Source: Endozoicomonas montiporae CL-33
GTDB taxonomy: Bacteria > Pseudomonadota > Gammaproteobacteria > Pseudomonadales > Endozoicomonadaceae
Reading direction: 5' to 3'
Assembly (NCBI RefSeq): GCF_001583435.1
Contig: NZ_CP013251.1
Location: 2,439,617 to 2,503,616 of the forward strand
Length of the DNA stretch: 64,000 bases
Within the stretch, counting starts at the first letter, position 1. Each line of letters begins with the position of its first letter. The notes beneath the pieces were generated by a model that saw only the letters and a list, made by a program, of their open reading frames with translations, had not been told where the DNA came from and made no database searches. This document shows, piece by piece, positions 1-64,000 of this stretch. The translations under genes were made by a program, and so were the position numbers.

Positions 1-1
1 T

Positions 2-370
2 GCTGACATGCCCGATGAATCATTCTTGCTGAATGTCTGGGGCAGCTGGTGTCCGGCCTGCAAGGTTGAGCATCCTTATCTGGTGGAGCTGGCGGGACAG
101 GGTGTTCCTATCGTTGGCGTGAATTATAAAGACGATCGACAGGATGCCCTGCAATGGCTTGAGCGGCTTCACGATCCTTACCGGTTCAGTCTGGTAGACG
201 CCGATGGACGTTTTGGTATCGAACTGGGTGTGTATGGCGCGCCCGAGACTTTTCTGGTAGACCGTAAGGGGATTATTCGCTATCGCCATGTTGGCGTGGT
301 GAACCGGCAGGTCTGGGAACAGGATCTCCTGCCGCGCATAAAGACTCTGGAAAAGGAGCATGATCAGTGA
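2..370 (+). CDS. ccmG: thiol:disulfide interchange protein CcmG/DsbE (5' end outside window)
   Basis: Periplasmic thioredoxin-fold protein of cytochrome c maturation that helps keep the apocytochrome CXXCH cysteines reduced for haem ligation. The frame is open to the left window edge; CcmG is usually about 180 residues and only about 122 are seen, so the N-terminal membrane anchor lies outside. The ATG at 8 is an internal Met, not a convincing start. The active site WCPAC is at visible residues 14-18 counted from that Met, and the cis-Pro loop (YGAPETF) follows about 65 residues later. The stop overlaps the GTG start of ccmH, the tight coupling expected in a ccm operon. Family assignment is secure. 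Confidence 0.93.
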   Translation, partial: ADMPDESFLLNVWGSWCPACKVEHPYLVELAGQGVPIVGVNYKDDRQDALQWLERLHDPYRFSLVDADGRFGIELGVYGAPETFLVDRKGIIRYRHVGVVNRQVWEQDLLPRIKTLEKEHDQ

Positions 371-840
371 TCAGGACGTTATTAAAGACTTTGGGCGTAT
401 GTCTCTCGCTGTTTTTTAGCGTATCTGCCGTGGCGGCGATTGGTGTTTATGATTTTGATGAGCCGCAGCAGCGCGACCTGTTTAACCGGCTGAATGAAGA
501 ACTACGTTGCCCAATGTGCCAGAACCAGTCACTGGCGGATTCCAATGCGCCCATTGCCCGGGATTTGCGTCAGGAAGTGTATCGACTGATTACCGAAGAA
601 CAGGCCGATGAACAAGGTGTCATTACGTTTATGCTGGATCGCTATGGCGATTTTGTCCTGTATCGCCCGAGACTGGATAGCAGAACCTTACTGCTCTGGT
701 TCGGGCCACTGCTGATTTTGTTGATGGCGCTGTTTGCACTGATTCGCATTGTCAGGAACAGCAAACAACCTTCTGATGAGGAGCCGCTGGATGATTGTCA
801 TCAGCAAGAGCTCGACAAGTTGCTGGGTAGAGAGAAATGA
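367..840 (+). CDS. ccmH: cytochrome c maturation protein CcmH (CycL/NrfF family)
   Basis: Membrane-anchored thiol oxidoreductase that works with CcmG on apocytochrome c cysteines. The product has 157 residues: a signal peptide (about 1-23), the family motif LRCPMCQNQ with Cys48 and Cys51, and one transmembrane segment at about 105-127 followed by a short cytoplasmic tail. The start is GTG at 367, overlapping the ccmG stop (GTGA). The next gene starts inside its stop codon region, so the three genes are translationally coupled. This is the short CcmH type, with the CcmI-like TPR part in a separate gene, unlike E. coli where the two are fused. Confidence 0.95.
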   Translation: MIRTLLKTLGVCLSLFFSVSAVAAIGVYDFDEPQQRDLFNRLNEELRCPMCQNQSLADSNAPIARDLRQEVYRLITEEQADEQGVITFMLDRYGDFVLYRPRLDSRTLLLWFGPLLILLMALFALIRIVRNSKQPSDEEPLDDCHQQELDKLLGREK

Positions 841-2018
841 TGTTTGAACTCTGGCTGATGATTTTCATTCTGGCATTGGCTGGCATGGGGTTTGCGCTGT
901 ATCCCATGCTGGGTCGTATTAAACCGGTGTCGGATGTCTCCAGTAAAGAATCCAATGTCGCCTACTTTCGGGAGCAGGAAGCAGAGCTACAGGCACAGGT
1001 AGAGCAGGGGCTGCTGACGGAAACGACAGCAGAACAGATGCGTTCCGAGCTTGAGAAAAAGCTGTTGAACGATGTTTCAGGCAGTGGGCAAAGAGCAGGG
1101 CTTGAACTGGGCAACAGCAAAGCCATTGCATTGTTTCTGGCGGTACTGATGCCGCTGACAGCTGTACCTTTATATATGAAACTGGGCGCGACACCTGAAC
1201 TGAAAATCAGTCAGCTGATTCAGCAGTCGGGTGTCCCTTCCGGCGAGCTGGTGGAAGCACTGGAACAGTGGCGTGAAAAACGCCCGTATAATTCGCAGGC
1301 ACTTTATATGCTGGGCAGTCGTTATCTGTCTGCGGGTGACACTGACAGGGCGGTTGACGCCTTTCAACAGCTTTATCTGGCAACCGGTGGAGCGCCTCAG
1401 GCGAGTGCCGAACTGGCCCAGTCGCTGTATGTCGCTGCGGATTATCAGATGACCGATGAGGTGCGTCGTTACTATCGGGAAACCCTGCACAATGATGACA
1501 ACAATGCCATTGCTCTTGGCCTGAATGGTATCGATGCGTTTGCAAACGGAGACTACAACGAAGCCATTAGAGTCTGGAACCGGGCGTTGGGCGTTGAAGC
1601 CGATGTCGGTGTGCGTCAGTCCATTATGGACGGCATTAGCGAAGCGCGTGCCAGATTGGGCATGCCGTCACCGGAAGTGCGTATCAATCTTTCATTGGCT
1701 CCAGAGTTAGGTGAGGAGCTGGGTGAATTACCGGCGGACACCCGGGTGTTTATTTTTGCCCGTGAAAGCGATGGCAGTTCCCATCCGGTGGCTGTGATTC
1801 CCATGAATGTGGCAGACTTGCCGGGTGAATTTGTACTGGATGACAATGCCACTCGTATGATGGGCGGTACTTCGCTGGCAGGCATCAGCCATCTGGACAT
1901 TATTGCCCGGATCAGTTTATCCGGTGATGTGTCGCAGGGTGATTATCAGGCTGATGCAAGGGCGGTTGACGTGTCTTCCGGTGAAACACTAGAACTGGTA
2001 CTTCAGCCTCTGGGTTAG
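837..2018 (+). CDS. ccmI: cytochrome c biogenesis TPR protein CcmI (CycH)
   Basis: Apocytochrome c chaperone that presents the haem-binding C-terminus to the CcmFH ligation complex. The product has 393 residues. Two hydrophobic helices lie near the N-terminus (about 1-22 and 93-113), separated by a charged, leucine-rich loop; a TPR region follows at about 140-265 (for example the LYMLGSRYLSAGDTDRAVDAF pattern), then a beta-rich C-terminal domain. ATG at 837 overlaps the ccmH TGA. It is the last ccm gene; about 150 bp separate it from serS. Confidence 0.9.
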   Translation: MMFELWLMIFILALAGMGFALYPMLGRIKPVSDVSSKESNVAYFREQEAELQAQVEQGLLTETTAEQMRSELEKKLLNDVSGSGQRAGLELGNSKAIALFLAVLMPLTAVPLYMKLGATPELKISQLIQQSGVPSGELVEALEQWREKRPYNSQALYMLGSRYLSAGDTDRAVDAFQQLYLATGGAPQASAELAQSLYVAADYQMTDEVRRYYRETLHNDDNNAIALGLNGIDAFANGDYNEAIRVWNRALGVEADVGVRQSIMDGISEARARLGMPSPEVRINLSLAPELGEELGELPADTRVFIFARESDGSSHPVAVIPMNVADLPGEFVLDDNATRMMGGTSLAGISHLDIIARISLSGDVSQGDYQADARAVDVSSGETLELVLQPLG

Positions 2019-2154
2019 CGATTGTCATACAGGCACCTGCCAATATCGAATGTGACGCTGGCATGGTGTATTATCCCGCTTTAATGCTTAATTCTGATCA
2101 GGGTTGAATACCATCAACCCTCTGGTTTCTCTGGATAGAGCATAATTTCATTGA

Positions 2155-3456
<1,302 letters not shown>

Positions 3457-3474
3457 AACGCTGTTTGAGAAGCG

Positions 3475-3500
3475 CCTGAAGCAGCTAATGCTGCTTCAGG
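3475..3500. terminator. perfect 11-bp hairpin between convergent serS and cupin genes
   Basis: CCTGAAGCAGC, loop TAAT, GCTGCTTCAGG. It lies 18 bp after the serS stop and contains the original stop codon of the leftward cupin gene (CTA on the plus strand at 3485-3487, partly in the loop). No long T-run follows on either strand, so a role as a bidirectional terminator is inferred from position and stem quality. Confidence 0.6.
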
Positions 3501-3593
3501 GGCAACCAGCCGGCATCATAGAGTTCTCTTGTGTTTTTTATTATTGGCACTTGGCTGCGCTTTAAGTAGCCTTGTGGAGTACCAAATATATAA

Positions 3594-4698
3594 CTCATGT
3601 TACGCACCCCTTCATCGACTGAAGTTTCTGGAACGATGATTTCAATGCAGTGAGATAAAGCTTTGCCCGCAACTCAAAATGGTTTAAATCAAGCTTATTA
3701 GCCAGCACCTCGAGACGAAATGCCGAATATATCGACATAAACAGATGATTACTCTGCGTCAAAACTGTATAAGTCGGTGACTTGGCCATTGACGCATTAG
3801 ATTTGAGTGTTTTATGGAAGACTTCAACTTTCCACCGTTTTTTGTAGATCGCCTTCAAAGCCTCTGCGTCACACTCAAGATCACTGCATATCAGATAGAG
3901 AATGCCCTTACTGCCTCTTGTTTGTAAAGACCTGCCGGAACAGCAGAACGGGGAAGTCCACGCCTGCAATCCAGCCTTTGATAGGCTTTTCTTCTGAGAA
4001 ATCAATGGAATCTATGCGCTGTGAGCGCCCCCGACTTTTATCTTCCTCACTCAGCGAAACCTTCCGGTTTGACTTGCTGGCCATGACAAAATGCTTATCG
4101 CATTCGTGTCGTATATACAGCATGTTGTCGTTAGAACAGAACCAGCTATCTGCCAGCACGTAACGAAATTTGAGCTGATTATCACAGCAAACTTTCAGCA
4201 TCTCCCGAAAGTCTTCGTTCTTGGTGGTTTCAGCCTTGCGTTTAACTTTTTTAGTTTTTACGTCGGAGTATTGAATAGGCTTTTCGATAAGCTTGTAGGC
4301 CACGGGAATAGAGATATCACCGACATGGTAAACAAAGTTGAGAAGGTTGATACCTTTTACCGAACGACCAAAGGTGTGATCAAAGTGCCATGCAATCAGG
4401 TCGTTCTCATCAGTGTAGAGTTTCTCCTGAATAGTGTCGTCGGCAATAAGTACTCCATCATCGCGCTCTTCCTGACGCACAACGGCTTTAACATGGTGCC
4501 AAAGAGTCTTACTGTCGAAGTGATTACGGGACAGAAGGCGTGTTACCTGATCATGGCTGTATGCGCCGTCCAGCAAAGATGACAGCTGTGTAGCTGTCGT
4601 TTTGCCGAATGAGGACAGCAGGTAATCGCTATACAGCTCAAACAGCTCTGTGTTCATGCTCTAAAGCATGGCAGATTTTTCTGGGTGCGTAACATGAG
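3594..4698 (-). mobile_element. IS element, IS4-like DDE transposase, 1105 bp, with 7-bp TSD
   Basis: Perfect 16-bp terminal inverted repeats CTCATGTTACGCACCC at 3594-3609 and its complement at 4683-4698. The target duplication TATATAA lies directly outside at 3587-3593 and 4699-4705. Perfect ends and duplication indicate a recent insertion into the cupin gene. The one transposase gene inside is frameshifted. IS4-superfamily placement is inferred from the transposase motifs; the exact family needs a database match. Confidence 0.9.
3595..4657 (-). pseudogene. IS4-like transposase, frameshifted
   Basis: The first frame (ATG at 4657, 249 codons, stop at 3908) carries the DDE start LIADDTIQEK and the second Asp in LADSWF. 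The rest continues in another frame down to 3595 with the Glu region YKKRWKVEVFHKTLK. The protein sense crosses frames near 3915-3920, around FTNKR then GSKGILYL. There is no obvious A-rich slippery heptamer, so a one-base indel is more likely than programmed frameshifting. The restored protein would be about 350 residues. Probably inactive unless another copy supplies transposase. Confidence 0.8.
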
Positions 4699-5507
4699 TA
4701 TATAAGAGTAACTGTTGGTGTATATCGAAAGAAAAATGGTACCTTCGTTTATTGTGTGGAGTTCGTGCAAATTGTCTTTTTTTACACCAAAGTAAGACAC
4801 CTCACCTTCACTTAGCCACATGTCTTTAGTTTTTTGAATAACCACTTTTGATAGATTGGGTAATGAAATAATATCGAAGTTCAGGCTTCTTAGTTGGCCT
4901 TTAACAATAACTATGACAGCATTGCTATTCAGATGATTATGAAGAACCATCTTGTCATTAGGCGGTATATAGAAAAAACCGGCAGCCACATGATCATTTT
5001 TAAGGCCGTCAAGACCAAAATCTGACAGGAACTCCTCACTCAATCCATTAAGGATTTTAGCGCAATATGGTTGGCTGTTAATTTTATTGTCAAGACTCTC
5101 CTTGTCATATTGTTCACATTGCGTAGTTTTTTTCAGATGCTCAAAATTCTTCACTACTGCTCTCATGTCTGGATGCCCAACAAGCCCACTGGACAGATGG
5201 GACAGTCCAGTCAGGTAACCGGTCTCCATATCAGGGTTAAGATTATACCCTGTAAAAAGCTGATCCATACCCTGCATGAAGCTTTCAGGTGTTACTTCCC
5301 CAAAGTTGTAAGCAAACACTGAATTACTCAGTAGCAACAGGCAGGATAGCTTCCATTTCTTGATATTCATATCAATTGCTCTTTAGTTACTGACATGATT
5401 CTCAGACTTTCACTGTGGTTGGATTTGGTTACCCAGTAAAGGAGAATGACTTTTCGAGCTTCTGAGAAAGTATACTTTTATGGCCTTTTGTCAAATTCGT
5501 AGCAGCT

Positions 5508-6914
5508 TTAGTCATGAGCAACCAGCTCTGTTGGTGCTTTATCCTGAATAAGGTTATTCAGCCATTTTTTCGAAACGACACGTATCAACACCAGAATGGA
5601 TTTGGTGATTTCTTCACCAAGGCTACAGATAAAGACCAGAAGCAGCGGCCAGTGCCACCAGTTGGCAGCGAAGTAGGCCAAAGGCAGGCCTACGCCCCAC
5701 ATACCAACGATATTAATATAAACAGAGGCTTTTACATCGCCGCCAGAGCGTAACAAGCCAATGATGCCGGTGAAATTGATCACTCGTAATATCAGCGCCA
5801 GACCGGATGCAATCATGACATGGGCTGCCATCAGCATGGTGGACTCGTCAAAGTCGCCGAACAGGCTGACGATGTCATACCGGAAGAACACCATGAGTAA
5901 ACCAATAGACAGCGCCGTCAGCGGTGCCAGCGTCAGCATAAGCAGGCCTTGTCGCCAGGCTCGTTGAAACTGGCTTGCGCCCAGATCCTGACTGAGGATG
6001 ATTGATCCGCCAATACCGAATCCGATAAACAAAGACATCAGAATGGCTTCAATGGAGGATATGGCACTCATAACGGCCAGCTCATTGACGCCCATGCTCG
6101 CATAAATCAGGTTATAAAGAACGACACCAAAAGCCCAAAGGCCGTCCTGCAGAATAATCGGTATTGAAATCTGGTAGTAACGCTTCAGCTCGGTTTTTTT
6201 CATTGCCTGACGAATGTCGTCCAGTGCAGGTATGAGAAAAGTACGCTTGTGGCGGATATAACCGACCAGTAACAGTGTCTGGAACAAACGGGAAAGTGTT
6301 GTGCCCCAGGCCGAGCCTGCAACGCCCATGGCAGGAAAGCCCAATGCGCCGAAGATCAGAACATAGTTCAGGGCAATGTTGACCAGTATGGCGTAGAAGC
6401 CAATCCGGGTAGGGGTCTTGGCATCGTTGGCTGCACGCAGCGCAGACTCTAATGGAACGACAATCGCTGCACAGATAATAGAAGGCGCGGTAATCAGCAG
6501 ATAAGTACTGCCAAGCTCCAGCAACTCGGCGTCACTGCTGGCAAGTCCCAGAATTTGTTCAGGGAATAACATGTACAAGACGATGAAGGGCAGGCTGACA
6601 GCAAGAGAAGTCAGTATTGCCTGACTCAATGTACGACGAAGTCCGCCTTTATCACCTGCACCAATGAATTGCGATGCCAGTACGGTCATACCACTGCCCA
6701 GTGCAGCAGTCAGAATCAGGTTGAAGAAGAAGATACGGTTGCCCAGGCCGACGGCGGCTACCGCTGTTTCACCCAGTCGGCCGACCATCATGATGTCGAT
6801 CAGGCCTAACAGTGAAAACATCATGGCCTGAATGGAGACAGGAATGGCAAGATTCCAGAGTTTACGGAAAAAGGCTTTATTTTCAGCCGGATGTGATGTG
6901 AATGCCTGAATCAT
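5508..6914 (-). CDS. MATE-family multidrug/Na+ antiporter (NorM/DinF-like)
   Basis: Inner-membrane exporter that expels organic cations and drugs in exchange for Na+ or H+. The product has 468 residues with 12 predicted helices in two pseudo-repeats: an N-terminal half starting ALRKLWNLAIPVSIQ-like with DIMMVGRLG, and a second half near residue 240 starting YYQISIPIILQDGLWAFG. These are the twin MATE signatures. Length fits the family (450-480). Divergent from cysG across a 384-bp gap. Substrate cannot be told from sequence. Confidence 0.9.
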   Translation of the reverse strand: MIQAFTSHPAENKAFFRKLWNLAIPVSIQAMMFSLLGLIDIMMVGRLGETAVAAVGLGNRIFFFNLILTAALGSGMTVLASQFIGAGDKGGLRRTLSQAILTSLAVSLPFIVLYMLFPEQILGLASSDAELLELGSTYLLITAPSIICAAIVVPLESALRAANDAKTPTRIGFYAILVNIALNYVLIFGALGFPAMGVAGSAWGTTLSRLFQTLLLVGYIRHKRTFLIPALDDIRQAMKKTELKRYYQISIPIILQDGLWAFGVVLYNLIYASMGVNELAVMSAISSIEAILMSLFIGFGIGGSIILSQDLGASQFQRAWRQGLLMLTLAPLTALSIGLLMVFFRYDIVSLFGDFDESTMLMAAHVMIASGLALILRVINFTGIIGLLRSGGDVKASVYINIVGMWGVGLPLAYFAANWWHWPLLLVFICSLGEEITKSILVLIRVVSKKWLNNLIQDKAPTELVAHD

Positions 6915-7298
6915 GCAGATCCTTCGCAGGTTGCCCTGAGTGCTTCCTGAAGTGTTATTGGTCGTTTTAATACAGCGATTAATCCGTAGGGCTGGGTGCG
7001 TACGGATGGTCGCACGGACAATGATTGTCGGCGGGTATTATAAGAACTGGAGCTGAATTAATAATCTGGTTGCTTGCCGCAGAATGTGTGGTGTTATCCG
7101 TATCCCTCAGTTTTTGCATGGACAGAAGGTTATTTCCTTAAATCGATATTTCATTTCTACAGCAGGTGGTGTACTGATACACTGCCGCCAGTGTATTGAT
7201 GGATCGAACACTTTCGCTCGTCTATTCGCCTGAGCCTTTGTTGGTAAAAAGTGATAATAGTTGGCAGGAAGTGATAATAATAAAGAAGAGGTACCCCC
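6915..7298. other. divergent intergenic region, MATE gene / cysG
   Basis: Must hold the promoters of both divergent genes. It contains a short inverted pair GTGCG/CGCAC near 6998-7017 and an AT-rich stretch before cysG. No operator or riboswitch is recognisable. The cysG ribosome-binding site AGAGG sits at about 7287-7291. Confidence 0.4.
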
Positions 7299-8693
7299 TT
7301 GGATTACCTTCCCCTGTTTCTGGAGGTGCGACATCGCCGTTGTTTGATTGTTGGCGGTGGTGATATTGCACTGCGTAAAGCCAGGCTTCTGAAGAGTGCC
7401 GGAGCTCATATCCGTATGGTGGCACCTGACATTCTGCCAGAGTTATCTGAACTGCTGGCTGAGCCTCATCACCAGCTGGAGAAACGCTGGTATAAGACCG
7501 ATGACCTGAACGACGTTTGTCTTGTGATTGCGGCAACGGATGACAAAGCCATCAACACCAGAGTGGCTGCCGAGGCCAATGCACGAAACCTGTTTACCAA
7601 TGTTGTGGATGATGCCGATACCGGTTCAGCAGTTATGCCTGCCATTGTTGACCGGTCGCCGGTGATGGTGGCGTTTTCTACGGGTGGTAAAGCACCCGTT
7701 CTGGCAAGGTTATTGAGAACCCGTCTGGAAACATTGCTACCTGCCGGTTATGGGCGGTTGGCAGAGCTGGCTGGCGAATTCAGACGGGCGGTGGGTGAAC
7801 GGTTCAGTCATATTAATGATCGTCGTTATTTCTGGGAAAAAGTGCTGGAAGGCCCGGTGGCTGAAAAGGCTCTGGCGGGTGATCTGGAGAATGCCGGTCA
7901 GTTGCTTCTGGATGAATTGCAGGCCAGTGAACCGGCACAAACGGGAGAAGTCTATCTGGTGGGCGGAGGTCCCGGAGACCCTGACCTGCTGACGTTTAAA
8001 GCGGTTCGTCTGATGCAGCAGGCCGATGTGGTTCTGCATGACCGGTTGGTGTCTGAAGGCGTACTGAATTTGTGCCGTCGTGATGCGGATTACATTTATG
8101 TTGGCAAGAAGCGTGACCGTCACACGTTGCCACAGGATGATATCAATCAGCTGCTGGTGGAACAGGCAAAGCAGGGAAAGCGTGTGCTCAGGCTCAAGGG
8201 TGGCGACCCGTTTATTTTCGGGCGCGGTGGTGAAGAGATTGATACCCTGGCACAGGAGAATATTCCGTTTCAGGTGGTGCCGGGCATCACTGCGGCCTCC
8301 GGTTGTTCTACGTATGCCGGTATTCCCTTGACGCATCGGGATTATGCCCAGTCTGTTCGCTTTGTAACCGGTCATTTAAAAGACGACTCTTATAGTCTTA
8401 ACTGGCAGGAAATGCTTGATCCGGGTCAAACGCTGGTGTTTTACATGGGGTTGATGGGTTTGCCGCGTATTTGTGAAGAGTTAATCCGGCATGGTCGTGC
8501 AGAGGATACTCCAATTGCGCTGATTGAGCAGGGTACGACTCAGAACCAGAGGGTGTTTACGGCAACGCTGAACAGTATTGTTGATGAGTTGAAAGAGAAA
8601 AGAGTCAGGGCACCGACGCTCATTATTGTTGGTGATGTGGTCAGGCTGCATGAAAAATTGCGCTGGTATCAGCCGGAAAAAGCCGTGGTGTAA
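7299..8693 (+). CDS. cysG: sirohaem synthase CysG (precorrin-2 dehydrogenase/ferrochelatase + uroporphyrinogen III methyltransferase)
   Basis: Trifunctional enzyme making sirohaem from uroporphyrinogen III for sulfite and nitrite reductases. TTG start at 7299 with AGAGG seven bases upstream; the resulting [21 protein letters not shown] matches the family N-terminus. The product has 464 residues (E. coli 457). The N-terminal NAD-binding dehydrogenase/chelatase domain ([10 protein letters not shown], about 15-28) covers 1-210; the C-terminal SAM-dependent methyltransferase domain starts near residue 217 with [15 protein letters not shown], then [15 protein letters not shown]. No cysteine-biosynthesis genes are adjacent. 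Confidence 0.97.
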
Positions 8694-8727
8694 TTCAGAG
8701 TTTTCAGAGTTTTCAGAGTTTTCAGAG
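8694..8727. repeat. 9-bp direct tandem repeat, TTTTCAGAG
   Basis: Three full copies at 8701-8709, 8710-8718 and 8719-8727, preceded by a partial copy TTCAGAG at 8694-8700 directly after the cysG stop. Likely slippage-prone. Confidence 0.9.
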
Positions 8728-8734
8728 TTAAAGG

Positions 8735-8785
8735 TATCGAAAAAGGGGTCACAGGGATTGAAGGGAAAGTGCCCCTTTTTCGATA
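8735..8785. repeat. 51-bp inverted repeat, REP- or terminator-like
   Basis: TATCGAAAAAGGGG (8735-8748) pairs with CCCCTTTTTCGATA (8772-8785); inside, CAC/GTG add three more pairs with one bulged T. The right arm gives a T5 on the plus strand, so it could terminate cysG, but the conserved-looking inner part suggests a dispersed REP-type repeat. Only one copy is in the window. The rest of the gap to 9049 shows only a short hairpin (TTATCC/GGATAA). Confidence 0.6.
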
Positions 8786-9049
8786 TGAACGACAGATTGC
8801 ATGGACGTAATACCTCTTTGTTCCGGTTTCTGGTATCAATGCTGTCAGCATAACGCAGTGACTGCAGTCCGTTGCAAGCCAGGTTGCAAGGTTTAGCCTG
8901 GTTATCCGGTCCTGGATAATCACCTGACGTTCACTACGTAAGACCGGAAGGTAAGGGCAAAGTTGCACTGTGATCCGCTGCTAAAGCGGTTTGTCAGGGA
9001 TACTGACATTTTTTTCCGGTCTTGTTAGTGACGCTGTGCATTTTTCATC

Positions 9050-9553
9050 TTATCCGCTGGGTGTGATGTTCACATTCACGCGCAACGTATCACCGGTTGG
9101 CCTTTGAGACGTTCTCCAGGAAGACTGTCGTCCATTGTAATCGTAGGTCACTTTGTAGTGGTCCAGAACGGTACGGTTTTCGGTGTTATATTCTGTACGG
9201 CACTGGTTGACGGTTTGTGCCGAACTGGTGGTGTTGCTACTGGACTGAGAACCAATGGCACCGCCTAATGCTGCACCGGCAGCGGTCATGGCTGTATTGC
9301 CCGAGCCTTTGCCAAACTGGTTGCCTACAACACCCCCTACAATGGCACCTGCAACGGTTGATACAGGACTGGAGCCGGTTCGCTCCTCAACAATGATCAT
9401 TTTTTCTTCGCAAACCTGATAAGGCGTGCGAATGGTTTCGGTGCGAAAAATTTCGTCAACGGAGACGATTTTGGCGGTATCTGAAAAGCTGCTGGCCAGT
9501 ACAGCATTGGAGGCTAACAGGCAACAGCCAAGGGCGATAATGGATTTTTTCAT
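9050..9553 (-). CDS. outer-membrane glycine-zipper protein (17 kDa surface antigen-like)
   Basis: Secreted 167-residue protein with a signal peptide (about 1-20, ending VLA). The centre (about 68-102) is a glycine-zipper 2TM region, AGAIVGGVVGNQFGKG then AGAALGGAIGSQ, typical of the Rickettsia 17 kDa antigen/YmgG-type envelope proteins. The C-terminal part has a conserved-looking Cys and aromatic pattern (QCRTEYNTENR, HYKVTYDYNG). No lipobox Cys follows the signal peptide. Role in the envelope is inferred; monocistronic. Confidence 0.75.
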   Translation of the reverse strand: MKKSIIALGCCLLASNAVLASSFSDTAKIVSVDEIFRTETIRTPYQVCEEKMIIVEERTGSSPVSTVAGAIVGGVVGNQFGKGSGNTAMTAAGAALGGAIGSQSSSNTTSSAQTVNQCRTEYNTENRTVLDHYKVTYDYNGRQSSWRTSQRPTGDTLRVNVNITPSG

Positions 9554-9774
9554 GGTATATCCTTTTTAACGTTCTGCTTGATCGACAACCCTGGTTTTTC
9601 CTGTGCAGGGAGAAAAAAGGCATGTGATGACGCATATGTATCAAAAAAATCCATTGTTGGTGTGAATTTTTACGATCATTTACGTCGTCAGTTGTCTTCT
9701 GCGTGGTGGGATATCCGCTGCTGATAGTAACCGGTTGACGTCTAAAAGGTTCAACATGGCTGTCTCAGGCTGTA

Positions 9775-11052
9775 TTAATTTGTATCATTGGCAGCCAGCA
9801 AGCTTTGACCTGAACCTGACTGAAGTTGCGCCAGCCGGTTTTGGCTGTGTCTTCTGAAACGTTGTAATGATTGACCTTTCAGCTGTTTCTGGTCCGGCAG
9901 TTTTGCGGTGGTGACATCTACAGCTTCTCCGTCGATATACAGTTCGAAATGCAAATGCGGGCCCGTAGACAGGCCGGTGTTTCCGCTATAACCGATGACT
10001 TCACCCTTTTTTACGGTGTCGCCACTGGCGACCTTAAGGCGATCAAGGTGCAGATACCGGGTCACATAGCGTCCGCCGTTTTTCAGTTCGATGTAGTGGC
10101 CGGCTGCGGGATGTCCCTTTACGGCGTGTTTAACAACACCGCTGGCAACGGCATAGACCGGTGTGCCTATGGGTGTTGCCCAGTCTGTACCAAGGTGAGG
10201 TCTCTTTATGCCAGTAATGGGGTGGATGCGATTCAGATCAAATCCGGAACTGATGGGTGCATTGTTGCGAAGCGGGCTTCTGGAAAAGGTACCGCCGATT
10301 AGCTGACCTGTTGGCGTATAGTAGTGCCCGTCGTCGTTCAATAAGGCGGTGAGCGACTGGTTCTGTTGTTTAAATTCTGCAGCCACAAGAGTGCCTGTGC
10401 CTTGAAGGTGGCTGTCGTTTGACTCAAGCAATAGGCTAAATCGGTCGCCGGGCTGAATGTCCCGGTTAAAATCGATGTCCCACTGAAAAATAGCGGAGTA
10501 CTGTAAAATAATATCTGTACTGAGACCTGACTGCTTTGCACTTCTGTAGAAACTGTCTGATATTTCACCGGTCACCCGATGATAGAAGACCTGCGGTTGG
10601 TCACTCTTGTTATTGTTGTGGGCGGTTTCTGAAACGGTCATCAGAAACTTGCCCTGATAACGTTCAAACAGGATGGTTTCTCCTGTTATCCGGTCGAGTT
10701 TGAATTGTTGCAACCTGTGCTGTTCATCAATTTGATAAAAGACAGTGGGTGATCGTTCCAGTTGTCCGAGATATTGTCCTGCACCGCTGACACTGAACAG
10801 GTCGATCAGGTCGAATTCGGACAGCCCTTCGTGTTTAAACAACGTCCATATATTGTCGGTGTCTTTTACGGTGTAGGTTTGCCATTCAGAAGGGAAGTGA
10901 TGGTCAACGTCTGTCAGGGATTCCTGTTTCGGTGCACCAAGTGCCTGATGATTGTGCAGGTCGTAGTGAGTGTCAGCGGCTTGTGTGCAGGCGCAGTACA
11001 GAAATAGCCCGGCAGTAAAAGGCCGCAGTGGTCGTGTTATTTTGTTTAGCAT
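9775..11052 (-). CDS. M23 family metallopeptidase (MepM-like murein endopeptidase)
   Basis: Periplasmic LytM-domain peptidase that cleaves peptidoglycan cross-links. The product has 425 residues: signal peptide (about 1-25), an N-terminal opacity-associated/LysM-like region around 50-110 (YTVKDTDNIWTLFKHEGLS), a middle M23-associated domain, and the catalytic LytM domain from about 265 to 390. Zn ligands are present in HLGTDW (about 285) and HLHFE (about 364), so it should be active. It resembles E. coli MepM (440 residues). Transcribed in the same direction as the upstream aminotransferase, but a strong hairpin separates them. Confidence 0.9.
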   Translation of the reverse strand: MLNKITRPLRPFTAGLFLYCACTQAADTHYDLHNHQALGAPKQESLTDVDHHFPSEWQTYTVKDTDNIWTLFKHEGLSEFDLIDLFSVSGAGQYLGQLERSPTVFYQIDEQHRLQQFKLDRITGETILFERYQGKFLMTVSETAHNNNKSDQPQVFYHRVTGEISDSFYRSAKQSGLSTDIILQYSAIFQWDIDFNRDIQPGDRFSLLLESNDSHLQGTGTLVAAEFKQQNQSLTALLNDDGHYYTPTGQLIGGTFSRSPLRNNAPISSGFDLNRIHPITGIKRPHLGTDWATPIGTPVYAVASGVVKHAVKGHPAAGHYIELKNGGRYVTRYLHLDRLKVASGDTVKKGEVIGYSGNTGLSTGPHLHFELYIDGEAVDVTTAKLPDQKQLKGQSLQRFRRHSQNRLAQLQSGSGQSLLAANDTN

Positions 11053-11174
11053 GTAAGCATCAGGTGTCAGTCATCTTGGTGCAGTTGGAAGATTGCAATT
11101 CAGTATCACAGTTGGTGTGACTGATCAGTATTGATAATTACACGGATGATAATGCGGGTAAGGCAGCATTGAAT

Positions 11175-11200
11175 GCGGGGAACGCTGTCACGTTCCCCGC
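11175..11200. terminator. perfect 10-bp GC-rich hairpin
   Basis: GCGGGGAACG, loop CTGTCA, CGTTCCCCGC. It lies between the end of the aminotransferase gene and the start of the M23 gene, both leftward. No T-tract follows, so termination is inferred from stem strength and position. Confidence 0.55.
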
Positions 11201-11213
11201 GAAGTTGTAGTGA

Positions 11214-11240
11214 TACCAATTTCACCTTCTAAACATGAAT
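11214..11240. repeat. single end of the TACCAATT repeat family
   Basis: TACCAATTTCACCTTCTAAA then CATGAAT matches the termini of the MITEs at 60992-61149 and 63375-63566. No opposite end is found nearby, so this is a remnant or solo end. Confidence 0.65.
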
Positions 11241-11263
11241 GGGTATCAGTCTGAAAGCTACTG

Positions 11264-12442
11264 TCAGGACAGGGCTTCCTGAAGACGATCAAGCGCTGTT
11301 TCCAAAGCTCTGTCGCTGGTAGCAAAGGACAGTCGCATACAGCCCTCTGAACCAAAGGCAGAACCGGGCACCAGTGCTACGCCTTTTTCCAGCAGCATTT
11401 CTGCAAAATCGGTGTCTTTTTCAAAGCCCAGTGTCTTAATGGCTTCACTGAAATCCGGGAAGGCATAAAAGGTGCCGTCGCTTTCAATGGCCGTTACGCC
11501 TGGTAGTTCATTCAGGCGACCCACCACATAGTCGTGGCGTTTCTTGAAGGCTTTGAGCATGACCTCTACGCATTCCTGAGAACCATCCAGAGCCTCGGTG
11601 GCTGCAGCCTGGGCGATAGAGCACGGATTGGACGTACTCTGGGACTGGATTTTTTTCATATTCTTGATCAGCCAGGCCGGGCCACCGCAATAACCGATAC
11701 GCCAGCCGGTCATGGAGTAAGCTTTGGACACACCATTCAGTACAATGGTTCTGTCGTACAGGTCAGGGCAAGCCATCAGGATGTTGCAGAACGGTTCATC
11801 GCTCCACAGGATATGCTCGTACATATCATCGGTAGCAATCAGTATGTTCGGGTATTTTTTAAGAACATCACCCAGAGCTTCCAGCTCCTGACGGGTGTAA
11901 GCAGTTCCGGTTGGGTTGGAAGGGCTGTTCAATACCACCAGTCGGGTTTTGTCGGTAATGGCCGCTTCCAGTTGCTCCGGTGTCAGTTTGAAACGGTTTT
12001 CCAGCGTTGCCTTGACAATAACCGGTTTACCTTCTGCGATAGCAACCATATCAGGGTAGGAAACCCAATAGGGTGCAGGGATGATCACTTCGTCACCGGA
12101 GTTGATCAAAGCCAGAGCCAGATTGAAGAAGCTCTGTTTGCCACCACAGGACACCAGAATCTGGTCGGCGGCATAGTCAATATTATTATCGCGCTTGAAT
12201 TTGCTGATAATGGCCTGTTTCAGTTCCGGCGTTCCGTCCACGGCGGTGTATTTGGTTTTACCATCCGCAATGGCTTTCAGGGCAGCGTTTTTAATATGTA
12301 CAGGTGTGTCGAAATCAGGCTCTCCGGCACCCAGTCCAATAATGTCTTTTCCGGCAGCTCTTAATTCGGCGGCACGCGCTGTAACCGCAAGAGTGGGGGA
12401 TGGCTTGACCATTTGAACACGTTGGGAAGGTTGACCAGTCAC
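11264..12442 (-). CDS. class I PLP-dependent aspartate aminotransferase (subgroup I-beta)
   Basis: Transfers amino groups between aspartate (and possibly other amino acids) and 2-oxoglutarate. The product has 392 residues with the fold-type I signatures: GAGEPDFDTP near residue 40, SPSNPTGTAY near 170, and the PLP-binding Lys in SKAYSMTGWRIGY near 240. The C-terminal Arg for the carboxylate lies in GCMRLSFATS. The sequence type is closer to Bacillus/Thermus AspC-type enzymes than to E. coli AspC. Divergent from uvrB across about 280 bp. Substrate range is not certain. Confidence 0.9.
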   Translation of the reverse strand: MTGQPSQRVQMVKPSPTLAVTARAAELRAAGKDIIGLGAGEPDFDTPVHIKNAALKAIADGKTKYTAVDGTPELKQAIISKFKRDNNIDYAADQILVSCGGKQSFFNLALALINSGDEVIIPAPYWVSYPDMVAIAEGKPVIVKATLENRFKLTPEQLEAAITDKTRLVVLNSPSNPTGTAYTRQELEALGDVLKKYPNILIATDDMYEHILWSDEPFCNILMACPDLYDRTIVLNGVSKAYSMTGWRIGYCGGPAWLIKNMKKIQSQSTSNPCSIAQAAATEALDGSQECVEVMLKAFKKRHDYVVGRLNELPGVTAIESDGTFYAFPDFSEAIKTLGFEKDTDFAEMLLEKGVALVPGSAFGSEGCMRLSFATSDRALETALDRLQEALS

Positions 12443-12722
12443 GATGATCCTCGTTTATCGTTGTAAAAATCGATGTGGAAAGGTGTGGTAGCTTTTATAG
12501 AGCACAGGTGGAATGTGCAGGTGGTTTTTATCCGCTACTGACGTTAGGCATCATACACAACCCTTGCGGGGTATGTCACGACCTGGTTCTGCATAACTAT
12601 CTATGCGGTTGGGTTGTTATGCGTTTGTGCCCGTTTGGGGCATTTTATGTTGAGTACTTACGATCATTTGCTCCGTATAATAGGCACAATGATATAACGC
12701 AGCTTCGTACAGTCGGGTCTAT

Positions 12723-14729
12723 ATGGGAAAAGCATTTACAGTTTCGTCGGGGTTCAAGCCTGCAGGCGACCAGCCGGAAGCGATCAAAAAACTGGTGACG
12801 GGCATTAACTCAGGACTGGCGTGCCAGACTCTGCTCGGCGTTACCGGTTCCGGTAAAACCTTTACGGTGGCCAATGTGATCGAGCAGATCCAGAGACCCA
12901 CCATTATTATGGCGCACAACAAAACACTGGCTGCCCAGCTCTATGGTGAGTTCAAGGAATTTTTTCCGGACAATGCCGTTGAGTACTTCGTCTCCTACTA
13001 CGACTACTATCAGCCAGAAGCCTATGTGCCCAGCTCTGACACTTTTATCGAGAAAGACGCATCGGTCAATGAACATATTGAACAGATGCGTTTGTCTGCG
13101 ACCAAAGCGCTGATGGAGCGGGAAGATGCGATTATTGTTGCCACTGTGTCGGCTATTTATGGATTGGGTGATCCCCAGTCGTATAAAAAGATGATGATGC
13201 ACCTTGATCGTGGCGACCAGATTGATCAAAGGCAGGTATTGCGTAATCTGGCAGAGCTGCAATACACCCGTAACGACACAGAGCTGAGGCGTGCGACCTA
13301 TCGGGTGCGTGGTGATGTGATTGATATTTTTCCGGCAGAATCGGAACGGGAAGCAGTACGGCTGGAACTGTTTGATGAAGAGCTGGAAAGCATCAGCCTG
13401 TTTGACCCGCTGACCGGCGAGGTATTACAGAAACTGCCCAGGGTGACTATCTACCCGAAAACTCATTATGTGACCCCGCGACAGACCATTATTGATGCCA
13501 CTGACGCCATTAAAGCCGAGTTGAAAGAGCGGCTGGAGGTGCTGCGCAATAACAACAAGCTGGTAGAGGCACAGAGGCTGGAACAGCGCACTCGCTATGA
13601 TCTTGAAATGATGCTGGAGCTGGGTTACTGCACAGGTATTGAAAACTATTCACGACACCTGACCAAGGCTGAACCGGGCATGCCCCCGCCGACATTGTTT
13701 GACTACATCCCTGACAATGCTTTGCTGGTGATTGATGAATCCCATGTTACGGTGCCTCAGATCGGCGCCATGTATAAAGGCGACCGTTCCCGTAAAGCAA
13801 CGTTGGTAGAATTTGGTTTCCGGTTGCCATCGGCGCTGGATAACCGGCCATTACGGTTTGAAGAGTGGGAAGACCGGCGGCCACAGACCATATTTGTTTC
13901 AGCGACACCCGGCAAGTATGAAGAAGAACATCAGGATCAGATTGTCGATCAGGTGGTTCGGCCTACGGGGCTGGTTGATCCAGTCATTGAAGTACTTCCG
14001 GCGACCACACAGGTGGATGACCTGTTGTCCGAGATCAACAATACGGTTGAAAAGGGCGAACGGGTTTTGGTGACTACGCTGACCAAGCGGATGGCTGAAG
14101 ATCTGACCGAGTACCTGAGTGAGCATGGTGTACGGGTTCGCTATCTGCATTCCGACATCGACACCGTTGAGCGGGTTGAAATTATTCGGGATCTGCGGAT
14201 CGGTGCCTTTGATGTACTGGTGGGCATTAACCTGTTGCGGGAAGGCCTGGATATGCCGGAGGTCTCGCTGGTGGCTATATTGGATGCCGATAAAGAAGGT
14301 TTCCTGCGCTCGGACCGTTCCCTGATCCAGACCATTGGTCGGGCTGCACGAAATGTAAACGGTCGTGCTATTTTGTACGCCGATAAGGTGACCGGCTCCA
14401 TGGATCGGGCGATGAAGGAGACCGAACGTCGCCGCAGTAAACAGTTAGCACATAATGAAAAGCACGGCATTACACCCAAATCGGTGAAGAAGTCGGTGGC
14501 TGACATCCTTGAAGGCGCAGTGACACCGGGTAAGAAAAAAGGCGCCAAGGCAAGGAAAGTGGCCGAACCCGCAGCCAGTTATGATGTGGCTCTGACACCG
14601 GAAGCCATGGCGAAAAAGATCAGCGAGCTGGAAAACCAGATGATGGAGCACGCCCGTAACCTTGAGTTCGAAGAAGCAGCCTCCTTACGGGACCAGATCA
14701 GCCGTTTGCGGGATAAGGCATTGAAATAA
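12723..14729 (+). CDS. uvrB: excinuclease ABC subunit UvrB
   Basis: Damage-verification helicase-like subunit of nucleotide excision repair; loads with UvrA and recruits UvrC. The product has 668 residues (E. coli 673). Walker A GVTGSGKT is at 39-46, the DNA-clamping beta-hairpin region with [12 protein letters not shown] near 92-103, DESH near 338, helicase motif VI around [14 protein letters not shown], and a C-terminal UVR domain (about 628-663) that contacts UvrC. No clear LexA box of CTGT-N8-ACAG form is visible upstream. Confidence 0.98.
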
Positions 14730-14803
14730 AAGCCATGAATGTACTTTTTAGCATCATCAGGGGTTGCTATTTTCATTCCTGTTGATAAGATACACCCAAC
14801 TTC

Positions 14804-14880
14804 AGGCGGTTAGCTCAGTTGGTTAGAGCGCCACGTTGACATCGTGGAGGTCACCAGTTCGAATCTGGTATCGCCTACCA
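14804..14880 (+). tRNA. tRNA-Val (anticodon GAC)
   Basis: 77-nt cloverleaf with encoded CCA. Acceptor AGGCGGT pairs with ATCGCCT (one G-T); the D-arm contains TAGCTCAGTTGGTTAGAGC; the anticodon stem CCACG/CGTGG encloses TTGACAT with anticodon GAC; the T-arm is CCAGTTCGAATCTGG. Followed by a Rho-independent terminator. Confidence 0.96.
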
Positions 14881-14905
14881 CTATCTTATTGATAGTCCTG
14901 AAAAA

Positions 14906-14941
14906 AAAGCTCGCTAATAGCGGGCTTTTGTCGTTTTTAGG
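14906..14941 (+). terminator. Rho-independent terminator after tRNA-Val
   Basis: AAAGCTCGCT, loop AAT, AGCGGGCTTT (10 pairs with one T-G), followed by a T-rich stretch. Just beyond, the 11-bp TTTAGGGAAAA occurs twice in tandem (about 14936-14957). Confidence 0.85.
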
Positions 14942-14963
14942 GAAAATTTAGGGAAAATTCTTA

Positions 14964-15167
14964 TTAAATCTCTAGCCCGCTTAACTTGAGTCCTGCCTCA
15001 ACTTCTTCGTATTTTATCTCATGTCCCTCCCGATCATCAGTTGTCATCTTGACAGCTAGTGTCACTTGGGCAGCCTGACGTACAACCCGCCATTCCAGAT
15101 TGGTTTGGGGATCTGTTGACGCAGGTTTTGCTGCACATGTTGTATATCTGGGAGATGTGCAATCTGT
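14964..15167 (-). pseudogene. C-terminal gene fragment of unknown function
   Basis: An open frame of about 68 codons on the minus strand, with no credible start near its beginning, ends with stop 14964-14966. Its tail reads MTTDDREGHEIKYEEVEAG then LKLSGLEI and has coding-like composition (alternating charged and hydrophobic residues). It lies directly downstream of tRNA-Val and looks like what is left of an integrated element or a truncated gene. Product family not recognised. The remaining sequence to 15386 shows nothing else. Confidence 0.4.
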
Positions 15168-15386
15168 TCATGGTTTCCAAAGATCTTTTTTTGTGACGAA
15201 GTGATTCCAGCTAATTTCTATTTTTTTGCATTGTTTATTTTGCCTGCAAAGGGTTTATTGAGTCGCTGCGATTTTTTAGATGACTTTACAATGATCAGGT
15301 CAATGGGTTGCCTTGAGTCTCAAAATTACTGCATCATGAAGGATAGGTATCGAGAGAATTAAATAAATTTGTCACCGGAAACAATA

Positions 15387-16694
15387 ATGACTACAAAAAT
15401 TAAAGGTGTGATTCATAAAGCAAAAAGAATTCTGAATGCGAGCGTAAATCGCCCGATCAAATTTTCACAAGAAGAGGGCGATGCGCTTTTGAAAAAATTT
15501 GAGAATGGGGTTGGGGGTGATGATTACGTTGCTTTGTGTGAGGTGAGGTATTGCCACAAGTTAGTGAGTAAGTTAAAAAAAATAGATCCATTCTCAAAAG
15601 AATATCAAAGTGCTGTTATGGAAATCTATCGAGATGTTCGAGGTAAAGAATGTATTGAATATGCCCCCGAGAAAGACGAGCAAGCGGTACTACCAGAAGG
15701 CTCAAATCCACATATAAACTCATCTGTATGGGAAATGCAAAATACCAACCTGGTGTCTGAGTTTTTCCACAGTTGGGGGCAGATTCTCAAGCATCTTGAT
15801 GCTCAGCCAGGGCATAAAGTCCTTGAATATGGTCCAGGTACCGGGCAAATGCTTTTGTTTCTTGCTCGATGTGGAGTAAAGGCTTACGGGGTAGATGTTA
15901 ACGAAAGTTATTTGAATTTGATACGTCAGCAATCAACTGATTTACGGTTAGATGTTAAAACAGACAAGGGTGTTTTTGGGGAAGGGTTCGAGGGTGAAAA
16001 ATTTGACCGGGTGTTGTTTTTTGAGGCATTTCATCATGCATTTGATTTTGAGACTTTATTATTGAAATTGCACGATCGCTTAAACCCGAATGGGAAGATT
16101 GTTTTTTGTGGTGAGCCTATTCTGAAAGGGAATGATAATGCTGTTCCATACCCTTGGGGGTTAAGGCTTGATGGATTATCGGTGTATTGTATCCGAAAAA
16201 ATGGATGGATGGAGCTTGGTTTTCAGCATGATACATTCATAGAAGCTCTCAATCGTTGCGGTTGGAGTGTGACATACCACCCATTCCATGCTGTTGGACG
16301 TGCAAATGTTTACGTCGCAGAGCCTGTTTGGGATGGTTTGGATATGTCGCGCCCTATTGAGTTCGGGAAGTATCAGTCCGAATGGAATGAGCCGGAAGCT
16401 AACTTTCGATGGACAAAAGGAAAGGCTGAATTTTTCTTACCAGTGGCTGTGACTAAGGAAATTAATATCACGGTTGAAGTATCCAACTACACAAGGGCTG
16501 AAAAACGTATTGAATTAAGCTGTGGTCGCTTGTCTGAAAGTGTGACTTTGGTTGCTGGGGCCTCGGGTTCAATTACGCTAAATCATTGCAAGGCGTCATC
16601 TGCAGTCATAAAAACCAATACAACTATTGAGCCTGGCGATAATAGAAAGCTTGGTATCGCTGTGCGTAAGATTATGATGAAATCAGTGAACTAA
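15387..16694 (+). CDS. class I SAM-dependent methyltransferase with C-terminal beta domain
   Basis: ATG at 15387 is preferred over an in-frame TTG at 15369 because GGAA sits eight bases upstream. The product has 435 residues. The Rossmann methyltransferase core spans about 130-300: motif I VLEYGPGTGQ near 150, the acidic motif II YGVDVNESY, and FEAFHHAFDFE of the methyltransferase 11/12 type. The C-terminal 100 residues look like a beta-sandwich (INITVEVSNYTRAEKRIELS). Similar proteins act in surface polysaccharide or secondary metabolite synthesis, but no partner genes are here. The gene is AT-richer than its neighbours and follows a tRNA, suggesting transfer. Confidence 0.75.
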   Translation: MTTKIKGVIHKAKRILNASVNRPIKFSQEEGDALLKKFENGVGGDDYVALCEVRYCHKLVSKLKKIDPFSKEYQSAVMEIYRDVRGKECIEYAPEKDEQAVLPEGSNPHINSSVWEMQNTNLVSEFFHSWGQILKHLDAQPGHKVLEYGPGTGQMLLFLARCGVKAYGVDVNESYLNLIRQQSTDLRLDVKTDKGVFGEGFEGEKFDRVLFFEAFHHAFDFETLLLKLHDRLNPNGKIVFCGEPILKGNDNAVPYPWGLRLDGLSVYCIRKNGWMELGFQHDTFIEALNRCGWSVTYHPFHAVGRANVYVAEPVWDGLDMSRPIEFGKYQSEWNEPEANFRWTKGKAEFFLPVAVTKEINITVEVSNYTRAEKRIELSCGRLSESVTLVAGASGSITLNHCKASSAVIKTNTTIEPGDNRKLGIAVRKIMMKSVN

Positions 16695-16947
16695 TGAATG
16701 TTAGCTTGTATAAGATTATTTCGTCCTAATGCAGGTGTTCAGTGAAGGTCTGTTAATTAGCTCTCGAGACTCCTGCATTTATGATTTCTGATATTTGTCT
16801 GATTGTTTTGCTGTTCGTCCGACTATTTTTTTGTGATGAATCGTTTTTTGTCAAAGTGGTAAACGACAGTTACTTTGTTGTACTGCTGTTTATCTAAAAT
16901 CGTCGTCTATACTGAATTCTCGTTCTATAAAACCTGATAGGCCAGAG

Positions 16948-18027
16948 ATGTTTAGAAAGTCTTTACTGGTAATGACGGCGACCCTGTTACCACTAGTCAG
17001 TTCAATGGCTTCTGCTGTAGATGAGCACGATCATTTAGCACTGGTAAAATCTGATTTTGAGCCGTTTGTTGATCTGAACGAGCTGACATATCAGAGGAAA
17101 GACTTGCAGCTTGACAAAGTCTTCCGGGATCTGGGGCTTGGGCATTTGGCCCTGGCTTATGTGACATCGGATCCCTGGGAGAAAGGAGATCAAAGATGCA
17201 GTCCAATGTGGGGTGGTCAGCTGCCTTATAATGTTGCCGACTTCACGTCTATCTTGAACAATGAACAATTGGGGCAGGCTGGAGTTATCAGGGTGTCGTT
17301 CGGAGGTGGCGAAGGGAGCGCTTTGGCAGATGTTTGTGGTAATGCTGAAAAACTCAGCGAAGCCTACAAGAAATTTGCTGATTTGGGAGTGAGTAAATTT
17401 GACTTCAGCTTTGATCAAACCATTTTTGTTAAAAAGGATGTTTTAGAAACTCATATATCCAGTATCGAGTTATTACGCGATAAAGGTGTTGAGCTGGATA
17501 TTCAATATACCTTTTTGCTTGAAGAGAAGGGTGTCAGTGATGCGGCACTTGGTTTTATTGGCATGCTGATTGATCAGAAAGTTGAGGTGTCCAGATACAA
17601 CTTACTGGCTAGCAAATTGAAAATAAAGCGTGAGACAGGCACCGTTGGCAGGAATATACAGCTGGCAGTAGAAGAGACAGTCAGAAAGATACATGAACTT
17701 TATAAACAAAAGAAGAAGGATAAATCAGAACGTGATGTTTATGAACAGACAGTTATTGCTCCTATGATTGGCCTGACGGATGCTGAAGGCGTTGTTTTCA
17801 AGCTTGCTGATATCGACGAATTGATTGGATTTGCAAGAGCCAATCATGTTAATAGCTTTTCCATGTGGTCGCTTAATAGAGACAGACGTTGTAAGGGAGA
17901 TACTAAAGAGCCAGAGCCTTACTGTTCAGGTGTTGATCAGGAAGATTATGCTTTCAGCACAAGATTTAACAGCTATAGACATCCCCAAGATGGGCATGGG
18001 CATCAGCACGATGGAAGTGACCTGTAA
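16948..18027 (+). CDS. secreted GH18-like (chitinase-type fold) protein with altered catalytic motif
   Basis: The product has 359 residues with a signal peptide (about 1-23, ending ASA). The TIM-barrel pattern of GH18 chitinases is visible: HLALAYVTSDPW, IRVSFGGGEGSALA, KFDFSFDQTIF where the DxxDxDxE motif is expected, and NSFSMWSLNRDR near the end, like the last barrel strand of ChiD-type enzymes. The catalytic Glu is not at its usual place (an Asp or Gln is there), so activity is doubtful. The C-terminus is His-rich (DGHGHQHDG). Could bind chitin or another glycan. Stands alone; AT-rich. Confidence 0.6.
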   Translation: MFRKSLLVMTATLLPLVSSMASAVDEHDHLALVKSDFEPFVDLNELTYQRKDLQLDKVFRDLGLGHLALAYVTSDPWEKGDQRCSPMWGGQLPYNVADFTSILNNEQLGQAGVIRVSFGGGEGSALADVCGNAEKLSEAYKKFADLGVSKFDFSFDQTIFVKKDVLETHISSIELLRDKGVELDIQYTFLLEEKGVSDAALGFIGMLIDQKVEVSRYNLLASKLKIKRETGTVGRNIQLAVEETVRKIHELYKQKKKDKSERDVYEQTVIAPMIGLTDAEGVVFKLADIDELIGFARANHVNSFSMWSLNRDRRCKGDTKEPEPYCSGVDQEDYAFSTRFNSYRHPQDGHGHQHDGSDL

Positions 18028-18166
18028 AGGTTAGGTTGTTGTCAACAGAAGCCGGTGGCTGTTCTCCAACATCCTCCGGTTTTTTGATGTGAATAGGGAG
18101 AGTTAGAGGAATAAAGCAGGCATAATAAAAAATTGTTGAGGACCAGATCTGACAGGATGTTGATGA

Positions 18167-18853
18167 ATGCGGGAACATCAAATTCAAGCCAATCTTCACC
18201 AGAAGCCAAAAACAGCCATTCTTTTTGATGCAGAAAATATCTCCTGGCAGCATGTAGAGCAGGTGCTCTCTTTAGCCAGTATTCACGGTAAGCCGATCCT
18301 CAGGGCTTATGCCGATTTCTCCAGACCGGAAACCAAAGGGTGGCAGGAGCCTGCCCTGACGCACGGTATCAGAACAATTCACCAGTTCAGTTATAACAGC
18401 AAGAACAGCAGCAGTGATTTTCTGATGATGCACGACGCTTTCAAGCTGATTCACAGTGGCAAAATAGACACTTTTGTGATTGTGACAAACGACAGTGATT
18501 TTGTGACGCCTATCCAGCTGTTACGTCAATCCGGAGCGTATGTGCATGGTATGGGTAATCATGGGCGTGCCCAAAAGCTGCTGGTGCAGTGTTGTAATCA
18601 GTTTAGTTGGCTGGGGTTGGGCGATCAGGCTACTGATAAGGAGTGTTCAGGGATTCCCGAGGCTACTGTCAACAGGATACTGAAAGCCTATGAAGGCATG
18701 GAAAAAAGCGATAATGGTGCGGTTTCTGTGGGGCAGCTGAAGGTTAAGTCCAATATTGCCCTGAGTAAGAGCGCCAAGTTTTCTAAATTGCTGGCGCAAA
18801 CAGGTCGTTTTGAGCTGTTGGAGAATAATACTCTGGTCAGGTTGTCAGCCTGA
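18167..18853 (+). CDS. NYN/PIN-like ribonuclease domain protein with C-terminal OST-HTH/LOTUS-type domain
   Basis: The product has 228 residues. Residues 15-150 form a NYN domain of the LabA/DUF88 type: AILFDAENISW carries the first acidic residue, SSSDFLMMHD the second, and VTNDSDFVTPIQLLRQSG the third pair, so the metal site looks intact. The C-terminal 75 residues (NRILKAYEGMEK to LVRLSA) have the length and pattern of an OST-HTH RNA-binding winged helix. Likely an RNA-processing or regulatory nuclease. A good AGGA site lies upstream of ATG 18167. Convergent with the disrupted hydrolase gene. Confidence 0.75.
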   Translation: MREHQIQANLHQKPKTAILFDAENISWQHVEQVLSLASIHGKPILRAYADFSRPETKGWQEPALTHGIRTIHQFSYNSKNSSSDFLMMHDAFKLIHSGKIDTFVIVTNDSDFVTPIQLLRQSGAYVHGMGNHGRAQKLLVQCCNQFSWLGLGDQATDKECSGIPEATVNRILKAYEGMEKSDNGAVSVGQLKVKSNIALSKSAKFSKLLAQTGRFELLENNTLVRLSA

Positions 18854-18862
18854 TTCGGCACA

Positions 18863-18896
18863 ATCAAACCACCTGTTTATGCGCAAGTGGTTTGAT
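18863..18896. terminator. bidirectional hairpin between convergent genes
   Basis: ATCAAACCAC (18863-18872) pairs perfectly with GTGGTTTGAT (18887-18896) around a 14-base loop, right between the stop at 18853 and the leftward gene end at 18905. Confidence 0.65.
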
Positions 18897-19568
18897 GTAT
18901 TGCACTATCGCTTGTGCGAAGTGCATAAACGGCAATTGCCAAAGAGTGGGTCGATGTTCTGGTTGCCGGCAAGTCGATCCAGCATTTTATCGACATTTGT
19001 GTCCATGGTGATTCTGCCGATTCTTTGTGGCGTGACAGACTGCCACTGATGATTGCTGTCTCGTTGGGCAAACTGGAATTGAAAGGCGAGGTTGTCTGGC
19101 ATACCCAGTCGCAAATCCGAAACAATCAGTTTGTCCCCCTTAATCTGGTAGCGGACGAAATCGTGAGTAAAGTTCTGGAATTCTTGCAGGCGTTCCGGGG
19201 TTCCTGCCAGAGGCCAGTGTCCCCGCTTCTGCGGTATAAAACGAACCTCACGTTTGCTGTCCAGTAGTGAGGCTGTGCCTTCCCAGTATGTATCTCCATC
19301 CAGTACCACAATGCGCCAGAGAATGGTGTTCAGTGGTGTAGGTGTTATAAATACGTCGTGTTGCGGTATGCCCAGTGCCTGAAGGCTTTCATGTGTGCGT
19401 TGCTCTATGATCTGTTTGGCGATCAGGCTCCAGCCCAGATAGGCGGTCGATACTATCAGGGCAATGCTGCATAGCTGTGCTGCCTGCTGTCGCTTTGCCA
19501 GGCTGAAGCCAAGGGCTATCAGTAGCGGCAGGGTATAGAGCGGATCAATGATAAAAATACTGGATAAA

Positions 19569-21263
19569 CCTAAATTCAGCAGTTGAGCGATTACCCACCG
19601 CGCTCTAAGAGAGCAATGCCAGCTACTATCCTGCTAAACCTTGCTTTCGCTTAACTTGAGTTAATAAGCTGGACAGGCGTAATAATTTCACCTTTTGTTA
19701 AAAATTTCGACACAGCCCTCGTTAATATTCGGCACCAGATATCAATTGGAGTCAACTGCGCTGCAGTCTTCTTAATGGCATCAAAAAATACACAGAGATC
19801 TTCCTGCATTGTTTGGATCTTTTTTATCAAATTATGCTGACTGGTAATCGTTATTTTTTTCTTACGCCCACTCTCTGTTAACTTGCCAATAGCACTCATC
19901 AATAATGGCCTGCTGGTTATTGCTTCTTTATGCGAATCAGGATTGCTCAGTCTTACAAACAAAGTCCACCAGTTATATGCCAGTGCAACCATCCTTGATA
20001 GAATACGACATCGCTTTATATCCTTGGTTGTGTAACCTCCCCATCCCCAGTGATTTTTGATTTCATCAAAATTATTTTCACAGTCAGCTCTGTCTCTGTA
20101 ATGATCTATGATGGATACAACGTCATTATCAAGACTGGTCACTAATACTGAGTACTCAAAGAGTTTGATGTTTTCAGGGTCTGAGATAAAAGCGATTTCT
20201 TTTTGCTTCTTATTATTCTCTTTCTCCAGCAACAGAGAATCACCTGATAATCTTCTTCGAACAATAATGATTCGTCTTGATTTCTCCCAACCACCTAGTT
20301 TTAATTCTGACTCCTTGCCTTCCCAATATCTGTTGTAGCGAACCCATCCCCCGCTACAGTGCGCATGGTATATGGACTTTTTGACGTTGGCTGTCTTCTT
20401 TACTTTGAATAGATAACCACAATTTGCTTGTTCGAGTTCTGACATCACTCTGTCACTGCCCCAGTCACAATCACCTCGAACAAATTCAGGCCAACACTCT
20501 TTTGGTAGACGGTTTAATAGATTTATTAAACCGGGCAATGAATGCTTACTGTTTCCTTTATCACCGGGCTGAACTTCAACATCAAGAACCAGCTTTAAAT
20601 TAGCCATCATGTAAGAATGATAAGTATGTGAAGGACGCCCTTTCTTATGAGGGTTATAACCTGTTTCTGCTCCTTCCTGACTTCCGTAAATGGTTTTTAT
20701 CGTAACGTCGACATCTAATATCCATGGTAACTTTAATAAGGGTTCATAGCATTCCTGCAAATGATGCTGCATCCATTCAACACCTTCTTTCTCATCTATT
20801 TTGAGTAAACCCCGACGAGCAGAATCATCACTGACTACCTTTGTCATACCCAGTAATTTGGGATTCACTCCATCCCCGGTTAACGTTCCAATATGAGCAT
20901 AACGTTTGTGACCTGAGAGTATTGAGAGAAAAAGGGAACCTATTACATTAACTTTTTCAGGTGCGTTATTGCTTTTGTAAGTTAAAGGGCAATCTTCAAC
21001 CCATGGTTCAAATCTACAACCTGTTTTTAAAAACTGAATAAAAAAGGGTAACTGCCCCATTGGTGTGACTGATGCGCCAGGTTCCCACTCAACATGGATT
21101 TTTCCCTCAAACGTGTCCACTTCAAGAGAGGTCGTTGAGCACTTTTTGCTGAGTTCTTTAAGTTCACCTTTTGGGTGAACAGATTTTGGTGGAAAAATCA
21201 TCTGTATCCCTCTTCGCAGATGGGGTTACAGTTTAGTCGGGATTCTCAAGTGATGAATTTAGG
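19569..21263 (-). mobile_element. IS1380-family insertion sequence, 1695 bp, 5-bp TSD
   Basis: Imperfect inverted ends: CCTAAATTCAGCAGTTGAG at 19569-19587 and, read inward from the right, CCTAAATTCATCACTTGAG (two mismatches in 19). Target duplication ATAAA at 19564-19568 and 21264-21268. Length, CCT-start ends and 4-5-bp duplication fit the IS1380 family. One intact transposase gene. Confidence 0.9.
19651..21201 (-). CDS. IS1380-family transposase
   Basis: DDE transposase of 516 residues (DDE group 1 type). Visible motifs: LPWILDVDVTIKTIYGSQEGA with the first Asp near residue 180, FVRGDCDWGSDRVMSEL with the second, and YRDRADCENNFDEIKNHWG with the conserved Glu, followed by GYTTKDIKRC. Full length with no internal stop, so probably functional. 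It fills almost the whole element. Confidence 0.9.
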   Translation of the reverse strand: MIFPPKSVHPKGELKELSKKCSTTSLEVDTFEGKIHVEWEPGASVTPMGQLPFFIQFLKTGCRFEPWVEDCPLTYKSNNAPEKVNVIGSLFLSILSGHKRYAHIGTLTGDGVNPKLLGMTKVVSDDSARRGLLKIDEKEGVEWMQHHLQECYEPLLKLPWILDVDVTIKTIYGSQEGAETGYNPHKKGRPSHTYHSYMMANLKLVLDVEVQPGDKGNSKHSLPGLINLLNRLPKECWPEFVRGDCDWGSDRVMSELEQANCGYLFKVKKTANVKKSIYHAHCSGGWVRYNRYWEGKESELKLGGWEKSRRIIIVRRRLSGDSLLLEKENNKKQKEIAFISDPENIKLFEYSVLVTSLDNDVVSIIDHYRDRADCENNFDEIKNHWGWGGYTTKDIKRCRILSRMVALAYNWWTLFVRLSNPDSHKEAITSRPLLMSAIGKLTESGRKKKITITSQHNLIKKIQTMQEDLCVFFDAIKKTAAQLTPIDIWCRILTRAVSKFLTKGEIITPVQLINSS

Positions 21264-21723
21264 ATAAAGAGTAGTAGCCGGGTATCGGCCATGTCAGCTG
21301 GGTGCCATAACTGGTGAAATAATCCAGTAGCGGGTGGGTGATGAGAACGGTGGCGATTAAAAGCCAGAGTCGTTTGAATGACCAGTCCGGTAGTGGTTTA
21401 AACCGATGGATAAGCCATGCGAGCAGCAAAGAGAAGGGGAAAAGTGTCAGCAGTGAGTGAGAAAAGCCCCGATGTTTAATCATGTTGCTGATGTCGTCAC
21501 CGTAATTGATGACAACGTCCAGATCGGGCAGGGTGCCGAGGACGGCACCTGCCAGCAGTACTTTACCCGAGCATCGCCTGCCGGCTATGGCACCGGCAAT
21601 CGTTGCTCCCAGGGCTGCCTGTGTAATTGAGTCCACAGCGTGTCTCTTGCATTAAATGTGTATTCTGCAAGGGTAGCGGATTTGAGTACTGAAATGCCAC
21701 AATTGTGAATTGCTGAAAAGGCT

Positions 21724-21990
21724 CTATTCCTCGGCCCATGGAAGTTCAGGCAGCGTATCGAGGTACTGACCGTAACGGTTTTCATTGAAGCTCATTCCGT
21801 CTTCGACAACATGGGTCATTTCCTGACCCAGGGCGCAGGCTATGTATTCCAGGGCTTCCTGCTCGGAATAGCCGGTCATGCGCAGTCGCATCAGGGTTTC
21901 TTTTACTTTGAGAGGATTGCCTTCGTTTAGCTGGTTTTTCACCACTTCGATGAGCATGTCGCCGGTGAAAAGGGCTTGATTGTCTGTCAT
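21724..21990 (-). CDS. small conserved-looking acidic protein, function unknown
   Basis: An 88-residue soluble protein with predicted helices (LKVKETLMRLRMTGYSEQEA, LEYIACALGQEMTH) and an acidic aromatic tail (QYLDTLPELPWAEE). It has its own ATG, GGACAGTAAG-rich leader and good codon pattern, so it is likely real. I do not recognise the family. It lies upstream of the hydrolase gene on the same strand, 88 bp away. Confidence 0.65.
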   Translation of the reverse strand: MTDNQALFTGDMLIEVVKNQLNEGNPLKVKETLMRLRMTGYSEQEALEYIACALGQEMTHVVEDGMSFNENRYGQYLDTLPELPWAEE

Positions 21991-22201
21991 GTTACTTACT
22001 GTCCGGATAGGACTGTGAAGTATATCAGTTCATCGCAATAAATAATTCTGAATTACACACTGATTGTACGAATTAGCTTTTTTTGTTTCGGGTTATTGAA
22101 TGAAAATTGTCAAATAATTCAAAAAAACAAGAGGATAAATTCACGATTGCCTATTAAGCTGCATGACCGGTAAAACTGTATTTATATTTGATCTGATTGA
22201 G

Positions 22202-23200
22202 ATGGCTAAAACAGTAGATGAAATCGCAAGAATGGCAGGGGTTTCAGTCACTTCGGTAAGACTGGTAATCAGCGGCCAGGACAAAAAGTACAGAATCAGT
22301 GAGCGTACCCGGGCGCGTATTCAGTCCATTATTGACGAGTATGGTTATTCAATTAACCAGACAGCCAGAAGTCTGAAGTTGCAGAGAACGCTGACTTTGG
22401 GGTTAGTGGTACCTCATTTGACTAACCCGGTTTATTCGCAGTTTGCAGAAGAGTTGGAAGCTTGTTGTCAGGCCAATGGTTATCAGGTAATTGCCGTTTG
22501 CAGCGATGATAATGAAACCGTAGAGGCGGAAATGACACAGAGTCTCATTAACCGGGGTGTTGATGGGTTATTTGTGGCTCCGCCCAGCCGGGAGAGGCAA
22601 AGAGCACTTCTGGAGGACAGAACCAAGCCCATTGTTTTTATTGATCGTGACTTTGGTTTTCCCAGTTGTATTTCCACGGTATCTGATGGTGAGGGAGCCG
22701 GTGTTTTATTGGGCAGGGCGCTTTCGGGTAAATTATCATCCGATGTTTATGTGTTGGCCGGAGATGATTCTCTGCCAACGGGTGGGAGTCGCATGCGTGG
22801 TCTGGTCAGGCAATTGGGAGAGTCGGGTCATCAGCTTGCTGATCACCAGATCAGACGGTCGGCCGATTGCACGGATGCTGCCGGTTTTGACCTGATGGCA
22901 GGAGTCTGCAGGGAATTGAATGCGCCTCCGAAGGCTCTGGTGACATTGGCGCTGCCAATGCTTGAAGGTGCAATGAGATGCCTGAAGCGGGGGTGCGGCT
23001 GTATTCCGGATGATATGCTGATTGGCTCATTCGATCATCATTCGATGCTGGACTTTCTGCCCAATCCGGCCTTTTCCGTGCGGCAGAATGCCGGGTCGAT
23101 GGCGGAAATGGCTTATAAACAGATGAGTTCTCTCATTGCCTGTACCGAGCCTGATCAGGTCAAGCAGGTAGTTGATGTTGAGCTGGTCAGGCATTTTTGA
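22202..23200 (+). CDS. LacI/GalR-family transcriptional regulator
   Basis: Start at ATG 22202 gives MAKTVDEIARMAGVSVTSVR, the canonical LacI helix-turn-helix N-terminus; an upstream in-frame ATG at 22163 would add 13 residues with no family match. The product has 332 residues: DNA-binding domain with hinge (about 1-60, ending YSINQTARSLKLQRT) and a periplasmic-binding-protein-like sensor domain (LGLVVPHLTNPVYSQFAEEL onward). Similar in layout to Cra/FruR. No sugar operon is next to it, so its targets lie elsewhere. Confidence 0.88.
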   Translation: MAKTVDEIARMAGVSVTSVRLVISGQDKKYRISERTRARIQSIIDEYGYSINQTARSLKLQRTLTLGLVVPHLTNPVYSQFAEELEACCQANGYQVIAVCSDDNETVEAEMTQSLINRGVDGLFVAPPSRERQRALLEDRTKPIVFIDRDFGFPSCISTVSDGEGAGVLLGRALSGKLSSDVYVLAGDDSLPTGGSRMRGLVRQLGESGHQLADHQIRRSADCTDAAGFDLMAGVCRELNAPPKALVTLALPMLEGAMRCLKRGCGCIPDDMLIGSFDHHSMLDFLPNPAFSVRQNAGSMAEMAYKQMSSLIACTEPDQVKQVVDVELVRHF

Positions 23201-23238
23201 GCGCTGAATGTTTTAAAAGAGCTTGTGAGTCATGGACT

Positions 23239-25650
23239 CTAAGCTATTTCAAACAGATGCCTGACCTGATCTGTCCGTGCAAAGCGTTTTACGCCGTACT
23301 GCTGATCGTCGAAGAAAATGACAAAGTTACTGTCGTTCACTTCAATAACGCGACCGGAACCAAAGATGCTGTGGCGAATACGGGCGTTTTTTTGCCATGG
23401 GGCATGACTGTCACCGGTTGCGTTCGTGTTCAGGGATGAAAGCACGACCTGTCGGGCGGGATGCGATCTGGCTTTGTGGTACGAGTGCTTTTTCTCCTGA
23501 CTCAGAATATCTTTTCGGGAAGGCGCTTTTGAAATGCTTTCTGCCAGCTCCGGACGTACGGCTTTCAGGTAAAGCCGGCTTTGTCGGCTCAGCCCGTTTT
23601 TTTCTATGGCTTGCAGCAGAGCGGTGTCATCATTGTTGTGCAAGTGTTGGCTGAAGCTGATCGCGGCTGGTAGTGACATTTCTGCCAGAAACCGGCTAGG
23701 CGTCACCTTTTTATCCTGTGCCCAGTTTGCAGACGGGGTGTTTATATCGCCAGCGCAGGTAAACAGGTGCAGTGTTTTTCTGGCTCTGGTCATGGCAACG
23801 TACAACAATCGTCGTTCGGCTTCCAGATTGTTGCCGGTGGAATTAGCCAGCTCATCGTCACGGACAAAAGGCCAGTATTTGCCTGTCAGTCCGGGGATAA
23901 AAACAACCGGCCATTCCAATCCTTTGGCGCGGTGGCTGGAGCTGAGGGTGATGATCTGGTTGCCGGCACGGTTTCGGGAACGTTCCCGGCTTTTCTGTTT
24001 TAAGGATGTGATGTGTTGATAGCATTCAGTCGGTGACGAATTTGTTTGCCTGATATAAGCCATCAGTCCGTCAATTGCCAACAGCTGCTCTTCTGTGCGC
24101 TGGTCGTTGAGGCTCATGGATTGCAGGCTGTCGCGCAACTCTGTCTGAATGATGTAGTTGTTCAGTAGTCGTGAGGCGGTTTCACTGTCGCCGTTTTTTT
24201 CCAGATAGCTCCAGACCTTTCCCCGTGCTGCCAGTTTTTTGCGCTGGTAGTCTGAAATACCGGTAATTTTTTCCGAATACTGTGACAATACCTTGCCATA
24301 GTCGCCTTCCAGAGTTTTCAACTGGTTGATTAACTGTTCTGTCAGGTGATGTTTCAAACCGATATGGGGCAGGGTCAGCAATCGTTGCAGGCGCTTCTGT
24401 CTCTGGTCAATGTTCATAAAATGAAGCTGGCTGCTGGATAGTTCCAGTGCGGCTATCAGTGCGTCGATTTCCGGGCGCTCAAACAGTGATGGACCGTCGG
24501 AATGATAAGCAATCCCCCGCTCCAGCAAGCTCAGTTCGATCGGGACGGCTTGTGCCCAGACCCTGACCAGTACGGCTAGAGACTCTGGCTCCGGCTGTTG
24601 CAGATGTTTGATCAAAGCGTTGATCAGGCTGTCGGTTTCATTCTGACTCTGGGTGATTTCAATGTTTGAAGGTTGATTGTTGTTGTGCGCCAGGCAGATA
24701 ACATTTTTTCGCGCTTTGTTTTTCGCTATCAGGTGACTGGCGGCCATGGCAATGCTGTGACCATAGCGAAAAGTATGGGGCAGGGTTAGCTGCGCAACAT
24801 TCGCCTGTTGCCCGAAGTCCTGTTCAAAGTGATTCAGAATGTTGTCAATGTTGGCTCCGGCGAACTCGTATATGGTTTGGTCCGGATCGCCCACTGCCAC
24901 CACCCGGGCTCTCTCTCCGGCAATCATTCGTGTGAACTGGTGCTGCAGGGTGGAGGTGTCCTGATACTCGTCCACAATAATGTAGTCCATTTTATTGCTG
25001 ATGCGTGGCAGGTACTCCGGGTGTTGTTGAATCAGACAGACTGTGTCGTACAGCATGTCGGTAAATGTGATTCGGCGGTGCTGGTGGCGCCATTGCTCAA
25101 AGGCGTGGAACACCTGCTGATAAAAACGGAATTCGTCAGGGTAGTGATTGTCTTTAAAAAACTGCTCCGGTGTGGTCAGGTACGACTTAACAGAATCGAT
25201 AAATTGAATGACGCTTTCAATGTATTTGGCGGTATCGCTTTTCAGGCGGTCTTTCATGCCATCCGGAGCAAGCTTGAAGATCAGGTCTTTGATCAGCAGT
25301 TCCGTTTCCTTTTCCCCCATGGGCTGTCTTTCGTAAGGGGGTCTGAGTCCCCACTGTTCCAGAGACTTTAGTAGTCGCAGGCCTGTTGAATGGTAAGTTC
25401 TGACTTCCGGAACCGCAGTGGCTTCTGGTAATGATGCCCTAATCAGTGACTGCAGCTTTTCGGAGAAGTCCAGTTGTGCTGATTTGTTGAACATCATCAC
25501 CATGGCACGTCTGGTGTCGGCGCCGGAGTGCAACAGGTTCTTGATGAGGTATGCGAGCGTGGTAGTTTTGCCGGAGCCTGCCACGGCAATGCAGAGGGCG
25601 TGTCCCTCCTGATAACGGGCAACGGTTTGCTGGTGAGGCGTCAGTTCCAT
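23239..25650 (-). CDS. UvrD/Rep-type superfamily 1A DNA helicase
   Basis: The product has 803 residues. Motifs in order: Q-motif LTPHQQTVARY at the N-terminus, Walker A AVAGSGKTTTLAYL at about 22-35, Walker B IIVDEYQDTSTLQHQ near 230, VAVGDPDQTIYEFAGA near 252, SSSHRAKGLEWPVVF near 570 and the motif VI region RRLLYVAMTRARKTLHLF near 612. The last 50 residues (NARIRHSIFGSGRVIEV) form a Tudor-like tail as in PcrA/UvrD. A 3'-5' helicase for repair or restart; it is distinct enough not to be named UvrD or Rep. Confidence 0.88.
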   Translation of the reverse strand: MELTPHQQTVARYQEGHALCIAVAGSGKTTTLAYLIKNLLHSGADTRRAMVMMFNKSAQLDFSEKLQSLIRASLPEATAVPEVRTYHSTGLRLLKSLEQWGLRPPYERQPMGEKETELLIKDLIFKLAPDGMKDRLKSDTAKYIESVIQFIDSVKSYLTTPEQFFKDNHYPDEFRFYQQVFHAFEQWRHQHRRITFTDMLYDTVCLIQQHPEYLPRISNKMDYIIVDEYQDTSTLQHQFTRMIAGERARVVAVGDPDQTIYEFAGANIDNILNHFEQDFGQQANVAQLTLPHTFRYGHSIAMAASHLIAKNKARKNVICLAHNNNQPSNIEITQSQNETDSLINALIKHLQQPEPESLAVLVRVWAQAVPIELSLLERGIAYHSDGPSLFERPEIDALIAALELSSSQLHFMNIDQRQKRLQRLLTLPHIGLKHHLTEQLINQLKTLEGDYGKVLSQYSEKITGISDYQRKKLAARGKVWSYLEKNGDSETASRLLNNYIIQTELRDSLQSMSLNDQRTEEQLLAIDGLMAYIRQTNSSPTECYQHITSLKQKSRERSRNRAGNQIITLSSSHRAKGLEWPVVFIPGLTGKYWPFVRDDELANSTGNNLEAERRLLYVAMTRARKTLHLFTCAGDINTPSANWAQDKKVTPSRFLAEMSLPAAISFSQHLHNNDDTALLQAIEKNGLSRQSRLYLKAVRPELAESISKAPSRKDILSQEKKHSYHKARSHPARQVVLSSLNTNATGDSHAPWQKNARIRHSIFGSGRVIEVNDSNFVIFFDDQQYGVKRFARTDQVRHLFEIA

Positions 25651-25759
25651 AGATGGTGATAGCGATTGGTGGTAAAAACCAGAGTAAAATCAGTTGGGTG
25701 GTGTGATTATTCTAACAGAATCCTTGGATTAGCGTTATCGCCGGGATGACAAACTAACA

Positions 25760-27405
25760 CTCGATGCTGCAGTTTTTGATATTTGAGGGAGAGCAGGAAA
25801 TGGCAGGGTGGCATAAGAGCAGACTACTACTGCAGCTCCGAATTCAAGCCTTGCGAGATTCCATCATAGCCACAGCAGCAGGTTGGAGGTAAGATCTCAT
25901 AGGAACTTAATAACCGTCAAGTGTCGTATCTTGCTAATTCGCCCATTACCCGTTGTCACTGCCTTTCTGGATGCTTTGAATGATTCGCTCAAGTCCATCA
26001 ATTCCTCTGCGCAGTTGAGTAGATCCCAGAAAGTGGCACTGGGCGTTTTTATCATGGGAATCGTGGTAACTAAAACTATTAACTGGGCTGCTTTTGAGCG
26101 CAGAAGCTTAGGCAGATTCAAAGCGACCCGTCTGTGCTGGATGTTTTATCAAGCAGAAATTGCATGGCAAAGCCTGCTACAGGCCAGCGTCAGAAATATT
26201 CTTCTACGCTATGGAATACAAAGTGGAACCCTTGCTATCGACGATACAGGAAAAAAGCGCACTAAAAGGACTTCAAAAATCGACGGTGCCCATAAGATAA
26301 AAGACAAATCAACAGGTGGTTATTTTAATGGGCAGGAACTGGTGTTTATGGTGCTCGTTACTGAAGTAGCTACCTTTCCAGTAGGGTTTCGCTTTTATAT
26401 TCCTGACCCTGAGTTATCTGCATGGAGGAAGAAAGACAAGGCGCTCAGGAAGCAAGGCATTCAGAAAAAAGAACGACCGAACCGTCCTGAGCCAGATCAT
26501 GTTCGTTACCCCACCATGCAGTCGTTGACGCTGGTTATGCTGCAAGAATTTGTTGATTCGTTTCCCAACATTACGATCAAAGCAATTCTCGCTGATGCAC
26601 TGTATGGCACAGGAGACTTTATGGATAAGGCTGCGGAAATAACAGGCGGAGCCCAGGTTGTCAGCCAACTGCGCTCGAATCAGAAAGTATCCAACCGAAA
26701 CCACTCGGAAGCGACTCTCAAAGCTTACTTTTCGCGCCAGAAAGGCGCTGAAACTCAACTCATAATACGCGGTGGCAAAGAAGAGCAGGTCACGATGCTG
26801 GCTGCTCGGCTGTATGTTAAGGCTCATGGGAAAAGACGTTTTGTTATTGCCCTGAAGTATGAGGGTGAAGAGGATTATCGCTATCTGGTGGCTTCAGATA
26901 TGTCATGGCGGCATACCGACATAGCCAGGATTTACACCTTGAGGTGGTTGGTCGAGGTTTTCATTCAAGACTGGAAAGCTCATTGTGGCTGGAACAGGTT
27001 GAGCAAACAGCAAGGTGCTGACGGATCGCAGCGCGGCGTGATCCTGAGCCTGCTGTGCGAACACATGCTGTTACTGCACCCTGAGCAATTCGTCCTACTG
27101 AAAAACAAACAGGCCGGAATGCCCGCAGGCTGTCTGATCGAACGCCTCAATGCAGAAGCCTTGCTTGCTACGGTGAAATCAGTGGTTGAATCGGAAGATC
27201 CAGATACCGAGCTTAAGGCTCTGGCCTTAGCCTTAGAGCATACTTTGCCCAAGCGGGAGTCGAGCAGGCATATGGCTGGTAGAGACCTGGGAGAACAAAA
27301 GGCAACTGACTCACTCAAAGCACACGCCCGGAAGTTTAAACTTTTAGATGCAGCTTAGAATCGAGATAAATACGTTACTTGTTTAGGTAAAACTGCAGCA
27401 TCGAG
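25760..27405 (+). mobile_element. IS element, 1646 bp, DDE transposase, 5-bp TSD
   Basis: Perfect 17-bp inverted ends CTCGATGCTGCAGTTTT at 25760-25776 and complement at 27389-27405. Target duplication TAACA at 25755-25759 and 27406-27410. It sits in the gap between the helicase gene and the 27607 gene and breaks no recognisable ORF. Confidence 0.9.
25883..27358 (+). CDS. IS4-superfamily transposase
   Basis: 491 codons in the longest frame from TTG 25883; the first ATG is well inside (26054), so the true start is a non-ATG codon that I cannot fix. DDE motifs: TLAIDDTGKKRT (first Asp), IKAILADALYGTGDF (second Asp) and YTLRWLVEVFIQDWKAHCG (Glu). Full length with no frameshift, likely active. 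Subfamily not assigned. Confidence 0.85.
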   Translation: MEVRSHRNLITVKCRILLIRPLPVVTAFLDALNDSLKSINSSAQLSRSQKVALGVFIMGIVVTKTINWAAFERRSLGRFKATRLCWMFYQAEIAWQSLLQASVRNILLRYGIQSGTLAIDDTGKKRTKRTSKIDGAHKIKDKSTGGYFNGQELVFMVLVTEVATFPVGFRFYIPDPELSAWRKKDKALRKQGIQKKERPNRPEPDHVRYPTMQSLTLVMLQEFVDSFPNITIKAILADALYGTGDFMDKAAEITGGAQVVSQLRSNQKVSNRNHSEATLKAYFSRQKGAETQLIIRGGKEEQVTMLAARLYVKAHGKRRFVIALKYEGEEDYRYLVASDMSWRHTDIARIYTLRWLVEVFIQDWKAHCGWNRLSKQQGADGSQRGVILSLLCEHMLLLHPEQFVLLKNKQAGMPAGCLIERLNAEALLATVKSVVESEDPDTELKALALALEHTLPKRESSRHMAGRDLGEQKATDSLKAHARKFKLLDAA

Positions 27406-27606
27406 TAACAGCACAGTGAAATAAAAAATAGCTGTACATATTTTTTTGTAATTAAAAGTGGTCTGCTGCACTGATTTTTATTCGCAACAGCAGGGAATGT
27501 CATAGTATTAGGTTTATTGACCAGGATTGCCTGATATTGCCTGCCATGCTGGATATGCACTCCATGGGGGCAATGGTTAAGAAGTACGGAGCAGGGAGGC
27601 TCAGAA

Positions 27607-28155
27607 ATGAAACAGCATCATTACCTGTTAGAAGACCTCAGATCGGCAGAAAATGCCGTGATCACACTGGAAAATGCGGGTGTGCAACCCAAGCAGATCC
27701 ATGTCTTTCACCATGACCATCTTGCCATGCAAAAGCGTCACCTGAATGATGCCAGCTTTATCAGTGAGCTGGATATTTTGCATGCAGGTGAGCGCGGTTT
27801 GCTGGTGGGTTTGTTTGCTGCCGGTTTGGTGGCATTTGTTGTCTGGGAGCTACTGGCCGGGCACGAAGTGGTCGCAATGATCAGTGTTTTTGCCGGTTTG
27901 GTGGCGATGGGTTTTTGTACCTGGCTGGGTGGCATGATTGGGGCCAGTAGCGATAACTATCGCATCCAGCCGTATCATGATCACATCCAGTCTGGCGGCA
28001 GCGTCATCATTGTTGATGTTGATCCGGGCAAAGAGCTGTTTGTTCTGGATACCATGCAAACCATGCATCCAGAGGCGATGCACAAGGGACTGAGCTCTTC
28101 CATTGATAATCCCATGGCGGGTGATTTCTTCCTGCGCAAGCACGCTGAATGGTAA
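27607..28155 (+). CDS. membrane protein of unknown function
   Basis: The product has 182 residues. The first 60 form a soluble alpha/beta region (YLLEDLRSAENAVITLENAG) like the YflT/stress-protein 17M-type domain; two membrane helices lie at about 62-105 (LLVGLFAAGLVAFVVWELL and VAMISVFAGLVAMGFCTWL); a soluble C-terminal part with GGSVIIVDVDPGK follows. ATG 27607 has GGGAGG about seven bases upstream. No gene partner. Confidence 0.7.
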   Translation: MKQHHYLLEDLRSAENAVITLENAGVQPKQIHVFHHDHLAMQKRHLNDASFISELDILHAGERGLLVGLFAAGLVAFVVWELLAGHEVVAMISVFAGLVAMGFCTWLGGMIGASSDNYRIQPYHDHIQSGGSVIIVDVDPGKELFVLDTMQTMHPEAMHKGLSSSIDNPMAGDFFLRKHAEW

Positions 28156-28204
28156 GAAGCTGTTCACGACCTTATTGAGGGCTGCAAATGTCGATTAATT
28201 GCCC

Positions 28205-28265
28205 CTGTTTTTTGATCTCATTCGTTGCGTAGCACCACTACGCGCCTCATGAGATCAAAAAACAG
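28205..28265. repeat. nested palindrome, 17-bp outer stem
   Basis: CTGTTTTTTGATCTCAT (28205-28221) pairs perfectly with ATGAGATCAAAAAACAG (28249-28265); inside, GCGTAG/CTACGC forms a second hairpin. On RNA it makes a long two-step stem. It may terminate the 27607 gene, but the structure looks like a dispersed repeat unit. Confidence 0.8.
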
Positions 28266-28361
28266 CAACAATTTCTCACCATTTTCGCTTTCCTCAAAAG
28301 ATCATGAGCAGCTTCTAATAAGCCGCTACAATAGCACCGGGTAATCGAGGAGGTTTGCCTG

Positions 28362-28811
28362 ATGCTTGTCGTTGTTGCCCGTTATTCATTCGCCTACGAA
28401 GCCTGGCTGGCCAGAGGGTTGCTGCAAGGTCATGGCATTCCTGCTTTTATATTCGATGAGCATCTGGTCACTATGAACTGGCTGTATTCGGATGCTATTG
28501 GTGGCGTCTGTCTGCTGGTGCCTGAGTCTTTTCTGGTCAGAGCGCAGGCACTCTTGTCGCAGGATTGCACCATTGATTGCACCATTGATTGCATCCTTGA
28601 TTGCAACGAGGAGCGTTATCGCTGTCATCGTTGTGGCAGTGATAATACCGAAATGCAGCTTTCGGGTAAGCGCTGGGCTTTCGTTCTCTTTTTGGTGGTT
28701 CAGTTTCCATTATTTCCCGTCAGGGAGTATTACCACTTTCTGAATTGTGGCTGTCAGAGTCGGCGGGTATCAAGAATGCCCGGATGTTACCCTGTTCCTC
28801 CCCCTGTCTGA
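28362..28811 (+). CDS. DUF2007-type protein with zinc-ribbon-like centre
   Basis: The product has 149 residues. The N-terminal 65 residues fit the DUF2007 putative signal-transducing domain (YSFAYEAWLARGLLQGHGIP, then LVPESFLVRAQALL). The middle carries a short repeat (CTIDCTIDCILDC, from a 12-15-bp tandem repeat in the DNA), followed by YRCHRCGSDNTEM, a Cys pair that may bind metal, and a membrane helix (WAFVLFLVVQFPLF). Strong GGAGG site before ATG 28362. Function unknown. Confidence 0.7.
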   Translation: MLVVVARYSFAYEAWLARGLLQGHGIPAFIFDEHLVTMNWLYSDAIGGVCLLVPESFLVRAQALLSQDCTIDCTIDCILDCNEERYRCHRCGSDNTEMQLSGKRWAFVLFLVVQFPLFPVREYYHFLNCGCQSRRVSRMPGCYPVPPPV

Positions 28812-29169
28812 TGTTTGCATTGAGTTGCAGGCGATGAACGTATTTGGGTTTTAATGTTGCACAAAATGCAGTCAAAGCTTCGCGTAGCTGCTGATCAGGC
28901 TGCGCTGAAGGTGGGTGAAGATGCTATTCTGATTCGGGTTAATTGTTGAGTGGTATCGGTAATGAACATCTCAGGGTCGGTACTACGTACGTGAACATTT
29001 TCTAACATGCGAAAGATTGACGATGATGCCTGCAGAGGACTGATTTTATTGAATGTTCGAAGCGTTTGAATGTGCTGTCACGCCATTCGGAAAGTACTTT
29101 CTGTTCAATTTTGATCCTCTCAGTATAATGCGCAGCCAGTTCTGCCCTCCTTCAAGGTGTTTTTTCCCC
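28812..29169. other. 358-bp intergenic region before nupC
   Basis: No gene seen. In-frame codons upstream of nupC (from ATG 29053) are open but lack family similarity, so I treat them as leader. The nupC promoter should lie here; no operator recognised. Confidence 0.4.
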
Positions 29170-30420
29170 ATGCAAGTTCTGATGAGTCTGGTCGGTATGG
29201 TAGCGATACTCGGTATTGCTTATCTACTTTCCGATAACCGTAAAGCTATTAACCTTCGTACCGTTGGTGGTGCCTTTGCCCTACAAGCACTTATGGGTGC
29301 CTTTGTTCTTTATATTCCATTTGGTCAGGATGTTCTGTCCGGCATGACGAACGGAGTTCAGGCTGTACTGAACTATGCCAGCGATGGTATTGGTTTTGTG
29401 TTTGGTGATCTGGCGAATTTCAAAGTCGGCTTTATTTTTGCCATCCATGTTCTGCCGGTGATTATTTTTGTAGCGGCTCTGGTTGCGGTTCTTTACCACC
29501 TGGGCGTTATGCAAAAGGTGATTGGTGTCATCGGTGGTGGTCTGCAGAAACTACTGGGCACCAGTCGTACAGAATCCCTGTCGGCAGCGGGTAATATTTT
29601 TGTTGGTCAGACGGAAGCACCGCTGTTGGTTCGTCCATACATTGCCAAAATGACACAATCTGAACTGTTTGCCGTGATGGTGGGTGGTTTGGCATCGGTT
29701 GCCGGTGCGGTGATGGCGGGTATTGCCAGCATGGGTGTTGATCTGCAGTACCTGATTGCAGCGAGTTTTATGGCCGCACCGGGTGGTTTGTTGATGGCAA
29801 AAATGATCAAGCCTGAAACCGAAGTGCCGGATGACTCTGCAGAAGCATTGGAAGATACTGACGAAGAGAAACCTGCGAATCTGTTTGATGCTGCAGCGGG
29901 CGGTGCCGCTTCCGGCATGAAGTTGGCGGCGGTCATTGGTGCGATGCTGCTGGCGTTCATTTCCCTGATCGCTATGACCAATGGCATTATGGGCTGGATT
30001 GGTGGCTATATTGGTCAGCCGGATCTGACCGTTGAAATGATTCTGGGCTACCTCTTCTCACCACTGGCCTTTATTATCGGTGTGCCATGGTCTGAAGCCC
30101 TGAGTGCCGGTTCTTTCCTGGGTCAGAAGATCGTTCTGAATGAGTTCGTTGCTTTCTCTAACTTTGCGACCTACGTAGATCCTGAAGCAGCAATGGCTGC
30201 GGGTGTCCAGGTGTTCTCCGAACATACACAGGCGATCATGACCTTTGCTCTGTGCGGTTTTGCAAACCTGTCGTCTATTGCGATTTTGCTGGGTGGTCTG
30301 GGTTCCATGGCACCTAATCGTCGTGCCGATATTGCCCGTTTTGGTCTGAAAGCAGTAGCTGCCGGCACGCTGTCTAACCTGATGAGTGCGACTATTGCCG
30401 GTCTGTTTATTGCTTTGTAA
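29170..30420 (+). CDS. nupC: concentrative nucleoside transporter, NupC/CNT family
   Basis: Inner-membrane Na+- or H+-coupled importer of nucleosides. ATG 29170 gives 416 residues starting MQVLMSLVGMVAILGIAYLL, matching the family length (about 416-418 in Vibrio CNT); the frame is open to 29053 but the extra residues do not fit. CNT motifs: GNIFVGQTEAPLLVRPYI near 180, the helical hairpin 1 substrate region, and later GVPWSEALSAGSFLGQKIVLNEFVAF and CGFANLSSIAI. A bidirectionally plausible terminator follows. Monocistronic. Confidence 0.93.
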   Translation: MQVLMSLVGMVAILGIAYLLSDNRKAINLRTVGGAFALQALMGAFVLYIPFGQDVLSGMTNGVQAVLNYASDGIGFVFGDLANFKVGFIFAIHVLPVIIFVAALVAVLYHLGVMQKVIGVIGGGLQKLLGTSRTESLSAAGNIFVGQTEAPLLVRPYIAKMTQSELFAVMVGGLASVAGAVMAGIASMGVDLQYLIAASFMAAPGGLLMAKMIKPETEVPDDSAEALEDTDEEKPANLFDAAAGGAASGMKLAAVIGAMLLAFISLIAMTNGIMGWIGGYIGQPDLTVEMILGYLFSPLAFIIGVPWSEALSAGSFLGQKIVLNEFVAFSNFATYVDPEAAMAAGVQVFSEHTQAIMTFALCGFANLSSIAILLGGLGSMAPNRRADIARFGLKAVAAGTLSNLMSATIAGLFIAL

Positions 30421-30437
30421 TCAGGCGTCGGTTCTGC

Positions 30438-30475
30438 ACACAAAAAAGGGTCGCTTAATGCGGCCTTTTTTGTGT
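30438..30475 (+). terminator. Rho-independent terminator of nupC
   Basis: ACACAAAAAAGG pairs with CCTTTTTTGTGT around a GC-rich inner loop containing TTAAT; T6 lies in the descending arm. Confidence 0.85.
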
Positions 30476-30616
30476 GGTGCGAATCAGTCCGTTTTGATGT
30501 GTTGATTCGGATCTGTAAAGAATGGCTCCTAGTCGGAAATGTTCTAAATAAAGCATCCTTTTTGTCGGTGATTTGTCTATTTTAGATAGCTAATAAGGAG
30601 CATAATTCTTCCTTCA

Positions 30617-30664
30617 AAAGATGTATCCAGCCAAAGATGTATCCAGCCAAAGATGTATCCAGCC
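30617..30664. repeat. three tandem copies of a 16-bp repeat
   Basis: AAAGATGTATCCAGCC at 30617-30632, 30633-30648 and 30649-30664, upstream of the secreted orphan gene. Could be slippage or a regulatory repeat; nothing decides. Confidence 0.9.
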
Positions 30665-30916
30665 GTTTATAACAAGGCTGGAATACGTGCAGTTGATAAT
30701 AATTTTGCTTTCTTGACGTGCTTTTATTCGGTTTTTGAGTGGTTTAGTGAAGTCTTTTGGCGTGTACGTTTGATAGAAGCATATATTTCAGCATTTATCT
30801 TGCCAGGTTGGTTTCTTCCGGTTTTAGTTCACAAAGGACTGTTTGCACCTTTATTGCCTGTCATAAATGGCGAAGGGTGGGTATTCGTTTCAGGGTTTCC
30901 ATGTGAAGGAGTTGTC

Positions 30917-32098
30917 GTGAAAACACTTCGTGTAATCGAGGCGTTGTGCCGTTTTGTCTTTTTGTTTGTTCTGTTCTGTCTACTGTCTTCTGTTACGAGG
31001 GTTGCGAAGGTTGCGAAGGCTCAGGATCAAGTGCTTCACCTTGAAACTGGCACTGCAAAAATCAGGATTAATATAGAACTGGTTGAAAATGAAGGGGATT
31101 GTTCTGCGTCTTCCGCTTTTTGTTTGTTGAGGATGATTCAGTCTTATCCAGCGGACTCACCGCCTCATGATCAGGACAGCGATTCTATTCCAATGCGTGG
31201 CATGGAAGATTGTTATGGGGGATCACCTGTCTGCGCGGAAGGAAGAGGCAGGTTGCTGGAAGATCGTAATGATGAAGAGGGTGCAGCAGCATGCCCGAAT
31301 CCTCGCGGTTCTGATACAGTTTCATGGTTGGATGTCGGGGTGAGGCAAGGTGTCGCTGAAACTTGTCAGCCTTCGGCAGCAGAGGCTTGCCCTGGGTCTG
31401 GTATTCCAACAGGAAGAGAAAATACCATGGCCTGGCTTACAGATAGAACGCCAGAGGATGGCGAGCAGGTTTTCAGGATTCCGGCGAACCGTCTGGAAGC
31501 CTTTGTTCGTATATTGGTCAGCCTTATTAGTGGAGAATCTGGTCAAATATGTGGCCGGCGACCGTATTGTCGCTGTGGGAATTATGTGTTTGATTCCGAA
31601 GTGAACCGTGGCTGGACTAATGGGCGAATCGTTGTTCCGTCTTTATTGTTTTTAACTGCAGCGGGTTCCGGGGCAGCCTTTGGGTTGGGTGCTCCGGCTG
31701 TTGGAGCCGGTTGTCTCACCTCCGGGCTTGTGTGCTCTCCGTTCAGTACCTGGTTGTTCGGGTATACCCGCTTTAACCGCTTTCAGGTTGGCTTCGCATT
31801 CGGCTGGAATGATGTTCATGTCAGTTGGGCAGAAGTCACCCACTTGCAGAAGGTTGTTAGCATGCTGCAGTGTACGGGTGGGTATGATCTGGAGACGGCG
31901 TCCTTTAACAGGCTGACTAAGAGGCAAGCGCTGACATTTAATGTCAGGGTTCCCGATACAGTGGATGCCGATCAGTTGAAAGCCTGGCTTGACACTCAGA
32001 ATCAACAGTTTGGTCGCCCTTTCGAAATCTGGATTTCTTCCGTTAAAGAGTTGAAATGTACAGACGATCAAACAACCAGGCTTCAGAATGTTGATTAA
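30917..32098 (+). CDS. secreted or membrane Cys-rich protein of unknown function
   Basis: GTG at 30917 is chosen because AAGGAG lies five bases upstream (30906-30911) and the resulting N-terminus is a signal peptide (VKTLRVIEALCRFVFLFVL to about residue 35). The frame is open further up (to 30653) without a ribosome-binding site. The product has 393 residues, several Cys in the first half (for example CYGGSPVCAEG, CGRRPYCRCGNYVF), a long hydrophobic hairpin near 240-285 (VVPSLLFLTAAGSGAAFGLG) and a C-terminal soluble part. No family recognised. Its end overlaps the convergent nrtR gene by 56 bp. Confidence 0.6.
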   Translation: MKTLRVIEALCRFVFLFVLFCLLSSVTRVAKVAKAQDQVLHLETGTAKIRINIELVENEGDCSASSAFCLLRMIQSYPADSPPHDQDSDSIPMRGMEDCYGGSPVCAEGRGRLLEDRNDEEGAAACPNPRGSDTVSWLDVGVRQGVAETCQPSAAEACPGSGIPTGRENTMAWLTDRTPEDGEQVFRIPANRLEAFVRILVSLISGESGQICGRRPYCRCGNYVFDSEVNRGWTNGRIVVPSLLFLTAAGSGAAFGLGAPAVGAGCLTSGLVCSPFSTWLFGYTRFNRFQVGFAFGWNDVHVSWAEVTHLQKVVSMLQCTGGYDLETASFNRLTKRQALTFNVRVPDTVDADQLKAWLDTQNQQFGRPFEIWISSVKELKCTDDQTTRLQNVD

Positions 32099-32720
32099 CT
32101 TTATAAAGGGCAGCAGGTCGGTTGCTCCCTCTTCGCAGAAGCCCTGTATCAATGAGCAGGTCTCCCTGTAGAAAGCGGTTACGAATGGATCGCATGGGCG
32201 GAGCTTTGTCCAGCACGGCGGAAAATACGCTATGGATTTCAGACAGTGTAAACGTGTCAGGTAGTAGATAGACGGGCAGTGACGAATATTGAATTTTGCT
32301 TTTCAGGCGGTCAAAAGCCTGCTGTACCAACCGGCTATGATCGTAGGCAAGTGGTTTGCTCACGTCGTCTTTGCTGACGGGGAGCCAGCAGGCATCCGGA
32401 TGAAGCCGCTCACTGTTGCTGCAGTCAATCAGGGCATAGTAGACCACACTCAGTGACCAGCCCCTGGAATCGCGCTGACTGTCGCCAAGGGTGGCCACCT
32501 GTTCCATATAACCCGGTTTTTTACTGGTCAGACGCTCAAGCTGGCGATAAGCCGTATCGTCCAGGCTCTGGTCATTAATCGGGTCAATTTTGCCGGCGGG
32601 CAACATCCATTGTTCATTGTTTGTCTTTGTCTGTATTCGTTGGGCAAGCAGGTGGAGTTTGCCGTTCAGTAATCGGAATGCAACAACATCGACTGAAATG
32701 AGCGCCGTATTCAGGCTCAT
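32043..32720 (-). CDS. nrtR: Nudix-related transcriptional regulator NrtR
   Basis: Repressor of NAD metabolism genes that senses ADP-ribose. The product has 225 residues: an N-terminal Nudix-like domain with a degenerate Nudix box (LPAGKIDP then RQLERLT, where REUxEE is expected, so hydrolase activity is probably lost) and a C-terminal winged helix (FTLSEIHSVFSAVLDK, RNRFLQGDLL). Divergent from pncA-pncB, whose promoter carries a palindrome. Role assigned from domain order and neighbourhood together. Confidence 0.88.
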   Translation of the reverse strand: MSLNTALISVDVVAFRLLNGKLHLLAQRIQTKTNNEQWMLPAGKIDPINDQSLDDTAYRQLERLTSKKPGYMEQVATLGDSQRDSRGWSLSVVYYALIDCSNSERLHPDACWLPVSKDDVSKPLAYDHSRLVQQAFDRLKSKIQYSSLPVYLLPDTFTLSEIHSVFSAVLDKAPPMRSIRNRFLQGDLLIDTGLLRRGSNRPAALYKVNQHSEAWLFDRLYISTL

Positions 32721-32769
32721 ATGAATTCCTTTGGTATCAACAGATTAACAGTCATTCGTCGGTATCTTA

Positions 32770-32801
32770 TACCAATTCAGGTTTAGAAAGTGGAATTGGT
32801 A
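32770..32801. repeat. 32-bp miniature element of the TACCAATT family, TSD TTA
   Basis: TACCAATTCAGG then TTTAGAAAGTGGAATTGGTA: both family ends with almost nothing between. Flanked by TTA at 32767-32769 and 32802-32804. It lies between nrtR and the pncA promoter. Confidence 0.8.
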
Positions 32802-32830
32802 TTACCTGAACCAGCCTGAGAGTTGTTGGC

Positions 32831-32882
32831 TTGACAGGATAGTGAACCTAATTCACTATGTTAGTGAACTCTATTCATTTTG
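32831..32882 (+). promoter_or_regulatory. pncA promoter with candidate NrtR operator
   Basis: Perfect palindrome ATAGTGAA-CCTAA-TTCACTAT at 32839-32859, followed by a second, weaker half-matched copy AGTGAA-CTCTA-TTCATT at about 32863-32879. TTGACA at 32831-32836 could be the -35 element with CACTAT (32854-32859) at 17-bp spacing as -10, so a bound repressor would cover the promoter. Binding by NrtR is inferred from context. Confidence 0.7.
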
Positions 32883-32899
32883 TCACCCTGAGGTTGTTC

Positions 32900-33568
32900 A
32901 TGGTTGAAATTGACGCTTCTGACATCATTGCTGCCTTCGATGTGGATGCCCAGAATTGTTTCACTCCGCTTTGTCCCGGTGAATTGCCGGTTCCGGAAGG
33001 GCACTCCATTGTTGGTGCTTTGAATGCGCAAGCTGAGCTGGCGCACTGGAGAGTCGGTTCAAAGGACGCGCATCCGGAGTCTGCTATCTGGGTAGCCAGT
33101 GAGCACTGCCCCCAGCTGACGCCCATCAAAGGGCAGGCCAATTCCGATATGTACTGGAATCTTCACGCTGTTCCCGGGACTCGTGGGTTTGAACTGCTTG
33201 AAGGCTTGCCGGCAGTGATGGACTACGACTTCTTTGTCTGGAAAGGCGTTGAACCTGATCTGCACCCGTATGGTGCCTGCTATCACGATCTGGCCGATAC
33301 TCGTAGCACGGGTGTGATTGAATTTCTGCGAGACCGTCATACTGACACCGTGCTGGTGGGTGGGCTGGCGCTGGATTTTTGTGTGAAAGTGACGGTGTTG
33401 CAGTTGCTGAATGCGGGCTTCAGGGTGATTGTTAATTTGTCTGCAACACGAAGCCTTACTGAAGAGACTGAGCGTCAGGCGATGGCGGCTATGCGTGATG
33501 CTGGGGCTGAGTTTATTAACAGTCTGGATGAGCTGGTTTTCAGTTCAGATCCAGCAAAGGAAGCCTGA
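32900..33568 (+). CDS. pncA: nicotinamidase PncA
   Basis: Hydrolyses nicotinamide to nicotinate for NAD salvage. ATG at 32900 is chosen: GAGG lies six bases upstream, and the earlier in-frame ATG at 32858 overlaps the palindromic operator. The product has 222 residues: IIAAFDVDAQNCFTP with the catalytic Asp near the N-terminus, SKDAHPESAIW for the metal site, WKGVEPDLHPYGACYHD, and the catalytic Cys in GGLALDFCVKVTVLQ near residue 158. Five bases separate it from pncB, forming a two-gene salvage operon. Confidence 0.93.
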   Translation: MVEIDASDIIAAFDVDAQNCFTPLCPGELPVPEGHSIVGALNAQAELAHWRVGSKDAHPESAIWVASEHCPQLTPIKGQANSDMYWNLHAVPGTRGFELLEGLPAVMDYDFFVWKGVEPDLHPYGACYHDLADTRSTGVIEFLRDRHTDTVLVGGLALDFCVKVTVLQLLNAGFRVIVNLSATRSLTEETERQAMAAMRDAGAEFINSLDELVFSSDPAKEA

Positions 33569-33573
33569 AACCG

Positions 33574-34818
33574 ATGAATGATTACACTGCCGGTGCTGTC
33601 TGGCCATTGACGTCTAAAGCGCCAATAGTGACCCGCGCAATGGCAGCCGATCCGATCATTAACTCTCTGCTGGATACTGACCTTTATAAGTACACTATGC
33701 AGCAGGTGATGTTCAGTTGTTACCCTGATGCAATGGGAAAAATGAGCTTCCGCTGTCGTTCAGGTCAGTTGAATCTGGAGCTGGATGAACTGCGTGCTCA
33801 GATTGATGCGTTGGGCGATCTCTCTCTTTCAGAAGATGAATTAACCTGGTTGGGTAGTCTGTCTTTTATCACCCCCGAATTTGTCAGCTGGTTGCGTACT
33901 TTTCGCCTGAATCCTGCAGCGGTTCATCTTGCAGAGTCCGATGGGCATCTGGATATCACTGTGACAGGTAAATGGGCGGAAATTACCCACTTTGAGATTT
34001 TTATACTGGCGATCGTCAGTGAGCTGCATTGTCGGCGAGCGTTTCAAGGGCAGCCGGAGCGTGCCGGAGAGCTCAGGCTGCACACGAAAATTCAGCAATT
34101 GAAGGCAGGGCTGGGCTCAGGGGATGGATTTAATCTGGTGGATTTTGGCACCCGTCGTCGTTTTTCGCGGCAGTGGCAGGAGTATGTGGTCCGAACGTTA
34201 CAAAGAGAGCTTCCTTCGACATTTGCCGGTACCAGCAATCTTCACCTTGCCCGAACGCTTGGGCTGAAACCGGTGGGTACCATGGCGCATGAATGGTTGC
34301 AGGCGCATCAGGCATTAGGTGAAACCCTGTCGGATTTTCAGCGCGATGCACTGCTTACCTGGCTGGGTTACTACGAGGGGCAGCTGGGTGTTGCGCTGAC
34401 CGACACTATTAGTATGAAAGCTTTTCTGCAGGACTTTGACCGGGAGTTGGCGATGGCCTATGTCGGTATCCGTCATGATTCGGGTGACCCGGTTGACTGG
34501 GGCGAGCAGGCTCTGTCTCATTATGCCAGTCTGGGTATTGATGCCCGTGACAAGCAGTTTGTGTTCAGTGACAAGCTGGATTTTGATACTGCCCTGATGC
34601 TTTACCGGCACTTTTCCGGTCGGGTCAAGGTCAGCTTTGGTATCGGTACCTACCTGACCAACGATATGGGAGAGGCGGCACCCAATATTGTGCTTAAGCT
34701 GGTCGAGCTCAATGGCCAGCCTGTTGCCAAGCTATCGGACAGCCCCGGCAAAATCATGTGTGAAGATGACGAGTACATAGCCAGACTGCGAGCTTCCTTT
34801 CGCAAGAAGGCTTCATGA
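33574..34818 (+). CDS. pncB: nicotinate phosphoribosyltransferase PncB
   Basis: Converts nicotinate, PRPP and ATP to nicotinate mononucleotide in the Preiss-Handler salvage route, directly using the PncA product. The product has 414 residues. Signatures: INSLLDTDLYKYTMQQVMF (family N-terminus, which starts about 30 residues in), FGTRRRFSRQWQ, GTMAHEWLQAHQAL with the phosphorylated His region, and YVGIRHDSGDPVDWGE. An internal ATG (MAADPIINSL) is an alternative start. Likely regulated with pncA by NrtR. Confidence 0.96.
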   Translation: MNDYTAGAVWPLTSKAPIVTRAMAADPIINSLLDTDLYKYTMQQVMFSCYPDAMGKMSFRCRSGQLNLELDELRAQIDALGDLSLSEDELTWLGSLSFITPEFVSWLRTFRLNPAAVHLAESDGHLDITVTGKWAEITHFEIFILAIVSELHCRRAFQGQPERAGELRLHTKIQQLKAGLGSGDGFNLVDFGTRRRFSRQWQEYVVRTLQRELPSTFAGTSNLHLARTLGLKPVGTMAHEWLQAHQALGETLSDFQRDALLTWLGYYEGQLGVALTDTISMKAFLQDFDRELAMAYVGIRHDSGDPVDWGEQALSHYASLGIDARDKQFVFSDKLDFDTALMLYRHFSGRVKVSFGIGTYLTNDMGEAAPNIVLKLVELNGQPVAKLSDSPGKIMCEDDEYIARLRASFRKKAS

Positions 34819-34866
34819 GGCTGTGGTGAGAGCTGCTTCAGTAATAATCAATGTCGCTAAAGGCTC

Positions 34867-34882
34867 GGCGGCTAATGCCGCC
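34867..34882. terminator. GC hairpin between convergent pncB and M60 genes
   Basis: GGCGGC, loop TAAT, GCCGCC. The stop codon of the M60 gene (CTA at 34872-34874) lies at the stem/loop border, the same arrangement as at 3475-3500. Confidence 0.6.
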
Positions 34883-37709
34883 AAGGTCGCTTCAGTAAAC
34901 CCATTTTGTGAAACTTGACAGCAAGCACGGATGCAAGAATCACAATTGCCCCACCTTGAAGCAAGAGAGCACATGTAAAGGTGGTTTCATTGTACTGTTT
35001 GTTTTTTTGCACCAAGTTATCTTTTTGCAGTTGATGAAGATCTTTTTTTAATGTGTCCCTTTCATTTATTAAAGACGAGTAATCATTCTTTAGTTTGTTG
35101 GTATCTTCTTTCAATGAAATATATTTCAGGCTGATTTCTTTGTATTTTTGTGCTGAATCCGGTTTCCATGGCTGAGATAAAGATATTATAAAATCTGGTT
35201 TGGGCAGATGCTTTGTGGAATCTCTGGCTGAGTCAGATACTATAATTCCCCAAGTATTGAAATGGTCTTCAAGATTGTGTCCGACTACCTCAGATGCTGT
35301 TCTAAAGAAAATATCAATGGCTTCTTGAGGTTCATAATATAGACGATAACCCTCCTTTCCTAAAAAAGCAGCTCTCTCTTTTCTATTTACCTCAGGAAAG
35401 AGTTTCCAGCCGACTTCAGGAAATGAATAAACAATCTGTAATAAAAAAATCAATTTTTCATAATGCACCCTAACTATATCAGTATAATGTGGATAGAGAT
35501 TTCTGTCTTTATTTTTAATTCTTTGAATCATGGTTTCAAATAATTCCATTTCTTCAACTTTTGAACGTTTTTGTAGTGCCAGTTGAGCATGAAGAGTGTA
35601 AGTATTAACACTGGTTTCTGTGCCAAAAGCCCTGTGCCAACCAATGCCTTGATATGAATGCCCCAGTTCATGGGCAATTCCCCAGAAGTCCATCTTGTTT
35701 TCATCTGTCAGATGCCAGCCTGGCATCACGGGTATTAGTGAACCACCGTGTCCGTAACCGGTTGTTATTTGTGTGTCCTGCACGAATATATGTTTTGGGT
35801 GTTTTTTTGCCTGAGTAATGTCATCGGGTTCCATGCCCCATAATAATTCATGATGTTCAACAATCTGGTCATAAATATTCATTAGGGATGTGAAGTTTTT
35901 AACTGTCTTTAGCTCATCTGTAGGAACGATGAGGGACGTTCTTTCACCTTGAAGTACAGCCCAGGGAGCCAGTAAGTGAGTATTATTTTTAATTGCTTCG
36001 CTGGAATATAATGGGTTGTTTACTATAAACATAGGTGCGTCTACTGCATTGGATACCTCTATATCCACCACTTCAGAAGAAGAGTCCCAAGATGCAAATG
36101 CAATAGTGCCACCATAAGGGGGGCGAATTCTGTTTATACCATTTCTTAGGCGATACAGAACACTTAATCGAGGCGGTCTATTAAAAAAGCCAGAACTTTT
36201 CACATTGGGGGAATCAGACGTCAGCACATCGGTATGTAGGTTGATTAAAACATATATAGGTTCGGGGTCGAGGATGGTTCGGCTGGAAACATTAATAATG
36301 ATTTCTTCAGAGGGGCGTGCATATTTGTCGGTAATTAAAAGGTTATATGGAGGTTCTTCCCAGTAAGTAAAAACATTGTTGATAACCTGTCTTCGCTCGA
36401 TATTCAAATCAAACAAAAAATGGCTGCTCTTTTTATTAGGTAAAATATCCGTAGTGCCAACTTCCTTAGTGGGTGAGGGAACTGTTAATCTTTCGGGGAG
36501 GTACTGGATAAGATTAAAACGTAATAATTCATTAGTAATTGTTTTAGTGTCATCAATGCTGTGTGGATAAGAAATAGCAAATTTATTAAGCAGGCTGGGT
36601 AAGTAGTGGGCAATGTAGATTGATGAAATAAAATGTACACGGCTTGCATATTCACGCATTGCGTGCGTTTGTACTTGCCCTGTATCGCTAATGCCCATCA
36701 TCGTGCTCAGACTCTCATCATAGATGTAACCATTATAAAGGTTTATCTGATTAGTAATATTCTGTATTTTACTCACCCTATAGTGATTTTTATTATCCAA
36801 TGTCAGACCGTATCCGGGTTTTGATTTTGGATAAAGCATACTGCTTTTTGAAAAACACCATTTTTGATAGTTTGCACCTGTACAGGTTTCAAAATAAACC
36901 TGCCCCTGATCGTGAGACAAGCAGAAAAACAGTGATGCTTCTGCCGCCAGCATGAAGTCGGAGCAGTTTTTCGGTTCTTCCCTTTCTGGTTCGAGTATAC
37001 TAAGAATAACCCGTTGTTCACTCCAGTGGGCTTTTTGTAAGCGAAAGGTTTGTTGGTAAAGAGGGTGTACTCTGGAAGTCTGACGTTTGTAAGAACGTGT
37101 TGAAACCGTTAATCCAGATGACTCAGGCTTGTTGGTAGAACTCTTGTTCTCAACGAAAAAATTATGCCGGCTCAGGCTGCTTAAACCATATGCATTTCTG
37201 ATCGTATTGATATCAATGTTCAGGATTTGATTAATATAAGTGTCAGCAAAAGATCCATAACCCTCCCCGGCGTGTTTGAACAAGAGCTCCTGATATTGCT
37301 GGAGTTTGTTGGCTGGCGTGACGAAAAACAGTATTACTTTGGTGTGACAGTATAAAGGCATTGAAAATACCTGATCTATAGAGGAATCCTGATCTCCAGC
37401 TTTGCTTGCGATAGTATTTTTCAGTGCAAAAAGAAGGTCTTTTGCAAATTGCTTGCGGTCGCTCTCAGGGAAGTTTTCAGTCTTGATCGGGTTGCAGGCC
37501 ATAAAGTCTGTGATGAAGTTCGTCAGGAAGTCGAGCGTTTCTGGGCTGTTTAGACTTCTATCTGTCATTAGATAAGTATTTTTTTTCGGGGATAGCTCGT
37601 GCACGCCCGATTCCCAGCGGTTCAATTCGTCAGAGGCGGTCATTTTTGTATTTACAGCTATTAGTAGAAGGATATTGAGCGTTACTGTTATGAAACGGTT
37701 GCTTGGCAT
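34872..37709 (-). CDS. M60-like (enhancin/mucin-degrading) metallopeptidase with C-terminal coiled coil and membrane anchor
   Basis: The product has 945 residues. Signal peptide about 1-25. A middle region near 245-340 (CSDFMLAAEASLFFCLSHDQ, GANYQKWCF) looks beta-rich and lectin-like. The peptidase M60 domain runs from about 485 to 800: YARPSEEIIINV, GGTIAFASWDSS, and the zinc motif HELGHSYQG with HELGH at residues 680-684, plus the downstream NTYTLHAQ region. Residues about 860-910 are a coiled coil (KEDTNKLKNDYSSLINERD), then a membrane helix (FTCALLLQGGAIVILASVL) near the end. M60 enzymes cut mucins in host-associated bacteria; here the enzyme would be displayed at the cell surface or periplasm (inference). 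The start is 27 bp from an ISAs1 element. Confidence 0.82.
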   Translation of the reverse strand: MPSNRFITVTLNILLLIAVNTKMTASDELNRWESGVHELSPKKNTYLMTDRSLNSPETLDFLTNFITDFMACNPIKTENFPESDRKQFAKDLLFALKNTIASKAGDQDSSIDQVFSMPLYCHTKVILFFVTPANKLQQYQELLFKHAGEGYGSFADTYINQILNIDINTIRNAYGLSSLSRHNFFVENKSSTNKPESSGLTVSTRSYKRQTSRVHPLYQQTFRLQKAHWSEQRVILSILEPEREEPKNCSDFMLAAEASLFFCLSHDQGQVYFETCTGANYQKWCFSKSSMLYPKSKPGYGLTLDNKNHYRVSKIQNITNQINLYNGYIYDESLSTMMGISDTGQVQTHAMREYASRVHFISSIYIAHYLPSLLNKFAISYPHSIDDTKTITNELLRFNLIQYLPERLTVPSPTKEVGTTDILPNKKSSHFLFDLNIERRQVINNVFTYWEEPPYNLLITDKYARPSEEIIINVSSRTILDPEPIYVLINLHTDVLTSDSPNVKSSGFFNRPPRLSVLYRLRNGINRIRPPYGGTIAFASWDSSSEVVDIEVSNAVDAPMFIVNNPLYSSEAIKNNTHLLAPWAVLQGERTSLIVPTDELKTVKNFTSLMNIYDQIVEHHELLWGMEPDDITQAKKHPKHIFVQDTQITTGYGHGGSLIPVMPGWHLTDENKMDFWGIAHELGHSYQGIGWHRAFGTETSVNTYTLHAQLALQKRSKVEEMELFETMIQRIKNKDRNLYPHYTDIVRVHYEKLIFLLQIVYSFPEVGWKLFPEVNRKERAAFLGKEGYRLYYEPQEAIDIFFRTASEVVGHNLEDHFNTWGIIVSDSARDSTKHLPKPDFIISLSQPWKPDSAQKYKEISLKYISLKEDTNKLKNDYSSLINERDTLKKDLHQLQKDNLVQKNKQYNETTFTCALLLQGGAIVILASVLAVKFHKMGLLKRPWRH

Positions 37710-37793
37710 GAGTGTGCTCGCTGGAGTTTTATGAAGCAGGGCTTACGCATCAAATTTGAACGACTGTACTTAATAATTGCCCAGGTTTTTCCT

Positions 37794-37957
37794 CCTAAAT
37801 TAATCAGTTGAGCTTTTGCGAATTGGCTAAACCCTATGCGACAGTATGATTATATCAGATTTCAGTATTAACCCATTGGGTGAATGGGCTAAAACGCTAA
37901 ACATTTACTGCCGCAAGGCTGTTAGCGGATATTCAGGTTTCAACTGATTAATTTAGG
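37794..37957. mobile_element. 164-bp MITE with IS1380-like ends, inserted in the ISAs1 transposase gene
   Basis: Perfect 18-bp inverted ends CCTAAATTAATCAGTTGA at 37794-37811 and complement at 37940-37957. The ends resemble those of the IS1380 element at 19569 (CCTAAATTCAGCAGTTGA). Flanks TTCCT (37789-37793) and TTCAT (37958-37962) look like a 5-bp duplication with one mismatch. No coding capacity. Confidence 0.8.
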
Positions 37958-39064
37958 TTCATCATTCCAGCCAGCAGCCAGACGTTTCAGCATGATACTT
38001 CCTTTGGTTGTAGTGTCTTGCGTGTGAATATTGAGACAGAGCCTATTAAGAATTGATAGATTCTCTATGGCATTGCTGTTAGTCGTCTTGTTCTGGTCTT
38101 CATGAAAACTCACATCAAGCCGCCAGTGCAACTTGCTTTCGACCTCCCAGTGCTTGCGTGCAATATCCAATAGTTCTGCGGCGCTTTGTTGCTGGCTCAT
38201 GATGTAGTAATGCACTTCCGTTGTAACTATGTTGTCTATTTGGCGATCTCGCTGAATCATTCCGATTTGCTGTAGACCTTGCCATTTCTTAGCTTCAGGT
38301 ATATCTGGCAGGTCTTCTATTACCCAAACCATGCGCAGCTCTTTCCGTCCATGTCCGGTTTCCCGAGTTTCTGCATAATGGAAGCTGGAGGAAGATTTTG
38401 GATTGCTCTCCCAAAATTTATCAGCAACTGCCGAGATTTGTTTGTGCAGATTGGGTTGATTTCTCTTGACTGGCAGCAAGTAATTCCCACCCTGATTTAC
38501 ACAGGCTTTTACAATTACCTTTTGGCAGTTGAGGGCATCGGATGTAATCAGGCACCCTTTCAGACAAATTGATTTCAATAACTCGGGAACAGCTGTAATT
38601 TCGTTAGACTTCCCATCCACTTTACGTTGGCAAAGAACGATTCCAGATCGCACACTCCAGGCACTGACCAAATGGATAGCCTTTTTTGATCTGCTCCTTG
38701 AGCCACGCAGGCACTTGCCATCAATGGGAATAATATCCAGCCCGTCACCGGTAAACTGCCTCAACGTATCTGAAATCCAGCGTGTAAAGCACCCTTTAAA
38801 TACCTCCGGGTTTAGCAAACAGAAAGTTCGATAAAACGTGTCGTGAGAGGGAATGCCATGAGGAAGCTCAAGGAATGTTGATAACCAAGCCTGCTTTCGG
38901 CGACCGAACTCAGCCATGCCCTTCCAAGTCTCAACGCCACAGAATACAGCGCATATGGCTATGACAAGAATATCGATAAAATTGTGCCAGCACATAGCCT
39001 CGCAACGAGGATCAGGGATGGTATTGATGTATTTGACCAGGGTATTGTTTTGACAGGATTTCAT
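37940..39064 (-). CDS. ISAs1-family transposase, 3' end replaced by MITE sequence
   Basis: 374 residues from ATG 39064. Motifs: PDPRCEAMCWHNFIDILVIA at the N-terminus, DIIPIDGKCLRGS (first Asp), ITSDALNCQK (second Asp) and ARKHWEVESKLHWRLDVSFHED (Glu), typical of DDE_Tnp_AS1. The last residues PKLIS and the stop come from the nested MITE. Without it the frame would continue KPGQLLSTVVQI and stop at 37750, about 381 residues. Since all catalytic residues are upstream, it may still work. Confidence 0.85.
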   Translation of the reverse strand: MKSCQNNTLVKYINTIPDPRCEAMCWHNFIDILVIAICAVFCGVETWKGMAEFGRRKQAWLSTFLELPHGIPSHDTFYRTFCLLNPEVFKGCFTRWISDTLRQFTGDGLDIIPIDGKCLRGSRSRSKKAIHLVSAWSVRSGIVLCQRKVDGKSNEITAVPELLKSICLKGCLITSDALNCQKVIVKACVNQGGNYLLPVKRNQPNLHKQISAVADKFWESNPKSSSSFHYAETRETGHGRKELRMVWVIEDLPDIPEAKKWQGLQQIGMIQRDRQIDNIVTTEVHYYIMSQQQSAAELLDIARKHWEVESKLHWRLDVSFHEDQNKTTNSNAIENLSILNRLCLNIHTQDTTTKGSIMLKRLAAGWNDEPKLIS

Positions 39065-39335
39065 AGCAGCGTACTCGGAAAGACTACGCTATGTATGGTT
39101 GAAATGAGGCATTTATGCCAGTCGATGATTTATTAGAACATTTGTTCCTAATTGATGCGTAAGCCCTGCTGTAAAAGTTTACTTCGGACAAACTATAAAC
39201 CTTTCGTAGATTAGCGCTTGTCATAAATAGTTATAACTTTTGGTTGACGGGGCAGGCTAAATATGGAGAATACGCAGCATCAAGACGACGGGGCGATTCG
39301 CTGAAGCGGCAAACCGAACCGGACTTGTTTTATGG

Positions 39336-39446
<111 letters not shown>

Positions 39447-39585
39447 CCAATCTCGATTTGATCCCTTCTCTGCCTTCGGCTTACTCATACGTTAGAATGT
39501 TTGTCTTATAAGTGTTGTTGCTGATTCCTTAATGGTGCCTGTTTCTGGCGATGAAGCCTGCTGAATGCCTGATCCTGTATGCTCG

Positions 39586-39749
39586 TAAGTACTCAGCCAT
39601 ACGAAATCGAATATTTCTGGCTTATTGGACAGGTGCTTATGCAAGGCGCAACGACGGGAGCATAGCAAGCTATGTGACCAGAGTTGCAACGCAGTCATAG
39701 TGCTTGAACAATGAGTCAGAAAATATGATTTCGTATGGTTGAGTACTTA
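39586..39749. mobile_element. MITE-like element, 164 bp, TAAGTACTCA ends
   Basis: Terminal inverted repeats TAAGTACTCAGCCATACGAA (39586 on) and, read inward from 39749, TAAGTACTCAACCATACGAA, with further pairing (ATC, TATTT). The centre CGACGGGAGCATAGC/AAGCTATGTG matches the core of the TACCAATT family. Located between ffs and dnaX; no coding sequence. Target duplication not clear. Confidence 0.75.
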
Positions 39750-39821
39750 TAGTGCATTCTTGTAGCATCTTCGTTAGCATAGGTTTCACACATTTCTATT
39801 ACTGGGTATTGACGCTTTTCA

Positions 39822-41975
39822 ATGAGCTATCAGGTTCTTGCTCGCAAGTGGCGACCTCGTTCTTTCAAAGAGCTGGTGGGGCAGACGCATGTTCTGCAGG
39901 CTCTGGTGAATGCACTGGACCAGGATCGTCTGCACCACGCCTATCTGTTTACCGGTACCCGAGGGGTAGGTAAAACCACCATTGCCCGGATTCTGGCAAA
40001 GTGTCTCAACTGTGAAGAGGGTGTCAGCTCTACGCCATGTGGGCAGTGTGCCGCCTGTCATGAAATTGATGACGGCCGTTTTGTTGATCTTATTGAAGTC
40101 GATGCGGCTTCCCGTACCAAGGTGGAGGACACCCGAGAGCTGCTCGATAATGTTCAGTATGCCCCGACCCGTGGACGCTACAAAGTCTATCTGATTGACG
40201 AAGTGCATATGCTGTCTGCGCACAGTTTTAATGCCCTTTTGAAAACGCTGGAAGAACCACCTCCCCATGTTAAATTTCTGCTGGCAACGACAGACCCGCA
40301 GAAATTACCTATTACTATTTTGTCACGCTGTCTGCAGTTCGGCTTGAAGAATATGACGCCCGAACGCATTGTCGGTCATCTTGAAAATGTACTGGGCAGT
40401 GAGCATATACCCTATGAAACCTCTGCGTTGTGGCAGTTGGCGCGGGCTGCTGATGGCAGTATGCGCGACTCGCTCAGTCTGACCGATCAGGCCATCGCCT
40501 TTGGTAATGGTCGGGTGTCCGAAGCTGAAGTCAGCTCCATGCTTGGTACGATTGATCAGGGTCAGGTGATGAAAATGGTGCGGGCCCTGTCTACTGCTGA
40601 CGCTGGCAGTATTCTGAAGGCCGTGGCTGAACTGTCAGAGCATTCACCGGACTATATGGCTGTACTGAATGATATGTTGTCGGTGCTGCATCGCATCGCC
40701 ATTGCTCAGGCCGTGCCTGATGCGGTGGATAACAGTCAGGGTGACCGTGAGCAAGTGCTGCAGCTGGCAGGAGGCATGCGTGCCGAAGATGTTCAGCTGT
40801 ATTATCAGATCGGTCTGGTGGGCAAGCGTGATCTGCCTCTGGCGCCTGAGCCCAGAAGCGGCTTTGAAATGGCATTGTTGCGAATGCTGGCTTTCAGGCC
40901 GGAGCCTGTTCGAATTGAAGCTGCTATGTCTGGGTCTGGTGGTTCCGGCGTTGATGCTTCGGCAGTGATGGCAGAGCAGACGGAAGCTGCAGAACCTGAA
41001 CCTGAGCCTCTTGTTAATGAGGCTGAGAGTGCTGCTGTTGATGTCGTTGAGTCTTATGAAGCGCTTACGGCTGAAGTCGAAGGTCCGATCCAGCCGCCAG
41101 AGTCTGTGCAGCAGGCTCAGTCACCAGCAGTCAATCCTTTGCCGGATGACTTTTCACCGTCACCGGCTCCGGAGTCCGAACCGATTGGTAGTGCGAATGC
41201 GTTGCCTTTGTCGTCTGAAACGGTTCCTGTGGTTGAGGCTCAGCTTGAGCCTGTAGCATCCTCGTTAGTTAATGTAGAGATTGAGCCTGAGCCTGAGCCT
41301 GAGCCTGAGGTTGAACCTCTGCAAGATGAGTCGCCGTTTGTGTATGAACAGGCGGGAGATCCGGGCTTTCAGGCTGAGTACGTACCTGCAGGTGCAGTCG
41401 ATGTTGAGCCGGCAGATCGTGAAGACGACGATGTTCCTCCACCGCTTTCGACGTATGAAAGCTATGCCGCCAGTATGGATTTGCAGAATCTGCCTGTACC
41501 AGGGTCAACCGTGACTGTTCCGGTGGCTGACGAATCGCCGGTATTGCCTGATCCGTCCGAACGGGTCTGCCTGACAGATCTGGATGCCCGCAGCTGGATT
41601 CCTGTTTATCGTAGTTTGCCCCTGGGCGGGGTGACGCGAACCATTGGCTCTCATTGTGAATACGTTGCCCACAGTAGTGGTCGCATAAATTTGCGTCTTG
41701 ATGAGCAGCGAAGCACGCTATACAACGATACCCATCGGGAGCGTATTGAAGCGGCTTTGTCTGAGTACTTTCAGCAGCCGGTGCGTCTGCAGGTTGAGGT
41801 GGGCGTGGTGCAGACAGAAACGCCAGCGGCCTGGCGTGAGCGCAAAATTGCCGAACGATTACAGCAGGCTCGCGACAGTATTTACAGTGACGCAAACGTA
41901 CAGTCACTGGTTGATCAATTCACTGCTGTTGTTCTGGACGACAGCATTCAGCCCGTCGGTAATGTCATTAAGTAG
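39822..41975 (+). CDS. dnaX: DNA polymerase III subunits tau/gamma
   Basis: Clamp-loader motor and replisome organiser. The product has 717 residues. Walker A GTRGVGKTTIAR near 45, zinc module CLNCEEGVSSTPCGQCAACH near 64-79, Walker B LIDEVHMLSAHSFNALLKTL near 125, SRC motif LSRCLQF near 168. The middle (about 370-570) is a proline/glutamate-rich linker with an EPEPEPEPEVEP run, and the C-terminal domain (about 580-717) is the DnaE/DnaB-binding tau part. I see no A-AAA-AAG slippery site, so a gamma form by frameshift is not supported. First gene of dnaX-ybaB-recR. Confidence 0.96.
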   Translation: MSYQVLARKWRPRSFKELVGQTHVLQALVNALDQDRLHHAYLFTGTRGVGKTTIARILAKCLNCEEGVSSTPCGQCAACHEIDDGRFVDLIEVDAASRTKVEDTRELLDNVQYAPTRGRYKVYLIDEVHMLSAHSFNALLKTLEEPPPHVKFLLATTDPQKLPITILSRCLQFGLKNMTPERIVGHLENVLGSEHIPYETSALWQLARAADGSMRDSLSLTDQAIAFGNGRVSEAEVSSMLGTIDQGQVMKMVRALSTADAGSILKAVAELSEHSPDYMAVLNDMLSVLHRIAIAQAVPDAVDNSQGDREQVLQLAGGMRAEDVQLYYQIGLVGKRDLPLAPEPRSGFEMALLRMLAFRPEPVRIEAAMSGSGGSGVDASAVMAEQTEAAEPEPEPLVNEAESAAVDVVESYEALTAEVEGPIQPPESVQQAQSPAVNPLPDDFSPSPAPESEPIGSANALPLSSETVPVVEAQLEPVASSLVNVEIEPEPEPEPEVEPLQDESPFVYEQAGDPGFQAEYVPAGAVDVEPADREDDDVPPPLSTYESYAASMDLQNLPVPGSTVTVPVADESPVLPDPSERVCLTDLDARSWIPVYRSLPLGGVTRTIGSHCEYVAHSSGRINLRLDEQRSTLYNDTHRERIEAALSEYFQQPVRLQVEVGVVQTETPAAWRERKIAERLQQARDSIYSDANVQSLVDQFTAVVLDDSIQPVGNVIK

Positions 41976-42028
41976 CTTCTGGCTACTGTCGCGGGCTTTA
42001 ATTAAACGAACCTGGATAAGGAGTTAAT

Positions 42029-42355
42029 ATGTTCAAGGGTGGTATGGGCAATCTGATGAAGCAGGCCCAGAAAATGCAGGAAGATATGCAGCGGGTTCAG
42101 GAAGAACTGGCCAATGCCGAAGTGGTGGGTGAATCCGGCGCTGGTATGGTCAAGGTCACCATGACCGGACGTCACGACGTCAAGCGCGTTGAAATTGATC
42201 CGGGTCTGATGGAAGAAGATAAGGAAATGCTGGAAGACCTGCTGGCTGCGGCAGTAAACGACGCAGTTCGTAAGGTTGAGAGCAACAACAAGGAAAAAAT
42301 GTCCGGCATCACAGCGGGTATGAATTTGCCTGACGGCTTTAAAATGCCGTTTTAA
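42029..42355 (+). CDS. ybaB: nucleoid-associated protein YbaB/EbfC
   Basis: DNA-binding dimer of 108 residues. N-terminal [20 protein letters not shown] is the family start, then [20 protein letters not shown] and [14 protein letters not shown] strong AAGGAG site is seven bases before the ATG. Sits between dnaX and recR, as in most proteobacteria. Confidence 0.96.
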
Positions 42356-42373
42356 CCGAGAGGCAGGTCATCT

Positions 42374-42973
42374 ATGTTTAGCCCTTTGATCAAGGAATTG
42401 ATGGAGAGCCTGCGTTGTCTGCCCGGGGTGGGGCCGCGTTCATCCCAGCGGATGGCGCTGCACCTGCTTGAACGTGATCGCGAAGGAGCGCTGCGGCTGG
42501 CAAAAGCTCTGGGTGAAGCGGCTGAAGGCGTTGGGCGTTGTCGTGATTGTCGCACCCTGTGTGAAGATGATCGCTGTGATATTTGCGCTCATGCCGGACG
42601 TGATCAGACAATGCTTTGTGTGGTTGAGAACCCTTCCGACGTTATGGCATTTGAGCAGGCGGGCGGATACCGTGGTCGTTATTTTGTTCTGATGGGGCAT
42701 CTGTCGCCCATTGATGGCATCGGGCCGGATGATATTGGTATTACAGAGCTTCTGCAGCTGGTCACAAAAAATCAGGTGTCTGAAGTGATTCTTGCTACGA
42801 ACCCTACGGTTGAGGGTGAGGCAACGGCCCATTATATTGCCGAAGAGCTGAAGCGTAGAGATGTGGAAGCAACCCGCATTGCTCACGGTGTGCCATTAGG
42901 TGGTGAGCTGGAGTACGTTGATGGTGGTACTCTGGCTCATGCGCTGGCCGGGCGTCGTAAGCTGGTGACCTGA
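42374..42973 (+). CDS. recR: recombination mediator RecR
   Basis: With RecF/RecO loads RecA onto gapped DNA. The product has 199 residues: helix-hairpin-helix [17 protein letters not shown], zinc finger [16 protein letters not shown] at about 57-72, Toprim domain with [16 protein letters not shown] and the C-terminal [20 protein letters not shown]. Ends the dnaX operon, 18 bp after ybaB. Confidence 0.97.
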
Positions 42974-43283
42974 ACGGGCTATCAATGTTGGTGGCGCTCC
43001 TTTCATTTTAATGTCGGGAGGTCGCCACATTCCCTTTACGGAATCTGAGTAGAAAACTATTCACACGGCTTCTGTTGTCCTTAAATCAAGTTTCAAGCTA
43101 TTGTTCTGACTCAGTCATCGTGCTGGTTATATGAGCCAGAAGCTTATGCTCATCACTTAGGATTTGTCTGAAAATAAGTTCCGTATTTCACTATCGCTTA
43201 CCTCAAGCCATTACTGGCTGATGATTGCAGTAAATCGGGAAGTTATTTTTAGACGATTCCTTAGTAGTATGACTCTCCGCTTC
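42974..43283. other. convergent gap between recR and flhA
   Basis: Contains an imperfect hairpin GTGGCG (42991-42996)/CGCCAC (43023-43028) that may end recR; no T-run. No gene or other repeat seen. Confidence 0.4.
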
Positions 43284-45392
43284 TCAGCCCAGATTGATAT
43301 CCACAACAATCTGTCGGTTGTCGGGTATCTCGTTGTAGGAGAGCACTGCCAGCTCGGGTGAACACAGTCGTGCAAATCGTGCCAGTAATGGACGCAGTTG
43401 CGGAGCAACCAGCAGGATTGGGGTTTTTCCTGTGTTTTGCATGGTCTGGGTTACATCCGGCATGTGTTTCTGAAGCTGCTCGGTGACATTAGGTTCCAGC
43501 GGGATAGCATCGGGTGCAAATTGACCGCCGCCCTGTTGCTGTGTCTTCTGAAAGGCCTGCAGTAATAGTTGTTCCAGTGGCTGAGCCAGTGTGGCTACCG
43601 GAATCAGGCTCTCCATACCGACCAGATTGTCAAGTATCGTTCGGCGCAGGGCAATACGAACTTCCTGTGCCAGAGCGATGGGGTGAGTGTGGCGATTACT
43701 GGCATCGAGGAGTGTGCCACCAATGGTGCGAACATCGGTCAGCGGAATGTTGTCCTGTAACAGGTGCTGAAATACCTGTTGTATCGTATTGACGCTAAGC
43801 TTCGACGGGGTAAGTTCGTCGCAGAGTTTGGGGGCGATTTTCTTCAGGTTATCAATCAGCTGTTGTGTTTCTTCATAGCCCAGCAGTTCATGGGAATGGT
43901 CTTCCATGATTTTGCTGATGTGTGTGGCAATAACGGTTGAAGGGTCTACCACGGTATAGCCCAGTGCCAGGGCATTGTCCCGCTGATCTTCATCAATCCA
44001 TACTGCTGGCAGTCCATAAGCGGGGTCAGTGGTTTTGCTGCCTTCAATCTCTCCGTAAACCTCACCGGGGTTCAGTGCCAACAGCTTGTTGACATGAATA
44101 GTGGCTTCTGAAATACCCACCCCTTTCAGGTTGATTCGGTAATCGGTTGCCTGCAGCTGCAGGTTGTCGCGAACGTGAACGGAAGGAATCAGGAAACCGG
44201 TAATGGCTGACAGGTTTTTACGGATACCTTTGATTCGATCCAGCAGTTCGCCGCCGCGTTTTTCGTCAACAAGCCCAACCAGTCGATAGCCCAGTTCCAG
44301 ACTCAGGGTATGGACAACAGGTACATCATCCCAGCTGAGTTCACGCTTTTCCGGTTGTTGCGGGTTGATGTTTTCCTTCAGGTCGTTAGTGACTTTTTCA
44401 ACAACTTCTGTCGTTTTCTTACTGCGTGACATCATCCATGCTGCAAATGCCGCAACGGAGCCAAGACTCAGAAAGGCGAAGTGAGGCATGCCGGGCACGA
44501 TGCCCATAATAATCAGTACGCCGGCAGCGACAGCAAGAGCTTTGTTGGTACCAAACATCTGTCGGGTAAGTTGGGCACCCATATCTTCAGAGTCGCTGAC
44601 ACGGGTGACCATGATGGCTGCAGTGGTAGAGAGCAACAATGATGGAATCTGGGCCACCAGACCGTCACCAATGGTCAGTAGTGCATAGGTCTGGAACGCC
44701 AGACCGAACGAAAGGTCGTGCTGCAAGACACCAATGGCAATACCGCCGATAATGTTTATGAACAGAATCAGGAGGCCGGCAATGGCATCACCGCGGACAA
44801 ATTTACTGGCACCGTCCATCGAACCATAGAAATCCGCTTCCTGTCGTACTTCTTCACGACGGGTTCTGGCTTCATCCTGAGTGATCAGGCCGCTGTTGAG
44901 GTCGGCGTCGATGGCCATCTGTTTGCCGGGCATGGCATCCAGAGTAAATCGGGCGGTCACTTCCGAGATGCGACCACCACCTTTGGTGACCACCACAAAG
45001 TTGATAATCATCAATATGGTGAACACTACCAGACCCACCACATAGTCGCCGCCTATCACTACATTACCAAAGGCTTCAATCACTTTACCGGCAGCGGCTC
45101 CGCCATTGTGGCCGTTCAGTAGTACGATACGGGTTGAGGCGACGTTCAGAGCCAGTCGCATCAGGGTGGCAATCAGTAGTATGGTGGGAAACACCCTGAA
45201 ATCCAGAGGTCTTAAGGTGTAAACGGCCACCATCAGTACCACCAGTGCCAATGCAATGTTAAACGTAAACAGGGCATCCAGCAGTAGTGGTGGAATCTGC
45301 AGGGTGACCATCGCCAGCAGTGCCAGCAAGAGCAGAGGAGCCCCCATATGGTTGCCGGAGGGCAATAGTTTCTTTGCGGATAGGGTGTTCAT
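43284..45392 (-). CDS. flhA: flagellar export gate protein FlhA
   Basis: Largest membrane component of the flagellar type III export gate, using the proton motive force and docking export chaperones. The product has 702 residues (E. coli 692). Eight membrane helices occupy about 20-330, with the FHIPEP-type signature visible in the loop (GRISEVTARFTLDAMPGKQMAIDADLN near 145-170). The cytosolic C-domain (350-702) carries GYRLVGLVDEKRGGELLDRI and the PAVWID region. Last gene of the leftward block, 13 bp after flhB. Confidence 0.97.
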   Translation of the reverse strand: MNTLSAKKLLPSGNHMGAPLLLLALLAMVTLQIPPLLLDALFTFNIALALVVLMVAVYTLRPLDFRVFPTILLIATLMRLALNVASTRIVLLNGHNGGAAAGKVIEAFGNVVIGGDYVVGLVVFTILMIINFVVVTKGGGRISEVTARFTLDAMPGKQMAIDADLNSGLITQDEARTRREEVRQEADFYGSMDGASKFVRGDAIAGLLILFINIIGGIAIGVLQHDLSFGLAFQTYALLTIGDGLVAQIPSLLLSTTAAIMVTRVSDSEDMGAQLTRQMFGTNKALAVAAGVLIIMGIVPGMPHFAFLSLGSVAAFAAWMMSRSKKTTEVVEKVTNDLKENINPQQPEKRELSWDDVPVVHTLSLELGYRLVGLVDEKRGGELLDRIKGIRKNLSAITGFLIPSVHVRDNLQLQATDYRINLKGVGISEATIHVNKLLALNPGEVYGEIEGSKTTDPAYGLPAVWIDEDQRDNALALGYTVVDPSTVIATHISKIMEDHSHELLGYEETQQLIDNLKKIAPKLCDELTPSKLSVNTIQQVFQHLLQDNIPLTDVRTIGGTLLDASNRHTHPIALAQEVRIALRRTILDNLVGMESLIPVATLAQPLEQLLLQAFQKTQQQGGGQFAPDAIPLEPNVTEQLQKHMPDVTQTMQNTGKTPILLVAPQLRPLLARFARLCSPELAVLSYNEIPDNRQIVVDINLG

Positions 45393-45405
45393 AGAGACTC
45401 CGTAA

Positions 45406-46563
45406 TCAGCTCCTTTCGTGGGTGGGTTTGCGTTTGCCGTTTGCCTGATAAGAATCGGGTATGTCCAGGCTTGCCATGACCGGTGCGGAAGCCGCAGCGC
45501 CCTGACGGAATTGTCTTAACTGGTGGACATAAGCAAGTACCTGGGCAACAGCCAGATAAAGATCGTCAGGTATCTCCTGATCAATCTGGGTTGAGTAATA
45601 GATTGCGCGGGTCAGCAGCGGTACTTCAACCAGTTGTACTTCGTGGTGTTTCGCCACTTCACGCATTTTCAAGGCGATTTCGTCTACACCTTTTGCCAGC
45701 ACGAACGGTGCGCTGGCACGTCCCTGGTCGTATTTGAGGGCTACCGAATAGTGCGTCGGGTTGACAATAATGACATCAGCTTCCGGAATTTTCTGCATCA
45801 TCCGCTGGTTTGCCATTTCACGCTGTAACTGTCGTACTTTCTGTTTGATCTCCGGTCGCCCTTCGATGTCTTTGTGCTCGTCCTTGACTTCCTGTTTGGT
45901 CATTTTCAGACGTTGATTGTGGTCGTAGAGCTGAAAGGGTGCATCAATGGCGCTGATCGCTACGACACACAATGCATAGGCAAATAAAGCGTTGGCAAGG
46001 GTGGTGAGTCCGACTTCGACGGCGGCATAAAACGACAGCCTAGACAGGTTCAGTAGCTGAGGATAGTTATGCCACAGCAACCAGATCAGGCAGCCGATAA
46101 TCAACAGAATTTTAAGAACCGATTTCACCAGTTCGACAATGCCGCGTTTGGAGAAGACTTTTTTGATCCACTGTGTCGGACTCAGGCGACTGAGTTTGGG
46201 CATAAGAGAATCGCCGTTAAACAGCACGCCACCGAGGATGATTTGCCCCAATGCGCCAGCCAGAGCGATGATGCCCAATGTCAAAGCAACAATAGGAGCG
46301 ACATTGGTTAATGCAAACTGCAGCTGTCGTGCCATTGTACTGCTGTCAAAAATCGCTGCACGATCCAGGGCAAAGCTGCTGTACAGTACGGTACCGATCT
46401 GGTTGCCCACCGGGGCCGCCATAAAACGCAGAATAAGGCTGGATACCAGAAATATCAGGGCTGTACTCAGTTCCCGGGACCGGGGAACCTGGCCTTTTTC
46501 CCGGCTCTTTTGTAATCGTCGGGGGGTGGGGTCTTCGGTTTTTTCCTGATCAGTTTCGCTCAT
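45406..46563 (-). CDS. flhB: flagellar export switch protein FlhB
   Basis: Export-gate protein that switches substrate class from rod/hook to filament by self-cleavage. The product has 385 residues: N-terminal ETDQEKTEDPTPRRLQKSRE, four membrane helices, and a cytosolic domain with the autocleavage motif NPTH in DVIIVNPTHYSVALKYD near residue 270, so switching should work. The start overlaps the fliR stop (ATGA). Confidence 0.96.
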   Translation of the reverse strand: MSETDQEKTEDPTPRRLQKSREKGQVPRSRELSTALIFLVSSLILRFMAAPVGNQIGTVLYSSFALDRAAIFDSSTMARQLQFALTNVAPIVALTLGIIALAGALGQIILGGVLFNGDSLMPKLSRLSPTQWIKKVFSKRGIVELVKSVLKILLIIGCLIWLLWHNYPQLLNLSRLSFYAAVEVGLTTLANALFAYALCVVAISAIDAPFQLYDHNQRLKMTKQEVKDEHKDIEGRPEIKQKVRQLQREMANQRMMQKIPEADVIIVNPTHYSVALKYDQGRASAPFVLAKGVDEIALKMREVAKHHEVQLVEVPLLTRAIYYSTQIDQEIPDDLYLAVAQVLAYVHQLRQFRQGAAASAPVMASLDIPDSYQANGKRKPTHERS

Positions 46564-47327
46564 CGCATCTGCATATAGCTGCGCAGTGCAGCCAGAGCCA
46601 GTTCGGTCATGTCGGTGAAGACGGCCGGAATGTTAATAAAAACCAGGAACAGGGTGATCATCCCGAACATCATGGTCATGGGGAAGCCCAGTGCAAAGAT
46701 ATTCAGTTGGGAAGCCGCCCGGCTCATGACGCCAAAGCAGAGGTTCACCAGAAGCATGCTGAAGATGGAGGGAATAGCCATCAGGAATGCGCCGCTGAAC
46801 AGCCAGCTGCCCATCAGGGTGAGATCAAGAAAATCATTGGCAAAAAGCCCTCCGCCAATCGGCAGGGTGTGAAAGCTTTCCAGCAGAACGGTAAACAGTA
46901 CCAGATGACCATCCATTGCCAGAAACAACAGAAAGGTCAGTGTCTGCAGCCAGGTGCCCAGTAATGGGGTGGAACCACTGGATGGATCGTTCATAACTGC
47001 CATGGCAAGACCCATTTGCATGGACATCATCTGACCTGCCAGCGTAAACACGGTAAACAGCAGTTTGATGATGAAGGCAAAGCTTAAGCCGATGACTATC
47101 TGCTCCACAGTGATCATCATGCCAGCAGGCGACAGTGGGTCCACCTGTGGCAGGCTGTGCAGTTGTGGGGCGATCAGGAAAGCCAGAGCACCCGCCAGTG
47201 CCAGACGACTGTGGCGAGGTACGCCTTTACCGCCAAAGATAGGCAAAAGCCAGAGCGCGCTGACGATCCGGAACATGGGCCATAGCAGCTGGCCGATCCA
47301 GCTGGTGAGTTCTGCACTGCTCAGCAC
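46560..47327 (-). CDS. fliR: flagellar export gate protein FliR
   Basis: Core export-gate subunit that assembles with FliP and FliQ. The product has 255 residues, about six hydrophobic segments, with LRIAPLF-like MFRIVSALWLLPIFGGKGVP near the N-terminus and QMGLAMAVMNDPSSGSTPLL in the middle. Four-base overlap with flhB and a four-base gap from fliQ. Confidence 0.94.
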   Translation of the reverse strand: MLSSAELTSWIGQLLWPMFRIVSALWLLPIFGGKGVPRHSRLALAGALAFLIAPQLHSLPQVDPLSPAGMMITVEQIVIGLSFAFIIKLLFTVFTLAGQMMSMQMGLAMAVMNDPSSGSTPLLGTWLQTLTFLLFLAMDGHLVLFTVLLESFHTLPIGGGLFANDFLDLTLMGSWLFSGAFLMAIPSIFSMLLVNLCFGVMSRAASQLNIFALGFPMTMMFGMITLFLVFINIPAVFTDMTELALAALRSYMQMR

Positions 47328-47330
47328 GGG

Positions 47331-47600
47331 TTACCCAATGTTGACTGGTATGTTGAAAATAATGGACGTAGCCAGTTCCATAATCTGCTGTAACAGCCAG
47401 GGGCCGGCAAATACGATAGTTAGCAGCGTGGTGAGCAGTCTTGGCAGGAAGCTCAGTGTTTGCTCGTTAATCTGTGTGGCAGCCTGAAATACGGCGACCA
47501 GCAGGCCGACCAGCAGACCCGGGCCAATGATGACGACGACCATCATTACAATGAGGAACTGCGCCTGACGAAACAGGTCGAGAGCGATTTCCGGTGTCAT
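47331..47600 (-). CDS. fliQ: flagellar export gate protein FliQ
   Basis: Small export-gate subunit, 89 residues, two membrane hairpins: MTPEIALDLFRQAQFLIVMM and the conserved GLLVGLLVAVFQAATQINEQTL, the family signature. Gene order fliP-fliQ-fliR is canonical. Confidence 0.96.
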   Translation of the reverse strand: MTPEIALDLFRQAQFLIVMMVVVIIGPGLLVGLLVAVFQAATQINEQTLSFLPRLLTTLLTIVFAGPWLLQQIMELATSIIFNIPVNIG

Positions 47601-47663
47601 AGTTTCTCCGTCGTACGTCTGTTGTTTATCAGTCCGTGTCTGGTAAATAGTGCTTGTGAGGCG

Positions 47664-48488
47664 TTAAAAACTGGCTGCCAGAGTGCCGACAATCAGGGTC
47701 CAGCCATCGATGAGGACAAACAGCATAATTTTGAAGGGCAGGGATACCACCAGTGGCGACAACATCATCATACCCATTGCCATCAGGACACTGGCCACCA
47801 CCAGGTCAATGACCAGAAAGGGAATAAACAGCATAAAGCCGATTTGAAAAGCGGTTTTCAGTTCGCTGATCACAAAGGCGGGTACCAGTACGCTCAGGGG
47901 CATCTCGTCAGCGTTGTTTGCCAGAGGTTCGCCGGAAATATCCGACATCTGTTGCAGGGCTGGTGCATGGGTTTGCTCTAGCATGAATCGCTTGAACGGT
48001 ATGGCAGCTTCTGTAACAGCTTCGTTGAAGGTCAGTTCTTCTGCGACCCATGGTTCAACAGCTTGTTCCCATGTGCTGGTAAATACCGGTTGCATAATAA
48101 ACAGGGTCAGGAACAGGGCCAGACCGATCAGTACCGGGTTGGGTGGTGACTGTTGCAGACCGATAGCCTGTCGTAACAGGGAAAAGACGACAATGATCCG
48201 TGTAAAGCTGGTCAATACCAGCAGCAGTGCCGGCAGAAATGACAGGGCACTCAGCAGAAGCAGGATTTGCAGGGTGGTGCTGTATTCCTGAGAGCCGCCA
48301 CTGTCAGTCATGGTGAGCAGTGGAATATCAGGCATCGCCTGACTGACGGCAGGCAGCATGGCCAGTATCAGAGTGATAACGGGCGCAACAGTCAGTCTAT
48401 GGTAGTGCTTGCCCTGAAAGCGGATGCTGTTGGCAGTCGTTGAACTGACGAGTTTAAACATAGACAGAAAGGCCTGGTTGATCATCAT
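47664..48488 (-). CDS. fliP: flagellar export gate protein FliP
   Basis: Pore-forming export-gate subunit. ATG at 48488 gives 274 residues; an ATG at 48533 is also in frame and would overlap fliO by 37 bp, so the start is uncertain. An N-terminal signal sequence (to SQAMPDIPLL) is followed by FliP signatures: LTSFTRIIVVFSLLRQAIGL, PPNPVLIGLALFLTLFIMQP and FQIGFMLFIPFLVIDLVVAS, MGMMMLSPLVVSLPFK. Confidence 0.95.
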   Translation of the reverse strand: MMINQAFLSMFKLVSSTTANSIRFQGKHYHRLTVAPVITLILAMLPAVSQAMPDIPLLTMTDSGGSQEYSTTLQILLLLSALSFLPALLLVLTSFTRIIVVFSLLRQAIGLQQSPPNPVLIGLALFLTLFIMQPVFTSTWEQAVEPWVAEELTFNEAVTEAAIPFKRFMLEQTHAPALQQMSDISGEPLANNADEMPLSVLVPAFVISELKTAFQIGFMLFIPFLVIDLVVASVLMAMGMMMLSPLVVSLPFKIMLFVLIDGWTLIVGTLAASF

Positions 48489-48496
48489 GCAGAGTG

Positions 48497-48922
48497 TCAC
48501 TGAGTGTTGCTCTGCAAAAACTGTTGGGCCCATTTCCAGGCCTGATTTTTCGGGTCTTCAGCGGTTGTGGTGTTAACCTGTTCCAGTGATTCCAGCGTCT
48601 CCATCAGGGTGATCTGCTGGCTGGTGACTCCGATGACTTTAAAGGTTGACCCCGCCTTGATAATGCAGATTTTCTCATTGCGGCCAACGGGTAGGGATTC
48701 GATCAGCTGCAGTGACCGACTTCGTCTGAAATGACTTGTCTGAAGTCGTCTGGTCAGCCATGCCAGCCCGATAAAGCAGGCAATAACAACCGCCAGCATG
48801 CCAGTAGTGAGCAAAATACTGTTTGCCAGCTGGCTGTTCTGTGTGCTGTCGGCTGCTGCTGCACCCGGTAGCAATAATGCTGCCATTAGTGCAGCCAGGT
48901 GGCATGGTCTGATCATAATCAT
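48497..48922 (-). CDS. fliO: flagellar biosynthesis protein FliO
   Basis: Bitopic membrane scaffold for FliP ring assembly. The product has 141 residues: signal-like N-terminus (MIMIRPCHLAALMAALLLPG), one membrane helix (SILLTTGMLAVVIACFIGLAWL), and the short cytosolic domain with LQLIESLPVGRNEKICIIKAG, the usual FliO pattern. It overlaps the fliN stop by one base. Confidence 0.9.
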   Translation of the reverse strand: MIMIRPCHLAALMAALLLPGAAAADSTQNSQLANSILLTTGMLAVVIACFIGLAWLTRRLQTSHFRRSRSLQLIESLPVGRNEKICIIKAGSTFKVIGVTSQQITLMETLESLEQVNTTTAEDPKNQAWKWAQQFLQSNTQ

Positions 48923-49263
48923 TACAGCAGGGAGTTCAGACGATCATTGCCGCCTGCAATATCAATGATTCGGATACCGTATTTGCCCTGGGATTCTACC
49001 ACTTCACCACGGGCGATCAGCGTGCCGTTGACTTTTACATCCAGTGGTTCGCCGGCCTTTCGGTTCAGTTCGATAACAGAACCCTGCGCCAGTGCCAGAA
49101 TCTGTTCTACGGTTTGTTCGGTGCTGCCGACTTCCAGTGAAAGCTGTACCGGAATGTCGAGAATCATGCTCAGGTCAGGCCCTGCAGGTTTGCTGTCGAG
49201 CTGGGTTGCCTCTTCCAGTTCAACGCTTTCGGTTGCTTCTGTTTCATTGGTCACGGTGGACAT
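48922..49263 (-). CDS. fliN: flagellar switch protein FliN
   Basis: C-ring protein, 113 residues. An acidic N-terminal 30 residues is followed by the SpoA/FliN domain: MILDIPVQLSLEVGSTEQTV, LAQGSVIELNRKAGEPLDVKVNG and GEVVESQGKYGIRI. All hallmark positions present. Confidence 0.96.
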   Translation of the reverse strand: MSTVTNETEATESVELEEATQLDSKPAGPDLSMILDIPVQLSLEVGSTEQTVEQILALAQGSVIELNRKAGEPLDVKVNGTLIARGEVVESQGKYGIRIIDIAGGNDRLNSLL

Positions 49264-49405
49264 AGGTAACTCCGAATAATTTTTTGGTGCAATAATTTGC
49301 AGGGAAAGCAGTCAAACTTCTGGATAAGGTTTCGTGCTTTCCGCTATCAGTGTTGGCTTGTGCTACTTAAAGGCGCTATTTAAAGGCGCTACTAAAAGGC
49401 GCTAT

Positions 49406-50452
49406 TCAGGTTGTTACTTTTTCAGCTGCATTTTGTTTGTCGCGGCTTCGGCTTCGGCTGCGTCTGCGGCTTCTTCTTGGAGTCATTTCGCCAGTGTCGT
49501 TGTCAGACGAACTTCCCTCTGCGTCCGTAGCTGTCTGTTTTGTTTCCAGTGCAGGCTCGGATGCAGATTTGCTGCTGTCGTTCAAATCCGCATTGTCGCT
49601 ACCGGCAATCTTGAGTAGCAACTTGTTGTTGTCTGTCATGACCTGTGCTTTGCAGAACAAGCGGTCGCCAACAAAGACGTCAGCGTCGATTGGGTTAAAC
49701 AGTGGTATGATGTCGCCCGCTTTGATTGAGAGCGCTTTTCTTAATGTGGTTTCCTGTTGACCCAGTTTGGCAGTCATTGGAATTGAAACGTCCAGCATTC
49801 GATGCTCAAGTTGTTGTTTCATTTCCTTGCGATTCACAATCGCTTTGGTATCGCCCATTTTGGTCAGGCTGTTTGCCGGGAACAGTAGCTGAACAGAACC
49901 GGAAATGTCGCCGATGGAGATAATAAAATAAATGCAGACGACAAAATCCATCGCAGAACGGTCAAGCTGTTCTGCGGCAGCGTCCTCTGACTTGTTAGTC
50001 ATCCGGAATTTGACGGGATTGATGGACTCAAAGGACTCTTCAAAACTTCTGAATAAGCCTTGCATCAGCTTATAAGCCATGCGTCTGTCGCCCATGCTCG
50101 GGGCAACGTTTTGTGTTTTATCAGGATATTCGCCGTTGCCTCCACACATCAGGTCGAGACAGGCGGTGATGATGCCTCTGTCGAGGGCAACAACAGAAAG
50201 GTCCATAGGGTCTTCATTATTGATGACCCAGGTGCGTAGAAAACAGTCGTCATGGTTGGCGTGCAAAATCATCTGCTCGACTTCAACCACCGGCATTACG
50301 CTAATTTCTGCATTTAGGGTATGACTGAGCATAATCTGGAACTTATTGGCGCATTGCTCGGCAATTTTTTCCAGAAATGTTGTCAGACCATGAACAATAT
50401 TACCTGCAAGGTACAGGTTGAATGGCTCATAGGAATCGTCTTCTTGTGTCAT
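49406..50452 (-). CDS. fliM: divergent flagellar switch protein FliM
   Basis: C-ring protein linking FliG and FliN. ATG 50452 gives 348 residues; a TTG at 50533 would add 27. The middle domain is recognisable (LDLMCGGNGEYPD for the usual GGDG loop, MAYKLMQGLFRSFEESFESINPVKF) and so is the SpoA domain (MTAKLGQQETTLRKALSIKAGDIIPL). With either start the CheY-P-binding N-terminal peptide of the LSQxEIDALL type is absent. The C-terminus has a long acidic then basic Ser/Arg-rich tail (PRRSRRRSRSRSRDKQ). First gene of the leftward block. Confidence 0.88.
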   Translation of the reverse strand: MTQEDDSYEPFNLYLAGNIVHGLTTFLEKIAEQCANKFQIMLSHTLNAEISVMPVVEVEQMILHANHDDCFLRTWVINNEDPMDLSVVALDRGIITACLDLMCGGNGEYPDKTQNVAPSMGDRRMAYKLMQGLFRSFEESFESINPVKFRMTNKSEDAAAEQLDRSAMDFVVCIYFIISIGDISGSVQLLFPANSLTKMGDTKAIVNRKEMKQQLEHRMLDVSIPMTAKLGQQETTLRKALSIKAGDIIPLFNPIDADVFVGDRLFCKAQVMTDNNKLLLKIAGSDNADLNDSSKSASEPALETKQTATDAEGSSSDNDTGEMTPRRSRRRSRSRSRDKQNAAEKVTT

Positions 50453-50980
50453 AGTCGGGCTAGAAATTAGTTGGCGTAATACGGGAAGTTCAGGATTATA
50501 GACATCTGACGTTTGTTGGCTATATACGTACAAACCTCGTAAATTTATCGCTATTAAATAGATAAATATTCATAGTTGCGAAATTGATTGTTGTTGGTGC
50601 AGGCGAATGATTAATATTTGATTTGTGTTAGTAAAATGTAACCTATGTTATTGATAATGAACAAAATATATATTCTCCACTTATTAACTCCCGGTTTTCT
50701 GAATACTTATGCATGCAGACTTTTGGGTAATTAATGAATAGAATTGCTTCATTAGTGAATAATACGTATGTAGGTGGCGTGGTTGGTTTGTCATTATGTG
50801 GCGCCTGCACAGTACATCAGTGGTATTAACTTTCTATTAATATTTTGTCGTTGTCGTATTATTCGAATGATCCTTTTTGTTCTTTGTGCGGCGATGTGGC
50901 TTTAACATCTGTTGCTGTTTGTTAATCAGGCTGATGTTTCCTGATGGCAGGTTGTTGATTTAAAAATAATCGGGAATGGC
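50453..50980. other. divergent flagellar promoter region
   Basis: About 530 bp between fliM and motY, clearly AT-rich. It must drive both blocks. I searched by eye for sigma-54 (GG-N10-GC) and found no convincing site. The 50570-50760 part is especially AT-rich. Confidence 0.5.
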
Positions 50981-51817
50981 ATGTTGACTCGAGTGCTTCT
51001 GGCTTTGTTAATGGTTTCTGCTTCTGTGGGTGCGTCGGTGCGCTCGTTTGACGGAGTGGAATGGAAAGTGGAATCATCCCGCTATGATGCCACGTTATAC
51101 TGGCAACTCGAACCCTCGGTTATTGTTAGTTTTTATAAGCAGGCCGGACTGCCTGTTGAATTCAGATTGTTGGCACCGAACCTGATTGAAAAAGCCGATA
51201 ATGCCTCTCTCTTCATTATGAGTTCCCCTCTCAAGCCTTATAAAAATAAAGAGCCGGTTGGCGAAGTGCTTAAATCAGGACGCCGCATGTCCGATGGACG
51301 TCAGATTGAGTTCGTGGGTGAAGTACCAAAGCTGCTGGACGCCATGTCAAAGGGCGACTGGGGCGTTGTTGAGCTCCAGATGCCTTCCGGAGTGCAGAAT
51401 GTCCTGGAAGTGCCGGCCATAGATTTTCTGAAACCACTTCAGGCATTTAATGACAAGCGAAGTGTGCTTCCTTTGCTGGGCTGGGAGCAGGGGAAAGAGA
51501 CCACACTTCATTTTGATGTGTCCGAATACCGTTTGAATTCGAAAAACAGACAGGATTTACAAGATCTGGTTGGTCTGATTGCCTACGATGGCGAAGTGAC
51601 TTCAATAGAAGTTGATGGTCATACGGATCTGACAGGACACCGCTTGAATAACCTGACACTGTCCCAGCAGAGAGCCAGGGCTGTTCAGGACTATCTTATG
51701 GAGCTGGGTATTGATGAAGAACTGATAACAGCGGTTCGTCATCACGGCCAGCGATACCCTGTTCCTGATGCTTCTCACCAGGAAAACCGACGAGTAGAAA
51801 TCAGGTTGTTCCGATAA
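50981..51817 (+). CDS. motY: MotY-like flagellar motor T-ring protein (OmpA C-terminal domain)
   Basis: The product has 278 residues with a signal peptide (about 1-18). The N-terminal domain (VEWKVESSRYDATLYWQLEP, then FYKQAGLPVEFRLLAP) fits the MotY N-domain pattern, although the Cys seen in Vibrio MotY is replaced. The C-terminal OmpA-like peptidoglycan-binding domain carries VDGHTDLTGHRLNNLTLSQQRA and ENRRVEIRLF. MotY forms the T-ring around Na+-driven polar flagellar basal bodies and holds the stator. Its position beside flagellar genes supports this. Confidence 0.78.
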   Translation: MLTRVLLALLMVSASVGASVRSFDGVEWKVESSRYDATLYWQLEPSVIVSFYKQAGLPVEFRLLAPNLIEKADNASLFIMSSPLKPYKNKEPVGEVLKSGRRMSDGRQIEFVGEVPKLLDAMSKGDWGVVELQMPSGVQNVLEVPAIDFLKPLQAFNDKRSVLPLLGWEQGKETTLHFDVSEYRLNSKNRQDLQDLVGLIAYDGEVTSIEVDGHTDLTGHRLNNLTLSQQRARAVQDYLMELGIDEELITAVRHHGQRYPVPDASHQENRRVEIRLFR

Positions 51818-51887
51818 TGAATGTATTTCTCAGTCCTGTAAGGCTTTGTTCTGAAAACGTCTGCTGTCAGTTAAATGGTTTTTCATC

Positions 51888-53309
51888 ATGATGTCAGATA
51901 AAGAAGTATTGGTTGTTGGCATCGATGAGTGTGCGGATGCGTCACTGTTGTCGGCAACAGTGGCTGATGGTTGGAAAGTGTCGTTTACTGACGAACCTGA
52001 CCTGAATGATATCAATGCTCAGGGCCGGCCGGATGTTGCGATTTTATCGGTCAGTCCTTCAGGTTGTAGCCGGCTGGTGCTGAACCAGTTCATGAAAAGA
52101 CTGCCGGGTGTTGCGGTTATTGTTATTTCGCCTGTTGCTGATCGTCAGCAGGCTGTGGAGCTGATTTCTGCCGGTGCAGCCGATTATCTGGTCAGTCCGG
52201 TAGACCCGGAGGTTCTGGCCTCGAAAATCAATCAACTGCGTAGTATTGCCGGTGCCGATGGTTTTATTGCTCATTCGCCTTCTACCCATCATACGGCACA
52301 GTTGGCCAGACGGGCGGCTGTCACAAATGCCGCCATTCTGGTGGGTGGTGAGTCCGGTACGGGCAAGGAAGTGCTGGCCCGGTTTGTCCATGGCAGTTCG
52401 CATCGTACAGCGGGGCCGTTTGTCGCAGTCAATTGTGCAGCGATTCCCGAGTCCATGCTTGAATCCATTCTTTTTGGTCATGAAAAAGGTGCTTTCACCG
52501 GTGCTGTCAGTCGTCATGCGGGTAAATTCGAGCAGGCGAGTGGTGGAACCTTGTTTCTGGATGAAGTAGCAGAAATGCCTTTGGAGCAGCAGGCAAAGCT
52601 GCTGCGCGTGTTGCAGGAAAAAGAAGTAGAGCGACTGGGCGGAACCGAACCGGTAAAAGTCGATATCAGGGTTATTTCAGCGACCAATCGTGATCTTGCC
52701 GAGTGTGTGAAAGAAGGGCGGTTCAGGGAAGACCTGTATTACCGGCTTAATGTCTTTCCATTGCATTTGCAGCCACTCAGAGAGCGGGTTGAAGATATTC
52801 TGCCTCTGGCGCAGTTTTTCCTGCATCGATCCAGTGGTCAGACCGGACAGCCTGCGCCGGAACTGAGCCCTGAAGCGGTGTCTGCCCTGCAAACCTATCA
52901 CTGGCCGGGCAATATCAGGGAGCTGGAAAATGTCATTCAGCGCGCCTGCGTTCTTAAACGTAGCTGGGTTGTACTTCCCGAAGATCTTATGTTGCCTGGT
53001 CAGTCAGTGGTTTCACGTAAGACAGATGTCGCTAACGTGGTCGGTATCAGTGACTGGCAGTCGGGTGATCAGAGTGAAAACAGCTCTGACCCGGATCGCG
53101 TTGTTTTGGAAAGCTATCCGGGACCAGCCAGAAAACATCAGGAATGGCGACATGTTCTGGAAGTCCTGAAGCGTCATGGGGGGCATCGCAGTCGTTCGGC
53201 TGAAGAGTTGGGAATGACCACGCGCATGTTGCGTTACAAGCTGGCTCAATTGCGTGAATCAGGCATTGATGTCGATTCCATTATTGCCGGTTCGGTGATG
53301 GCGTCCTGA
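51888..53309 (+). CDS. flrC: sigma-54-dependent flagellar regulator, FlrC/FleR type, with degenerate receiver
   Basis: Activates class III flagellar genes with RNA polymerase sigma-54. The product has 473 residues. Receiver-like domain 1-115, AAA+ domain about 128-360 with Walker A VGGESGTGKEVLARF, the sigma-54-contacting GAFTGA loop, SGGTLFLDEVAEMP, and a Fis-type HTH at the end (RSRSAEELGMTTRMLRYKLA). In the receiver the phospho-acceptor Asp is replaced (VAILSVSPSG), and the conserved Lys before Pro is Ser (YLVSPVDP), so phosphorylation by an FlrB kinase looks impossible. No flrB is in the window. A terminator follows. Confidence 0.85.
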   Translation: MMSDKEVLVVGIDECADASLLSATVADGWKVSFTDEPDLNDINAQGRPDVAILSVSPSGCSRLVLNQFMKRLPGVAVIVISPVADRQQAVELISAGAADYLVSPVDPEVLASKINQLRSIAGADGFIAHSPSTHHTAQLARRAAVTNAAILVGGESGTGKEVLARFVHGSSHRTAGPFVAVNCAAIPESMLESILFGHEKGAFTGAVSRHAGKFEQASGGTLFLDEVAEMPLEQQAKLLRVLQEKEVERLGGTEPVKVDIRVISATNRDLAECVKEGRFREDLYYRLNVFPLHLQPLRERVEDILPLAQFFLHRSSGQTGQPAPELSPEAVSALQTYHWPGNIRELENVIQRACVLKRSWVVLPEDLMLPGQSVVSRKTDVANVVGISDWQSGDQSENSSDPDRVVLESYPGPARKHQEWRHVLEVLKRHGGHRSRSAEELGMTTRMLRYKLAQLRESGIDVDSIIAGSVMAS

Positions 53310-53367
53310 TTCAGTGTGTTTTTTATGAAGTTAACAGCAACACAGGTTGGCTTCTTCGAATTGGTGT

Positions 53368-53406
53368 AAAGCCCGGGGCAGGTCATTGGGTCATGTCCGG
53401 GCTTTT
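53368..53406 (+). terminator. terminator between flrC and fliE
   Basis: AAAGCCCGG (53368-53376) pairs with CCGGGCTTT (53397-53405) with TTTTG after it. It separates flrC from the fliEFGHI block, which then needs its own promoter in about 85 bp. Confidence 0.85.
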
Positions 53407-53490
53407 GTCGTGGTTATGTGCAGATACGGAAAGCCGTTAATGGTCAATGTCCATTAAAGGGCTCCATCGATAAAAGAGTTAAGTGGTTAA

Positions 53491-53832
53491 ATGCAGCCAA
53501 TACATAATTTTGCGGGTGTTGTTCAGCAGCGTATAACGCTTCCGGGGGCAACCGATGTACAAGATACCAGAATCATGCCTAATGACACCGGGCGTCTTCA
53601 GGACAATGCTAAGGTGCAGTTCTCAGAGGTTCTGGATGATGCGCTGCAACACGTCAGTAACCTTGAGCATGGCGCAGACCAGATGCGAACAGATTACGAG
53701 CTGGGTCTCGGTGATGACCTGGTAGGTGCAATGATTGCCAGTGAAAAAGCATCATTGTCTTTTCAGGCAGTGGTTCAGGTGCGTAACCGGGTAGTCTCTG
53801 CTTACGAAACCGTGTTTAACATGCCGGTGTAA
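53491..53832 (+). CDS. fliE: flagellar hook-basal body protein FliE
   Basis: Basal-body adaptor between MS ring and rod, exported early. The product has 113 residues. The C-terminal half has the family pattern KVQFSEVLDDALQHVSNLE, LVGAMIASEKASLSFQAVVQVRNRVVSAY. 18 bp before fliF. Confidence 0.93.
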   Translation: MQPIHNFAGVVQQRITLPGATDVQDTRIMPNDTGRLQDNAKVQFSEVLDDALQHVSNLEHGADQMRTDYELGLGDDLVGAMIASEKASLSFQAVVQVRNRVVSAYETVFNMPV

Positions 53833-53850
53833 CGGTCGGGGAGAACGAGA

Positions 53851-55461
53851 GTGAGTGCATCGGTAAAAATGGACCCGACTGCGGCCATGCAGCGCATGCG
53901 AGAAGGGGTGTCGTACATTTCATCCAGGGCTGGCAAGGATTTTTCCGGCGTTGTTAAAAAAAATCCGGCACTGGTGGCAGTCAGTGTCGCGCTGTTGTTC
54001 AGTCTTCTGGTCGTCACCGGCTTGTGGCTGACCAGTGGTGATGATAGCGACAACTGGCGTCCGCTTTATGGTCGTCAGGAGCTTTATGATGTCGCTGCCG
54101 TGGTGGAAGCGTTGGACGCTGGTCGTCTGGATTATCGCTTGCATCCGACCAGTGGCCAGATTCTGGTGGCGGCTGATGAGTTGAATGCTGCCCGTATGCA
54201 TCTGGCGACAGCCGGTATCAAGCCTGCGGCCTCTGCAGGAATGGAATTGCTGACCAGTGGTGGTCAGCTGGGTCGCAGCCAGTTTGTTGAGCGTAAGCAG
54301 TATTTGAAGGGGCTTGAAGGTGAGCTGGAGCGAACCATCGCCAGCCTGCGCCCGGTGCGCACTGCCCGTGTGCATCTGGCTGTTCCCGAACGAACTGCCT
54401 TTTTGCGTGAGCAGGTCGAGCCTGCGGCTTCTGTTTATCTGGATCTGTATCCGGGTATTCGCATGGAAGGTCGTCAGGTGCAGGGCATTATCAACCTGCT
54501 GGCTGGCAGCTTCCCTGATCTTAAGCCTGAACGTATTCACGTTCTGGATCAGAACAGTAATCCTCTGACGGCGGATGAAAATGCGCCCAGCCAGACTGAT
54601 CAGCAGATGCAACATCGTCGTACGGTTGAACAGCAGTATGTTCAGCGCCTGACGCATTTGCTGGAACCTGTGGTGGGTGAAGGCAATTTACGGGTGGCGG
54701 TGAATGCCGACATCGATTTCAGTTTTGAAGAGAGCTCCCGTGAAGGGTATGACCCGGAGAATTCCGTGCTGCGCAGTGAAAGCTACAGCGGCAATACAGC
54801 CCCGCAGGGTGCAGGTGGTGTACCCGGTGCCGCTTCCAACGTAGAGAATCTGGATGAAGGTACTGGTACTGGCGATGAAAACAGTGACGTCAATGTCAGC
54901 AGTATCCGGAATTACGAAATGGGCCGGACGATGAGTTATCAGCGTCAGGATGCTTTCCGGATAGCCCGAATTAATGCCTCTGTCATTCTTAATAGCCGGA
55001 TCAATGGTGCTGAAGCCGATTTCACTCTGTCAGCCGTCGATGATCTGGTGCGCAATGCAGTGGGAATAGATCTTGATCGTGGTGACCGTATTACTGTACG
55101 TTCACTGCCGTTTTATGATAGCGGTGCTGCAGAAGACGATCCAATGTCTTCTATGGTGATGGCTGTGCGTGAGGGGGGTTCGATGATGCCGTTGATGATC
55201 GGTCTGCTGATTTTGTTTCTGATTCTGGTGGTTGTGGCGGTTATTTATTACAGCATACGTCTGCATCGTCAGCGCAATGAGCAGGCGGCGCTGGCTGCCG
55301 AGTTGGCATTGCTGGATGCCGGTGCCGGTAATGAAGAGTCTGAAGAAGACGCATTAAGCAAAGTGGATGCGACGGCGTCGGATCGTGTCAGGGATCTGGC
55401 AGTGTCCAGTCCGGATCAGATTGCAACCATTCTTGAACGCTGGATTAAGGAGGCGGACTGA
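53851..55461 (+). CDS. fliF: flagellar MS-ring protein FliF
   Basis: Membrane ring at the base of the motor. GTG start at 53851 with GGGGAGAACGAG before it; 536 residues. Two membrane helices, near 45-65 (ALVAVSVALLFSLLVVTGLW) and near 445-470 (LMIGLLILFLILVVVAVIYY), flank the periplasmic domains (ELNAARMHLATAGIK, RTIASLRPVRTARVHLAVPE). The C-terminal tail DRVRDLAVSSPDQIATILERWI is the FliG-binding end. Stop overlaps the fliG start by one base. Confidence 0.95.
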   Translation: MSASVKMDPTAAMQRMREGVSYISSRAGKDFSGVVKKNPALVAVSVALLFSLLVVTGLWLTSGDDSDNWRPLYGRQELYDVAAVVEALDAGRLDYRLHPTSGQILVAADELNAARMHLATAGIKPAASAGMELLTSGGQLGRSQFVERKQYLKGLEGELERTIASLRPVRTARVHLAVPERTAFLREQVEPAASVYLDLYPGIRMEGRQVQGIINLLAGSFPDLKPERIHVLDQNSNPLTADENAPSQTDQQMQHRRTVEQQYVQRLTHLLEPVVGEGNLRVAVNADIDFSFEESSREGYDPENSVLRSESYSGNTAPQGAGGVPGAASNVENLDEGTGTGDENSDVNVSSIRNYEMGRTMSYQRQDAFRIARINASVILNSRINGAEADFTLSAVDDLVRNAVGIDLDRGDRITVRSLPFYDSGAAEDDPMSSMVMAVREGGSMMPLMIGLLILFLILVVVAVIYYSIRLHRQRNEQAALAAELALLDAGAGNEESEEDALSKVDATASDRVRDLAVSSPDQIATILERWIKEAD

Positions 55462-56483
55462 TGAGTTCAGTAATGTCACCAGACGATAATTCTGCTGCTG
55501 TTAATCGCAGCAAGCTGGAACAGGCTGCGATTGTGATTCTCGGGTTGGGTGAAAAGGCGGCGGCACGAGTGCTGCGCCTGATGTCGGCAAAAAACGTTGC
55601 CCAGCTAATGCAGGTGATACCCAGGGTACACGGCGTTGTTGAAAGTGAACTGGAAACCATCATGGATTCCATGGCGACAGAATGTAACGATGCGCCTTTG
55701 TTCAGTGACAAGTCCGGCATTGATCAGGCATTGCGTAAAGTGCTTGGTGAAAAGCGTGCCCGCGATCTGCTGCAGTCCTCTCAGGGGGATCAGTTTGGCG
55801 AAGTGTTGGAAAAGCTGCTGATGCTTGATCCGAAACTGGTGGCCCGACTGATTGCCAATGAGCATCCGCAGTTGCAGGCGATTACCCTGGCTTGTATCGA
55901 GCCGGCCAAGAGTGCCCATATTATACAGAGCTTTTCTGAGCAGCGACAAAATGATCTGACCGAGCGGATGGCGAACCTCAGCTCGGTTCCTACCTCTTCC
56001 CTGGAAGCGATTGCCGGTTTGCTTGACAGTCTGACCCAGCAGGAAGTCAGCACTTATGCCGTTAATGGTGTCGGTCAGCTGGCAGAGGTGCTGAACCATA
56101 TGGATGCTGAATCCGGCGATGACCTGCTGGATAATCTGCGTACCAGAGATGGTGATCTGGCCGATCAGGTGGCCTCCCTGCGCTTTACCTTTGAACATGT
56201 GCTTGAGCTTGAGCTCGATTCCCTGCGTGTGGTGTGTGAAGCCGCTGAGAATGAAATGCTGTCCATCGCCCTGCGTGGTGTGGTGCCTGAGCGTCAGGAA
56301 CATGTTTACTCCTGTATGGGTAAACGTGCAGCAGCCATGCTTCGTGAAGAAGTGGAGTCCGGTGTCAGTATGCGAGCCAGTCGTGTCAACGAGGCGCGTG
56401 TTCAGCTGACTGCGCTGGCGCGTAAGCTGGCGCGTGAGGGGCAGATTGAACTGGTTTCTTCAGCCGATGAGCTGGTTGGGTGA
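55461..56483 (+). CDS. fliG: flagellar motor switch protein FliG, divergent torque helix
   Basis: Rotor protein that contacts the stator. The product has 340 residues. N-terminal FliF-binding domain, middle domain with the EHPQ motif (NEHPQLQAITLACI), ARM-C, and a C-terminal domain (FTFEHVLELELDSLRVVCEA, AAAMLREEVESG). By eye-alignment with E. coli FliG, the DDRSIQ stretch bearing key charged residues reads ELDSLR here, and the later Arg is Glu, so several torque residues differ. Overall fold pattern and position in fliEFGHI are secure. Confidence 0.92.
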   Translation: MSSVMSPDDNSAAVNRSKLEQAAIVILGLGEKAAARVLRLMSAKNVAQLMQVIPRVHGVVESELETIMDSMATECNDAPLFSDKSGIDQALRKVLGEKRARDLLQSSQGDQFGEVLEKLLMLDPKLVARLIANEHPQLQAITLACIEPAKSAHIIQSFSEQRQNDLTERMANLSSVPTSSLEAIAGLLDSLTQQEVSTYAVNGVGQLAEVLNHMDAESGDDLLDNLRTRDGDLADQVASLRFTFEHVLELELDSLRVVCEAAENEMLSIALRGVVPERQEHVYSCMGKRAAAMLREEVESGVSMRASRVNEARVQLTALARKLAREGQIELVSSADELVG

Positions 56484-56529
56484 GTGCAGATGATGATGAC
56501 TCATAAGTCTGCGCAGCAGAAGGTGGCCT

Positions 56530-58047
56530 GTGAACAGTAATGAGCAGGTCAGGCCATTTGCATTTCCCGGGCCCGGCAAAGGGCTGAAGCCGTCGGTAAA
56601 CATTGAACGCGCAGAGCCTGAGTTGCAGGTTATGGCAGGCCGGAGCCGACGAAGACAGAAGGATTCAGGCTGGAATGACGGTGATAAAGGGCGGCTACGT
56701 CAGTTTGTCACCAAACGACAACCGGAGCCTGATGAATCCGGTAATGTTGCCTTGCGCCCGGCGTTTGCAGTCGCTGTGGAAGGTGAAGGCGCTAAAGAAA
56801 ACCGTAAGCCGATGGCTCGTCTTCGACGGAAAGGATCTGAAGCGTTATCGGTTAGCGTCGAAAATGCGTCTGAGTCTGTTCCTGACGGCAAAGAGTCTTC
56901 AGAAGCTTTGTCTCAAAACGCCTCCGGTTCTGATCTTCAATCCGCCAGTGATGATGTTGAGTCGGTTGAGGAGTTGAGAGCGCCAGAAGCAAAGGAGGTT
57001 CCCCATCAGGCTGATGTGGATGAGGAGCCTGATGTTGAGGCGACTGTAGAAACAGACTCAACCGGGATTTCTGCTTCGAAGAATGAAACGCCTTCAGACC
57101 TTGCAGCTACAAATTCAGACATTGACCAGTCCACTGAAGTGGCCGGAAAAGCGGCACCTTCAGTGCCACCATCAACCGCTGCTGCCGCACTGCAGAAAGC
57201 GATGGACGACATGTTTCAGAAAGGTCTGGAGCAGGGGCGGCAGGAAGCGTTAAATGATCAGGCTAAAGTGGTTCATCAGCAGGCGTTCGATCAGGGTGTT
57301 GAATCGGGTCGTCAGACTGGCTACGAAGAAGGTCTGCAGCAGGGATTGTCGGCAGCGGCTGATGAACTGAGTCATCGGTTTGCCGGTATAGAAGCACTGA
57401 TTCATGAAATGGAAGAGCATCGTCGTTTGCTTTCCCGTCAGCAGGTGATGGGAGCAGCGCGATTGCTGGAAAGGCTGGTGATCGAGGTGGTGCGTACCGA
57501 GTTGCGACATTCACCGGAACAGATTCAGGCGGTGGTTGAAGAAGCGGTACACCTGCTTGACCGGACAGATCATGAATCTATTGCTCTGCGTGTGCATCCG
57601 GACGATGCGGCCTGGTTGCAGGGCTTTGTTCAAAACAGCAGTGAAGCCTTTGTTGTGCGCCCTGATCCGGCAATTACCCGGGGCGGCTGTCGAATTGAAG
57701 GACGTCTGGGGCATGTGGATGCGACGCTGGAAGAACGTCTGACCGATTGCATTGAACAGTTGCGTACCTGCTTGCTGGAAGATCCTCTTGAGGCGCCACC
57801 GGTTGATATTTCTCCGGTTTACGACCGTATTCAGCCAAAGAAAGAGGTGCATTCGGGTGCTCATTCAGTAGCTCATTCAAACGCTGTGACAGCATCATCA
57901 GGCAGGCTGAGCCCTGAGCCTGAATTGCCGTCGGCAGAATTGTCAGCAGTTGCACAAAGGCCTGCTGTACCAGCCAGCGATTCTTTCTTTGGTTCAGAGG
58001 CTTCCGGGCAGTCTGGGCTGGGTGCCTGGGGTGACCTTGGGCAGTAA
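56530..58047 (+). CDS. fliH: flagellar assembly protein FliH with long N-terminal extension
   Basis: Negative regulator and stator of the FliI ATPase. The product has 505 residues, about twice the usual 230-260. The core (about 215-410) is typical: helix with repeated GxxxG-type steps (KGLEQGRQEALNDQ, QGVESGRQTGYEEGLQQG) and the VirE2-like C-domain (LLERLVIEVVRTELRHSPEQ, IALRVHPDDAAWLQG). The first 200 residues are acidic, Ser/Glu/Ala-rich and low in complexity, and the last 90 are Ser/Pro-rich; both look disordered. GTG start at 56530. Confidence 0.88.
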   Translation: MNSNEQVRPFAFPGPGKGLKPSVNIERAEPELQVMAGRSRRRQKDSGWNDGDKGRLRQFVTKRQPEPDESGNVALRPAFAVAVEGEGAKENRKPMARLRRKGSEALSVSVENASESVPDGKESSEALSQNASGSDLQSASDDVESVEELRAPEAKEVPHQADVDEEPDVEATVETDSTGISASKNETPSDLAATNSDIDQSTEVAGKAAPSVPPSTAAAALQKAMDDMFQKGLEQGRQEALNDQAKVVHQQAFDQGVESGRQTGYEEGLQQGLSAAADELSHRFAGIEALIHEMEEHRRLLSRQQVMGAARLLERLVIEVVRTELRHSPEQIQAVVEEAVHLLDRTDHESIALRVHPDDAAWLQGFVQNSSEAFVVRPDPAITRGGCRIEGRLGHVDATLEERLTDCIEQLRTCLLEDPLEAPPVDISPVYDRIQPKKEVHSGAHSVAHSNAVTASSGRLSPEPELPSAELSAVAQRPAVPASDSFFGSEASGQSGLGAWGDLGQ

Positions 58048-58076
58048 TACTATTTTTTAGATAAATATCACCAATG

Positions 58077-58126
58077 CTTCTGATGCTGCTAAAAAGGCGG
58101 ATGTCGTATTGGTGATCTGGAGTGAT
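58077..58126. promoter_or_regulatory. inverted repeat upstream of parM-like gene
   Basis: ATCACCAAT (58077-58085) pairs with ATTGGTGAT (58118-58126) across 32 bases, directly before the ATG at 58129. It could sequester the start region in RNA or be an operator. No ribosome-binding site stronger than GGAG inside the right flank is seen. Confidence 0.5.
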
Positions 58127-58128
58127 CT

Positions 58129-59115
58129 ATGACCTCTCTGGTCGTTATTGATGAAGGTTCTGCCCAGGCAAAGGCAACGTATCGGGCTGAAAACGGCGCT
58201 ATTGTGACTCATGTTGTGCCATCCCGCGTAGCCGAGCAGGCCAAGGTGGATATCAATGGTTATTCCGGGTCTGCCTACTTCACCGAGGAAGGTGGCGAGT
58301 ACACGGTAAATGGCGATTTTGACGACATTATTCGTACAAACATCCCTTCCTACCAGACATCCGAGGCCAACCGTGCGCTGGTGCATGAAACACTGCGTCA
58401 GAGTGGCTTTGCCGGCCGTCCGGTGCGCGTGGCGGTCACCCTGCCAATGAATCAGTTTTTCTCAAAGGTGCAGGGTGCGCCTATCAATCAGAAGCTGATT
58501 GCCAACAAGAAGCGTAATGTGCTGGGCGGTATTAAATCGGCTGCAGGACATCAGCTGGCAGAAATTATCGACTGCAAGGTCTATCCGGAAGGTATTCCTG
58601 CCCTGTTTGATACCATTCGCAACGACGATGGCTCCCTTAAGCCCGGTTTCGAAGAAGGCATGAAAATTCTGGTGGTGGATATCGGCGGTACGACAACAGA
58701 CGTATCGGTCGTCACGCCTGATGGCACCATTGAGTCTTACGACAGCTTTAGTACAGGTGTCTTGACGGTGGTCGAGCGTTTTTCTGAACTGGCAGCCCCG
58801 GAATTTGGCCTGAAACGTATCCCTCGTGCGCTGGCTGAAGAAGCGGTTAAAACCGGTCGCCTGAAAAACATGAACGTTTCCGAACTGATTCAGCGTGCCA
58901 GCCGCAATGTGATGCAGACCATTTTGCGCGAGCTGGAAGCCATGGTGTCTACGCCTTCACTGCTGGACAAGATCCTGATGGTTGGCGGTGGTGCTGCGTT
59001 GATGGGTCGTGACCTTGCTGAAGCAATGGGTGTCGAGGTATTGATTCCCGAGCAGCCGGATATGGCCATTTCCCGTGGTATTTACAAGCTGGAAATGCTG
59101 AAGGCCAGAAGCTGA
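58129..59115 (+). CDS. ParM/StbA-family actin-like ATPase, orphan, in the flagellar operon
   Basis: The product has 328 residues, close to plasmid R1 ParM (320). Actin-fold motifs: phosphate 1 VVIDEGSAQAKATY (residues 4-17), VAVTLPMNQFFSKVQ near 103, phosphate 2 ILVVDIGGTTTDVSVV near 182-196, adenosine motif KILMVGGGAALMGRD near 281-295. ParM forms filaments that push plasmid copies apart with ParR and parC. Neither ParR nor iteron repeats are beside it. It lies between fliH and fliI on the same strand with similar codon use, so it may be a chromosomal cytoskeletal partner for the flagellum or the pole (inference). Confidence 0.85.
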   Translation: MTSLVVIDEGSAQAKATYRAENGAIVTHVVPSRVAEQAKVDINGYSGSAYFTEEGGEYTVNGDFDDIIRTNIPSYQTSEANRALVHETLRQSGFAGRPVRVAVTLPMNQFFSKVQGAPINQKLIANKKRNVLGGIKSAAGHQLAEIIDCKVYPEGIPALFDTIRNDDGSLKPGFEEGMKILVVDIGGTTTDVSVVTPDGTIESYDSFSTGVLTVVERFSELAAPEFGLKRIPRALAEEAVKTGRLKNMNVSELIQRASRNVMQTILRELEAMVSTPSLLDKILMVGGGAALMGRDLAEAMGVEVLIPEQPDMAISRGIYKLEMLKARS

Positions 59116-59131
59116 GGTTTCTGTAGACAAG

Positions 59132-59247
59132 GTAGGTTGGTGCGAGCGGTACACGATCTTCCTACACGGTTGGTCAATTTTCACCGCTGGTTCACAGGTT
59201 TTTATTTAGTCACCGTGTTGGGAGGCGCTTCGCTTGTCCCAACCTAC
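59132..59247. repeat. GTAGGTTGG inverted repeat, REP/BIME-like
   Basis: GTAGGTTGG (59132-59140) and CCAACCTAC (59239-59247) bracket a noncoding stretch with GCGAGCG and GCGCTTCGCTTG parts. This resembles the dispersed GTAGGTTGGG...GCGAAGC repeats of many gammaproteobacteria. It separates the parM-like gene from fliI. Confidence 0.65.
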
Positions 59248-59296
59248 ATTCCAAATGTGAAGCGTTGCCGGGTTCTTATCTCCAGGATAAACGACG

Positions 59297-60655
59297 ATGA
59301 AAGAAGCAAGTTTGTCAGACCGGCTACAGTCTGCAGGCAAAAAAATGCATGTGCCAGCCGGTAAGGTGTATGGCCGTTTGCAGCGCGTTAAAGGGTTGTG
59401 CCTTGAGGCTTCGGGCTGTCGTCTGAGTACCGGACAACGTTGTCTGATTGAACGACAGGATGGTTCTGCTCTAGAGGCAGAAGTAGTCGGCTTTGAAGGC
59501 GGTCGTCTGTTTTTGATGCCGCTGGAACAGCCCGCCAATCTCAGTAGTGGTGACTGGGTTCGGCCTATTCATACCGACACGCGCATACCGGTGGGTGAGA
59601 ATCTGCTGGGGCGGGTAATCGATGGAGTAGGGCGTCCGCTGGATGGTAAAGGTCCGCTGGATGCGGATGACAGTACCTCGCTGGAAGGTGAGTCGATTAA
59701 TCCGCTGAAGCGTCGCCCTATTGCTGAACCTCTGAATGTGGGTATTCGTGCCATTAACAGTCTGCTGACGGTGGGTAAAGGGCAGCGTCTGGGCCTGTTT
59801 GCGGGCAGTGGTGTTGGTAAGAGTGTTCTGCTGGGCATGATGACCCGTTATACCAGTGCCGAGATTACCGTGGTGGGTTTGGTCGGTGAGCGTGGCCGGG
59901 AGGTGCAGGAATTTATCGAGCACAGTCTTGGCAAAGAAGGTATGAAGCGTGCGGTTGTTATTGCTGCGCCTGCAGACAGCTCGCCGGTTATGCGACTGCG
60001 GGCGTCCAGATTGTGCCATCGTATTGCCGAATATTTTCGGGATCAGGGTCGGGATGTATTGCTGCTGATGGATTCTCTCACCCGTTTTGCCCAGGCGCAG
60101 CGGGAAGTGGCGCTGGCTGTTGGTGAACCGCCTGCAACAAAAGGTTATCCACCTTCGGTGTTCAGCCTGCTCCCGACACTGGTTGAGCGTGCCGGTAATG
60201 GTGAAAACGGTCAAGGTTCCATGACCGCATTTTATACGGTGTTGTCAGAAGGTGACGATCAGCAGGATCCAATAGCTGATTCGGCGCGAGCCATTCTGGA
60301 CGGGCACTTTGTGCTGAGTCGCGAGCTGGCTGAATCCGGCCATTACCCTGCCATTGACGTAGAACAGTCGATCAGCCGGGTGATGACGCAGGTGACCAGT
60401 GACGAGCATCAGAAACTGGCGCGACAGTTTCGCCAGACTCTGGCGCGTTATAACAAGAACAGTGAAATGGTCGCGTTGGGTGCCTACCGCAAGGGTACTG
60501 ATCCAATGATTGACCAGTCTATTCAGATGTATCCGGCGATGGCCGGATTGTTGCAGCAGGGCATTCATGAGGCAGCGGATTTTCAGCAATCGCTCGATAG
60601 TCTGCAAAATCTATGGCCGAATGTCCGGCGTGATACCCGCCCTGTTCAGTCATAG
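59297..60655 (+). CDS. fliI: flagellum-specific ATPase FliI
   Basis: Hexameric ATPase that loads export substrates. The product has 452 residues. Walker [17 protein letters not shown] near 168-183, [20 protein letters not shown] near 195, Walker [22 protein letters not shown] near 253, [20 protein letters not shown] near 316. AGGA nine bases before ATG 59297. fliJ, normally next, is not downstream here. Confidence 0.97.
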
Positions 60656-60670
60656 TACGTTGTCGCACTT

Positions 60671-60696
60671 TTGTAAAAACTCCTTGTAAAAACTCC
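60671..60696. repeat. two tandem copies of a 13-bp repeat
   Basis: TTGTAAAAACTCC at 60671-60683 and 60684-60696, just after fliI. Confidence 0.9.
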
Positions 60697-60716
60697 GGGT
60701 GCCCTCTTTTGTGGGC

Positions 60717-61262
60717 ATGACACGATTTGTCAATACCTTTGGAGGCTATCTGCGTGCCAAATACGGTGAAAAGGTCCACAAAATTTCCGTCAATGCTTCG
60801 TTCACCTGCCCAAACCGCGATGGCACAAAAGGTATTGGAGGCTGCACGTTCTGCAACAACGCTTCGTTCAGCCCTGATACGACCAATGCCGGAGACATCA
60901 CTGCCAGGATTCAATCTGCCAAAGATAAAGTACCTAAACGTACCGGAGCGGGAAAATTCATCGCTTACTTCCAGTCATACCGTAATACTTATACCAATTC
61001 CGTCTTCTAAACATGAATTGCGCAGCCATTCCAAACCGCTGGTTCGGCGTCAGAACTCCTCGCAATAGCCAGCTATTACTCGTCGTTCTTCCTTGCCCGG
61101 CGATTTGGATTGGCTTGCTCATGGTCATATTTAGAAAACGGAATTGGTATTACGGCTCTGTTGATGACCTGAGACGTTATTGTGACGAAGCATTGTCTGA
61201 TGCCGATGTCATTGGTCTGGCCGTTGGCACTCGTCCAGACTGTGTGCCGGATCCGGTTCTTG
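60717..61262 (+). pseudogene. radical SAM protein (YhcC/TIGR01212-like), MITE-disrupted and 3'-truncated
   Basis: ATG 60717 starts MTRFVNTFGGYLRAKYGEK, matching E. coli YhcC; the iron-sulfur Cys cluster is CPNRDGTKGIGGCTFC. The frame is cut at 60991 by a 158-bp MITE. After it the same protein resumes with YGSVDDLRRYCDEA and IGLAVGTRPDCVPDPVL. Deleting the MITE and one TTA restores QSYRNTYGSVDDLRRYC. Similarity stops at about 61262 and the last two-thirds of the gene are missing. A non-functional remnant. Confidence 0.88.
60992..61149. mobile_element. MITE of the TACCAATT family, 158 bp, TSD TTA
   Basis: Ends TACCAATTCCGTCTTCTAAA at left and, read inward from right, TACCAATTCCGTTTTCTAAA. Flanked by TTA at 60989-60991 and 61150-61152. 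Inner sequence is also partly palindromic (AGCCATTCCAAACCGC / GCGATTTGGATTGGCT). Inserted in the radical SAM gene. Confidence 0.9.
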
Positions 61263-61855
61263 CTTCTGATTTGCACCCGTTGCATCACACCCATTTGACA
61301 TGACCTCTAAAGTGGTCTTAAGTATACGCCGACTGACAAATATAACTGGGCAGAGTCTTCAGGTTTTCTGTTTCCTCTTATGGCCACGGCAATCTGGAAA
61401 ACGGTTCGAGGTATCAAAACCAGTGCAGCCAGGTTTTGATATCCATACGGTTAGTCGTCATTTCCGCTTTCGAGGCTGTCGCAAAAGACAAAAAAACAGG
61501 ATATACCCCTTACCGTGTCATGCCCACGCAGGTGGGGGATATCCTGAGAGGCTGTCCGGGAATAGTTTGGGGAATAGTTTGGGGAATAGTCTGCCCTGCC
61601 GGCAACTGCTCCTGCGTTTCCCTGGCTCCGGCACCCATGCCGTCGTGCGGTCGTAGCAAGTAGCAAATTAGTCTAAAAATCCACTTTTTTCGCTGAATAG
61701 CTTGCTATTCACCTCTCAAAACCGAATTTTTATCCTCAATTTTCTACGATCCTTGCTACGGGCACTATCCCCGGACAGCTTCCCGGGTTGCTCTGCGGCA
61801 GTCGACTTTACGGGAAGTGGGATGGTGTTTTTGTCCGGGACTTTGGAGAAAAGCA
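61263..61855. other. repeat-rich gap upstream of the WD40 gene
   Basis: Holds a hairpin ATCAAAACC/GGTTTTGAT (61413-61440), a REP-like inverted pair AGGATATACCCC/GGGGGATATCCT (about 61498-61544), and a 12-bp tandem repeat AATAGTTTGGGG (61561-61572, 61573-61584, then a partial). From about 61770 on, the sequence is repeated upstream of the second WD40 gene. No gene seen. Confidence 0.6.
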
Positions 61856-63352
61856 ATGAGTATTATTGAAAAGAGCTGGGCTATTGCGGGCCTGGTTATT
61901 TCACTGGCAGCCAGCTGTTTACAGGCGCAGGCTCAAACAACCCCCAACGCTCAACAGCCAACAGAAACGGCAATTCGATTTCTATTAGAGCATGTGATTC
62001 CTGTAGATCCGAATCGATTGCCAGAAACAGTCACATCAACCCCCGCGCCCGCAGGCAGTAGTGTCCTGATACAATCAATCCCCACGCTCAATGGCAGTAG
62101 TGTCCTGATACAATCAATCCCCACGCTCAATGGCAGTAGTGTCCTGATACAATCAACCTCCACTCCCACCCCCACCCCCACCCCCACGACAGGAAGCATC
62201 CCGACAAAACGTTATGATTGTGATCCTGACGTTCTTCCTGTCACTATGAGTATCTCATGGGGTAGGAAATATAGGGAAAATATCTTGGCTGTGGCAATAA
62301 GTTCCGGCGGTTTTATAGGATGTAAATCTTCTAATTTTGGTGTCGTTCAAATCTTTACTTTGGGGGGGAGAAGGGAACCCAAACTCGAACACACCGAACA
62401 TGTAAGTCAGTGGATCTATGGCGTTGACTTCAACAACGGCCAGCTGGCATTCGGGGGGCATAATAAGCAGATCAGCGTTCTCGACGACAGCTCGTTCGCC
62501 CACCTGAAAACCCTGAATACAACAATGAACATAGAGAGCGTTGTCTACAACCACGAAGGCACTCTTTTGGCCGCCGGAACGGATGACAGCGATAAAAATG
62601 AGGTCATAGTTTATAACGTGACGGACTCATACTCCATTCTGCACCGCTTGAGGAATAATAGGCGAGGCAGTGTAGGTGTTCTTGAGTTCAACAAAGACAG
62701 CACCGAGCTGGCATTTGCGGAGGATGGAAATGAAGTCTGGATTTATGACGCGACGACTACCGCATTTTTGCAAAAATTGGACGCTGAGTCAGCTACTGTA
62801 AATGACCTTGACTACAGTGACGACGGTAATTATCTGGCAGTTGTGGGGGGGGATCAAATTCTAAGGGTTTATTATAAAATGGAAAGCGACCCTTCGTTCT
62901 TTACCCTCACTCACGCCTTGTTAGTCGGTCACAAGTTAGCTTCCGTTGTTTTTAGTCCCGGTAGCACCTGGCTTGTAGTAGGGTTGTCTGATGGATCGGT
63001 CAGGTTTTATGATCCGGAGGATCTAACCATTCCTCCGCAGATCATCAGCCATAAGCAAGCCGTGGAAGGCCGTTTATATGACCTTCAATTCAGCGACAGC
63101 GGCACTATGCTGGCAGTCGCCAGAAATGATGGAATCAGTATTTATCGGATCGTCAGAAAAAACACTACAGACGTATATAATGATTTGGCTTCTACAACTC
63201 CGGAAGTATATGATTATTGGACTTCTACAACCCCGGAAGTACATGATTATTCGACTTCTACAACCCCGAAAGTACATAATGATTCGACTTCCACAACCCC
63301 GTTAGTCGCACTATTCATGGCTGTTCTTGGAGGAGGGATGCTGTTGCCATGA
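61856..63352 (+). CDS. secreted WD40-repeat protein
   Basis: ATG 61856 has GGAG about nine bases upstream and gives a signal peptide (MSIIEKSWAIAGLVISLAA to QAQAQ, about 26 residues). The product has 498 residues. A 13-residue repeat GSSVLIQSIPTLN occurs twice plus a partial third copy (39-bp DNA repeat from 62054), then a Thr-Pro run (TPTPTPTP). The centre (about 130-420) is a WD40-like beta-propeller: YGVDFNNGQLAFGGHNKQIS, NDLDYSDDGNYLAVVGGDQ, SVVFSPGSTWLVVGLSDGS, DLQFSDSGTMLAVARNDGIS. The tail has about four copies of STTPEVHDYST and ends in a short hydrophobic segment. Partner unknown; could act at the host interface. Confidence 0.75.
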   Translation: MSIIEKSWAIAGLVISLAASCLQAQAQTTPNAQQPTETAIRFLLEHVIPVDPNRLPETVTSTPAPAGSSVLIQSIPTLNGSSVLIQSIPTLNGSSVLIQSTSTPTPTPTPTTGSIPTKRYDCDPDVLPVTMSISWGRKYRENILAVAISSGGFIGCKSSNFGVVQIFTLGGRREPKLEHTEHVSQWIYGVDFNNGQLAFGGHNKQISVLDDSSFAHLKTLNTTMNIESVVYNHEGTLLAAGTDDSDKNEVIVYNVTDSYSILHRLRNNRRGSVGVLEFNKDSTELAFAEDGNEVWIYDATTTAFLQKLDAESATVNDLDYSDDGNYLAVVGGDQILRVYYKMESDPSFFTLTHALLVGHKLASVVFSPGSTWLVVGLSDGSVRFYDPEDLTIPPQIISHKQAVEGRLYDLQFSDSGTMLAVARNDGISIYRIVRKNTTDVYNDLASTTPEVYDYWTSTTPEVHDYSTSTTPKVHNDSTSTTPLVALFMAVLGGGMLLP

Positions 63353-63374
63353 TGTCGTTGTTGGGCTGGCGTTA

Positions 63375-63566
63375 TACCAATTTCGCCTTCTAAATATGAC
63401 CATGAGCAAGTCATTCAGAATCGCCGGACAATACTCTGAAGGGCATAAAGGCGAAACGACGAGTAATAGCGAGCTACTTGTGCCCTTTGGGTGTTGCGAG
63501 GAGTTCCAACGCAGCTCCCGTGATTCAGAATGGCTGCGTAATTCATGTTTAGAAGGTGAATTGGTA
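63375..63566. mobile_element. MITE of the TACCAATT family, 192 bp, TSD TTA
   Basis: Left end TACCAATTTCGCCTTCTAAA; right end read inward TACCAATTCACCTTCTAAAC. TTA at 63372-63374 and 63567-63569. The core CGACGAGTAATAGCGAGCTA is shared with the elements at 60992 and 39586. Between the two WD40 genes. Confidence 0.9.
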
Positions 63567-63573
63567 TTAGTCG

Positions 63574-63627
63574 TTCTGATTCTTCTGTGTTTTCTGATTC
63601 TTCTGTGTTTTCTGATTCTTCTGTGTT
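63574..63627. repeat. three tandem copies of an 18-bp repeat
   Basis: TTCTGATTCTTCTGTGTT at 63574-63591, 63592-63609 and 63610-63627, right after the MITE. Read on the minus strand it encodes repeating NTEESE, but there is no sign of a gene. Confidence 0.9.
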
Positions 63628-63743
63628 TGAGGGTGCCTCCGGATAAGGCAGACTATTCCCGGACAGCCTCCCGGGTTGCTTTGTGGCAGTCGACGTTACG
63701 GGAAGCGGGATGGTGTTTTTGTCCGAGGTTTTGGAGAAAAGCA

Positions 63744-64000
63744 ATGAGTAGTATTGAAAAGAGCTGGGCTATTGCGGGCCTGGTTATTCCACTGGTAGCA
63801 AGCTGTTTACAGGCGCAGGCTCAAACAGCTCCCAACGCTCAACAGCCAACAGAAACGACAATTCTATTAGAGTATGTGATTCCTATAGATCCGAACCGGT
63901 TGCCGGAAACAGTCACATCGACCCCCATGCCCACAGGCAGTAGCGTCCTGACGCAATCAACCCTCATCCCCACCACCACCCCCACCTCCACCTCCACCCC
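63744..64000 (+). CDS. second secreted WD40-type paralogue (3' end outside window)
   Basis: ATG 63744 with the same GGAGAAAAGCA leader as the first copy. The 85 visible codons give MSSIEKSWAIAGLVIPLVAS then CLQAQAQT, nearly identical to the 61856 protein, with the same IDPNRLPETVTSTP and one GSSVLTQS repeat before a Thr/Ser/Pro-rich run. Only one copy of the 13-residue repeat is seen here. The WD40 part, if present, lies beyond the window; that is inferred from the paralogue. Confidence 0.75.
   Translation, partial: MSSIEKSWAIAGLVIPLVASCLQAQAQTAPNAQQPTETTILLEYVIPIDPNRLPETVTSTPMPTGSSVLTQSTLIPTTTPTSTST

What the first reader, a model, noticed from the sequence alone, without database searches (positions are those of the whole stretch)
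58129..59115. Orphan ParM-like actin gene inside the fliE-F-G-H-I operon
Seen: all actin-fold nucleotide motifs of ParM/StbA, same strand and spacing as fliH and fliI. Known: ParM normally sits with parR and the parC centromere on plasmids. Here neither is present. A chromosomal filament former placed between the two FliH/FliI partners suggests a role in pole positioning, segregation of the flagellar pole, or export. I know of no described flagellar ParM.
Basis: partly seen in the sequence, partly recalled or inferred. Interest (0 to 1): 0.78.

Follow-up and report, generated by a model that had tools for sequence, protein, structure and literature searches.

The report
Actin gene built into flagellar operon
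Some marine symbiotic bacteria carry a gene for a ParM-type actin, a protein otherwise known for moving plasmids, fixed inside their flagellum-building operon next to an unusually tailed FliH protein, which hints that an actin filament may help build or place the flagellum.

Summary
In detail: an intact 328-codon ParM-family actin gene lies at 58129-59115, between fliH and fliI, on an Endozoicomonas chromosome, without a parR-type gene or parC-type repeats beside it. It is no one-strain accident: the order recurs in 4 of 94 genomes searched (own included; two genera), while fliH abuts fliI in all 17 parM-less operons opened. The flagellar-type copies form one clade (100/100). parM has the lowest dN of the six operon genes compared, with nearly saturated synonymous sites: old and under strong purifying selection. 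New clue: in these four operons, and in all 12 such FliH proteins found, FliH ends in a variable linker plus a near-invariant peptide, LGAW(G/D)xLGQ; 17 of 17 FliHs of parM-less operons lack it. I propose that FliH replaces ParR as the adaptor tying ParM filaments to the flagellar base, helping to place or count flagella; FlhF was not found in the family, yet a parM-bearing species has a single flagellum. Binding and function are inferred: an AlphaFold fusion test showed no docking, but its presumed positive control showed none either. Chromosomal ParMs are in print; I found no flagellar one in the held library.

The parts
58129..59115 (+). parM: ParM/StbA-family actin, 328 aa, flagellar clade
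56530..58047 (+). fliH: 505 aa, with a long variable N-terminal region, the FliH domain (residues 287-406) and a C-terminal extension
57748..58017 (+). FliH C-terminal linker (residues 407-496), variable: mean majority fraction 0.37 over 12 proteins for residues 407-495
58018..58044 (+). FliH C-terminal peptide LGAWGDLGQ (residues 497-505); 7 of its 9 residues are invariant in the 12 tail-bearing FliHs; proposed docking peptide
58067..58116 (+). RNA hairpin in the fliH-parM gap, just upstream of the parM ribosome-binding site (9-bp arms 58067-58075 and 58108-58116); a lead only
   Evidence: z -3.4; similar position but different sequence in G005 and G008; G010 not significant
59297..60655 (+). 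fliI: flagellar export ATPase
55461..56483 (+). fliG, same operon
53851..55461 (+). fliF, same operon
53491..53832 (+). fliE, same operon
59129..59250 (.). dispersed repeat with inverted ends in the parM-fliI gap of this strain (not part of the mechanism)

Best explanation
This is a domesticated ParM-family actin that has become a fixed part of the flagellar export operon in one lineage of Endozoicomonadaceae. Most likely it makes ATP-driven filaments and is tied to the base of the flagellum by FliH. FliH has gained the same layout as a ParR: a folded domain, a long flexible linker and a short conserved C-terminal peptide. FliH, which sits with FliI under the basal body, would thus take the place of ParR, and the nascent flagellum the place of the plasmid. 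The filament would then help place, count or pass on the single flagellum in cells in which FlhF was not found. Shown: family membership, conserved position, one clade, age and selection, the tail and its association with parM, and no FlhF by profile. Inferred: polymerisation, tail-ParM binding, and the role in placement or number.
For: fliH-parM-fliI order in 4 of 94 genomes searched, own included, two genera. fliH-fliI gap of -29 to 0 bp in 17 of 17 parM-less operons opened. One clade, 100/100. dN of parM 0.10-0.11 against 0.19-0.31 for fliI and 0.75-0.91 for fliH among G000, G008 and G010, with pS 0.61-0.70 in parM and 0.69-0.72 in fliI. The C-terminal LGAW(G/D)xLGQ is present in 12 of 12 FliHs of this group. 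Of these, 10 share their longest contig length with a flagellar-type ParM. The tail is absent in 17 of 17 FliHs of parM-less operons and in 7 of 7 further FliHs of unknown parM status. Its DNA pattern hits 4 of 94 genomes, exactly the parM-bearing ones, and 1 of 369 genomes drawn from the class, the own one. Linker majority fraction 0.37 against tail 0.92. No FlhF over cut-off in any of 37 family genomes, while E. lisbonensis, which carries this ParM, has a single flagellum by electron microscopy (PMC11883135, passages).
Against: An AlphaFold2 read-through fusion of FliH tail, linker and ParM left the tail unstructured (residues 1-50 pLDDT under 50). The control fusion of a phage-plasmid ParM with its presumed ParR left the ParR peptide at about 44-49 and the ParR domain itself at about 47-70, so the test says little. 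parM and the tail may have been gained once together, so their association may count as a single event. Flagellated relatives without parM also score without FlhF, so ParM is not needed for life without FlhF. A MinD-like protein 35% identical to a presumed FlhG exists in this genome. There are no polymerisation or motility data.
Confidence: 0.45

Rival explanations
1. ParM works in protein export rather than placement: filaments or ParM oligomers act as a scaffold that gathers FliH-FliI-substrate complexes or tunes the export ATPase, again through the FliH tail.
For: parM lies between the two soluble partners of the export ATPase and the new tail is on FliH itself; the order fliH-parM-fliI holds in 4 of 4 loci.
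Against: Nothing here separates export from placement; an actin filament is not needed for export in other flagella (general knowledge).
Confidence: 0.25
2. ParM is a flagellar-operon actin, but the FliH tail binds another partner (FlhA, FliN, FliM); the two merely share ancestry in one lineage.
For: Short aromatic motifs at FliH ends are known to bind FlhA/FliN (recalled, N-terminal in Salmonella). parM and tail may be a single joint gain (FliI tree). No docking in the fusion model.
Against: An FP motif near the N-terminus is kept in 12 of 12 tail-bearing FliHs and in 16 of 17 others (first 40 residues), so the tail looks like an addition, not a moved motif; its occurrence matches parM exactly in the 94 genomes searched.
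Confidence: 0.17
3. ParM no longer polymerises and acts as a nucleotide switch or regulator in the flagellar system.
For: Loss of ParR shows it has left the partition system; an acid in the first phosphate loop differs from R1 ParM (DEGS against DDGS).
Against: The predicted fold and the actin nucleotide motifs are intact, and DEGS is found in 36 of the 41 ParMs, including the phage-plasmid one.
Confidence: 0.1
4. The gene is a passenger (recent insertion, no flagellar role).
For: A related ParM sits on a phage-plasmid in one of the same hosts.
Against: Lowest dN of the operon genes in all 6 genome pairs, nearly saturated synonymous sites, kept in place across two genera.
Confidence: 0.03

Closest known systems
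R1 ParM (ParCMR, type II plasmid partition)
   Different: Here chromosomal, inside a flagellar operon, with no parR or parC beside it.
Chromosome-encoded ParMs (Dh-cParM1, Cb-cParM; PMC12270681, abstract, outline and passages read)
   Same: ParM genes on chromosomes, one of them conserved in five of six Desulfitobacterium species, role in the cell not known; some cassettes appear to lack a ParR.
   Different: Different sequence group (14% identity to Dh-cParM1). The words flagell and Endozoicomonas do not occur in its main text (supplements not read).
CorM/CorR of Anabaena (PDB 9rmi, title only)
   Different: 16% identity. None of the 10 papers listed of 141 matches was about it, so its role is not compared here.
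FlhF/FlhG polar flagellum number control (PMC7226244, start of abstract in the search listing only)
   Same: Sets site and number of flagella; the proposed role overlaps.
   Different: FlhF is an SRP-type GTPase; it was not found over cut-off in this family.
Phage-plasmid ParM of G005 (contig C3, P0033)
   Same: 36-39% identical ParM with the same DEGS motif.
   Different: Followed at once by a 152-aa ORF in the parR position and set on a contig with portal, tail-sheath and baseplate genes.

Membership tests
ParM/StbA actin family | Profile match over curated cut-off and near full-length homology to R1 ParM | tested here: met
   StbA_N 76.8 bits against cut-off 24.6; R1 ParM residues 2-286 of 320
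ParM/StbA actin family | Actin/ParM fold with nucleotide motifs | tested here: met
ParM/StbA actin family | ATP-driven filament formation | not testable with these tools
   Needs purified protein
ParCMR plasmid partition system | parR gene beside parM | tested here: not met
   Neighbours are fliH and fliI in 4 of 4 loci
ParCMR plasmid partition system | parC: direct repeats beside parM | tested here: not met
   No direct repeats in 58030-58140. In the other gap only inverted repeats were sought; it holds a repeat found across the genome
ParCMR plasmid partition system | On a plasmid | tested here: not met
   On the single 5.43-Mb contig; on 5.07-Mb, 550-kb and 296-kb contigs in relatives
Flagellar operon component (new) | Conserved place in flagellar operons beyond one strain | tested here: met
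   4 genomes, two genera
Flagellar operon component (new) | Needed for flagellum or motility | not testable with these tools
   Needs deletion strains
ParR-like adaptor role of FliH | C-terminal peptide binds ParM | tested here: inconclusive
   Fusion model negative; presumed positive-control fusion not docked with confidence either
FlhF/FlhG system | FlhF present | tested here: not met
   0 of 37 family genomes over cut-off, the 22 best candidates of each scored; own genome has only two SRP54-domain matches (77 of 77 candidates scored), which read by eye as FtsY and Ffh

The most novel reading that the evidence does not exclude
A cytomotive actin system devoted to the flagellum: ParM taken over from phage-plasmid partition, with FliH turned into its ParR by a gained C-terminal docking peptide, so that the flagellar base is moved or counted like a plasmid.
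Probability: 0.4. Interest if true: 0.92.

Novelty: new variant of a known kind. Interest (0 to 1): 0.8.

Why it matters
In the library searched I found no actin-family protein described as a dedicated part of a flagellar operon. If ParM acts there, it would point to a function for a chromosomal ParM, a kind described in 2025 without one (PMC12270681, abstract and passages). It would show how a plasmid or phage partition motor can be re-used to move a protein machine, and offer a FlhF-independent way to place or count flagella. The FliH tail makes this testable with a nine-codon deletion.

Tried and rejected
Passenger or recent transfer: rejected, because synonymous divergence in parM is close to that of its neighbours and dN is the lowest in all 6 genome pairs. 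ParM as a one-for-one substitute for FlhF: not supported, because parM-less flagellated relatives score without FlhF too. FliJ loss in this strain: rejected; fliJ is about 6.3 kb downstream of fliI. Tail as a chance or DNA-level element: rejected; codons differ synonymously between genomes while the peptide is kept, and the reversed control pattern gave 0 hits in 94 and in 369 genomes. Recent spread by viruses: no relative in the viral contigs with two queries. The genomic context of seven about-50%-identical ParMs (P0022-P0028, one from Endozoicomonas sp. ALC066), next to the flagellar clade in the tree, could not be reached. Of the 21 close ParM proteins (P0001-P0021), context was read directly for 4 (P0001, P0003, P0012, P0014; identity of sequence for the last three checked) and inferred from equal contig length for 6 more; 11 are unverified (P0008 is a shorter version of P0005 on the same contig and was left out of the tree). 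Attempts to give the fold job a FliH alignment failed because MAFFT laid FliH over ParM. Overlaps of fliH with fliI rest on longest-ORF starts and may be overstated. Paper searches for a flagellar ParM: 1 paper, unrelated by title; none; 10 of 11 listed, none on this by title and abstract start; 2 papers; Endozoicomonas flagella papers: (25 of 32 listed); ParR binding; Spongorhabdus: (none).

Full report
WHAT IS THERE. The window lies in a 5.43-Mb single-contig genome; its close relatives are named Endozoicomonas. Between fliH and fliI is an intact 328-codon gene, 58129-59115. It is a ParM-family actin by Pfam, PHROGs and comparison with solved structures. Its predicted fold is confident (most blocks of the ParM part above 90 pLDDT) and matches R1 ParM best. 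It is the only match at E <= 0.001 in the genome. FliE, FliF, FliG, FliH and FliI are confirmed by profile. No ORF of ParR kind fits in the gap on either side, and the fliH-parM gap has no direct repeats.

IT BELONGS TO THE OPERON. Among 94 genomes searched (own included), 14 had any match. Four matched at 84% or more: the own genome, G005 and G008 of the same genus and G010 of another genus. G008 and G010 have the contig lengths of Endozoicomonas sp. OPT23 and of 'Oceanospirillales bacterium XeTr1', whose ParM is labelled Spongorhabdus nitratireducens. In all four the order is fliH-parM-fliI. I opened 17 operons without parM (15 from 13 genomes of the same family, 2 from another family). In each, fliH touches or overlaps fliI (gap -29 to 0 bp on longest-ORF starts), which is the empty site. 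Other fliI matches were not opened.

AGE AND SELECTION. In pairwise comparisons of G000, G008 and G010, parM has dN 0.10-0.11, fliI 0.19-0.31, fliG 0.38-0.76, fliF 0.54-0.64, fliE 0.41-0.57 and fliH 0.75-0.91. Synonymous differences are 0.61-0.70 per site in parM, 0.62-0.64 in fliG and 0.69-0.72 in fliI. parM is thus about as old in the operon as its neighbours and the most constrained of the six; it is lowest in all 6 genome pairs (fliE was compared in 3). A tree of 43 ParMs puts the 20 flagellar-type rows on one side of a branch (100/100), with seven about-50% relatives next to them (99/97 for the joint branch); several outer rows have long branches and the root is for drawing only. In the FliI tree the four parM-bearing rows need two changes rather than one because G010 is unresolved; 22% of bootstrap trees have them as one group. 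A single gain is plausible but not shown.

THE FliH TAIL. FliH of the four parM-bearing operons is long (378-505 aa as called) and ends in the same peptide, LGAWGxLGQ, although FliH is only 29-35% identical in 5 of the 6 pairs. Two protein searches gave 12 FliHs of this kind (365-522 aa), and 12 of 12 end in LGAW(G/D)xLGQ. Seven further FliHs from the second search and 17 FliHs from parM-less operons (252-356 aa) lack it. The second search also returned 4 rows without a FliH domain, left out of this count. Over the 12 proteins the linker (407-495) has a mean majority fraction of 0.37, the FliH domain 0.66 and the last ten residues 0.92 with 7 invariant. A DNA pattern for the peptide plus stop hits 4 of 94 genomes, exactly the parM-bearing ones, once each at the end of fliH; it hits 1 of 369 genomes drawn from the class, the own one, which is the only genome of its family in that draw. 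The reversed control hits none. ParR proteins have this layout (DNA-binding fold, linker, C-terminal ParM-binding peptide; recalled, and 4a62 is titled ParM with the ParR C-terminal peptide). The presumed ParR of a phage-plasmid in G005 looks alike, with a different peptide.

TEST OF DOCKING. fliH and parM happen to share a frame here, so reading the stops as residues gives a tail-linker-ParM chain. AlphaFold2 left residues 1-50 below pLDDT 50; the tail scored no better than the linker. As a presumed positive control I folded the phage-plasmid ParM with its presumed ParR in the same way. The C-terminal ParR peptide reached only about 44-49, a little above its linker at 34-38, and the ParR domain itself only about 47-70. 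The method does not see the presumed true pair with confidence either, so the result neither supports nor excludes docking.

FLAGELLAR SETTING. FlhF is over its cut-off in 31 of 94 genomes but in 0 of the 37 of this family (the 22 best candidates of each genome scored); the two SRP54-domain matches of the own genome read by eye as FtsY and Ffh. For FlhG I used the gene beside flhF in G081: 13 genomes of other families match it at 56% or more, the own genome at 35% and the best of the family at 41% (57 genomes). Endozoicomonas lisbonensis, named for ParMs 97% identical to this one, is motile with a single flagellum by electron microscopy of its type strain (PMC11883135, passages). Some control of number other than FlhF must exist. 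ParM is a candidate in this lineage but cannot be the general answer, because relatives without parM score without FlhF too.

ORIGIN. DEGS, in place of DDGS of R1, is found in 36 of the 41 ParMs; those with a named source are Endozoicomonas or Spongorhabdus. One of these (P0033, 36%) corresponds to a gene on an 87-kb contig of G005 with portal, tail-sheath, baseplate and replication-initiation genes, that is, a phage-plasmid. A partition actin of such an element is a likely source. Plasmid records match at 35% or less in the 20 rows listed (stopped at 5000 records) and phage records at about 30% at best (17 records).

EXPRESSION DETAIL. The fliH-parM gap folds into a hairpin just upstream of the parM ribosome-binding site in the window (z -3.4), in G005 (z -2.9) and in G008 (z -2.6), with different sequences; G010 is not significant (z -0.4). 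This could set parM output apart from fliH; it is a lead only.

VERDICT. That the gene works in the flagellar system in some way I hold at about 0.85; that the FliH tail is its docking site at about 0.5; that the outcome is placement, number or inheritance of the flagellum rather than export at about 0.55 given a role. Chromosomal ParMs were reported in 2025 (PMC12270681: abstract, outline and passages read). Its main text does not contain the words flagell or Endozoicomonas, and my other searches of the held library found no flagellar ParM.

Noticed in passing
59129-59250: Dispersed repeat with inverted ends (gtaggttgg...ccaacctac) in the parM-fliI gap; 43 matching places in the genome, its own included, most about 40 bp and several as inverted pairs.
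   Followed up: partly
60656-64000: fliI and fliJ are about 6.3 kb apart in this strain (fliJ at G000:C1:2506569-2506994) but adjacent in the three parM-bearing relatives. Between them lie a broken radical-SAM gene (two pieces match TIGR01212), a WD40-type repeat protein at 61817-63352 and an ORF running off the window whose start resembles that of the WD40 protein.
   Followed up: partly
49406-50533: FliM carries an arginine-serine-rich C-terminal tail (TPRRSRRRSRSRSRDK) after its FliN-like domain.
   Followed up: no
L069, L089-L092 (G005 contig C3, 87,477 bases): Phage-plasmid with portal, tail sheath, baseplate, a replication-initiation protein and a ParM with a ParR-like ORF right behind it.
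   Followed up: partly
G000-G036: None of 37 genomes of the family has FlhF over the profile cut-off, although many have flagellar operons; how they set flagellar number is open.
   Followed up: partly
58048-58128 and L048, L049, L050: Hairpins of different sequence at the same place upstream of parM in three of four genomes.
   Followed up: partly
P0022-P0028: About-50% ParMs next to the flagellar clade, including one of Endozoicomonas sp. ALC066, of unknown genomic context.
   Followed up: partly
G016 and G022: Two flagellar-type fliEFGHI operons in one genome, in two separate FliI lineages.
   Followed up: no
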